From the NCBI GenBank assembly GCA_017409405.1, contig JAFQSU010000088.1:1-40831 (forward strand): DNA of 40,831 nucleotides, written 5' to 3'. The position numbers and the translations under genes are program-made. Position 1 is the first letter of the stretch; every line of letters begins with the position of its first letter. This stretch comes from Oscillospiraceae bacterium (lineage in GTDB: Bacteria > Bacillota > Clostridia > Oscillospirales > JAAYXM01). Below the pieces are notes generated by a model, which worked only from the letters and a program-made list of their open reading frames with translations, was not told where the DNA came from and made no database searches. Positions 1 to 40,831 of the stretch are shown here, in pieces.

Positions 1-3000
1 TCCGACTCAAGACCGAATGCACGAACGAGGAGTATTGCAAAGTCAGCACGTGTTATATTGTTTGCAGGTGAGAAGGTGGTCTCACTTGTTCCCTTGATGA
101 TGCCTGCCTTCGCAAGTTCGTTGATTGCGTCAGTTGCCCATGCGTGGGAAGTAAGGTCGGTGAATCGGATATTTGCCGTGTTGCCATTTTCCACCTCATC
201 CGCCTCGCCTTCGCTCGGCACCTTCTCCTCAAGGGGAAGGCTTTCATCGTCGTCCCCTACATTTTCGTCCGTATCGGGGGCAGGTGCGGCACCGCCTCCT
301 CCGCCGCCACCGCCGCCGGACGGTGTGTCGGCCGAGCCTTCGCTGTCGTTATCTGTTGACGGTTTACTTGTCGTTGAGCCGTATACCTTAATATCAAAGT
401 GGAGTGTTGCCTCACGTCCATCGTTATCGACAGCCGTTATTGCAACGTGGTTATCTCCTATCTGACTTGCAGAAGGCTTCCATGTAAAAACACCGATTTG
501 GGAATCCAAGCTCGCACCGCGAGGAAGAGTCGTACCGACATACGTTATCGTCTTCGGAGGCTGAGATGTAATCGGGCTTTTGGCATTAACATCTATCGTT
601 ACAGAGCTTCCTGCACTCACGCCCATATCATTGTCTACCGTTTCAAATTCCGGAACGCCTTCATCCACAAAGCTCGTGTATACGGTTGCGGTTTGTCCGT
701 CTCTTACATTATACACATACCCTTCATCCGGGTTTTGGATATCAATATGTCCGCGGATTTGAGTTATAAGTCCTGTATTTAAACGTATATCTCCGTTTTC
801 GAGCAGTTTTGCTGACGTTATCTTGTAGGTGCCATTGCGCACCTCATCGTTATCTACAAATACATATTTGTTTGCAAACGCAGCATTTGCCTCTTCATCG
901 GTCATATTGAGCTCACCGAAAGCTACATCAATATAATTCTCTGTAGAAATCGTATTCCGATACCCTGTAACCTCACCGACAAAGCTTCCGCTACCTATGT
1001 CCTCTCCGACCGTTCCGATAACACTTCCATCGTGGACATAGCGATATGTGTTCACTCCGTTCTGTACGGTATACACGCCGACAAAGCCCTTGAAGTCAAA
1101 CGTATCGTCAACGCGATATGTTACGGTGTTATTTGTTGCATATACGATATAATCAACTCTTCCGTTTTCATGTTCGACTTTGACTGCATATGCAACGTCA
1201 TCTGTCGCAGGAGTTCCTTTTGTCACTTTGACGGAGCAGGCATTCATATCACGGATATAACGTCTTCCCTCCTTATACGGTTCAAGAACCGTAGTGAAGA
1301 GGCTATCAAGAGTTTCGCCCTCTTCTGCCTCGCGGTGAATCATAACGTTATCTATCCAACGAGGAACGTTTTTATTCTCCGCACGCTCAGGCGTGGGTCC
1401 CTTTGCGATTGCAACCTCGCTGGGTGTGAAGTCACTCAGCTGAGTAAGGCGAAGAACTATATCATCACCGCCGTCGGTAATCTTCTTCCAGTCCTCTACG
1501 TCAAACTCAACAGCTATTTTCTGCTCGGGTGACAAATCGCGGCGAACATCCTTCAGCCATGTATAGCCTCTGGGATATACTGTTTTATATGTATATTCGT
1601 TGGGTGAATTCGGGTCCTTTCCGACAGGATAATCCATCGGTGCACCGAAATTCGCGGCATATGTCCCTATGTACGGCGTATTGGGTGTTCCGTCCTCAGT
1701 CTGATAGCTAAGCTCTATTCCACCAACCGGGTATGCGTTCTGCGCCTGAGAATGAAAGCTGTAGGTGTGAACACTTCCTCCGGTAACACGGAAAAAGTCT
1801 ACGCCGTAGGACACACTGTCATTCACCTGAACCATTACAACCGTTCTGCGGTAGTTGTCTGCCTGAGCATACGCCCACGGAACGGATACATCCATCAGCT
1901 GAACCTTACCCGAATCGTCAAAATGGAGAGGATATCCGTGAACATTATTAGGTCTGTCCTGCGTCTCACGGTCAATGCTTACCGTATTGTGAGCAAGCGC
2001 CTGACTTGTCCACTGCCAGCGCTCGGGGAAGTAACCGGACTCTGTCGGATAACCGAGGTCGGGCGCGATGTTAAGACCATAAGCATCCATACCAATATTG
2101 AGTGTGTCGCGGTGAGTATGACCGTTATTGCTGTTAAAGGTCATGAAGATGCTTCGCTGGGTGTTTGTTCCCTCGTCACTCTTTTCCTTTGAATAAAGTG
2201 CGCCGTCGCGAAGGATTGCAAACGCATATCCCGGCATCATTTCGCTGTCAAAAACAGGAACACTGTCTTTAACTATATCTATTATCTCATCCTGAATACT
2301 TTCGGGGTTGTTCGCAAATATTCCGTAATTGATGCTATCAACGTCATATCCCGAGGTTATATACAGCATCCGGGCAAGACATTCTCTGACCTCTTTTACA
2401 GTTTCCTCCGGAAGCCCCATTTCACTGATTTTCTGAAACATCGTAATTGAAGCTTCTTCATCAAAATGGATGTTGTCACCGCCCGTTCCTCTTGTATCTC
2501 CATTCTGCGCGGTATAGTAGTGCGATACAAGAAGAGGACGGAACGCCGTATACATCGCTATAAACTTCGGGTGAGTATACAGCTGATATTCTTCTGCGTT
2601 CTTGCACTTACTCAGTGCCTCGGCAAGCTCAGAAAGCTGACCTATCCAGCCGAGAAGGTACTCGGGCGAAACCTCATCGCCCAGTCCCTCACGGTGACAG
2701 ACATCAACAAGCGTCGTTGCAAGCTCTCCTCCGTTATACCAGAAGCCTTCTCCATTTGCGTATCTGTCGAGCAGCTTTTGTGAATGCGGCTTGCTTTTGC
2801 CGTGGTTTGTACTCGTCTTCCAGAGCCATTTGATTCGCTCGGAGCTCTCAGGCTCTTTGTCAAGAACAAGCGCCGTCAGCGCAACAAGGCTTTCGTCATG
2901 ACCGTAGTTTGCATCATATCTGCCGCTCTGTACGTAATCCCACATCGGCTCAATGAGATTTTTCTCCCAATTCTTCCAAATGTCGTAAGCCGAGCCTTTA

Positions 3001-6000
3001 TAGGAAACACTTCCGTTCCACTTATTTTCTGCCTTATCTTCAAGGAAGTTTATAACCTCAAGATTTTCAAGACATTCAAACACTGCGTCTGCGGCTTTTA
3101 CGTATCGAAGCGATGCCGAGCAGTCGGCATATGCGCCGAGAATATGACCGTGACCCGTTACACCAGAGCTTGTTTCAAAGAGCGCTCCCTGATATACCAT
3201 ATGGTCATAAGTCGGATAAACATCTGCCAAGCGATCAAGAAGTATCGCGCACGCGTTACCGTATTTCGCATCATCTGTATATAAATACGCATCTGCAAGG
3301 CTTGATATCGCATTTCTGTATGTTTCAATAAAGCAGTTTACATATGCGGGTATGTAACAGTGATTTTCGGCAATGCACGAATTTGCATCGGGAGCTGTTG
3401 TCGCATTATCAAGCGGATTTGCGAGATTACAGACGTGGTTTGGGTCAAAGCGGTTTGCGCAGTACGCCGTACCGTCAGGCTTTAAGGGAATGTAGCCTTG
3501 TCCGTCATCAACGCCCCAATCCTCTATCTTCTCTCCCTCGCGGAGTGCACCGTATTCACATACGCCTGTAAGGTCGTTGTACAATTCATTTTTCAGTGCG
3601 TCCTTTTCGCCTATGCTTACGTAATAAGCATTCAGCTCACGTGCAAGCTTTGTATCGAAATAACCGTACTTTTCAACGCAACGGTTATAGAAAAGCCCAA
3701 AATCGTTGGTCGGAAAGCGTCGTTTGCAGTTGAGACACTGAATTTTCCACGGATAATTCACCGGGTCTATATGCCATTCTCCGTCATCACCGTCACCGAA
3801 AGCGAGCGCACTGTCAACACCACACCAACGGCAACAATGTCCAAAATCATCGTAATTTAAACCGACACTTCTTGAGCGCGGAATACCCTCTGCCGGAAGA
3901 TTATCATACAGTGTTTCGTAGATATCCAAATAGTGTTCCGCACTTGCTGTTGCCTCTTTCTGCATAGCTTTTGCCCATGCGTATTTCTGTACATTATCAA
4001 GTGCGTTTTTACGCATGTCTTCCGTGTAGTAATTCGACTCGGTCTTCCCCTCATCAAGCACAATCTTGAAGGTGACGGAACTTTCGATCCTCTCGCCCTT
4101 AAACTCTGCCTTTGCAGTAAGAGTTACATCGCCCTCAAGATTATCTGTGTTTGCAAAGACCTTGCCGGTTTCGTCCACCGTAACAAGACCCTCGGGTTGG
4201 ATAGTGTACTCAACATTTTCGTTAAACGGGAACTTGAGGACATTTCCGCTTCGCATTTTTATGTTCCACTCAAGGCGTTCTGCACCGCGGACATACAGGA
4301 CAGACGGAAAAGAAAGCCACGTTTCCTCATGAACAATACCCGTGTTGTCATTCGCGACAACCGCAATATCCTTTGAGCGCGAGCTTGTGGTATCGGCAAC
4401 TGTTACGGTGATTGTTTCCGCACCGTCGCCTATACCCTTGACAACGCCGTTTTTTACTGTAACTCGGTCGTTATATACCGTACTGTACTCCACAGTGTAT
4501 TCGCTTTCATCCATCTTGGTATCATCAAGACGGAAGGCATCAATGGTAATTGTTTCTTCCTCATTATAGCAAATCTCATTGTCGGAAATGCTTACATCAA
4601 TATAATCAAGGTCATTTATACCGTTGAAATAAAGCTTTTTAAGTCGTACCTGCGAGCCTGTATCGCCTCGCCTGAAAACAAGGACGTACTCTCCGGCTTC
4701 CGGAACATTGAAGCTTTCAAGCTTTGCCGTTCTGATTTCATAGCTCGGAGTCTGATCCTTAAAGCTGTCGTCGCGGCTGTTAAAGCTTCCGATATAATAC
4801 TTGTCAACGCAGAAATCGTCAATAACATCGTTATAAACGTCATCCGATACGCCCTTGATGATCGGTATCAGATACAAATCCGCACTTCCTTGCGAATAGG
4901 TCGCATAATATTCAACCTCTGCGCTGTAACGCCCTGCCTTGGGTATCTTAATATTCAGAGCGGCGTAGCTTGTATCCACCTTACCGGTCGAGTCGGTGCC
5001 AAAGCTTACGCGCATATGGCTTGACTCCGTTGTCGGAGCGGTGAAGGTCGATGTCATATCGTTGTCATCGGGAGTCCATGAGCCAAAGCCCTCGGCACTT
5101 CCGACGCCACGGTATTCCCAGTTGCCGGAATATTCGTATGTAACGCCGCGGATGTCGTTCTGTTTTGCGGTATTTGCATCAGGGTATCCTGCCGCAATAA
5201 CCTTTTCGGCGTTCCATGACGTGCTTACATTCAAAAAGTTATATAAAATATCCTCACCACTCCAGTCCATAGCTGCACTTGGAGCATCTATTTCGTACAG
5301 ATAGGTTTCCGTATAGCCCTGTCCGTCAAAGATATAGCTTGCCGTGATTACTGTTATACCCGGCTTCAGCTCTGTGATTTCACCGCTTGCAGAATCGATT
5401 GAAGCAACAGTCGGGTCGGAACTTTGATATGTAACCGTCACAGCGTCGGTAAGGTCGCGTCCGTCGGAAAGCATACCGGAAACGGAGGCTTTCTTATCCT
5501 TCACCGTCATTTCAGAGCTTAAGATTACGGTCTTGTCCGCACTTGAGAATACAAGCTTTGTAAATCCGATGCGGTTTCTGTCTGCATGAGCGCGACGGAA
5601 AACAAGAAGATACTCTGAAACGCCCTCCGAAAGCGTTACCTCGAAGGAATGCGGGCTTACATTGTCCGTCATACTTGTTACGGCAGGGTAGCTTCCGCCA
5701 TTCAGCGCAGTCCATATATACTCTCGCTTTTCCGCGTCGGTCGCAAGCTCCGTCTGAGGTGCCGGAATTAAGTAAATATCAAAAAGCTTAAAATAGTTCT
5801 TTACAGTTTCATAGTTATAGAGCGTTGCGTTGAAATTGCCGCTGCCGACAACGTCAAGCTTGAATGCCGCCCAATCGCCGATTTGCGATTCTTTGTAAGC
5901 ATCCTCTGTCTTTCCGTAGCCTACATAAACCTGTGTGCCATTGCCGTTGGAATAGTAAAACGTACGGTTGACACCGTTACTGTTAAAGTATTCTGCACCT

Positions 6001-6152
6001 TCGCTGTAAACGTATGTTTCCCAGTTTTTGTTCGCGTTGTTTTGGAAGTCATACTCCATATAGTACGGAGATGGCTTGACGGCATTTGTTACAGGCAAAA
6101 GCGCAGTTATCATGCATATTGCAAGCACAAATGACAGTAGTCGTTTCTTCAT
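1..6152 (-). CDS. Giant secreted heparinase II/III-like surface protein with SLH domain (3' end cut by window)
   Basis: The frame is open for about 2,050 codons from ATG 6152 to the window edge; I checked the phase at five separate points. RBS AAAGGAGAAAGTGAGG precedes the ATG. Order of parts by residue: signal peptide 1-24; jelly-roll-like module about 28-205 shared with the protein at 7356-9551; Ig-like (BIG2-type) about 212-287; second carbohydrate-binding-like module about 292-512; Ig-like about 514-600; helical lyase-like region from about 700; heparinase II/III C-terminal core with NNGHTHRDTLNIGMD (His1345, His1347); putative Ig domain about 1837-1922; a linker with nine consecutive Gly and an acidic tail; SLH domain from about 1997. 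The heparinase family cleaves uronic-acid polysaccharides; the substrate here is unknown. SLH domains bind cell-wall glycan, so this should be a cell-surface enzyme. More SLH repeats probably lie beyond the edge. Lyase activity is inferred from family resemblance only. Confidence 0.85.
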   Translation of the reverse strand, partial: MKKRLLSFVLAICMITALLPVTNAVKPSPYYMEYDFQNNANKNWETYVYSEGAEYFNSNGVNRTFYYSNGNGTQVYVGYGKTEDAYKESQIGDWAAFKLDVVGSGNFNATLYNYETVKNYFKLFDIYLIPAPQTELATDAEKREYIWTALNGGSYPAVTSMTDNVSPHSFEVTLSEGVSEYLLVFRRAHADRNRIGFTKLVFSSADKTVILSSEMTVKDKKASVSGMLSDGRDLTDAVTVTYQSSDPTVASIDSASGEITELKPGITVITASYIFDGQGYTETYLYEIDAPSAAMDWSGEDILYNFLNVSTSWNAEKVIAAGYPDANTAKQNDIRGVTYEYSGNWEYRGVGSAEGFGSWTPDDNDMTSTFTAPTTESSHMRVSFGTDSTGKVDTSYAALNIKIPKAGRYSAEVEYYATYSQGSADLYLIPIIKGVSDDVYNDVIDDFCVDKYYIGSFNSRDDSFKDQTPSYEIRTAKLESFNVPEAGEYVLVFRRGDTGSQVRLKKLYFNGINDLDYIDVSISDNEICYNEEETITIDAFRLDDTKMDESEYTVEYSTVYNDRVTVKNGVVKGIGDGAETITVTVADTTSSRSKDIAVVANDNTGIVHEETWLSFPSVLYVRGAERLEWNIKMRSGNVLKFPFNENVEYTIQPEGLVTVDETGKVFANTDNLEGDVTLTAKAEFKGERIESSVTFKIVLDEGKTESNYYTEDMRKNALDNVQKYAWAKAMQKEATASAEHYLDIYETLYDNLPAEGIPRSRSVGLNYDDFGHCCRWCGVDSALAFGDGDDGEWHIDPVNYPWKIQCLNCKRRFPTNDFGLFYNRCVEKYGYFDTKLARELNAYYVSIGEKDALKNELYNDLTGVCEYGALREGEKIEDWGVDDGQGYIPLKPDGTAYCANRFDPNHVCNLANPLDNATTAPDANSCIAENHCYIPAYVNCFIETYRNAISSLADAYLYTDDAKYGNACAILLDRLADVYPTYDHMVYQGALFETSSGVTGHGHILGAYADCSASLRYVKAADAVFECLENLEVINFLEDKAENKWNGSVSYKGSAYDIWKNWEKNLIEPMWDYVQSGRYDANYGHDESLVALTALVLDKEPESSERIKWLWKTSTNHGKSKPHSQKLLDRYANGEGFWYNGGELATTLVDVCHREGLGDEVSPEYLLGWIGQLSELAEALSKCKNAEEYQLYTHPKFIAMYTAFRPLLVSHYYTAQNGDTRGTGGDNIHFDEEASITMFQKISEMGLPEETVKEVRECLARMLYITSGYDVDSINYGIFANNPESIQDEIIDIVKDSVPVFDSEMMPGYAFAILRDGALYSKEKSDEGTNTQRSIFMTFNSNNGHTHRDTLNIGMDAYGLNIAPDLGYPTESGYFPERWQWTSQALAHNTVSIDRETQDRPNNVHGYPLHFDDSGKVQLMDVSVPWAYAQADNYRRTVVMVQVNDSVSYGVDFFRVTGGSVHTYSFHSQAQNAYPVGGIELSYQTEDGTPNTPYIGTYAANFGAPMDYPVGKDPNSPNEYTYKTVYPRGYTWLKDVRRDLSPEQKIAVEFDVEDWKKITDGGDDIVLRLTQLSDFTPSEVAIAKGPTPERAENKNVPRWIDNVMIHREAEEGETLDSLFTTVLEPYKEGRRYIRDMNACSVKVTKGTPATDDVAYAVKVEHENGRVDYIVYATNNTVTYRVDDTFDFKGFVGVYTVQNGVNTYRYVHDGSVIGTVGEDIGSGSFVGEVTGYRNTISTENYIDVAFGELNMTDEEANAAFANKYVFVDNDEVRNGTYKITSAKLLENGDIRLNTGLITQIRGHIDIQNPDEGYVYNVRDGQTATVYTSFVDEGVPEFETVDNDMGVSAGSSVTIDVNAKSPITSQPPKTITYVGTTLPRGASLDSQIGVFTWKPSASQIGDNHVAITAVDNDGREATLHFDIKVYGSTTSKPSTDNDSEGSADTPSGGGGGGGGGAAPAPDTDENVGDDDESLPLEEKVPSEGEADEVENGNTANIRFTDLTSHAWATDAINELAKAGIIKGTSETTFSPANNITRADFAILLVRAFGLES
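5697..6050 (-). repeat. Diverged duplicate, copy 1 (N-terminal module coding DNA)
   Basis: Encodes residues about 35-150 of the heparinase-like protein. Two patches, about 5697-5784 and 5951-6049, are nearly identical in DNA to 9122-9210 and 9345-9443, with only a few mismatches each. The DNA between them is clearly diverged. This mosaic suggests duplication followed by local gene conversion. Confidence 0.7.
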
Positions 6153-6201
6153 ATTTACCTCACTTTCTCCTTTTCAAAAAACAAGTTTTATCTGTAATGC
6201 T

Positions 6202-6230
6202 ATAGTAACATTTTCTTCTGACCACGGCAA
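6202..6230 (-). promoter_or_regulatory. Promoter of the heparinase-like gene
   Basis: On the minus strand TTGCCG (6225-6230) and TACTAT (6202-6207) are separated by 17 bp, about 50 bp before the start codon. Each box matches consensus at 4 of 6 positions. A weak promoter with a motif just upstream of its -35 box suits an activator-dependent gene. Confidence 0.55.
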
Positions 6231-6238
6231 CAGAAGCA

Positions 6239-6259
6239 TTTGCCAAATCAGGCATATTT
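6239..6259. promoter_or_regulatory. Putative operator, copy 1 of a 21-bp shared motif
   Basis: The plus-strand motif reads TTTGCCAAATC, then A, GGCA, then T, ATTT. It differs at only two positions from the motif at 9635-9655. It holds an interrupted dyad, TGCC-N6-GGCA. It ends 8 bp before the -35 box of the heparinase-like gene, the same distance as at the second copy. It lies between that gene and the divergent AraC gene, so the AraC protein is the likely binder (inference). Confidence 0.65.
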
Positions 6260-6293
6260 CCTATTGCGCAAACAAGTTTATATGTGGTAAAAT

Positions 6294-6299
6294 TATAAT
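6294..6299 (+). promoter_or_regulatory. Possible -10 box of the AraC gene
   Basis: TATAAT lies 34 bp before the AraC start codon. I see no good -35 box at the usual distance. The shared motif at 6239-6259 lies just upstream, so autoregulation is possible. Confidence 0.3.
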
Positions 6300-6333
6300 A
6301 AACATTCTGATACAACAGAAAGGTTGACGCCGG

Positions 6334-7308
6334 ATGAATGAATATATTGCAAAGAACACACCGGGTATACAGCTCGCAAATGAGTTTATGAGATATCTCC
6401 CATTTAAGGTTTATACATATAACTCCCCTATGCATCTGAACGAAGTGTATCATATGCACTGTCATGAATATTCTCATCTCTGCTATGTCATCAAAGGAAA
6501 TCTCAACCTTTATCTCAATGACGGAAAATATGTTTTAAGACCGGGTTGCTGCACCTTCCTTCCGCCCTTCACCTTACACGATTCATGCACCGACCCCGAT
6601 GATACAGACATTGATATAATCAACATCTCTTTTCACGACAAGGCACTTCTTGACCGCAATTATGATTTCTTTTCATGCCGGAAAGACTTTGTCCGCTTTG
6701 AGGGTAAATCAATTCCGATGTTCTATCAATTTGACGAAGATGTCCGTCCGGAGGCGGAGGCACTTATACGCACCGTTTCAGACGAGTTTAACAAGCGTAA
6801 GGAAATGTCCTTTGACGCGATTGCAGAGCAGGTTGCCCGATTTTTGAGACTTTTATGCAAAGACTCAGCAGACGCACCTACAAGAAAGCTTGCATATGTT
6901 AAAAAATACAGCTATGCCATTATTCGCGTCATAGATTATATCAGCCTGCACAGAAGCGAAAAACTGACCATCGACAAGCTTTGTGATGTTGCAGGCATGT
7001 CGCGGAGACTGTTCACAAACCAGTTTTTTGCAGTAACCGGAATGTCGTGTTCACAGTTTATATTCCACCTTCGGCTTTCAAATGCAAAGCACTTTCTTGC
7101 CCACACCACACTTAACGCAGGCCACATTGCACGTGATGTCGGGTTTGTGACCAATGCACGGCTCACCCATGTTTTCCGTGAAAACCTCGGAACTACTCCC
7201 GGAGAATACAGAAGCAGATTCCCGACCGGGCTTGAGGATGATATGGACTACTGGAAAATCTGGTCATGGTTTCGCAAAAAGGATTTTGAAAGGTTAGAAA
7301 TAGTGTAA
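6334..7308 (+). CDS. AraC-family regulator with N-terminal cupin domain
   Basis: 324 residues. The N-terminal part (about 25-130) is an AraC-type cupin, with a His-rich strand HMHCHEYSH at 40-48 and a later LRPGCCTFLPP turn; this fold normally binds a sugar or small ligand. The C-terminal part (about 200-295) carries the two helix-turn-helix motifs of AraC proteins, ending in the typical GTTPGEYR signature. A 29-residue tail rich in Trp and charged residues follows. The gene is divergent from the heparinase-like gene and convergent with the second secreted gene. The matching motifs upstream of both secreted genes make it their probable activator; this is inferred from position and motif spacing. 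The start at 6334 follows an AGGTTGA-type ribosome site. Confidence 0.9.
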   Translation: MNEYIAKNTPGIQLANEFMRYLPFKVYTYNSPMHLNEVYHMHCHEYSHLCYVIKGNLNLYLNDGKYVLRPGCCTFLPPFTLHDSCTDPDDTDIDIINISFHDKALLDRNYDFFSCRKDFVRFEGKSIPMFYQFDEDVRPEAEALIRTVSDEFNKRKEMSFDAIAEQVARFLRLLCKDSADAPTRKLAYVKKYSYAIIRVIDYISLHRSEKLTIDKLCDVAGMSRRLFTNQFFAVTGMSCSQFIFHLRLSNAKHFLAHTTLNAGHIARDVGFVTNARLTHVFRENLGTTPGEYRSRFPTGLEDDMDYWKIWSWFRKKDFERLEIV

Positions 7309-7316
7309 AAAGGGCG

Positions 7317-7350
7317 CAGAGGGATACCGAGCAATGTCGGCATCCCTCTG
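7317..7350. terminator. Bidirectional terminator between convergent genes
   Basis: Hairpin with 9-bp outer arms CAGAGGGAT/ATCCCTCTG and an inner CCGA/TCGG pair. On the minus strand it is followed by a T-run from 7311-7307, inside the end of the AraC gene. On the plus strand the following T content is weaker. Confidence 0.7.
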
Positions 7351-7355
7351 TTGGT

Positions 7356-9551
7356 TTATTCTGTTATTTCTACCGCATCGGTATAGAGTACTCTTATCGT
7401 GCCGGAGCTGTCCTTATAAATAAGATAGCCGCGGACATAAGTCTGCATACCGTCTGTCACATTCGCGCCACTTGCAGGCTTTGCGGCAAACTGACCGTGA
7501 GCCTTTCCTTCCTTCGTCTTTGCCTTTGCATAGTAGCTGCCTATATTGATTTCAGCACTTGTGCCGAATATAAGACCTGCCTCAAGAGCCGTACCATTGC
7601 CCTCGTCATACTCTATCATGTATGCACCGTTTGCAGGGTCATCAAGAAGAACGATAGGTCTTTTGCTGAGCAGCTTTGCCTTTGATAGGGTTATGCCTGT
7701 CGGATCCCATACAAAGTATTGGTATGTATCGCCGTATGCAACGAGTCTGCCGTCGCGGTACCATTTTGTGACGCCGCTTACCGTCTGCTTTATTTCACTG
7801 CCGTATACCGCAGACGTTATGTTTTTATGCGCATTCTCATCGGTCATATAGGTCAGTGTCTGAGAAAGCTTAACTTCTTCATCCTCATACAATGCAACGA
7901 CAGAAATGCGTTTGTCAATAACCGTAGCATCGGTCATCTCCGTGTTTTTATCAATTCCCCAGCCGATGTGCCTAAGTCCTGTCATAGACGGAGTCGGCAC
8001 ACTTTCGCTTATGCTTGCAAAGGTATCCCCTGAGGTGACCGGAACAAAGCCGAGATAATCGCGGTTTGCGTCATAGAAATCAACACCGATCTCAGTGCTT
8101 GCAGTCTTTTCCTTGAACACAGCAACAAGAACTGTGTTTGTATACGGAGTGAATTTGTAGCTTATCTCGTCACTTACAAAATCGCCCGAAGCGTCTGTCC
8201 AACAAGAGAATTCATATCCCGGATTTGCCGCGGCCGTGACTGTTGTTTCTACACCTGCCGTAACATCTTCAACTGCACCCGACACTGTTCCTCTGCCGTC
8301 TTTTGCGTAGGTGTAAAGCTTGACACTTTCGTGAGCCTCGCCGACGATCTCCGGCTGCTTTGTCAGAGAAAGTAAAGAAAGATGCAGTGCGGCCGAAGTA
8401 GAGGAGCCCAGACCTGTCTTTTTTATTACGCACACCAGATAATCGGCGGTTTCAGGCATATTCACCTCAAACGAAAACTCCGTAGGTCTGTCACCTGCAG
8501 GAATACGCGGCGTAGTAGCCGCATAGTAGGTTCTGTCGGCTATCTTGCCCTCTACAAACTCTCTTTTTAAGGTATCTGTGCTGCATGCAGTGAGCTCACT
8601 CTCTGTTATCGGTATAAAATAAAGCTCGTGGTTACCCTGAGAGAAATAAGATGTTGTTGTACCGGATTTCAGCACAGCATCATAACTGCCACTTGATACC
8701 GGAAGGAGCAATGATACCCAATCGTCGGCATCTGCCATCTCTATAATCAAGTTGGTATCTTTGGTCTGCATAAAGGTGCGGTTTGTAGTTCCGAGACTGT
8801 TGGTACTAAGGACATCTTCTTTGAAGACAAACGCGCTCCAGCCGTTACCCGTTACCTCTGCAGAAAAAACCTTTGACGGCTCGGTTGAATTCATCCCATA
8901 TGTAGGGGAAGAGGATTTCGCACATGCGGTAAGGTCAAAATTATACTCTGATGGAGCAACCTCTTCAGGCTTTTCTGCAAACGTGAGCTTTGTAAAGATT
9001 AAACGGTAGCTTGTACTGATTCGTCTTATAACAAAAAGATATTCCGAAGCACCCGTTTCAAGCGTAGTTTCAAACGAATGTGGGCTATCGGTATTAAGTT
9101 GTGTTACTGCAGGGTAGCTTCCGCTATTCAGCGCAGTCCATATATACTCTCGCTTTTCCGCGTCGGTCGTGAGCTCCGTCTGAGGTGCCGGAATTAAGTA
9201 AATATCAAAATTTTTGAAATAATTTGGATAGTCTGTGTGATTATACATCATTGCATTAAATTCGCCATTAGAAGTAATGTCAAGTTTAAATGCAACCCAT
9301 TCACCTTCTTTGCTGACGTTTACCTGCATAAAAGTTGGTGAAGAATAGTAAAACGTACGGTTGACACCGCTACTGTTAAAGTATTCTGCACCTTCGCTGT
9401 AAACGTATGTTTCCCAGTTTTTGTTCGCGTTGTTTTGGAAGTCAAACACCATATCCGCCTCATCCTCAGCCGATGCTGATACGCACATTGCCGGCAAAAG
9501 CGAAACAGCCATGCAAAGCGCAAGAACAAGCGATAAAAACCTCTTTCTCAT
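7356..9551 (-). CDS. Secreted multi-module protein, companion of the heparinase-like protein
   Basis: 731 residues. Signal peptide with a likely ASA cleavage after residue 28. Residues about 30-200 form the same module as the N-terminus of the 1-6152 protein (shared NNANKNWETYVYSEG and PAPQTEL segments). Residues about 203-402 look like a diverged second copy of that fold. Residues about 403-485 resemble a bacterial beta-repeat (Gly-Tyr-Glu-Phe plus Trp pattern), and 486-565 resemble a Listeria-Bacteroides (Flg_new) repeat with HIGWGID. The C-terminal 165 residues are a predicted beta-rich region I do not recognise. No catalytic motif, SLH domain, LPXTG or transmembrane tail is visible, so it may be released or held by protein-protein contacts. 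AGGAGGAGT precedes the ATG. Its promoter and motif match those of the heparinase-like gene, suggesting a joint role in binding or handling a polysaccharide (inference). Confidence 0.85.
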   Translation of the reverse strand: MRKRFLSLVLALCMAVSLLPAMCVSASAEDEADMVFDFQNNANKNWETYVYSEGAEYFNSSGVNRTFYYSSPTFMQVNVSKEGEWVAFKLDITSNGEFNAMMYNHTDYPNYFKNFDIYLIPAPQTELTTDAEKREYIWTALNSGSYPAVTQLNTDSPHSFETTLETGASEYLFVIRRISTSYRLIFTKLTFAEKPEEVAPSEYNFDLTACAKSSSPTYGMNSTEPSKVFSAEVTGNGWSAFVFKEDVLSTNSLGTTNRTFMQTKDTNLIIEMADADDWVSLLLPVSSGSYDAVLKSGTTTSYFSQGNHELYFIPITESELTACSTDTLKREFVEGKIADRTYYAATTPRIPAGDRPTEFSFEVNMPETADYLVCVIKKTGLGSSTSAALHLSLLSLTKQPEIVGEAHESVKLYTYAKDGRGTVSGAVEDVTAGVETTVTAAANPGYEFSCWTDASGDFVSDEISYKFTPYTNTVLVAVFKEKTASTEIGVDFYDANRDYLGFVPVTSGDTFASISESVPTPSMTGLRHIGWGIDKNTEMTDATVIDKRISVVALYEDEEVKLSQTLTYMTDENAHKNITSAVYGSEIKQTVSGVTKWYRDGRLVAYGDTYQYFVWDPTGITLSKAKLLSKRPIVLLDDPANGAYMIEYDEGNGTALEAGLIFGTSAEINIGSYYAKAKTKEGKAHGQFAAKPASGANVTDGMQTYVRGYLIYKDSSGTIRVLYTDAVEITE
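9122..9445 (-). repeat. Diverged duplicate, copy 2 (N-terminal module coding DNA)
   Basis: Partner of 5697-6050, in the same orientation and 3.4 kb away, encoding residues about 36-143 of the second secreted protein. Third-codon positions also match in the two conserved patches, so protein-level selection alone does not explain the identity. Confidence 0.7.
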
Positions 9552-9597
9552 AATCTACTCCTCCTATTATAAATAAATCTATACTGAGTATATCATG

Positions 9598-9626
9598 ATA
9601 ATATCAATTTAAGCTTTTCTTGTCAA
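9598..9626 (-). promoter_or_regulatory. Promoter of the second secreted gene
   Basis: TTGACA (minus strand, 9621-9626), a 17-bp spacer, and TATTAT (9598-9603). The spacer length equals that of the heparinase-like promoter. Confidence 0.75.
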
Positions 9627-9634
9627 TGCACACT

Positions 9635-9655
9635 TTTGCCAAATCGGGCAGATTT
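9635..9655. promoter_or_regulatory. Putative operator, copy 2 of the 21-bp shared motif
   Basis: The plus strand reads TTTGCCAAATC, then G, GGCA, then G, ATTT. It matches 6239-6259 at 19 of 21 positions and lies exactly 8 bp upstream of the TTGACA box. This is the usual position for an AraC-type activator contacting RNA polymerase next to -35. Confidence 0.65.
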
Positions 9656-9713
9656 GACTTCCATTTTCTGTTCGGTAATTTGAAAACGCTTTGCACCGTT
9701 AATTCATACACGA

Positions 9714-9747
9714 CAACAGCCACGCAGAGGCTTCTGCGTGGCTGTTG
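9714..9747 (-). terminator. Hairpin ending the purine/fhs operon
   Basis: A perfect 15-bp stem (CAACAGCCACGCAGA and its complement) with a 4-base loop, 17 bp after the fhs stop codon. The T-rich stretch lies on the plus-strand side (9748-9757), so the intrinsic signal is not classical for the minus strand, though placement fits the end of the operon. Confidence 0.6.
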
Positions 9748-9763
9748 GGTTATTTTATTCGTC

Positions 9764-11440
9764 TTAGAAAAGGCCTGTGATTTTGCCGTCCGGGTCTACG
9801 TCTATGCGCTCTGCTGCAGGGACTTTGGGAAGCCCGGGCATGGTCATTATATCGCCCGTGAGAACGACTATAAAGCCGGCACCTGCGGAGACCTTAACAT
9901 TTTTGATTGTTACGGTAAAGCCGCTCGGTGCGCCGAGACGTGTCGGGTCATCAGAGAAGCTGTACTGAGTCTTTGCGACACAAACGGGCAGCTTATCAAG
10001 ACCGAGCGATGTAAGCCGTTCAATCTGTTTTTTGGCGTTGGGGGTAATATTTATACCGTCGCCGCCGTAAACCTTTTTGACGATTGCCTCTATTTTTTCT
10101 TCGATTGACATGTCAAGCTCGTAGCTGAACGTAAAGTCGCCCTTTTCCTCTTCGCAAAGGCGGACAACTTCACGGGCAAGCTCTTCACCGCCTCGGCCGC
10201 CGTCTGCCCAGACAGTGGAAAGGACGGTGTTTACGCCAAGCTCACGGCATTTCTTGATGATAAACTCAATCTCGGCATCGGTGTCTGTCGGGAAGCGGTT
10301 GACTGCGACAACGCAGGGTAATTTATATACATTCTTTATATTTGACACATGGCGGAGAAGGTTCGGGATGCCCTTTTCAAGCGCCGCAATATCCTCATCC
10401 GAAAGCTCCGTTTTGGCTCTGCCGCCGTGCATTTTAAGCGCACGGACAGTTGCAACGACAACAACGGCATCGGGGACAAGCCCTGCAACACGGCATTTGA
10501 TATCAAGAAACTTTTCTGCGCCGAGGTCTGCGCCGAAGCCTGCTTCCGTGACGGTGTAGTCACCCATCTTAAGCGCAAGCTTTGTTGCCATGACGGAGTT
10601 ACAGCCGTGTGCAATATTGGCAAACGGACCGCCGTGGACAAAAGCCGGAGTACCCTCAAGCGTCTGGACAAGGTTGGGCTTAAGCGCATCCTTGAGCAGA
10701 GCGGTCATTGCCCCTGCGGCATTGAGCTCGCCGCAGGTAACGGGCTTATCGTCAAAGGTATAGCCGACAATTATGCGTGAAAGACGTGCCTTGAGGTCGT
10801 CTATGGAATTTGAAAGGCACAAAACAGCCATGATTTCGCTGGCAACAGTTATGTCAAACCCATCCTCACGCGGAACGCCGTTCTTACTGCCGCCGAGACC
10901 GTCGGCAATAAAACGCAGCTGGCGGTCGTTCATATCGACACAGCGCTTCCATGTTATCTTGCGTGTGTCAATGCCAAGCTTATTACCCTGATGGATGTGG
11001 TTGTCAAGCATAGCCGCGAGCAAATTGTTTGCCGCACCTATGGCGTGGAAATCGCCCGTGAAATGAAGGTTTATATCCTCCATCGGGACAACCTGGGCAT
11101 AACCGCCGCCGGCGGCACCGCCCTTGATACCGAAAACAGGACCGAGCGACGGCTCACGGAGAGCAACGGTGACGTCCTTGCCGATTCGTGCAAGACCGTC
11201 TGCAAGACCTATTGTAGTGGTGGTCTTGCCCTCGCCTGCCGGAGTCGGAGTAATGGCAGTGACGAGAATGAGCTTACCGTTTTCGCGCTTTGATTCAGAA
11301 AGCAGCTTAAGGTCAATCTTTGCCTTATACCTGCCGTATTGCTCGATATATTTTTCATCAACATGAGCTTTTGCGGCAATTTCGGTAATCGGGCGCATTT
11401 CACAGCTCTGCGCAATTTCAATGTCTGTTTTGTATGCCAT
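9764..11440 (-). CDS. fhs: Formate-tetrahydrofolate ligase
   Basis: 558 residues, full length for the family. It makes 10-formyl-tetrahydrofolate from formate, tetrahydrofolate and ATP in the cytoplasm. The N-terminus has the family P-loop TPAGEGKTT at 66-74, followed by the conserved [22 protein letters not shown] region, of which [14 protein letters not shown] is visible. The ATG follows GGAGGAATTTAAA. The gene starts 20 bp after the purL stop and is the last of the riboswitch-controlled purine operon. That position makes sense, because GAR transformylase and AICAR transformylase encoded upstream both consume its product. No other genes of the one-carbon (Wood-Ljungdahl) branch are present, so purine synthesis is its evident local role. 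Confidence 0.96.
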
Positions 11441-11460
11441 TTTAAATTCCTCCGAACAAT

Positions 11461-14400
11461 TTACTTGAAGTAGCGTACTGCAGCCTCAAACATACGGATA
11501 TCGTAATTACCCGGTACATTCTTATAAAGACCGGAGCCTACACGCTCACTGTGACCCATCTTACCGAAGACTCTGCCGTCGGGAGAGGTTATGCCCTCGA
11601 TAGCATACATGGAGTCGTTGGGGTTGAAGTGAACGTCGCTTGTTGCGTTGCCGGAAAGGTCAACATACTGAGTTGCAATCTGACCGTTTGCGGCAAGCTC
11701 TGCAATGAGCTTTTCATCTGCAAGGAAGCGACCTTCACCGTGAGAAATCGGAACACTGTAAACATCGCCGACATTAGTGAGCGAAAGCCACGGTGACTTG
11801 TTTGAAGCAATTCTCGTGCGAACGATTCTCGACTGGTGACGTGCGATTGTGTTGAATGTAAGCGTCGGGCAGGACTCATCCGTGTCAATAATTTTGCCGT
11901 ACGGAACAAGACCGAGCTTTATAAGTGCCTGGAAGCCGTTACAGATGCCGCACATAAGACCGTCGCGGTTATCGAGAAGATCGTGGACACCGTCCTTTAT
12001 CGCGGCATTGCGGAAGAATGCGGTTATGAACTTACCGCTGCCGTCGGGCTCGTCACCGCCTGAGAAACCGCCGGGGATAAATACAATCTGTGCGGTTTTA
12101 AGAGCGTTTGCAAACTTGTCAACACTTGCGCGGATGCCGTCGGAGGTGAGGTTGTTGATAACAATAATCTCGGGGTCTGCGCCTGCATCACGAACTGCCT
12201 TTGCGGAATCGTATTCACAGTTTGTTCCGGGGAAAGCCGGGATGAGAACCTTGGGTTTTGCAACCTTAACAGCCGGAGCCTTACGCTCTTTTGCGATGTA
12301 TTCAAAGTTCTGCATCGGACCTTTTCCGTCCGGAATATTACAACTGAACACACTCTCAAGTTTATCCTCATATATGTCGAGCAATTCGTCTGCCGAAATA
12401 CTTTCGTTGCCGAGCGTAAACGCACCGTCATCGGTTACCGTACCGAGAACGGTCTCACCCGGAACATCCTCACAAACTTCGACAACAAACGAAGCATAGC
12501 TATAACCGAAGATATCGGAAACGGAGATGTTTTTGTCAAAGGCAAAGCCAAAGCCGTTACCGAATGCCATCTTCATAACAGCCTCGGCAATACCGCCGAT
12601 ACCGGGAGTATAGCAAGCGCAAGCCTTACCGCTGCGCATGAGGTCTGTCACCTTTTTAAATACAGCGAGAAGCGACTCTGTCTTGGGGAGATTATTCTCA
12701 TCAAACTCGGGAGCAATGAGAACAACCTTGTTCCCTGCCTTTTTAAACTCGGGAGAGACAACGTCGGAGGTCTTTCCTGTTGTTACTGCAAAGGAAACGA
12801 GAGTCGGCGGAACGTCGAGGTTCTCAAACGAACCGCTCATAGAGTCCTTACCGCCGATAGAGCCGATACGGAGTTCCATCTGTGCCCTGAATGCACCGAG
12901 GAGTGCCGCAAGCGGCTTGCCCCAACGCTTTGCATCACGGCCGAGCTTTTCAAAATATTCCTGGAAGGTCAGATAAACATCCTTAAACTCTGCGCCCGTT
13001 GCAATAAGCTTACACACAGACTCAATAACAGCCATGTATGCACCGTGATACGGGCTCTGCTCGGTAAGGAACGGATTATAACCCCACGACATAAAGGAGC
13101 AGTTATCGGTATGCTTCTTCTCAACGGAAATTTTCTGAACCATCGCCTGAATCGGAGTGAGCTGATTCTTACCGCCAAACGGCATGAGAACCGTTCCTGC
13201 ACCGATTGTAGAGTCAAAACGCTCTGAAAGACCGCGCTTTGAGCAGATATTTAGGTCAGATGCAATCCTCTTATAGTTATCAGAAAAGCTTCCGGTAATT
13301 TTTTCTTCACGGAGAGAGGGCTTTGCAACCTCTACGTCAATATGCTTTTCTGCACCGTTTGAATTTAAGAATTCACGGCTGATATCAACAATTTTTTTGT
13401 CGTTCCAGTGCATGACAAGGCGTGCTTCTTCCGTAACACGCGCAACAGGGCATGCCTGGAGGTTTTCGCTTTCTGCAAGGGCAAGAAACTTGTCGGTATC
13501 CTCTGCCGCAATGACAACAGCCATACGCTCCTGCGACTCGCTTATTGCAAGCTCGGTACCGTCAAGACCGTCATACTTTTTCGGAACTGCGTTGAGGTTA
13601 ATTTCAAGACCGTCTGCAAGCTCGCCTATCGCAACGGATACACCGCCTGCACCGAAGTCATTGCAACGCTTAATCATGCGGCTTGCCTCTGCGTTCCTGA
13701 ACAGGCGCTGGAGCTTGCGCTCTTCGGGAGCGTTACCCTTCTGAACCTCTGCACCGCAGGTTTCAAGGCTTGACGCCGTATGCGACTTCGAGGAGCCGGT
13801 TGCACCGCCACAGCCGTCACGACCCGTACTTCCGCCGAGGAGAATGACTACATCCCCCGGAGCCGGACGCTCACGGCGGACATTTACCTCGGGAGCAGCC
13901 GCAATAACTGCACCGATTTCCATACGCTTTGCGGCATAGCCCTCGTGATAAATTTCATCGACAATGCCCGTTGCAAGACCGATCTGGTTACCGTATGAAG
14001 AATATCCTGCAGCAGCGGTTGTGACAATCTTGCGCTGCGGGAGTTTACCCTTTATCGTTTCGCTTACGGGCTTGAGAGGGTCAGCCGCACCGGTAACACG
14101 CATAGCACCGTAAACATATGAACGGCCGGAAAGCGGGTCACGGATAGCGCCGCCTATACATGTAGCCGCACCACCGAAAGGCTCAATTTCGGTCGGGTGG
14201 TTATGTGTTTCGTTCTTGAACAGAAGAAGCCACGGCTCAACCTTACCGTCAACCTCAACCTCCATCTTAACCGTACATGCATTGATTTCTTCCGACTCAT
14301 CAAGCTTTGAAAGCTCGCCGTTTTTGCGGAGATGTTTTACGGCAATAGTTGCAAGATCCATAAGGCAGATGGGCTTTGTTCTGCCGAGAGCCTTACGGGT

Positions 14401-15156
14401 GCTTATATATTCATCATAGGTTTTAGAAAGAAGCTCATCCTCAAACTTGACGCTGTCAATAGTCGTGAGGAAGGTCGTATGACGGCAGTGGTCAGACCAG
14501 TAGGTGTCAATCATACGGATTTCGGTTATTGTCGGGTTTCTTTTTTCTGATTTGAAATATTCCTGACAGAACTCGATATCATCGGCATCCATAGCAAGAC
14601 CGTATTCGGAAACAAAAGCCTCAAGACCCTTGCGGTCAAGGTCTATAAAGCCGTCGAGTGTTTTAACCTCTGTCGGGATTTCATAATCGGTTTTTAAGGT
14701 CTCCGGCTTTGCAAGAGAAGCTTCTCTTGCTTCAACCGGGTTAATTACATACTTTTTAATTTCTGCAAGCTCGTTTTCGGAAATATTGCCGTAAAGCACA
14801 TACACCTTTGCCGTCTTGACAGTAGGACGGTCGCCCTGCGAAATAATCTGAATGCACTGAGCGGCAGAGTCTGCACGCTGGTCAAACTGACCCGGTAAAA
14901 ATTCAACGGCAAATGCAGATGAATCACACGAGCAGATGTTTATATCTTCCGAAACAATATCGAGCTGAGGCTCGGAAAAAACCGTCTTTTTTGCATACTC
15001 AAAAAGCTCGGGGGTGATATTTTCAGCGTCATAGCGGTTTATAACTCTGACATCTGTAAGGCTTTTAATGCCGAGAAGAGTGCGCGCATCAGAAAGCAGG
15101 GCTTTCGCTTCATTTGCAAGCTCCTTTTTCTTTTCTACATAAACTCTGTATACCAT
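11461..15156 (-). CDS. purL: Phosphoribosylformylglycinamidine synthase, single-chain clostridial type
   Basis: 1,231 residues from ATG 15156, which has GGAGGAAAAG just upstream. An in-frame extension to 15255 would run into purD and is not needed. The enzyme converts FGAR to FGAM with ATP and glutamine. The first half contains the synthase signature [13 protein letters not shown] and a later [13 protein letters not shown] phosphate loop. The C-terminal quarter is a class I glutaminase: a [12 protein letters not shown] oxyanion region, nucleophile Cys in [11 protein letters not shown] near 1067, and His/Glu in PISHGEGRF near 1137. The fused PurL-PurQ layout without PurS matches the clade found in Clostridia and streptococci. 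One base separates its ATG from the purD stop, so translation is probably coupled. Confidence 0.96.
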
Positions 15157-15157
15157 C

Positions 15158-16429
15158 TCACTTTTCCTCCCTTGCTTTGAGTGCCTTTGCGCCAATGTCA
15201 CGGCGATAATATGCGTTATCAAAATGAATGCGTGAAACGAGTCCGTAAGCATCATTTATTGCATCTGAAAGAGTGTCGGCAATTGCAGTAGCACCGAGAA
15301 CTCTTCCTCCGTTTGTAAGAAGCTTTCCGTCAGAAAGCTTTGCGCCTGCAACATAGACGTTATCTGAAATATCGGATGGGATTGTCATTTCAAAACCCTT
15401 TTCGTACTCTGTGGGATAGCCCTTTGATGCCATGATTACACAGCAGGCATTCTTGTCGCTGAACTTCACCTCTGCATCGCGAAGCTTACCTTCGGTGACC
15501 GCCTGCATGACGGTCAGAAGGTCGCTTTCAAGAAGCGGCAGAACAACCTGGGTTTCGGGGTCACCGAAACGGCAGTTGTACTCGATTACCTTGGGACCGT
15601 TGGGTGTAAGCATAAGTCCGAAATAAAGACAGCCCTTAAAGGTTCTTCCCTCTGCATTCATTGCAGAAACTGTAGGGATGAAGATTTTTTCCATACATTC
15701 GGCGGCAATCTCCGCTGTGTAGTACGGGTTCGGAGCAACCGTACCCATACCGCCGGTATTGAGACCGGTGTCGTTGTCGCCGATTCTCTTATGGTCCATT
15801 GAAGAGACCATGGGAACGACGGTTTCACCGTCGGTAAACGCAAGGACGGAAACCTCAGGACCTGTAAGAAACTCTTCTATGACAACAGTTTCACCGCTCT
15901 TGCCGAATGCCTTATCCTGCATCATGGACTTGACGGCATCGCATGCCGCATCACGGGTTTCTGCGATTATAACGCCTTTACCGAGTGCCAAGCCATCCGC
16001 CTTTACAACAGTCGGAATCGGCGCAGTTTCAAGGTATTTGAGTGCATCGTCAATGTTGTTGAAAACTTCGTATGTAGCCGTCGGAATACCGTATTTCTTC
16101 ATAAGGTTTTTCGAGAAAACCTTACTGCCTTCGATTATCGCCGCATTTGCGCGCGGTCCGAAGCAGGGGATTCCCTTTTCCTCAAGGGCGTCAACTGCAC
16201 CGAGAACAAGCGGGTCATCGGGTGCGACAACTGCATAGTCAATCTGATTTGAAACTGCAAAATCAACTATTTTCTCAATATCTTTCGCCCCGATATTAAC
16301 ACAAGTAGCATCGCCTTGCATACCGCCGTTTCCCGGAAGCGCAAAAATTTCAGAAACGTTTTTGTTAAGCTTTATTTTCTTTATGATGGCATGCTCTCTT
16401 CCGCCGCCACCGACAACCATAACCTTCAC
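15158..16429 (-). CDS. purD: Phosphoribosylamine-glycine ligase (GAR synthetase)
   Basis: 423 residues, the usual length. It joins glycine to phosphoribosylamine using ATP to give GAR. The N-terminus has the PurD signature VVGGGGREHAI, the middle is an ATP-grasp fold (VVKADGLALGKGV, then EEFLTGPEVSVLAF), and the metal-site segment EYNCRFGDPETQ follows. The TGA stop lies one base before the purL ATG. The gene starts 18 bp after the AICAR transformylase stop, within the purine operon. Confidence 0.96.
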   Translation of the reverse strand: MKVMVVGGGGREHAIIKKIKLNKNVSEIFALPGNGGMQGDATCVNIGAKDIEKIVDFAVSNQIDYAVVAPDDPLVLGAVDALEEKGIPCFGPRANAAIIEGSKVFSKNLMKKYGIPTATYEVFNNIDDALKYLETAPIPTVVKADGLALGKGVIIAETRDAACDAVKSMMQDKAFGKSGETVVIEEFLTGPEVSVLAFTDGETVVPMVSSMDHKRIGDNDTGLNTGGMGTVAPNPYYTAEIAAECMEKIFIPTVSAMNAEGRTFKGCLYFGLMLTPNGPKVIEYNCRFGDPETQVVLPLLESDLLTVMQAVTEGKLRDAEVKFSDKNACCVIMASKGYPTEYEKGFEMTIPSDISDNVYVAGAKLSDGKLLTNGGRVLGATAIADTLSDAINDAYGLVSRIHFDNAYYRRDIGAKALKAREEK

Positions 16430-16447
16430 TGTGTCTACCTCCGTGTA

Positions 16448-17632
16448 TTAGTGGTGGAACAAACGCATTCCTGTAAATGCCATTGCAATACCGTGCTTAT
16501 CACAGCACTCAATGACAATATCGTCACGAATCGAGCCACCCGGCTCTGCAATGTACTTAACACCGCTCATCGATGCGCGGTCAATATTATCTGCAAACGG
16601 GAAGAAAGCATCAGAACCGAGAGCAACCCCGTCGATAGAATCGAGATACTCACGCATTTCTTCTGCTGTAAACGGCTCGGGCTTCTTGGTGAAATACTTT
16701 TCCCAGTTACCGTCTGCCGTGACATCTTCTTCGTTTTTGTTGATGTATCCGTCAATAACATTATCGCGGTCAGGTCTTCCTATATCGTCCTTGAACGGGA
16801 GGTTGAGAACCTTTTCATGCTGACGCAAGAACCATGTATCAGCCTTTGTGCCTGCAAGACGTGTGCAGTGGATGCGTGACTGCTGTCCTGCACCAACGCC
16901 GATTGCCTGGCCGTCAACTGCATAGCAGACGGAATTTGACTGTGTGTATTTAAGTGTAATAAGTGCTACGATAAGGTCGCGCAGTGCGGTTTCGGGAATG
17001 TCCTTATTTGCAGTCACAACATTTTTAAGAAGCTCACGGTCTATCTTGAAGTTGTTTCTTCCCTGCTCAAAGGTAATGCCGAAAACATGCTTATGCTCAA
17101 CCTCCTGCGGAACGTAGTTAGGGTCAATCTTTACGATGTTATAATTGCCCTTGCGCTTTGTCTTGAGGATTTCAAGAGCCTCAGGCTCGTATCCCGGAGC
17201 AATAACGCCGTCAGAAACCTCACGCTTAATCATCTTAGCGGTTGTAACGTCACAAACATCGGAAAGCGCTACCCAGTCACCGAATGAGCACATGCGGTCT
17301 GTGCCGCGAGCTCTTGCATAAGCACATGCAAGCGGAGACTCGTCAAGACCCTCTACATCATCTACAAAGCAAGCTTTTTTGAGCTTGTCCGAAAGGGGGA
17401 TACCTACAGCTGCCGAGGTCGGGCTTACGTGCTTAAAGGATGTAGCCGCCGGAAGACCAAGAGCCTCTTTAAGCTCTTTTACCAGCTGCCATGAATTGAA
17501 TGCATCAAGAAAGTTTATAAATCCGGGTCTTCCGGAGAGAATCTCAATAGGAAGGTCTGAGCCGTCACTCATAAAGATTTTTGCCGGCTTCTGGTTCGGG
17601 TTACAGCCGTATTTGAGTTCAAATTCTTTCAT
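16448..17632 (-). CDS. purH: AICAR transformylase, stand-alone (PurH C-terminal activity only)
   Basis: 394 residues. It formylates AICAR to FAICAR with 10-formyl-tetrahydrofolate. It starts directly with the transformylase domain (FELKYGCNPNQKPAKIF), and the catalytic Lys-His pair is seen in FKHVSPTSAAVG (Lys67, His68). The N-terminal MGS-fold IMP cyclohydrolase domain of ordinary bifunctional PurH (about 520 residues) is absent. The cyclohydrolase step is supplied by the PurO-type gene that begins the next step upstream in the operon, 12 bp away. The symbol purH is used for the family; the protein is monofunctional by domain content. Confidence 0.93.
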   Translation of the reverse strand: MKEFELKYGCNPNQKPAKIFMSDGSDLPIEILSGRPGFINFLDAFNSWQLVKELKEALGLPAATSFKHVSPTSAAVGIPLSDKLKKACFVDDVEGLDESPLACAYARARGTDRMCSFGDWVALSDVCDVTTAKMIKREVSDGVIAPGYEPEALEILKTKRKGNYNIVKIDPNYVPQEVEHKHVFGITFEQGRNNFKIDRELLKNVVTANKDIPETALRDLIVALITLKYTQSNSVCYAVDGQAIGVGAGQQSRIHCTRLAGTKADTWFLRQHEKVLNLPFKDDIGRPDRDNVIDGYINKNEEDVTADGNWEKYFTKKPEPFTAEEMREYLDSIDGVALGSDAFFPFADNIDRASMSGVKYIAEPGGSIRDDIVIECCDKHGIAMAFTGMRLFHH

Positions 17633-17644
17633 TTTTATATCCCC

Positions 17645-18364
17645 TTACTTATTCTTATTTATCATGCGGTTTTCTGCCTTGCCCGTTGCAATGTCTGTAT
17701 AACGGACATAGAGAGATATCTTGTTATCTTCGTCCAAAGCATTCCAGAGCGCATTTGTAAAAGCATCAATATCATCCGGAATTGCCACACGCTCGGGCTC
17801 ACCCTGGAACGTGGGAATCGGGTTTCCGTCACAAACATATGTATGAATAAAATGACCGAGGCCGGAAATAGCCGGATAGTCGTATGTATATCTTGCACAC
17901 GCACTTCCCTTTTCGTCGATACTCTTTAATATACTCATTTCGTAGGTAAAGTCACCGTCTGCAAATGTTATCATACCGCTGATTCTCGGTGTGAAGTTAG
18001 GTGCATCAGGCTCAAACTCACGTGTTTTCAACGCTTCGCGGAAGCCCTTACCTTCTTTTACGAAATCGTAAATGGTGTCGGTCTGGTTTCCGTTTGTAAC
18101 AATGAGTTTATTCTCAAAGCTGCGGATTGCCGCATAGATAATAAGGCTCGGATCCTCAACCTTTGAAACATCAAACGGCTCGGTGAAAATCTCACCGCTT
18201 TTTTCCGTGAACACACGGTTACGGCTGTTTGCACTTCTGCCCATAATGAAATAGGCTGTGCAAGCCTTCTTGCCGTCAGCGGTCTTTCCTATTACTATAC
18301 CTCGACCGACATATGAGTTGCCTTCAACCTGCTTTACAATGTCATTTACTTCATATATATTCAT
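17645..18364 (-). CDS. purO: IMP cyclohydrolase, archaeal PurO type
   Basis: 239 residues from ATG 18364, preceded by AAAGGAAAAG. Longer in-frame starts would overlap purN. The protein resembles the PurO-type IMP cyclohydrolase family (PF07826), with the start NIYEVNDIVKQVEGNSYVG and the segment GRGIVIGKTADGKKACTAYF, then FMGRSANSRNR-like residues (here IMGRSANSRNRVF). PurO closes FAICAR to IMP, the last step of the pathway, and was first characterised in archaea. It sits directly before the stand-alone AICAR transformylase, so the pair replaces the bifunctional PurH. The family call is by sequence recall; the strict operon context supports it. Confidence 0.88.
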   Translation of the reverse strand: MNIYEVNDIVKQVEGNSYVGRGIVIGKTADGKKACTAYFIMGRSANSRNRVFTEKSGEIFTEPFDVSKVEDPSLIIYAAIRSFENKLIVTNGNQTDTIYDFVKEGKGFREALKTREFEPDAPNFTPRISGMITFADGDFTYEMSILKSIDEKGSACARYTYDYPAISGLGHFIHTYVCDGNPIPTFQGEPERVAIPDDIDAFTNALWNALDEDNKISLYVRYTDIATGKAENRMINKNK

Positions 18365-18381
18365 GATGCTTTTCCTTTCAC

Positions 18382-18987
18382 TTATTTTGAAACTATGTCC
18401 GCGCACACCTTTTCGACAGACTGAGGAAGTATCTTCCATTCAGCAAGGCGCATAACACGCTTTTGCAACGTTTCGGGAGTGTCATCCTCGCGGATTGAAA
18501 CTGCTTTTTGCATTATAATCTCGCCGCCGTCGGGAATTTCGTTTACAAAATGCACCGTTGCACCCGTAACCTTAACCCCGTATTCAAGTGCCGCCTCATG
18601 CACACGCAAACCGTAAAAGCCCTCGCCGCAAAAAGACGGAATGAGTGACGGATGGACGTTGATAATCCGCTTGGGATAGCGCTTTGTGAAGCTTTCACTG
18701 AGAATTACCATAAAGCCTGCAAGAACGATAACGTCAATCTTGTTCTCATCAATAAGCTGTATGAGCTTTTCTTCAAAGATTTCCGCACTTCCGAGAGCTT
18801 TTTTAGGGACAACAACCGACGGGATATTCGCCTTTGCAGCACGCACGAGAGCATATGCACCCTCTTTGTTTGAGATTACAAGCTCTATTTTCCCGCTCTT
18901 TATAATGCCTTTTTTCTCAGCATCAATAAGTGCCTGAAGATTTGTGCCGCCGCCCGAAACAAGAACAGCTATACGTGCGCGGCTCAT
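18382..18987 (-). CDS. purN: Phosphoribosylglycinamide formyltransferase 1
   Basis: 201 residues, normal for PurN. It transfers the formyl group of 10-formyl-tetrahydrofolate to GAR. The phosphate loop [12 protein letters not shown] is at 10-21, the catalytic Asn110 and His112 are in [12 protein letters not shown], and the catalytic Asp153 is in IPDGGEII. Its ATG overlaps the purM stop by 4 bp (ATGA), indicating coupled translation. purO follows after 17 bp. This is the folate-dependent enzyme rather than formate-dependent PurT, which fits the presence of fhs in the same operon. Confidence 0.96.
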
Positions 18988-20024
18988 AAAATCACCTTTT
19001 CGTCTGATTTTACAATTTCGCCGATGACATATGCATCCTCACCGTTTTCACGGAGAATTGCAAGTGCAGTATCAACCTCTGCCCTTGATACAACTATGCT
19101 CATGCCAACACCCATATTGAAGGTATTGAACATATCGCGTTCACTGATATTGCCTGTCTTTGCGATAAGGTCAAATATCGGAAGAATGCGTACGGAAGCC
19201 TTGTCAATCTTTGCACCGAGACCTTCGGGAATACTTCTCGGAATGTTTTCATAGAAGCCGCCGCCGGTGATATGGGAAATGCCCTTGACCTTAACCTTTT
19301 CAAGAAGTGCAAGAACGGGCTTAACGTAAATCTTAGTCGGGGTGAGAAGAGTCTCACCGACAGACTTTCCGCCAAGCTCTGCACACGGTTTTGTAATGTC
19401 TGCATTTTCAACATCAAAAACCTTGCGGACGAGAGAAAAGCCGTTTGAGTGGACACCGCTTGACGGAAGTGCGATGACAACATCGCCCTCTTCCATTGTT
19501 TTATTATCGATTATCTTTGACTTGTCCACAACGCCTGTGCAATAGCCTGCAAGGTCGTATTCGTCCACAGGATAGAAACCGGGCATCTCGGCAGTTTCTC
19601 CGCCGATAAGCGCCGCACCTGACTGAACACAGCCCTCTGCAACACCCTTAACAATATCTGCGATTCTTTCCGGAACATTCTTTCCGCAAGCAATGTAGTC
19701 AAGGAAAAACAACGGTTTTGCACCTGCACAGATAATGTCGTTTACGCACATAGCAACACAGTCGATGCCCACTGTGTCATGCTTGTCAAGCAAAAACGCA
19801 ATTTTAAGCTTTGTACCTACGCCGTCGGTTCCGCTGACAAGTACAGGTCTTGTCATGCCGGTAACATCAAGCTCAAAAAGACCGCCGAAGCCACCGACAT
19901 CAGAGCACACACCCGAAGTCATAGTCTTTGCTATATGTTGCTTCATAAGTTCTACTGCGCGGTATCCGGCAGTGATATCAACGCCGGCTGCTGCGTAGCT
20001 GTCTGATTTGGATTGCATATTCAT
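18984..20024 (-). CDS. purM: Phosphoribosylformylglycinamidine cyclo-ligase (AIR synthetase)
   Basis: 346 residues, full length. It closes FGAM to AIR using ATP. Family signatures are present: [21 protein letters not shown] at the N-terminus (start of that segment at residue 8), [12 protein letters not shown], the metal-binding [18 protein letters not shown] region, and [11 protein letters not shown]. The gene starts 5 bp after the purF stop, and its ribosome site GGAAAGG overlaps the end of purF. It overlaps purN by 4 bp. Confidence 0.96.
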
Positions 20025-20029
20025 AATCT

Positions 20030-21451
20030 TTATTCCTTTCCGTTCCAGCAGTATGTGCAGAGCTTACACGGCTCTATACCGATAGACTCAAGCACACCTT
20101 CAAGCGACTGAAAATCAAGAGAAGCAAGATGCAGCTCGTTTGCAATTTTTTCACGAAGCTTCTTTCCACGTTCAGTAGCAGAATTGCTGTATTCTTCAAT
20201 ATATTTAAGACCTTCTTCGCCCTCAAGCTCAACTATTGTACGTCTGGCAATAAGCTCCATTTCATTTGTAGCTCTCGAGAAATTGAGATACTTACAGCCA
20301 TACATGATGGGCGGACAGGCAGAGCGCATGTGAACTTCCTTTGCGCCGTTATCGTATAAAAACTCAACCGTTTCACGAAGCTGAGTTCCGCGTACTATAG
20401 AGTCATCCACGAACAAAAGGCTTTTGTCTTCAATAAGCTCATGCACCGGGATTTGTTTCATCTTGGCAATCTTGCTTCGTTCCTTTTGCTGGGTGGGAAT
20501 AAAGCTTCTTGACCAGGTAGGTGTGTATTTAATAAAGGCACGGGCAAACGGGATGCCGCTTTCGTTAGCATAGCCTATTGCGTGAGGTGTGCCCGAGTCG
20601 GGAACACCGCCGACATAATCTATACCCTCATTTTTGCCCGACTCTTTATCGTTTCGTGCCATAATCTGCCCGTTGCGGTAACGCATCATTTCAACATTTA
20701 CACCTTCATATGTGGAGGTCGGATAGCCGTAATAGCTCCAAAGAAAGGCGCACATGTGCATTTCTTCGCCCGGCTCTGCGAGCTGTTCTACTCCGTCGAG
20801 CGTGATTTTTACAATTTCGCCCGGTCCGAGCTCCCTCTCATTTTGATAGCCGAGCTTCGTATATGCAAATGCTTCAAATGAAACACAGTAGCCGTCATCG
20901 TTCCTTCCCACAAGGACGGGTATACGTCCAACCTTATCACGTGCCGCAATGATTGAACCGTCGTCACACAAAATAAGAATGGAAGCTGTCCCCTCTATTT
21001 CGTTCTGTGCAAATTTGATTCCTTCAACGAAGTCTTTTTTCTGATTTATAAGTGCGGCAACAAGCTCGGTATTGTTGACACCGCCGCTTGTCATTGCGTC
21101 GAAATGACCACCGAAATCAAGATATTTTTTTATAAGTTTATCAGCATTGTTAATCAGCCCTATAATACATATTGCATATGTGCCGAGACTTGAGCGTATC
21201 AGAAGAGGCTGGGGGTCATAATCGCTTATACATCCTATTGCGGACGTGCCCCTCATATCCTCAAAAACATGCTCAAACTTGGTACGGAACGGAGAATTCT
21301 GAATATTATGGATTTCTCTCTGCAGTCCGATTTTCTCATCATATGCGGCAATACCGCCTCGACGCGTTCCGAGGTGAGAATGATAATCCGTACCGAAGAA
21401 CACATCGCCGAGAGCATCATCACGGCTTATTGCGCCGAAAAAGCCTCCCAT
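20030..21451 (-). CDS. purF: Amidophosphoribosyltransferase-like protein lacking the Cys1 nucleophile
   Basis: 473 residues. PurF makes phosphoribosylamine from PRPP and glutamine, the first step of the pathway. The N-terminal Ntn glutaminase fold is recognisable (LGTRRGG at 27-33), and the phosphoribosyltransferase domain has the PRPP loop [11 protein letters not shown] at about 346-356. Cys234, Cys386, Cys462 and Cys465 match the positions that bind a [4Fe-4S] cluster in Bacillus PurF. The N-terminus is MGGFFGAIS, where ordinary PurF has a Cys-Gly pair with Cys exposed by processing. The start is fixed by GGGAGG five bases before the ATG and the purC stop 15 bp upstream, so a cysteine is not hidden in an extension. 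A similar MGGFFG family is familiar from Clostridia and Bacteroides. The nitrogen source is uncertain: free ammonia or a partner glutaminase (inference). Confidence 0.9.
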
Positions 21452-21466
21452 ATTTACCTCCCGAAA

Positions 21467-22177
21467 TTATTCGCCGAGAATTCTCTTCATCATTTCAGCA
21501 TAAGCGTCCTCAACATTTCCGAGGTCGCGGCGGAAACGGTCCTTATCAAGCTTTTCATGGGTTGTGCTGTCCCAGAAACGGCAGGTGTCCGGAGAAATTT
21601 CATCGGCGAGGACAATACTGCCGTCTGCAACCTTACCGAATTCAAGCTTGAAGTCAACAAGGTCTACATTGAGGTTCTTGAAAAAGCTCTTCATAACCTC
21701 ATTAACCTTGAATGCCATATTCTTTATGGTTTCAATTTCTTCCTTTGTTGCAACGCCGAGCGCAAGAGCATGATACTCGTTGATAAGCGGATCGCCGAGG
21801 TCGTCATTTTTATAAGAGAACTCGATTGTCGGCTCTGCAAAAACAATACCCTCTTCTACGCCGTAACGCTTTGCAAAGGAGCCTGCGGAGATGTTACGGA
21901 TAATAACCTCAAGAGGAACAATGGAAACCTTCTTTACGAGAGTTTCACGCTCGGAAAGCTCTTTGACAAAGTGGGTGGGAACGCCTTCTTTTTCAAGCAT
22001 CTGCATCATGTAGTTCGTGACGCGGTTGTTTATCGCACCCTTGCCGGCGATTGTTCCCTTCTTCAGTCCGTTGAATGCCGTAGCATCGTCCTTATAATCT
22101 ACAAGTAAAACCTCAGGGTTGTCTGTAGCGTAAACCTTTTTTGCCTTTCCTTCATAAAGCATTTCTTTCTTTTCCAT
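21467..22177 (-). CDS. purC: SAICAR synthase
   Basis: 236 residues, the usual bacterial length. It joins aspartate to CAIR with ATP. Visible signatures are [12 protein letters not shown] at the N-terminus, [17 protein letters not shown], the [17 protein letters not shown] segment, and LVDFKLEFG followed by [27 protein letters not shown] precedes the ATG. It lies 23 bp after purE and 15 bp before purF. Confidence 0.97.
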
Positions 22178-22200
22178 TTTTATATCCTCCTAAAAATTAT

Positions 22201-22695
22201 TTACTTATTGAATTCTGCTGAGATTTTTGCGTCTTTTTCAAGAACGGCGGCAGAATCAGCCGCTCTCTTTGCATCAAGCCTTGACGCAAGCTCTTTATCT
22301 TCCACGGCAAGAATCTGCGCTGCAAGCAAAGCCGCATTTGCGCCGCCGTTGATAGCCACGGTTGCAACGGGGATGCCTGACGGCATCTGAACGGTTGAGA
22401 GAAGAGCGTCCATTCCGTCGAGGTTTGACGACTTGCACGGGATACCGATAACAGGAAGTGTTGTGTTCGCCGCAACGGCACCTGCAAGATGCGCCGCCAT
22501 ACCGGCAGCAGCAATAAGAACACCAAAGCCGCGCTCACGTGCAGTTTTTGAAAAAATGCGAGCCTCTTCCGGTGTTCTGTGAGCAGAATACACATGAACC
22601 TCAAAAGGAATATTTAGGGACTCAAGCATATCTGTAGCTTTTTTTATGATTGGTAAATCGCTGTCGCTACCCATCACAATTCCAACTTTTTTCAT
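22201..22695 (-). CDS. purE: N5-carboxyaminoimidazole ribonucleotide mutase, class I
   Basis: 164 residues from ATG 22695, with GGAGGTCAGATATT directly before it. A longer frame to 22740 would start inside the riboswitch terminator and is rejected. The N-terminus [12 protein letters not shown] and the SAHRTPEE segment (37-44) are PurE hallmarks. The active-site stretch AGMAAHLAG (64-72) is the class I form, which rearranges N5-CAIR to CAIR and normally works with PurK. Class II enzymes, which use AIR and CO2 directly, carry a different Ser-Asn motif there. No purK lies in this window. First gene of the purine operon, directly behind the ZTP riboswitch. Confidence 0.95.
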
Positions 22696-22726
22696 AATAT
22701 CTGACCTCCTTGGATATATAAACAAC

Positions 22727-22770
22727 AAAAAAGGGCGCACTTAACTCACCGGGGAGAGTTAAATGTGCCC
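22727..22770 (-). terminator. Riboswitch expression platform: intrinsic terminator
   Basis: On the minus strand, arms of 15 bases start GGGCACATTTAACTC and end GAGTTAAGTGCGCCC, pairing with one mismatch and one G-U, followed by six T (22732-22727). The first bases, GGGCA, are also the last bases of the aptamer. Ligand binding would lock them in the aptamer and block the terminator, giving an ON switch. Confidence 0.9.
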
Positions 22771-22850
22771 AGACGGTCGGCAATGCGGGGAAACACCCCG
22801 AAAAATCTCTGCTTCCTGTGGTGCTCCACAAATCCGTCAGTTACAGAGAA
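22766..22850 (-). ncRNA. ZTP (pfl) riboswitch aptamer
   Basis: On the minus strand: P1 arms TCTCTG and CAGAGA enclose TAACTGACGG and a P2 hairpin GTGG-AGCA-CCAC, followed by the conserved GGAAGC segment. A hairpin CGGGG-TGTTT-CCCCG and then the hallmark 3' element GCCGACCGTCTGGGCA follow. GACGG of the 5' part pairs with CCGTC of the 3' part, the pfl pseudoknot. ZTP riboswitches sense ZMP/ZTP (AICAR nucleotides), which build up when 10-formyl-tetrahydrofolate is low. The leader precedes purE of an operon that also holds AICAR transformylase and fhs, exactly the genes expected. Confidence 0.9.
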
Positions 22851-22873
22851 ACTGTATTTAATTTACATATGTA

Positions 22874-22902
22874 ATTATAGCATAACAACTATTGCGTGTC
22901 AA
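22874..22902 (-). promoter_or_regulatory. Promoter of the purine operon
   Basis: Perfect boxes on the minus strand: TTGACA (22897-22902), a 17-bp spacer and TATAAT (22874-22879). The aptamer starts 24 bp downstream of the -10 box. Confidence 0.93.
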
Positions 22903-22936
22903 GGCGTGAAGACGCGGTTTTGCGCTCTTATTCGTC

Positions 22937-23731
22937 TTATTTTTTCATTTTTCTGGCAGGTAGTTTTCTGCCGCCACTGCATGCCGCAATAAACATAATC
23001 AAAGACACGGCAAAAAGACCAGTGATTGCATAAAAAGACAGTTCCGGGCATACAAACGCCGAGATTGCACCCGTTATATTAAATGCAAGGTGCATTAAGA
23101 CGACACTCCACAAACTGGTACTCTTTACCCTTACAACACACAAAATAACACCGAGAATAAACGAATATACAATCTGCACAGGCTCTGTATGTGAGAGCGA
23201 AAACAAAAGTGAGGTCACAAGAGTCCCTGCCACAATACCGCATGAGCCGGAAAACATTTTCAAAAGCACGCCGCGGAAAACAAGCTCTTCTACTATCGGA
23301 CCAAGAATTACACACAGCACAAGCACGGCATCAACAGAAACCGCCTCTGAGGTAACCTCCGGCGTAAGCGCATATGTAAGAAGACTGAGCATAACTCCCA
23401 GAACAGCAGAGAAAAAAACACTCAGAAAGCTTGCATACGACAGACCTGTATACGAGGACAGACTCTTTCGACGGATTGCAAAAAACAGCACAAGCACGGT
23501 CAGAATGATGACGTATGACACAAGCAGAACAACAGAGGACTTTCCCGAAACGAAATCAGCTATATACTGCACAAAGCTCTGAGAATCAAACTCCTCGCCG
23601 ATATTTCCGTAATCAAGAACCGTCATAACACTGTAATACGCAACAACGCCTGCCGCTGCCGCAACCCCCGACAGGAGATAGAGCAGATAGCAGTCTATTG
23701 CATATAAAAATTTAATAGCATTTTCTTTCAA
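22937..23731 (-). CDS. CPBP-family intramembrane protease (Abi/CAAX-like)
   Basis: 264 residues, about seven or eight membrane segments. The three CPBP motifs are present: EELVFR (Glu148-Glu149 and Arg153), FSLSH ending at His181, and HLAFN with His214 and Asn218. These residues form the metal site of the family, which includes the CAAX prenyl protease Rce1 and bacteriocin self-immunity proteins; the substrate of this member is unknown. The start is TTG at 23731: AGGTGAT lies 8 bases upstream, and the nearby ATG is in another frame that stops at once. The gene begins 10 bp after the murC stop, so it is probably co-transcribed and translationally coupled to murC, suggesting an envelope role. 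Confidence 0.87.
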   Translation of the reverse strand: MKENAIKFLYAIDCYLLYLLSGVAAAAGVVAYYSVMTVLDYGNIGEEFDSQSFVQYIADFVSGKSSVVLLVSYVIILTVLVLFFAIRRKSLSSYTGLSYASFLSVFFSAVLGVMLSLLTYALTPEVTSEAVSVDAVLVLCVILGPIVEELVFRGVLLKMFSGSCGIVAGTLVTSLLFSLSHTEPVQIVYSFILGVILCVVRVKSTSLWSVVLMHLAFNITGAISAFVCPELSFYAITGLFAVSLIMFIAACSGGRKLPARKMKK

Positions 23732-23741
23732 GTGACATCAC

Positions 23742-25106
23742 CTATTTATCAGACAGCATTTCTCCGACCTTGTAAACATCTCCGGCACCCATAGTAATAA
23801 CCATGTCACCTTTTTTTACTGTTTCACAAAGACTATTCAGAATTTTATCAAAGCCGCTTATACACTCTGCATTCGTCATAAGGTCTCCGATTGCAGAAGA
23901 ATCTATACCTATTGTATTTTTCTCTCTTGCGGCATAAATATCAGCAAGAATAACCGTATCGGCAAGAGAAAGCGCTTTCGCAAAATCATCCTTCAGCGCG
24001 GCAGTTCTTGTGTATGTGTGCGGTTGAAATACACACACTATTCTTCCGGCGTGCGCACGGCGGACAGCGCGGAGAGTTGTCTCAACCTCGCTCGGATGAT
24101 GAGCATAGTCATCGTATATCTTGGCGCCGTTATATTCACCCTTATATTCCATACGCCGCCCAACTCCGGTAAATCCTGCGAGCGCCTTTGCTATACACTC
24201 CGCCGAAATGCCCATCGACAGTGCCGCAGCGGATGCGGCGAGTGCGTTTTTGATATTATGCTCACCCAGAACGGAAAGTCTTATTTTTATAATTTCTTTC
24301 CCTTTATATGCAAGCGTAAATGACGGGAAGCCATCTGTATATTCAATATTTAATGCGGTAACATCGGCAGTTTCTGAAAGTCCGAATGTCACATACTCTC
24401 TGCCGGTCGCAGTAACGGCACGAAGGGCGTTTTCATCATCACCGTTGACAACCACAATGCCGCCGGTCTTGGTGTTTGAAACAAACCTTGAAAAAGATTT
24501 CACGATATCATCTATGCCGGAGAAAAAGTCGAGATGGTCTTCTTCTACATTGAGAACAATAGCGACAGTCGGCTTGAAGTTCAAAAAGGAATTGCAGTAT
24601 TCACACGCCTCAGCTATAAAAAGGTCACCGTCGGAGATACGGAGCACTCCTCCTATCTCACGCATATCCGCACCAATCATAACCTCGGGGTCACGGTCTG
24701 CCGCAAGTGCAATACAGGTCATCATAGCCGTTGTTGACGTCTTTCCGTGAGTACCTGAAACGCAGACCACCTCAGGAAATTCATCCATAAGAATCCCCCA
24801 GGCTTCGGCACGTTCAAGCACAGGTATATTAAGCTCTCTTGCCCGCACAACCTCGGGATTATCATCCTTAATGGCAGAGGTACGGATAACACAATCCGCT
24901 CCTTCAACGTTTTCTGCGCTGTGACCGGTTATAACCTTTATACCAAGCGCACGCAGTCTCTCGGTGTATACACCGTTTGACATATCGGAGCCGCGCACGG
25001 AAAGACCACGAGATGCAATCGCCTCAGCAAGTGCGCTCATGGACACGCCGCCTATGCCGATAAAATGGATTGTATTTTTTGAATCAGACAAAAGGTTTTT
25101 ATACAT
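23742..25106 (-). CDS. murC: UDP-N-acetylmuramate-L-alanine ligase
   Basis: 454 residues, full length for MurC. It adds L-alanine to UDP-MurNAc, the first step of the peptidoglycan peptide stem, in the cytoplasm. The N-terminal Rossmann signature HFIGIGGVSMSALA is at 14-27, the ATP loop SGTHGKTSTTAM at 117-128, and the C-terminal Mur ligase segment IYDDYAHHPSEVETTLRA with VFQPHTYTR follows. GGAG precedes the ATG. The gene is away from any division/cell-wall cluster, is divergent from spoVG, and is followed by the CPBP protease gene. The 130-bp gap to spoVG is AT-rich and must hold both promoters, but I cannot pick either with confidence. Confidence 0.96.
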   Translation of the reverse strand: MYKNLLSDSKNTIHFIGIGGVSMSALAEAIASRGLSVRGSDMSNGVYTERLRALGIKVITGHSAENVEGADCVIRTSAIKDDNPEVVRARELNIPVLERAEAWGILMDEFPEVVCVSGTHGKTSTTAMMTCIALAADRDPEVMIGADMREIGGVLRISDGDLFIAEACEYCNSFLNFKPTVAIVLNVEEDHLDFFSGIDDIVKSFSRFVSNTKTGGIVVVNGDDENALRAVTATGREYVTFGLSETADVTALNIEYTDGFPSFTLAYKGKEIIKIRLSVLGEHNIKNALAASAAALSMGISAECIAKALAGFTGVGRRMEYKGEYNGAKIYDDYAHHPSEVETTLRAVRRAHAGRIVCVFQPHTYTRTAALKDDFAKALSLADTVILADIYAAREKNTIGIDSSAIGDLMTNAECISGFDKILNSLCETVKKGDMVITMGAGDVYKVGEMLSDK

Positions 25107-25236
25107 AGCAAACTCCGTTTCAAATAAAACTTATTTTTAAGTACGTATTTTATATTATACTGCGGTTAAAATATATTATATTATTTTCCCGAGAAAAAGT
25201 CCACTAAAAACCAGAAAAAAATAAGGAGAAAGCATT

Positions 25237-25509
25237 ATGGAAATTACCGATATCAGAATCCGAAGAATGACAGACGAGGCGAAAATGCGTGCAATTGTAT
25301 CCGTGACCTTTGACGACGAGCTTGTTATACACGACATAAAAGTCATACAAGGCTATGATAAAATGTTTCTTGCCATGCCGTCACGACACCTTGCCAACGG
25401 CGGCTACAGCGACATTGCTCACCCTACAAAGAAAGAGCTCAGAGACAAAATAGAGACTGCCGTACTTGCAGAATTTGAGCGTTACACACAAGGCGAAATT
25501 GAAAACTGA
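25237..25509 (+). CDS. spoVG: Septation regulator SpoVG
   Basis: 90 residues, the usual size. The start MEITDIRIRRM, then FDDELVIHDIKVIQG and FLAMPSRHLANGGYSDIAHP, are the conserved SpoVG core. SpoVG is a small RNA/DNA-binding protein that affects asymmetric septation and sporulation in Bacillus and cell-wall and virulence genes in other Firmicutes. AAGGAGAAAGC precedes the ATG. It stands divergent from murC and upstream of a glycosyltransferase gene; a small hairpin and a possible promoter lie between the two, so they may be separate units. Confidence 0.96.
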   Translation: MEITDIRIRRMTDEAKMRAIVSVTFDDELVIHDIKVIQGYDKMFLAMPSRHLANGGYSDIAHPTKKELRDKIETAVLAEFERYTQGEIEN

Positions 25510-25512
25510 TAC

Positions 25513-25541
25513 TTGATATATTTCTCAAAAAGTATTATCAT
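25513..25541 (+). promoter_or_regulatory. Possible promoter of the glycosyltransferase gene
   Basis: TTGATA (25513-25518), 17 bp, TATCAT (25536-25541). It overlaps a weak AT-only hairpin (AGTATTA/TAATACT at 25531-25550). Transcription could also run on from spoVG. Confidence 0.45.
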
Positions 25542-25577
25542 TGTAATACTATATCATACAAAGGATGCGGATTTACA

Positions 25578-26699
25578 ATGAAGGTTCTTATCTTAAGCAT
25601 TACTGCAGGTCAGGGACACCATTCTGCTGCCAAGTCTATTTCAGACGCATTGTGTGAGCGAGGCGCTGAAGTAAAAACCGTCGATGTATACAAGCAGATT
25701 GACAAAAACCTCTGTGATGCCGTCAACAAGGGGTATCTTCTTTCAACAAAGCATACACCAAAGGCTTACCGTGCAATCTACGAGCTTATAGATTCAAAAA
25801 CGGCTCCATCCACAAAATATTCACTGCAAAACATCATGGGTGTTCTTATTGCAATAAGATTTGAAAAATTCATCGAGGACTTCTCCCCCGATGTAATTAT
25901 ATGCACTCATATTTTCGCAGCTCAGGTCATAAACGAACTCAAGCGCCGCGGCCGCGCGTCTGTTTCAGATGTCCCCACAATCGGGATAGTTACAGACTAC
26001 ACAATCCATCCGTTCTGGGAGGATGTGACGTATATAGAATATATTGAGACCGCAAACGAGCTTCTCACTCAAAGAGCTGTTATTAAAGGTATTTCTCCAT
26101 CAAGACTTTGCCCTCTCGGAATCCCTGTGCAAAAAAAGTTTTCAAATAAGATATCCAAGGAAGAAGCATGCAAGCAAATCGGTATTTCTCCGGAGAGTCC
26201 CACCATTCTTGTAATGGCCGGAAGCATGGGCTACGGTGATATTCCGGAAATCGTTTCCGGAATACATAAGTTTAATCCGGATTATCAGGTTCTCGCGGTC
26301 TGCGGAAACAACAAAAAGCTTTATAAAAAGCTTTCAGAACAAAGCTGCAGCAGTGTTAAGGTGTACGGCTTTACAAGCAATGTTGATGTGCTGATGGATG
26401 CAGCTGATTGTATTGTAACAAAGCCCGGCGGTCTCACAACATCCGAAGCTATGGCAAAGAACCTTCCAATGATACTGGTAAACCCCATCCCCGGTCAGGA
26501 AGACAGAAATCTCGAATTTTTCTTAAACAACGGCGTGGCACTTTCCGTAACCAAAACATTTACAATTGAAGAAGCACTTTATTTTATGTTCTGCGATGAA
26601 GGAAGGCTTGACCTCATACACAAGCAACTAAAAAAACTCGCAAAACCGAATGCCGCATCCGACCTTGCTGAGTTTGCAATTAAATTAGCCGACAAATAA
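25578..26699 (+). CDS. MurG/UgtP-like glycosyltransferase (diacylglycerol glycosyltransferase type)
   Basis: 373 residues. The N-terminal domain (about 1-170) begins ILSITAGQGHHSAAKSI, the glycolipid-synthase (MGDG synthase) signature. The C-terminal GT-B domain has TKPGGLTTSEAMAKNLPM at about 281-298, the UDP-sugar-binding region shared with MurG, and then PGQEDRN. Relatives such as UgtP add glucose or galactose from UDP-sugars to diacylglycerol, giving membrane glycolipids and lipoteichoic-acid anchors. The acceptor here is not proven. The gene lies downstream of spoVG and converges on an acyltransferase gene. Confidence 0.88.
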   Translation: MKVLILSITAGQGHHSAAKSISDALCERGAEVKTVDVYKQIDKNLCDAVNKGYLLSTKHTPKAYRAIYELIDSKTAPSTKYSLQNIMGVLIAIRFEKFIEDFSPDVIICTHIFAAQVINELKRRGRASVSDVPTIGIVTDYTIHPFWEDVTYIEYIETANELLTQRAVIKGISPSRLCPLGIPVQKKFSNKISKEEACKQIGISPESPTILVMAGSMGYGDIPEIVSGIHKFNPDYQVLAVCGNNKKLYKKLSEQSCSSVKVYGFTSNVDVLMDAADCIVTKPGGLTTSEAMAKNLPMILVNPIPGQEDRNLEFFLNNGVALSVTKTFTIEEALYFMFCDEGRLDLIHKQLKKLAKPNAASDLAEFAIKLADK

Positions 26700-26701
26700 C
26701 C

Positions 26702-26811
26702 AAGACACAACCTCCGGATTAGTGAAGTTGTAAGATAAAGGTAGACACATGGAAAACCACCATGTTGTCTACCTTTTCTTTATGCTAAAATATAGTTGGA
26801 GGTTGTGACTT
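26702..26811. repeat. Nested inverted repeat between convergent genes
   Basis: Outer arms at 26702-26715 and 26798-26811 match at 13 of 14 positions as an inverted repeat (core CACAACCTCC and GGAGGTTGTG). They enclose the terminator hairpin at 26737-26777. The element fills the whole gap between the glycosyltransferase and acyltransferase stop codons. It could be two stacked bidirectional terminators or a small non-autonomous repeat. Confidence 0.6.
26737..26777 (+). terminator. Terminator of the glycosyltransferase gene
   Basis: Arms AAAGGTAGAC and GTCTACCTTT, extended inward by ACATGG/CCATGT with a one-base bulge, followed by TTTTCTTT. The A-rich 5' flank may let it serve the minus strand too. 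Confidence 0.75.
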
Positions 26812-27831
26812 TTATACTATATACTTCTTAAGATACGGTATTCTGTTTAAAACATATGAAATAACTCCAGACAAGATAGCTGTCAATATTATCTTTGAAA
26901 TTGCATACAGAAACGGATTGGATATTACAGAAATGATACCGTACGAATCAATAAAATCAATCACAAGCATATGCACAAGATACACCCCAAAGGTTATATC
27001 AGAAAATGCATACAACAGTTTTTTTGACTTGTCCCCTTTTGGACAACCGCCAAGGTTATATCTTGCAAAAACGAACACAGCCACACTTTGAAGCATTACG
27101 TTCAGAGAAAAGCCGTTATAAAACCCGTCATACACGGTGTTTGCGTGCTCCGAAAATGCTTTCGTCAGGATAAATGTTGCGAGAAAACCAACTGTCCCAA
27201 GAGCATATATAAGCATTCTGCTACGTTTTGAAAGCTCAACGTGACTTAAATAATGGCCTGCCACAAAATATGCACTGTAGCCGCATGCAATATCAAGGCT
27301 CAGCTTGTTTTTCATGTCGCTCAGAAGGCTCATACCCGGAAGCCTTGCCAATGTAGGTATCAGGAAAGCAAAAATTATTGCTAAAACAAGAAAATGGCGT
27401 GTTGTCCGCTCTTCCTCACATATCTTGCGAAGTATCGGAACGGATATATACAGCCCTGCTATAACATAGAGAAAATACATATGATGATGACCGAGAATAA
27501 CGCTTTTCAAAAACGCCTTCATGTCGCCGTCATATTTGACGCAGGCATACACGACTGACCAGAATAAAAATGCAGTTATAATCCGAACCAGATTTTTCGA
27601 AAAAAGCTTCCGCAAATTTATGTTTTTCTCCGGAGGCAGGAACAGCGCACCGGAAATCATTATGAAAACAGGAACAGCGAATCTGCAAAGACTATCAAGC
27701 AGATTATGCATATTCCATGCATCTGTACCAATTTTATAATTAAACAGTTCAGAGCCGGATATGTGTATTATTATGACTGCAACTGCAGAAATAATCCGAA
27801 GCCAGTCGAAACAGATAACACGCTTATTCAT
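26812..27831 (-). CDS. Acyltransferase family 3 membrane protein
   Basis: 339 residues with about ten hydrophobic segments spread along the whole length. The N-terminus RVICFDWLRIISAVAVIIIHISG has the FDxLR-type start and the conserved membrane His of the acyltransferase-3 family (OafA/NodX/WecH), and AVPVFIMISGALFL is the second family block. These proteins move acetyl or succinyl groups onto cell-surface sugars. The acceptor is unknown; the nearby glycosyltransferase and cell-wall genes suggest an envelope glycan. AGGAGGTGTTATC precedes the ATG. It is transcribed alone and converges with the glycosyltransferase. Confidence 0.87.
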   Translation of the reverse strand: MNKRVICFDWLRIISAVAVIIIHISGSELFNYKIGTDAWNMHNLLDSLCRFAVPVFIMISGALFLPPEKNINLRKLFSKNLVRIITAFLFWSVVYACVKYDGDMKAFLKSVILGHHHMYFLYVIAGLYISVPILRKICEEERTTRHFLVLAIIFAFLIPTLARLPGMSLLSDMKNKLSLDIACGYSAYFVAGHYLSHVELSKRSRMLIYALGTVGFLATFILTKAFSEHANTVYDGFYNGFSLNVMLQSVAVFVFARYNLGGCPKGDKSKKLLYAFSDITFGVYLVHMLVIDFIDSYGIISVISNPFLYAISKIILTAILSGVISYVLNRIPYLKKYIV

Positions 27832-27861
27832 GATAACACCTCCTGCGCTTTATATAACTAC

Positions 27862-27887
27862 GGGCACCTTTCCTGGGAAAGGTGCCC
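27862..27887 (-). terminator. Hairpin after the permease genes
   Basis: A perfect 10-bp stem, GGGCACCTTT/AAAGGTGCCC, with a 6-base loop. It sits 26 bp after the LplC-like stop codon and before the acyltransferase start. There is no clear T-run on the minus strand. Confidence 0.6.
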
Positions 27888-27913
27888 TATAAGTTGAATT
27901 CTTTGATTTTTGT

Positions 27914-28795
27914 TTAGCCCTTAACAGAACCAATCATAACGCCTTTAACGAAGTATTTCTGCAAGAACGGGTAAACTGCGATAATCGGAATAACCGCAAC
28001 CGCGATTGTTGCATACTTAATCGAGTTTTCAGCAAACGTGGTATCACGTGCTGCGCCTTCGAATTCATCCATGACGCTTTCAAGAACAATCTGACGGAGG
28101 ATGATCTGCAACGGATACTTTTTCTCATCGTTCAAATAGATGAGCGGACCCATAAATCCGTTCCACTGTGAAACAGCAACGAACAGACCGATTGTTGCAA
28201 GAACAGCCGTAGATGTCGGAAGAACGAGATACCAGAGAACGCCGATATCGTTGAGACCGTCAAGGAAGCCGGATTCTTCAATTTCCTTCGGGAAGCCCTG
28301 GAAGAAGGAACGCATGATGATACAGTTATAAGCACCGAAAGCATGCGGAAGAACGATAGCCCAGATTGTATCGAGAAGACCGAGCCACTTGATACAGAGG
28401 AAGCCCGGAATCATACCGCCACTGAAGAACATTGTGATAAGAACGAGAATGTTAAGAGTCTTGCCGCCCGGAAGTCTGTTCGACTTACTGAGTGCATAAG
28501 CACCTGTAGAAAGAACGAAGAGAGCTACTGCCGTACCGAGAACGGTGTAAACGATAGTGTTCTTATACGCTGTAAAGATAAGCGGTTTTGCAAGAACGAA
28601 TTTGTACGTTGCAAGAGTTGCCCCGAACTTACCGTCAATCTTCGGATAAACACCTATGCTGTTTGTAACAACATCCCATGTTCCGGAAAGAGAAACGGAA
28701 ATCATATGAAGAATCGGGAAAAGCATAACAAAAACAACGAACCAGAGAAAGAGGTTTCTGAGTATCCAACCTAAAGTAAACTTTTTTCCAACCAT
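27914..28795 (-). CDS. ABC sugar permease, LplC/YtcP type
   Basis: 293 residues with six predicted membrane helices. It forms one half of a carbohydrate uptake channel of the CUT1 class. The cytoplasmic loop that contacts the ATPase is seen in EIEESGFLDGLNDIGVLWYLVLP (from about residue 180), a variant of the EAA motif. The C-terminus AVYPFLQKYFVKGVMIGSVKG is typical of LplC-like permeases. It follows its partner permease after 15 bp, with GGAGGGAAATC before the ATG. No binding-protein or ATPase gene follows; the next gene is an unrelated acyltransferase. Related systems carry plant or host glycan oligosaccharides. Confidence 0.93.
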   Translation of the reverse strand: MVGKKFTLGWILRNLFLWFVVFVMLFPILHMISVSLSGTWDVVTNSIGVYPKIDGKFGATLATYKFVLAKPLIFTAYKNTIVYTVLGTAVALFVLSTGAYALSKSNRLPGGKTLNILVLITMFFSGGMIPGFLCIKWLGLLDTIWAIVLPHAFGAYNCIIMRSFFQGFPKEIEESGFLDGLNDIGVLWYLVLPTSTAVLATIGLFVAVSQWNGFMGPLIYLNDEKKYPLQIILRQIVLESVMDEFEGAARDTTFAENSIKYATIAVAVIPIIAVYPFLQKYFVKGVMIGSVKG

Positions 28796-28810
28796 TATGA
28801 TTTCCCTCCT

Positions 28811-29806
28811 TTACCACAAGCTTGTTTCAGATACGGTCTTTGAAACGTAGTTACCAATTATAACAAGAGCAAGAGAAACTATCGAGTTAAAGAGACCAAC
28901 TGCGGTACCGTAGCTGAAGCTGTTAGACTGAAGACCCTGTGTGTAAACGTATGTAGCAATAATTTCGGATGTCTCGTAGGTGGACGGAGACTGAAGAAGG
29001 AACGCCTTCTCAAATCCGACATTAAACAAACTACCCATACGGAGAAGAAGCATCGTAATGATGGTAGGTGCGATACTCGGGAGAGTGATGCTCCAGAGAC
29101 AACGCATCTTGCCTGCGCCGTCGATTGTTGCCGCCTCATAAAGCTGCGGGTCAACATTAGTAAGAGCTGCAAGATAAACGATAGCACCCCAGCCGAGTTC
29201 CTGCCAGATACCCGATGCAATGTATATTGTACGGAAGTATCTTGCATCGGCAAGAATGTTTGTAGCCTCAATACCGATAGACTCAAGAGCCTTAGTGATA
29301 AGACCGCCCGTCGGGGAGAGAAGCATTGTTACAAGACCGACAACTATAACAGTTGAGAAGAAGTGAGGCATGTAACTGATTGTCTGAACGAACTTCTTGA
29401 ACTTCATGTTCTGCACTTCATTCAGGACAAGAGCAAGAATGATAGGTGCCGGGAAGCCCCAGAGAAGACTCCAGAATGAGAGTAAGAAGGTGTTTCTTAT
29501 CATTCTCCATGCGTACTTGTAGTTGAAGAATCGGATAAAGTTTTCAAAACCTACCCACTCGCTTTCCCAAAGACCGATAAACGGCTTATAGTCTTTGAAT
29601 GCAATAACAAGACCATACATCGGGAAGTAGTAGAACAATGCAAGGCAGATAACCGACGGGAGAACAAGCATCAAGAGATACTTACCGTCGCTCAGCTTTT
29701 TGAGCCATTCGGGCTTTGCACTTGCAGGTGAGTTTGGCAGAACTTCTGCCGCAGCGTTTTTTGTCGCCCTCAAAGTATTCAACTCCTTGAAATTTTCTTT
29801 GCACAT
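28811..29806 (-). CDS. ABC sugar permease, LplB type
   Basis: 331 residues. After a polar N-terminus of about 40 residues come six membrane helices; LVLPSVICLALFYYFPMYG and VIAFKDYKPFIG are hallmarks of LplB-like permeases. The EAA loop reads QLYEAATIDGAGKMRCLWSI and is followed by TLPSIAPTI. It should pair with the downstream LplC-like subunit. The start at 29806 has GGAG only two bases before the ATG, which is tight, so the exact start is less sure than the gene. The regulator gene at 30255-32468 lies upstream on the same strand. Confidence 0.92.
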   Translation of the reverse strand: MCKENFKELNTLRATKNAAAEVLPNSPASAKPEWLKKLSDGKYLLMLVLPSVICLALFYYFPMYGLVIAFKDYKPFIGLWESEWVGFENFIRFFNYKYAWRMIRNTFLLSFWSLLWGFPAPIILALVLNEVQNMKFKKFVQTISYMPHFFSTVIVVGLVTMLLSPTGGLITKALESIGIEATNILADARYFRTIYIASGIWQELGWGAIVYLAALTNVDPQLYEAATIDGAGKMRCLWSITLPSIAPTIITMLLLRMGSLFNVGFEKAFLLQSPSTYETSEIIATYVYTQGLQSNSFSYGTAVGLFNSIVSLALVIIGNYVSKTVSETSLW

Positions 29807-30254
29807 ATCTCCGCCCGTAACCGAACGGTATATATGCTTTCTTTATTATAAATGCATGTTCGGAAAAACACGCAAATATAAACAATAAATTCCGAACCGG
29901 TACTGCGCTTGTCCGAAAGAAAAAATGCAGCATCGCATGCGGTTGCCGTCACAGCACCACCGTCATTCTTAAATACACATTTTTTGCATTTTCATTATAC
30001 AACACAATATACCCAAATATGAATTATCATTTTTTTAACTTATCACCAAAAAGTCGGATTTCGCTAAAAATAATTATGAATACAACAAATGATAACGGAT
30101 TTTGTGTGTTTATTACTTTTTGCGTAAAATTATCCCATTTCACCGACTTTAACCGCATTTAACGCAACTTTTTAACCCAAATATACACTTAACAAATCGT
30201 TAATAAATCGACAAAATGTTACATATATTTTACACATAATGGATTTTTTACCTG
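29807..30254. other. AT-rich regulatory gap between membrane regulator and permease genes
   Basis: No convincing gene on either strand. The part nearest the permease holds the hexamer CCGAAC at 29821-29826 and 29892-29897, its inverse GTTCGG at 29858-29863 and the related CCGAAA at 29913-29918. A head-to-tail 11-bp repeat (TTAACAAATCG, TTAATAAATCG) lies at 30189-30210. I see no clear hairpin terminator after the regulator gene. The long gap suits a controlled promoter for the permeases. Confidence 0.5.
29994..30023 (-). promoter_or_regulatory. Possible promoter of the permease genes
   Basis: Minus strand TTCATA (30018-30023), an 18-bp spacer, TATAAT (29994-29999). This would give a leader of nearly 190 bases. 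A second TATAAT-like sequence nearer the gene, at about 29845-29850, lacks a good -35 box. Confidence 0.4.
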
Positions 30255-32468
30255 TTATTTCTTATAGTCATCGCCGAAATGCTTCTTCCTGTACTCTCCC
30301 GGCGTATATCCGGTATACTTTTTAAACAAGCGTATAAAAGTATTGATATTGGGAAGTCCTACCATAACAGCTATGTCTTTATTCTTGTTCTGAGGATTTT
30401 CACTCAGCTCTACAGCCTTTTTAATTCTGTAGTTATTTACATAATCACTTAAATTTACATTCATTTTTTCTTTAAAATATGAGGATATGTATGCACCGGT
30501 AAGCTTGAGCTTTTCCGCAAAAAGATTCAAATATATATCCTCGGCGTAATGATTGTCAACATAGTCAAGTATATAACTGATTATATAGTCGTCCTCACGC
30601 TTGTTCTGTCGAATACATTCCATAACTTCACCCAGGAAAACAACACATACGCTTCTGTATTCATCGGGGGTGTTTGCCCTTTCGAACTTGCGATACACCT
30701 CAGAAAGACTTATATCCTGCGGCATTGCGTGGAGAAGACGATTTACAAGCTTTACCGCACAGTTGACAATTTCCGTACAGAGCAGGTGAAGTTCAAAGCT
30801 GTTAATCTCTTTTTTTATGTTGAACTCGAGGATTTCATCAACCTTATGAACAACATCATCCTTACTGCCATTCTGAAGAAGTGCAGAAAGCTTTCCCATC
30901 TCCTCAACGGAAAAATAAAATCTGCTCGCTCCGCGATTAACCTCATTTTCGTAAAGAATCTGCGTTTCCATCACAGGTTTTCCGTATTTTGACAAATCAA
31001 GCAGCGCATCGTAAACCCCCTTAAGCTTCTCCGTCCCGTTATATATATCAGATACGGCAACAGTGAAAAAGGCGTATTCGGACTCATTTTCAAGCTTGAG
31101 TATCAATGCATCGACTATATCACGTTCACCCGAAAAGCCTTCATGCGTGTCAAACACGGAAACTATACCGTTATTTTCGATTTGAAACGTCGTCGCTTTA
31201 ATGCCCCATGTCTCAAGATACATTTCAATAAGCTGTTTAAGGAAAAATGTAGCACGTCCCGAGTCGTTACCTATATATTTCTCAAACTCTTCTTTATAGT
31301 TCACCCTGAAGTATACCATAAAAAACGACTTTGAAATATCAACACTTTCTTCAATATCATTTATAGCGACGTACACATCACGAACACGCGACTGCAAAAA
31401 AAGCGAATCAAGCACAGATTCCCTGTTGCTCACATCCGCAACAGTTCGGATATCGTGCGATGCAAGCAGTTTTACGGAAGAAAGAACATCATCAAGCCCG
31501 CTCACCCCATTCTCAAATTGAGCCTTGACATTTGAATTGCTCATAACCTCATCGGCTATAGCCTTAATTTTCAAAGTGAGCTTTACGGAAATAAGAACGG
31601 CAATGCCTAAAGCCGCGAGCAGGAAGAAAACAAAAGCAACTGTCGAGACACGTCTTGCGTTTCCCACAACACGACTTACGTCTGACGCAGGCACAAACTT
31701 TACAATATTCAAATTGCCGTTATATTCATCATCAAACTCGAAAACATATCCGTCTTTTGCTGAAAAAACATCCTCTGCCGTCAAATTCTGAACGGAATAA
31801 ACCGTTTCTCCGTTTTTTGAGTACATCCCCGAAATACCGTAATGTTCTGCTATCGCATTTATATCAATGAGCATAACTATTATATACCTGCTCGAGCTAT
31901 GCGGCTTATATGTAATAGGTAACAGCTCAATATCCACACGCTTTGCTTCTCTTGCTGTAGAAAAAATATTTGCCGGAAATATCTTAAACGAGTCTCCACC
32001 TTCCGTTTCGGACAGCCAGTATTCGTTTGTATATGTTTCATTTACATAATACTGATTGAAAAACACATCTGTTGTAAATGTACCCGTGAGTTCATATACA
32101 TAATTTTGCTTCAAAGTATCTACAATAAATGCCGTGGTCAGATATTTTGAAAACTCATTCTGGCGTCTGTCAACAAGGACGGCCCTCATATCTGCGCGAA
32201 GCTCGTTTCCTTCAAGGTAAGTACCGTCTTCAAAGCTGCGGTCTGCTGCAAATCGCACAGAGAGTTCAGACAGTGCATACTTAATCTGAAGCAATGTCCT
32301 CTGCATCCCCTTTGCCCCACCCTCAAATTCGATATCCAAATTTTCGAGTACATGCTCTTTATCAATACGCAAATCTTCGAATCGGGCAACCGCAAACGCC
32401 AGAGACAGAACAAAAACCACTGCCAAAAAACAGCTTAGTATTTTAAGAAAAAATTTGTTTATCCTCAT
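30255..32468 (-). CDS. Membrane-anchored AraC-family sensor-regulator
   Basis: 737 residues. A membrane helix at about 8-28 and a second at about 275-298 flank an extracellular sensor of roughly 245 residues (Cache-like by layout). A cytoplasmic region follows, ending in an AraC helix-turn-helix domain (about 631-737) with YISSYFKEKMNVNLSDYVNNYRI-type spacing (from about 670) and the terminal signature FKKYTGYTPGEYRKK. Such one-protein sensors are commonly found next to LplABC-type sugar transporters in Clostridia and Paenibacillus. It lies upstream of the two permease genes on the same strand with a 450-bp gap, so it probably senses an external sugar and controls them (inference). ATG 32468 has AGG about 11 bases upstream. 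Confidence 0.9.
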   Translation of the reverse strand: MRINKFFLKILSCFLAVVFVLSLAFAVARFEDLRIDKEHVLENLDIEFEGGAKGMQRTLLQIKYALSELSVRFAADRSFEDGTYLEGNELRADMRAVLVDRRQNEFSKYLTTAFIVDTLKQNYVYELTGTFTTDVFFNQYYVNETYTNEYWLSETEGGDSFKIFPANIFSTAREAKRVDIELLPITYKPHSSSRYIIVMLIDINAIAEHYGISGMYSKNGETVYSVQNLTAEDVFSAKDGYVFEFDDEYNGNLNIVKFVPASDVSRVVGNARRVSTVAFVFFLLAALGIAVLISVKLTLKIKAIADEVMSNSNVKAQFENGVSGLDDVLSSVKLLASHDIRTVADVSNRESVLDSLFLQSRVRDVYVAINDIEESVDISKSFFMVYFRVNYKEEFEKYIGNDSGRATFFLKQLIEMYLETWGIKATTFQIENNGIVSVFDTHEGFSGERDIVDALILKLENESEYAFFTVAVSDIYNGTEKLKGVYDALLDLSKYGKPVMETQILYENEVNRGASRFYFSVEEMGKLSALLQNGSKDDVVHKVDEILEFNIKKEINSFELHLLCTEIVNCAVKLVNRLLHAMPQDISLSEVYRKFERANTPDEYRSVCVVFLGEVMECIRQNKREDDYIISYILDYVDNHYAEDIYLNLFAEKLKLTGAYISSYFKEKMNVNLSDYVNNYRIKKAVELSENPQNKNKDIAVMVGLPNINTFIRLFKKYTGYTPGEYRKKHFGDDYKK

Positions 32469-32521
32469 CCCAAAAACCTGCCCCTTTATCTAATCACCAT
32501 ATTTTTAAGTATTACTTTTGT

Positions 32522-32527
32522 ATTATA
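32522..32527 (-). promoter_or_regulatory. Possible -10 box of the membrane AraC gene
   Basis: TATAAT on the minus strand, 53 bp before the start. The best -35 candidate (TTTGCT, 18 bp upstream) is poor and overlaps the terminator of the preceding gene. Confidence 0.35.
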
Positions 32528-32541
32528 CACTATTAAAAGAA

Positions 32542-32572
32542 AAAAAGCAAAGATATTTTATCCTTGCTTTTT
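32542..32572 (-). terminator. Terminator of the aminotransferase-trpS-TagO operon
   Basis: A 14-bp stem (AAAAAGCAAGGATA with its partner, one G-U pair) and a 3-base loop, ending in a run of seven T on the minus strand. Confidence 0.85.
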
Positions 32573-32590
32573 AAATCGTCGAATTAGTAT

Positions 32591-33670
32591 TTATTTTTCC
32601 TGCTCTGTATCTTCAGTTTTATGACTGTTTATATTTTTCGTCGCCATAACATAAATTCTGATACCTATAAGCGCCGCCACAATAACTGCCACCACAAAAA
32701 GCAAAGCACGTATTGCGCCGCTCGAAGTAAGAAGAACTGCAGATATCCCGAGAATACCGCTTATGAGATATAAAATGAGAACTGTCTGCTTCTGACTGAA
32801 GCCCATATCAATCAACCGATGATGAACGTGTCCCCTGTCCGCGTGCATGGGACTCTGACCGTGAAGAAGCCTTCGGCATATGGCAAACGCAGTGTCAAAT
32901 ATCGGAAGACCGAGAACTAAAAACGGAGCCGCAAACGAAAGAATTGCATACGTTTTAAACATCCCCTGGATAGATACCGTGGCAAGAATGAAGCCAAGAA
33001 ATGTAGCACCGGTGTCTCCTACAAAAATCTTCGCAGGATTCATATTGTAAGGTAAAAAACCTATACACGCACCGGCGAGGGCTGCCATAATGACCACAAC
33101 ATTAAACTCAGAAACTATTGCCGATATCATAAGAAGGGAGAGTGAGGCAATCGTGCACACACCGACAGACAGTCCGTCAAGTCCGTCAATAAGGTTAACC
33201 GCATTTGTAATTGCAACAATCCATATGACAGTTACCGGAATCGACCATATACCAAGACTTATATATGCCTGGTCACTGAAAATGTTTACATTTGAAAGAA
33301 CATCAATTCTCGTGCCGTGCAGCACTACTATAAGTGCCGCAAATATCTGCACAATAAGCTTGAGCATTGCAGGCAGAGAGACCGAGTCGTCTATAACACC
33401 AAGCAGGACTATAACGACGGAGCCGAGCAGTATTCCCTGAAGCTCAGTATCCACAGGAACAAGCATAATAACCGATACGAGAAAACCGAAAAAAACTGCA
33501 AGACCGCCAAGCCTCGGAATCGGCTTTTTATGCATACGTCTGTCATCCTTCGGTACATCTATCGCCCCGATTTTATGGGCTATACTCTTCGCAACCGGTG
33601 TGAGTATAAAAGCGAGAACACCGGACAGGACAAACGCAATCACCATTCTAATAACAGTAAATTTATCCAT
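32591..33670 (-). CDS. tagO: UDP-GlcNAc (or MurNAc) : undecaprenyl-phosphate sugar-1-phosphate transferase, TagO/WecA-like
   Basis: 359 residues with about eleven membrane helices. It starts cell-envelope glycans by putting a sugar phosphate on undecaprenyl phosphate. Family markers: RRMHKKPIPRLGGLAVFFGF near residue 44, LGVIDDSVSLPAM with the catalytic Asp pair, NAVNLIDGLDGLSVG, and the His-rich loop HADRGHVHHRLIDMGFS characteristic of the WecA/TagO branch rather than MraY. The likely products are wall teichoic acid or other surface-polymer linkage units. The gene is the third of an operon behind trpS (20-bp gap), an unusual partner. A charged C-terminal tail of about 20 residues is added. 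Confidence 0.92.
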   Translation of the reverse strand: MDKFTVIRMVIAFVLSGVLAFILTPVAKSIAHKIGAIDVPKDDRRMHKKPIPRLGGLAVFFGFLVSVIMLVPVDTELQGILLGSVVIVLLGVIDDSVSLPAMLKLIVQIFAALIVVLHGTRIDVLSNVNIFSDQAYISLGIWSIPVTVIWIVAITNAVNLIDGLDGLSVGVCTIASLSLLMISAIVSEFNVVVIMAALAGACIGFLPYNMNPAKIFVGDTGATFLGFILATVSIQGMFKTYAILSFAAPFLVLGLPIFDTAFAICRRLLHGQSPMHADRGHVHHRLIDMGFSQKQTVLILYLISGILGISAVLLTSSGAIRALLFVVAVIVAALIGIRIYVMATKNINSHKTEDTEQEK

Positions 33671-33690
33671 TGTATTATCCTCTTTAAATA

Positions 33691-34704
33691 CTATCCGCGC
33701 GGTTTTGCCACAAAGCCGACCTTTTTGCGGATTTTTTCGAGGTTGCGCTCTGCGAGCATTGATGCAAGACGAGCGTTTTTGGTATATACATCTTCAAGAT
33801 AATCTTTATTCTTTAATATATCCTCTGTTCTTTCTCTTATCGGGCGAAGCATTTCTACAACGGCCTCACCGACAGTTGTTTTGAAATCACCGTAGCCCTT
33901 GCCCTCAAACTCAGCCTCGATCTCGGGAATCTGTTTTCCTGTTGCAACAGAGTAAATAGTCATAAGATTATTAACACCCGACTTGCCCTCACGGAACTCA
34001 ACCTTTGCTTCACTGTCCGTAACTGCACGTTTGAACTTGCGCATGATATCCTCGGGCTTATCGAGAAGCAGGATATACGCGTTGGGGTTGGTGTCGGATT
34101 TTGACATTTTCTTATCCGGCTCGGCAAGACTCATTATCCTGCCGCCGACCTTCGGAATATACGGCTCGGGAATTTTAAACACATCACCGTGATGATTGTT
34201 GAAGCGAACTGCAATATTGCGTGCAAGCTCAAGGTGCTGCTTCTGGTCCTCGCCTATCGGAACAAAGTCCGCATTGTAAAGCAAAATATCCGCAGCCATA
34301 AGAACAGGATAGTCAAAAAGACCGGCATTGATGTTGTCAGAATGCTTTGCCGACTTATCCTTGAACTGAGTCATTCGTGAAAGCTCACCGTACATTGTGT
34401 AGCAATTTAAAATCCACGAGAGCTCTGCATGCTGTGGGACATGGCTCTGAATGTACATGATGTTTTTTTCAGGGTCAAGTCCGCAGCCGATAAGCAACGC
34501 AAGAAGAGAGAGTGTCTGCTCACGAAGCTTTTTCGGGTCCTGACGCACCGTTATCGCATGCATATCAACAACGCAAAACAGGCAATCATAAACATCCTGC
34601 ATTGATACCCAGTTTGTTATAGCTCCCATGTAGTTTCCCATGGTTATGTTTCCGGAGGGCTGTATACCGGAAAACACCCGCTGTTTTTTTTCTGCAGTTT
34701 CCAT
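33691..34704 (-). CDS. trpS: Tryptophan-tRNA ligase
   Basis: 337 residues from ATG 34704, preceded by AAGAGGAT. Earlier in-frame starts would overlap the ribosome site. It charges tRNA-Trp. Class I synthetase motifs: TMGN at 21-24 in place of HIGH (the TIGN form is normal in this enzyme) and KMSKS at 199-203. GIQPSGNITMGNYMGA at the N-terminus is specific to TrpRS. The gene follows the aminotransferase by 16 bp. Confidence 0.96.
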   Translation of the reverse strand: METAEKKQRVFSGIQPSGNITMGNYMGAITNWVSMQDVYDCLFCVVDMHAITVRQDPKKLREQTLSLLALLIGCGLDPEKNIMYIQSHVPQHAELSWILNCYTMYGELSRMTQFKDKSAKHSDNINAGLFDYPVLMAADILLYNADFVPIGEDQKQHLELARNIAVRFNNHHGDVFKIPEPYIPKVGGRIMSLAEPDKKMSKSDTNPNAYILLLDKPEDIMRKFKRAVTDSEAKVEFREGKSGVNNLMTIYSVATGKQIPEIEAEFEGKGYGDFKTTVGEAVVEMLRPIRERTEDILKNKDYLEDVYTKNARLASMLAERNLEKIRKKVGFVAKPRG

Positions 34705-34720
34705 GTTATTATCCTCTTTT

Positions 34721-35905
34721 CTAACCGACATATTCATTGAGCACCTTTGCAAGGCGGTCTATTCCGCGCTCTATTTCATCGAGTGACGGAAGTGAGAAGT
34801 TGAGACGGAAGGTCGGGCATATTTTTGTTTCATCCGTTGCAAACGCAAGTCCGGGTACAACTGTAACCTTTGCCGCTTTTGCCCTGTTTGCAAGCTCTGC
34901 ACCGTCAAAGCCATCAGGCATCGTGCACATTACAAACAAGCCACCCTCAGGACGGGTAAACGTAACCTTCTTTGTGAACTTTTTCTCCATACATTCAAGC
35001 ATCTTATCAAGCTTCGTGCGGTACATGTCACAAATTTTTGCAATGTGCTCGTCAATATCGTTCTGTGTAAGATATTCGGCTGCAAGCATCTGGAAGAAGA
35101 GATTTGTATGAACATCCGAAACCTGCTTTGCAACCGTAAGCTTTGCAATTATTTCTTTGCTTGCACACGCAAAGCCTATACGGATACCCGGTGCAAGGAT
35201 TTTAGAGTATGAGCCGGCAAAAATAACCCTGCCGTTTTTATCCATACTCTTTATCGCAGGAACTCGCTCGCCTCTGAAGCGAAGTTCAAAATACGGGCTG
35301 TCCTCAAGAATCATAACATCATATCTGTCCGCAAGCTCAAGAAGCTTTCTGCGGCGTTCCGCACTCATCGTCGTACCCGTCGGGTTCTGGAAGGTGGGAA
35401 TTGTGTAAATGAGCTTGACATTTTTTTCGGTCTTGAGCTTTTCTTCAACGAGGTCCACCTTCATGCCGTCGTCATCTACAGGAATGCCGACAAGCTTCAC
35501 TCCATATGAACGAAGTGCATTGAGAGCGCCTACGAAGCTCGGCTCTTCACAAATGACAACGTCGCCTTCATTGAGGAAAATCTTCGCAGTCATTTCAATA
35601 GCCTGCTGACCGCCACTTGTTATAATGAGGTCATCATTCTCAGAGCAGACACCGTACTTTTCACTCATACGCTTCTTCGTGATGTCGCGAAGCGGAGTAT
35701 GTCCCTCACTTATACCGTACTGAAGTGCTCTTGCGGCACCGGTGGCAAAAATATCCGAAGCAATTTTACTCATAGCTTCTACAGGAAAGCTGTCGGGAGC
35801 AGGGTTTCCTGCCGAGAACGAAATGAGCTCGGGATCATTGGGTATTTTTAAAATCTCACGAATAGCCGAGGGCTTAAGGGTTGAGATTCGATTTGAAAAT
35901 TCCAT
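34721..35905 (-). CDS. PLP-dependent class I aminotransferase (LysN/2-aminoadipate-like)
   Basis: 394 residues from ATG 35905, with GGAGG ten bases upstream; a longer frame to 35938 is not supported. Fold-type I aminotransferase with GNPAPDSFP near 33, LQYGISEGHTPLR near 61, and the PLP lysine Lys235 in GSYSKILAPGIRIG. These match the branch that includes 2-aminoadipate aminotransferase and MocR-like stand-alone enzymes. It lacks a GntR DNA-binding domain. The true amino-donor is not clear from sequence; aromatic or 2-oxo acid substrates are also possible. First gene of an operon with trpS and the TagO-like gene. Confidence 0.9.
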   Translation of the reverse strand: MEFSNRISTLKPSAIREILKIPNDPELISFSAGNPAPDSFPVEAMSKIASDIFATGAARALQYGISEGHTPLRDITKKRMSEKYGVCSENDDLIITSGGQQAIEMTAKIFLNEGDVVICEEPSFVGALNALRSYGVKLVGIPVDDDGMKVDLVEEKLKTEKNVKLIYTIPTFQNPTGTTMSAERRRKLLELADRYDVMILEDSPYFELRFRGERVPAIKSMDKNGRVIFAGSYSKILAPGIRIGFACASKEIIAKLTVAKQVSDVHTNLFFQMLAAEYLTQNDIDEHIAKICDMYRTKLDKMLECMEKKFTKKVTFTRPEGGLFVMCTMPDGFDGAELANRAKAAKVTVVPGLAFATDETKICPTFRLNFSLPSLDEIERGIDRLAKVLNEYVG

Positions 35906-35944
35906 TATGTATGCGCCTCCAAAATCTACATATATCATTAGTGT

Positions 35945-35973
35945 ATTTTATCATATACAGACGAAAATATCAA
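35945..35973 (-). promoter_or_regulatory. Promoter of the aminotransferase-trpS-TagO operon
   Basis: Minus strand TTGATA (35968-35973), 17 bp, TAAAAT (35945-35950). I see no T-box leader between it and the gene; the leader is only about 35 bases. Confidence 0.75.
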
Positions 35974-36015
35974 CCAAATTTGTTAACTGTTATGTCTTTA
36001 TTTGCATTTATGCAA

Positions 36016-36051
36016 AAACCCACCTTATGACCTATGCCGTAAGGTGGGTTT
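36016..36051 (-). terminator. Terminator of the 2-hydroxyacid dehydrogenase gene
   Basis: A perfect 12-bp stem (AAACCCACCTTA/TAAGGTGGGTTT) with a 12-base loop; on the minus strand the stem runs into five T. Confidence 0.88.
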
Positions 36052-36062
36052 GTCAAAGCTTA

Positions 36063-37073
36063 TTATTTTTTTACAGGTCTGGACATAGTTTTTACCTGGT
36101 CAATGGTAAACAGTGTTTCGAGATCTCTTTCTCCGTTGTTGTACTTTACGATATCCTCGCAGAGCTTGATTACACAATACTGTCTTCTGTCTATTGTCGG
36201 TCCGCCCATATGCGGAATCGGGGTTACGTTTTCAAGGCTTCTGAGGGGTGAATCCTCAGCCGGCGGCTCAACTTCATACACATCAAGGGCGGCGTGAATT
36301 CTGCCCGTTTTAAGCACCTCACAAAGAGCCTCTTCATCAATGACCGCACCTCTTGCCGTATTGACAAGAAGAGCTCCGTCCTTCATTTTATCAAGCTGTT
36401 CCTTGCCGATCATGTGATAAGTCTTTTCGCTGAGTCCCTGATGGACTGAAACAATGTCACTCTTTTCAAACACTTCATTAAACTCAGCCTTTGTAACACC
36501 GTATTTTGCAGCTTCTTCTTCGGTAAGGTGTCTTGAGTTGACAAGTATATTGACGTTGAACGGCTTTAAGAAATTGACAAGCTTCTGAGCAATTGAGCCA
36601 AAGCCGATAAGACCGACAGTTCTGTTCATTACACCCTCAGTCTCAAAGTCCACCGGCTTCCAGCCGCCTTCTCTCATAACCTTTGCGTATTTAACAATTC
36701 TGCGAAGACCCGTCATTATATAGCAGAGACACCCCTCTGCAACAGACTCTGCAAATACACAGTTTGCGCCGAGCACCGTAATATTTTTATTGAAGATAGC
36801 TTCATCAACAACACCTGCAAGACTGCCTGCTGTATATGCCAAAATTTTAAGGCTGTCTGCCGCCTCAAGAATTTCTTCATCGTAAAACGTGCTGCGCCAG
36901 CCGCAGAAGACGATATCAATGCCCTTGAGCGCTTCTTTTAATTCTTCTTTTGTATAATCCCTGTCAAGTGGGTTATATGTAACGTTGCCGAGTTGTTCAA
37001 GGTATTTTTTTGATAAGGGGGTAAAAAACGTATCCCTTACAACCCCTTCCGGCATTGTAACGAGTATATTCAT
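36063..37073 (-). CDS. D-isomer-specific 2-hydroxyacid dehydrogenase
   Basis: 336 residues from ATG 37073, with AAGGTGAT before it; a TTG 18 bases upstream is rejected. NAD-binding signature VGLIGFGSIAQKL at 153-165, then VNTARGAVIDEEALCEVLKTG with the conserved catalytic-region Arg/Glu, and the late His in PIPHMGGPTIDRR (His-Met-Gly-Gly-Pro in place of the usual HxGxxT). Relatives include phosphoglycerate dehydrogenase and glyoxylate/hydroxypyruvate reductases; it lacks the ACT domain of long SerA. The substrate cannot be named from sequence. It is divergent from a sugar-phosphate isomerase-like gene, suggesting sugar-acid catabolism (inference). Confidence 0.92.
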   Translation of the reverse strand: MNILVTMPEGVVRDTFFTPLSKKYLEQLGNVTYNPLDRDYTKEELKEALKGIDIVFCGWRSTFYDEEILEAADSLKILAYTAGSLAGVVDEAIFNKNITVLGANCVFAESVAEGCLCYIMTGLRRIVKYAKVMREGGWKPVDFETEGVMNRTVGLIGFGSIAQKLVNFLKPFNVNILVNSRHLTEEEAAKYGVTKAEFNEVFEKSDIVSVHQGLSEKTYHMIGKEQLDKMKDGALLVNTARGAVIDEEALCEVLKTGRIHAALDVYEVEPPAEDSPLRSLENVTPIPHMGGPTIDRRQYCVIKLCEDIVKYNNGERDLETLFTIDQVKTMSRPVKK

Positions 37074-37111
37074 AACAAAATCACCTTCCAAAATTTTTCA
37101 ACATTGTCAAT

Positions 37112-37141
37112 ATTATAACGGAACAAGCGGTATTCTGTCAA
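37112..37141 (-). promoter_or_regulatory. Promoter of the 2-hydroxyacid dehydrogenase gene
   Basis: Minus strand TTGACA (37136-37141), 18 bp, TATAAT (37112-37117). Confidence 0.87.
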
Positions 37142-37218
37142 CCCCAAAGCACCGAATATCGTACATATTTGGTGTATAATTACCCTTTTTTACAAGCAAA
37201 GAAACATAATATTTATTG

Positions 37219-37247
37219 TTGACAAAATTTGCATTTTGTTTTATGAT
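37219..37247 (+). promoter_or_regulatory. Promoter of the sugar isomerase-like gene
   Basis: TTGACA (37219-37224), 17 bp, TATGAT (37242-37247), 41 bp before the start codon. Confidence 0.85.
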
Positions 37248-37288
37248 TTTAGTTATTGACCAAAAAAACAGAGATTGGAGCTTTTATA

Positions 37289-38065
37289 ATGATTAAATCG
37301 GGCTTATGTTCAGTCTCCTTCAGGAGCAAAACACCGGAGGAAATAATTTCACTTGCGGCAAAGGCAGGGCTTTCTTCAATAGAGTGGGCAAGCAATGCCC
37401 ACGTTAATGAAGGCGATGTTAATACCGCAAAGGAAGTCAAGAAAATGACAGAGGCTGCAGGACTTGAGGTTTCTTCTTACGGTTCGTATTTCTGTCTCGG
37501 CACCAAAACGGATATAGTTCCGTTTCTTGAAAGTGCAAAAGCTCTCGGCACAAACGAAATCCGTATATGGGCAGGAAAATCCCCTTCTGCGTATCATCTT
37601 CCCGAGCAGCGCGAATGGCTTGTAAACGAAGCTAAGAACATCAGCCGAAAGGCCGCAGATTACGGTATCACAATATCAACCGAATGTCACGCAAACACCC
37701 TCACAGACACCCCTGAAAGTTTGCTTCTTCTTATGGACGAAGTGGGCGAGCCTAACTTCCGTACATACTGGCAGGCGCTTCTTCACATCCCCGAAAGCGA
37801 ACAGCTCTCCTCTCTCAAGGCGGTTTATGCTTCCGGAAGGCTCACAAATCTGCACGTATATCATTTCAACTGTTGGGAATACGACAGAGAACAGCGTCTG
37901 CTTTCTGAGGCTTATGACAAGTGGCTCGAGCGCTTTATGGTATTCAAAAACGATGATACCGTGCGCTATGCAATGCTCGAATTCGTCAGGGGCGGCCTTG
38001 ACGAAAGTCTCCTTGCAGATGCAAAAACACTTAATGACCTCGTATCGGCGGTTAACCGAAAATAA
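37289..38065 (+). CDS. TIM-barrel sugar phosphate isomerase/epimerase (xylose isomerase-like)
   Basis: 258 residues from ATG 37289, with GGAG 9 bases before it; an upstream in-frame ATG has no good ribosome site. The AP-endonuclease-2/xylose-isomerase-like barrel is seen in LGTNEIRIWAGK (strand 4 region), ISTECHANTLTDTPES (metal-ligand Glu and His) and TNLHVYHFNCWEYDREQRL. Relatives isomerise or epimerise sugars, inosose or hydroxypyruvate. The divergent 2-hydroxyacid dehydrogenase suggests a shared pathway, but no substrate can be named. Confidence 0.88.
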   Translation: MIKSGLCSVSFRSKTPEEIISLAAKAGLSSIEWASNAHVNEGDVNTAKEVKKMTEAAGLEVSSYGSYFCLGTKTDIVPFLESAKALGTNEIRIWAGKSPSAYHLPEQREWLVNEAKNISRKAADYGITISTECHANTLTDTPESLLLLMDEVGEPNFRTYWQALLHIPESEQLSSLKAVYASGRLTNLHVYHFNCWEYDREQRLLSEAYDKWLERFMVFKNDDTVRYAMLEFVRGGLDESLLADAKTLNDLVSAVNRK

Positions 38066-38072
38066 ATATTGT

Positions 38073-38108
38073 GGGGCTGTAAAAGTTAATTTTACAGCCC
38101 CATTTTTT
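38073..38108 (+). terminator. Terminator of the sugar isomerase-like gene
   Basis: A perfect 12-bp stem (GGGGCTGTAAAA/TTTTACAGCCCC), a 5-base loop, and ATTTTTT. Confidence 0.92.
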
Positions 38109-38176
38109 ACAAATAAATTCTGCCTTCTCTGCATATATATTTTAAGGAAATCCCATCAGAGGAGGAAGAAAGACAC

Positions 38177-39109
38177 ATGAACAGCATTAAATTTCTGCCG
38201 GAAGGATCGCTTATACATACAGAACAAAATGCACAGCTCATTTCATCATACGAAAAGCTTATGTATGCAATGGAAAACGAGCTTATAATCGAAGGTATTG
38301 TTACCCTTTGCGACTCTGCACATAACCTGACCGTTGACCTTAACGGAATCACCGGAATAATACCTCATGCAGACACCGCTATAGGGATAGAGGACGGCTC
38401 CACACGCGAAATTGCGGTAATATCACGTGTCGGAAAACCTGTTGCCTGCACGATTCAAGGCATTGACGAGGAAAGCGGCAAACTCTTACTGTCAAGATGC
38501 AAAGCCCAAAAAGAAGCGCTGCGGCATTTGCTTACAGCTCTTTCTCCGGGAGATATTATTCCTGCAACCGTAACGCATCTGGAGCCTTTTGGTGCCTTTG
38601 TTGATATAGGTTGCGGAAACATTTCTCTTATAGGTATAGAATCGCTGTCGGTCTCGCGCATATCGCATCCCAAAGACAGATTTCACACAGGAGATGAGAT
38701 TTTCGCAGTAGTTACCGCTCTGGATTATGAAAAGCAACGTATATTTCTCTCCCACCGTGAGCTTTTGGGGACATGGGAGGAAAACGCAGAAAATTTTGAG
38801 ATTGGGCAAACGGTAACCGGCATAGTGCGCGGCGTCGAAGAATACGGAATTTTTATAGAGCTTGCGCCAAACCTTTCGGGACTTGCCGAATACCGCGAAA
38901 ACATCCGTGTGGGGGACCCGGTGTCGGTTTTTATAAAAAGCATTATTCCTGAAAAGATGAAAATCAAGCTCATAATAATCGACGTCTTCAACCGTTTGCA
39001 CAAGCGCTATATTAGACCGTCTGACTATGTTCTTACCTCAGGCAACATAAAGCAGTGGCGCTACTCTCCGAAAGCATGCACGCGAAAAGAAATAATAACA
39101 ACATTCTAA
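38177..39109 (+). CDS. S1-domain RNA-binding protein (ribosomal protein S1-like)
   Basis: 310 residues. Three OB-fold S1 regions: about 36-106 (diverged), 124-194 (best match, THLEPFGAFVDIGCG and RIFLSHRELL) and 208-269 (GIVRGVEEYGIFIELAPNLSGLAEY). The 40-residue tail is basic. Short S1-like proteins of this kind are widespread in Firmicutes; they bind mRNA or the ribosome, but this one's job is not known. It is not the IspH-S1 fusion found in some Clostridia. AGAGGAGGAAGAAAGACAC precedes the ATG. It is a single-gene unit. Confidence 0.88.
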   Translation: MNSIKFLPEGSLIHTEQNAQLISSYEKLMYAMENELIIEGIVTLCDSAHNLTVDLNGITGIIPHADTAIGIEDGSTREIAVISRVGKPVACTIQGIDEESGKLLLSRCKAQKEALRHLLTALSPGDIIPATVTHLEPFGAFVDIGCGNISLIGIESLSVSRISHPKDRFHTGDEIFAVVTALDYEKQRIFLSHRELLGTWEENAENFEIGQTVTGIVRGVEEYGIFIELAPNLSGLAEYRENIRVGDPVSVFIKSIIPEKMKIKLIIIDVFNRLHKRYIRPSDYVLTSGNIKQWRYSPKACTRKEIITTF

Positions 39110-39114
39110 AAAAG

Positions 39115-39156
39115 AAAAAAACGACATTCTTCTGAAAAAAGAATGTCGTTTTTTTT
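39115..39156. terminator. Bidirectional terminator between the S1 gene and tRNA-Gly
   Basis: A 10-bp core stem (ACGACATTCT/AGAATGTCGT) flanked by six A on the left and seven T on the right, so the U-tract works in either direction. It ends where the tRNA CCA begins. Confidence 0.9.
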
Positions 39157-39230
39157 GGAGCGGAAGACGAGATTCGAACTCGCGACTTTCACCTTGGCAA
39201 GGTGACACTCTACCACTGAGTCACTCCCGC
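39156..39230 (-). tRNA. tRNA-Gly (anticodon GCC), CCA encoded
   Basis: A 75-base cloverleaf on the minus strand. The acceptor arm GCGGGAG pairs with CTTCCGC (one G-U), the D-loop has AGTGGTA, the anticodon loop is TTGCCAA, the T-loop is TTCGAAT, and the discriminator T is followed by genomic CCA. Confidence 0.97.
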
Positions 39231-39243
39231 ATTTGCATATATT

Positions 39244-39271
39244 ATTATAACACATAAAACCGAAATGTCAA
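39244..39271 (-). promoter_or_regulatory. Promoter of tRNA-Gly
   Basis: Minus strand TTGACA (39266-39271), 16 bp, TATAAT (39244-39249), 13 bp before the mature tRNA. Confidence 0.85.
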
Positions 39272-39322
39272 CACAAAAATATTAAAATTTTATTTATTTT
39301 AATTTATTGCATTTGTCGTCTA

Positions 39323-39351
39323 TTGACTAATGAAAAACGTTCATGTATAAT
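39323..39351 (+). promoter_or_regulatory. Promoter of the DUF1015 gene
   Basis: TTGACT (39323-39328), 17 bp, TATAAT (39346-39351), 44 bp before the start codon. Confidence 0.85.
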
Positions 39352-39395
39352 CTCTTTATAATCTGTTTACATATACAAATTAAAGGAGTTTTTCT

Positions 39396-40661
39396 ATGAA
39401 CAACAAGGTCTTTTCTCCCGGAAGCATACTTCTTCCCAAAAGCGGAACGGATATGACAAAATGGAGCGTTGTCGCTTGCGACCAGTATACCTCCGAGCCT
39501 GAATACTGGAGTGCTGTTTCCGATTTTGTAGGAGATGCCCCCTCAACGCTTCATCTCACCTTCCCCGAAATTTATCTTGAGGACGGTGACACTTCTTCCA
39601 GAATTTCAAATATAAATGAAACAATGCTTTCGTATATTAACAACGGTATTTTCAGTGATGCTGCGGCAAAATACATCTATCTTGAGCGTGTTCAGCGCGA
39701 CGGCAAGGTTCGCCACGGAATCATGGGCGTTGTTGATCTCGAAGAATACGATTACATGCCCGGCTCACAGTCAAAAATACGAGCAACCGAGGGCACAGTG
39801 CTTGAACGTATCCCTCCGCGTGTTAAAATTCGTGAAAACGCTCACATGGAAATACCGCACATCATGCTTCTCATTGACGACAGCGAAAAGAGCGTTATCG
39901 AGCCGCTTGCCGATGCAAAATCCACCCTCGATGTCGCATACGACTTTTCACTCATGCAGGATTCCGGTAAGATATGCGGATACTTTGTAAACGAGTCAGA
40001 GGAAGCTCGTATTGATGCAGCCCTTGCCGCCCTTGCAGACCAGTCTGCATTTGACAAAAAGTACGGTGTTTCGGGCAAGGGTGTTCTCCAGTTTGCCGTC
40101 GGTGACGGAAACCACTCTCTCGCAACCGCCAAGGAATGCTGGAGAAAAATCAAAGAAACCCTCCCTGAATCCGAGCACTCCTCTCACCCTGCAAGATATG
40201 CTCTCTGCGAGCTTGTAAATCTCCACGATCCGGCTCTCGAATTTGAAGCAATCCACAGAGTCGTGTTTGATGTTGATGCTGATGATATGTACAACAAGCT
40301 TTCAGAGTATTATGAAATCACAGACGATGCAGAGCAGGTCTTTGATATGATAACAAAAACCGGTGTACGTCGCATCGGAATAGGAAATCCCAAATCCAAC
40401 CTCACTGTCGGTTCTCTGCAAAAATTCATTGATGACTACATCAAAGAAAACGGTGGCAGAGTTGACTACATCCACGGCGAGGAGGTCGTCCTGCGTCTGG
40501 GAAGTCAAGACAAAAACGTCGGATTCATCCTTCCGACCATCGCAAAGAGCGACTTATTCCCCACCGTTATCCGTGACGGTGTTCTCCCGAGAAAAGCGTT
40601 CTCCATGGGTCATGCATGGGATAAGCGTTTCTACCTTGAAGCAAGAATTATAAAAAAGTAA
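39396..40661 (+). CDS. DUF1015 family protein
   Basis: 421 residues, the usual length of this uncharacterised family. Characteristic segments are KWSVVACDQYTSEPEYW near residue 22, HLTFPEIYLEDGD near 52, and FAVGDGNHSLATAKECW near 233, the most conserved block. No known catalytic motif, signal peptide or membrane segment. In many Firmicutes the family gene is close to serine-pathway genes (serA/serC-like); here a 2-hydroxyacid dehydrogenase gene lies about 2.3 kb away, though not in one operon. No function can be assigned. AAAGGAG lies just before the ATG. Confidence 0.93.
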   Translation: MNNKVFSPGSILLPKSGTDMTKWSVVACDQYTSEPEYWSAVSDFVGDAPSTLHLTFPEIYLEDGDTSSRISNINETMLSYINNGIFSDAAAKYIYLERVQRDGKVRHGIMGVVDLEEYDYMPGSQSKIRATEGTVLERIPPRVKIRENAHMEIPHIMLLIDDSEKSVIEPLADAKSTLDVAYDFSLMQDSGKICGYFVNESEEARIDAALAALADQSAFDKKYGVSGKGVLQFAVGDGNHSLATAKECWRKIKETLPESEHSSHPARYALCELVNLHDPALEFEAIHRVVFDVDADDMYNKLSEYYEITDDAEQVFDMITKTGVRRIGIGNPKSNLTVGSLQKFIDDYIKENGGRVDYIHGEEVVLRLGSQDKNVGFILPTIAKSDLFPTVIRDGVLPRKAFSMGHAWDKRFYLEARIIKK

Positions 40662-40665
40662 CAGC

Positions 40666-40695
40666 AAAGACTGCAGGAAAAATCCTGCAGTCTTT
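40666..40695 (+). terminator. First hairpin after the DUF1015 gene
   Basis: A perfect 13-bp stem (AAAGACTGCAGGA and its complement) with a 4-base loop AAAA; it ends in TTT only. Confidence 0.75.
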
Positions 40696-40704
40696 CAGAC
40701 TGTC

Positions 40705-40755
40705 GAAGAACCTGAGTATGCGTTAAGCAAACATCGGGTTCTTCTTCGTTTTTAT
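40705..40755 (+). terminator. Second hairpin after the DUF1015 gene
   Basis: Arms GAAGAACCTGA and TCGGGTTCTTC (one G-U pair), a long loop, then TTCGTTTTTATT. It may back up the first hairpin. Confidence 0.55.
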
Positions 40756-40831
40756 TAAAAATACGATAAAACCGAGCATTTTTGAAGGTATATTATTCGC
40801 CCTCCATTTCCATTTTGCAAGCTTTTTAAGA
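40756..40831. other. Right edge without an identifiable gene
   Basis: A minus-strand frame is open from the right edge to a stop at 40723-40725, but its residues look like random translation and it would run through the terminator hairpin. No start codon with a ribosome site is seen on the plus strand. Confidence 0.4.

Follow-up and report, generated by a model that had tools for sequence, protein, structure and literature searches.

The window, that is, the whole stretch of DNA analyzed here (40,831 nucleotides from an Oscillospiraceae bacterium), is the entire contig C84 of its assembly and carries a gene for an AraC-family regulator flanked by two genes for secreted proteins. The following features were located:

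3..6152, (-) strand: gene 1, secreted protein, 2050 aa or longer, its end cut by the contig edge
6202..6230, (-) strand: gene 1 promoter, with -35 TTGCCG (6225-6230), 17-bp spacer and -10 TACTAT (6202-6207), assigned from sequence in the aligned register
6239..6259, (-) strand: putative operator 1, in the stretch separating gene 1 from the AraC gene, reading AAATATGCCTGATTTGGCAAA in promoter orientation
6264..6293, (+) strand: candidate AraC gene promoter, TTGCGC-18-TAAAAT, adjoining operator 1 back to back
6334..7308, (+) strand: AraC-family regulator, 324 aa, with N-terminal AraC_binding/cupin domain and C-terminal two-HTH DNA-binding domain
7000..7017, (+) strand: start of recognition helix 1, SRRLFT, whose Arg225 (7006-7008) tracks GC in the -35-distal half-site
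7144..7176, (+) strand: recognition helix 2, FVTNARLTHVF, in which the positions of Asn274 and Arg276 covary with the -35-proximal half-site
7317..7350, no strand: terminator-like hairpin where the AraC gene and gene 2 converge
7356..9551, (-) strand: gene 2, secreted protein of 731 aa, with Flg_new_2
9598..9626, (-) strand: gene 2 promoter, with -35 TTGACA (9621-9626), 17-bp spacer and -10 TATTAT (9598-9603), from a consensus promoter scan
9635..9655, (-) strand: putative operator 2, AAATCTGCCCGATTTGGCAAA in promoter orientation, upstream of gene 2, the top-scoring site of the window

The gene 1 product has a signal peptide and Big_2 (Ig-like), Hepar_II_III_C (heparinase II/III-like), He_PIG and SLH domains; when the enzyme region was searched against PDB sequences, the sole match was a weak one to an alginate lyase (AlgL17, E = 0.01). 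The N-terminal part of gene 2 is common to gene 1, with near-identical DNA blocks within the 5' coding parts of both genes, and its C-terminal region recurs across many secreted proteins of the genus. No transporter was seen among the genes nearest gene 2, and the opposite side, that of gene 1, is cut by the contig end. A glycan role of the module is supported by the heparinase II/III-like, Ig-like and SLH domains, catalysis being predicted.

Membership of the regulator in the AraC/XylS family is indicated by profile scores for the two HTHs (HTH_18, 67.7 bits against a cut-off of 33.6; HTH_AraC, 40.9 against 26.6) and for the ligand-binding cupin domain (AraC_binding, 42.2 bits against 21.1; Cupin_2, 30.8 against 27.2). 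Its nearest relative in the genomes compared was at 36% identity, and related AraCs number about 30-38 per larger genome of the genus. A scan of the genome contigs using the window AraC alone found no relative, and 22 AraCs aligned together were too divergent to serve as a scan query; a scan with a narrower AraC alignment returned two MAG relatives and one distant Cohnella match.

Operators 1 and 2 are identical at 19 of 21 positions (2 differing), exactly 8 bp separate each 21-mer from its -35 box, and both promoters have a 17-bp spacer, all as given in the preliminary description. Of the two promoters, only that of gene 2 was detected by the consensus scan; that of gene 1 was missed and has a poor -35. 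Outside the motif identity was low (2/8 matches up to the -35, 8/17 within the promoter spacer, 21/80 on the upstream side and 20/52 on the downstream side), so the pair is not simply a copied promoter. Arbitrary 19/21 pairs occurred 0-1 times in each dinucleotide-shuffled window (4 shuffles), and the match is therefore weak evidence by itself. With up to 3 mismatches allowed, the 21-bp pattern occurred in the 1.94-Mb assembly only at operators 1 and 2 (reversed control, 0), and it was absent from 4 congeners at the same tolerance. In G008, a family member, two 3-mismatch matches to the 21-mer were seen. With a motif trained without the window, per-position P values were ∼3e-5 for operator 1 and ∼1e-6 for operator 2, and a model likewise built without the window gave operator 2 E = 0.0014 across its whole own genome. 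Operator 1 reached 12.2 bits against the core PWM (trained without the window) and a weak 7.9 bits against the full promoter family model, which together with the poor -35 counts against its control by the adjacent AraC.

A motif of genus-wide occurrence was found, consisting of AAAtnnGCCCGATTTnnCAAC, 6-9 bp, TTGAAT, 17-18 bp and TAnnAT; both window operators lie in its register. In nearly all of 29 loci the core was followed by 6-8 bp, a TTGAAT-like -35, 16-18 bp and TAnnAT. De novo motif discovery in 31 intergenic regions between AraC and divergent genes, excluding the window, returned AAA..GCCCGATTT..CAAC followed by TTGAAT; this expectation-maximization search gave the operator at width 44, and settled on the ribosome-binding/start region at widths 20 and 30. 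When the core only was used, sites were found at P < 0.05 in 12 of 18 held-out loci and in the window locus. By these comparisons the exact 21-mer is a local variant, and the conserved element is GCCCGATTTnnCAA. The window sites have a fixed place beside a predicted sigma-70-type promoter, as expected for an AraC-type activator. An AraC gene lay within 3 kb of 39 of the 53 operator matches, and most of the matches immediately precede a gene for a secreted protein, a lipoprotein or a catabolic function; some had no AraC within the stretch examined. Several sites of one local variant surround a single AraC in other modules too (G000:C89, G004:C13 and G004:C182), and operator identity was higher within modules (P = 0.007). 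Genome G002 had no relatives of the 731-aa protein and no operator below E = 0.03. A single asymmetric site of ∼20 bp is typical, a tandem copy being seen only at L055. In many paralogous loci GTCAA (reverse complement TTGAC) adjoins the operator. Targets in sister modules are often in one apparent operon, and these modules also carry lipoprotein genes resembling ABC solute-binding proteins.

Covariation between regulators and operators was computed over 30 non-redundant loci, each operator being paired with its adjoining AraC. Helix 1 covaried with the -35-distal half (partial Mantel r = 0.30, P = 0.001) and helix 2 with the -35-proximal half (r = 0.37, P = 0.001); cross-terms were small and nonzero (r = 0.13-0.15, P = 0.02-0.04), and the upstream flank did not covary with the DNA-binding domain (r near -0.06). 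Mutual information assigned base 7 to helix 1 and bases 15-20 to helix 2, ∼10 bp apart, which on statistical grounds points to two operator halves read by one HTH each. GC at core bases 6-7 was present in 13 of 14 loci with Arg at helix-1 position 3 and in 0 of 16 loci without it (Fisher P = 1.2e-7; 1.1e-6 without one register correction made by eye). Arg225 is present in the window AraC and TGCC, with GC at core bases 6-7, in the two window sites, which are therefore most probably bound by this adjacent regulator. Locus L043 (genome G004), with helix 2 FTTKNRL, also has TTTGGCAA.

The 21-bp sites are probably operators of the AraC at 6334-7308, through which both genes would be switched on upon ligand binding. 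Each site would be occupied by one AraC DNA-binding domain, HTH1 (SRRLFT) contacting the -35-distal half, TGCC, and HTH2 (FVTNARL) the -35-proximal half, TTTGGCAAA, one helical turn away. Placed directly upstream of the -35, AraC may hold sigma and RNA polymerase at these similarly built promoters. The cupin domain would sense the ligand, probably an oligosaccharide or sugar acid released from the polymer under attack by the surface enzyme, and genes 1 and 2 would both come on. Two copies of the operator would be needed because the AraC gene separates its two targets, and autoregulation is likely because operator 1 stands back to back with the regulator's own likely promoter. Control of both surface genes by the AraC/cupin protein, as first proposed, remains the most likely reading, since the operator and promoter layout recurs beside dozens of paralogous AraCs; action through both sites likewise gained support from the covariation with the two helices. 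The proposal of a small dedicated glycan regulon held for the glycan context (Hepar_II_III_C, Big_2 and SLH in gene 1) and failed for its isolation, the module being one of a large paralogous network. Activation as the effect and a sugar as the ligand are presumed.

Since each larger genome has about 30-38 related AraCs, the modules have a single operator core in common and certain operators lack an AraC in the stretch examined, the sites might instead serve sister AraC paralogs, or a single master AraC reading GCCCGATTT, in a cross-talking network. This is rather unlikely: operator variants covary with the recognition helices of the adjacent AraC, local variants are common to sites inside one module, and within its own assembly the window variant occurs at these two places only. 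Quite unlikely, too, is that the adjacent AraC binds as predicted and chiefly represses, or has dual effects according to ligand. AraC itself acts both ways, and operator 1 abuts the likely promoter of the AraC gene; against this, the sites lie a short way upstream of weak -35 boxes of the TTGAAT type, with no promoter overlap. Such a position is the usual one for activators in the AraC family (PMC8579813, PMC8811837).

Both window sites contain a short inverted repeat, TGCC-N6-GGCA, on which a dimer from some other repressor family (LacI-like) could act. That reading is very improbable, as most sister operators are non-palindromic, the two halves track two different helices of one AraC, and the sites are upstream of the -35 and not over the start. 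The palindrome was accordingly rejected as the identity of the motif and is mostly local, not a signature of the family site. A functionless relic of duplication or gene conversion, suggested by the near-identical 5' coding blocks of the related genes 1 and 2, is scarcely credible and already largely refuted by 19/21 identity amid unrelated DNA and by a core at equal -35 distance in many unrelated loci.

Control of both genes by the adjacent AraC resembles several known systems. In the AraC-controlled Gram-positive polysaccharide utilization loci (gpPULs) known from colonic Firmicutes (Roseburia/E. rectale; PMC5320581) a local AraC also stands beside polysaccharide-degrading genes, and the degradative enzyme and regulator of a gpPUL are both found here (the Hepar_II_III_C protein, its activity predicted, and the AraC); in contrast, no transporter was seen in the window module, its targets are giant SLH surface proteins, and one AraC subfamily with one common operator type recurs many times. 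In Caldicellulosiruptor bescii, PecR and further AraC regulators (PMC8579813) are likewise encoded beside secreted polysaccharide lyases, with sites upstream of the promoter and an inferred activator role, but those sites are described as tandem repeats with large spacers rather than a single ∼20-bp asymmetric site. In class I/II activation by MarA/SoxS/RamA (PMC8811837; SoxS 7w5w) the two HTHs of a monomer occupy adjacent major grooves and DNA is contacted next to sigma region 4; unlike those proteins, the window AraC has a cupin sensing domain, and its sites lie just upstream of the -35 without overlap. RhaS/RhaR (NCBIfam) share the cupin and two-HTH layout over nearly the whole protein, but scores of 40-59 bits did not reach the family cut-offs of 288-525, with no hint of rhamnose genes in the window. 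YSIRK-adjacent surface antigen regulators (TIGR04094) also pair an AraC-type gene with a surface protein gene; the match covers the DNA-binding domain only (43.5 bits, cut-off 200), and no YSIRK signal was seen in the window targets.

No publication on this AraC-operator network was found in a search mostly without subscription journals. The mechanism is conventional; what is new is its scale, larger genomes having some 30-38 such AraCs each, and a readable recognition code. A repeat spotted by eye thereby led to a regulator-operator family whose specificity is readable from sequence. Tentatively, duplication within one AraC subfamily may have given the genus tens of insulated switches that sense glycans, alike in promoter layout and distinguished by operator variants following a simple code (e.g. 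Arg at helix-1 position 3 to GC in the distal half), as a natural orthogonal set controlling an unusually expanded family of giant heparinase-like surface proteins. With ∼30 natural AraC-operator pairs, the avoidance of cross-talk among many duplicated regulators in one cell becomes testable. The family offers a route to what is targeted by many giant, uncharacterized surface enzymes of Oscillospiraceae from the ruminant gut, and is a possible source of orthogonal switches.

The two 21-bp sites described earlier were recovered, matching at 19 of 21 positions, at 6239-6259 (site 1, before gene 1) and 9635-9655 (site 2, before gene 2). In promoter orientation, with the target genes on the minus strand, they read AAATATGCCTGATTTGGCAAA and AAATCTGCCCGATTTGGCAAA. 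The equal spacing held as well, as each site is followed after exactly 8 bp by a -35 box, with a 17-bp promoter spacer at both. The features are as follows ("secreted" refers to signal-peptide-like N-termini judged by eye).

3-6152, minus: gene 1, secreted, at least 2050 aa, truncated by the contig end; Big_2, Hepar_II_III_C, He_PIG and SLH matches
Gene 1 promoter, minus: TTGCCG-17-TACTAT, 8 bp after site 1
6334-7308, plus: AraC regulator; AraC_binding/Cupin_2 and HTH_18/HTH_AraC domains
7356-9551, minus: gene 2, secreted, 731 aa; Flg_new_2
Gene 2 promoter, minus: TTGACA-17-TATTAT, 8 bp after site 2

A 19/21 match within 41 kb is not in itself rare (0 or 1 per shuffled 41-kb window, four shuffles). 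The distinctive features are the common position relative to the -35 box and the absence of the motif elsewhere, the suggested genome scan having returned no further place in the 1.94-Mb assembly at ≤3 mismatches. Promoter DNA around the two sites was unrelated between the genes, and their N-terminal coding parts (5529-6152 and 8950-9551) carry near-identical DNA blocks with diverged stretches between, a pattern resembling gene conversion; the motif is therefore more than a piece of a recent copy. A strong terminator-like hairpin (15 pairs, 9714-9747) lies between operator 2 and the convergent side of the next gene.

Among the best-scored matches per genome, AraC relatives numbered at least 30 in the own genome and up to at least 38 in congeners, many with long secreted genes divergent from them. 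From 31 such intergenic regions (window excluded), the motif t.AAAtAAAAAT.G.CCGATTTtaCAaC...tTT.TTTGAATTt was obtained de novo at a width of 44; shorter widths settled on the ribosome-binding site, so the outcome depends on the width set. Its conserved core alone was significant in 12 of 18 loci outside training, and also at the window locus (P < 0.05 vs. shuffles). The layout core, 6-9 bp, TTG, 16-18 bp, -10 was present in nearly all of 29 loci. Using a core matrix made without the window, site 2 was the top-scoring position of the window (P about 1e-6), with site 1 in fifth place (P about 3e-5); under a sequence-only covariance model, also built without the window, site 2 reached E = 0.0014 in the own genome and site 1 was weak (7.9 bits). 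At one locus (L055, G004:C108) a single gene is preceded by two tandem operator copies, each ATACGCCCGATTATTCAAC, with a spacing of about two helical turns. Three further intergenic regions (L023, L024 and L025; G000:C82, C89 and C78) contain repeated stretches, for example CATTCTGAGCG...GAAGAATCTC and GGGGAGGG, inserted between operator and gene or adjacent, which look like dispersed intergenic repeats.

If the adjacent AraC is the binder, operator changes are expected to track its recognition helices (helix 1 of HTH1, helix 2 of HTH2). In partial Mantel tests across 30 non-redundant loci, helix 1 correlated with the half-site distal to the -35 box (r = 0.30, P = 0.001) and helix 2 with the proximal half-site (r = 0.37, P = 0.001), with small cross-terms (r = 0.13 and 0.15, P = 0.04 and 0.02); such tests lower, and do not eliminate, the effect of shared ancestry. 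No significant partial correlation was found between the sensing domain and either half in these loci (r = 0.12, P = 0.10; r = 0.00). In an earlier alignment, the DNA-binding domain showed no correlation with the upstream flank of the operator. GC at core bases 6-7 was present in 13 of 14 loci with Arg at helix-1 position 3 and 0 of 16 without (P = 1.2e-7; 1.1e-6 leaving out one by-eye register correction), and bases 15-20 were tracked by helix-2 positions 4, 6 and 9. The window AraC carries Arg225 and both of its sites carry TGCC. At L043 (G004), helix 2 (FTTKNRL) is similar to that of the window (FVTNARL), and TTTGGCAA is found there too. The closest relative of the window AraC, among genomes that are draft MAGs, has 36% identity. 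The two read-outs lie about 10 bp apart on the operator, the expectation for a single two-HTH domain (MarA/RamA, PMC8811837).

When the genus was scanned with the model, strong operator hits were many in G000, G001, G003 and G004; G002 had none below E = 0.03 and also lacked any relative of the 731-aa gene 2 protein. An AraC lies within 3 kb at 39 of 53 tabulated hits, and most of the 53 directly precede a secreted, lipoprotein or catabolic gene; many are training sites that match by construction, the independent hits being the window sites and loci outside the training set. More than one site of a single local variant surrounds one AraC at G000:C89 (GATTTGTAAACG), G004:C13 (GATTTTACAACA) and G004:C182, as in the window (GATTTGGCAAA). 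The earlier proposal that a common variant would mark the targets of one AraC is supported by the greater likeness of sites within modules (12.3/18 vs. 10.1/18 between, P = 0.007; 11 within-module pairs only, which are not independent). Strong hits for which the stretch examined contained no related AraC (G004:C165:80390-80447, G004:C98:411-469, G003:C8:14775-14832, G001:C79:5147-5203) are possibly remote targets or orphaned modules.

From site position and family membership, the AraC is likely an activator, as was likewise inferred for AraC regulators in C. bescii (PMC8579813). It would probably be positioned directly upstream of the -35 box with HTH2 facing sigma. As to ligand and direction of control, we infer that a sugar-like compound sensed by the cupin domain would turn both surface genes on. 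Operator 1 adjoins the likely promoter of the AraC gene itself, and the regulator may control its own expression.

Big_2 and Hepar_II_III_C were also found in giant proteins of 3 of 4 sister modules examined. Relatives of the central region of gene 1 (1473-3935, minus) occur in very long open reading frames of about 1000-3900 aa, with candidate places numbering 24 in G000, 74 in G003, 59 in G001, 64 in G004 and one in G002; giant heparinase-like surface proteins are strikingly expanded. The C-terminal part of gene 2 (7359-8290, minus; residues about 420-730) had no Pfam match except Flg_new_2. It is shared by about 20 secreted proteins in the own genome and by up to about 50 in a congener genome, and may represent a surface or binding domain not previously described.

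AraC genes adjoining polysaccharide-degrading genes are already known from gpPULs (PMC5320581) and PecR (PMC8579813), and statistical matching of helices to operators is established for other families (Prot-DNA-Korr, PMC5045206). The apparently new element is that a single AraC subfamily and a single promoter layout, with a readable code, are reused across tens of giant-enzyme modules.
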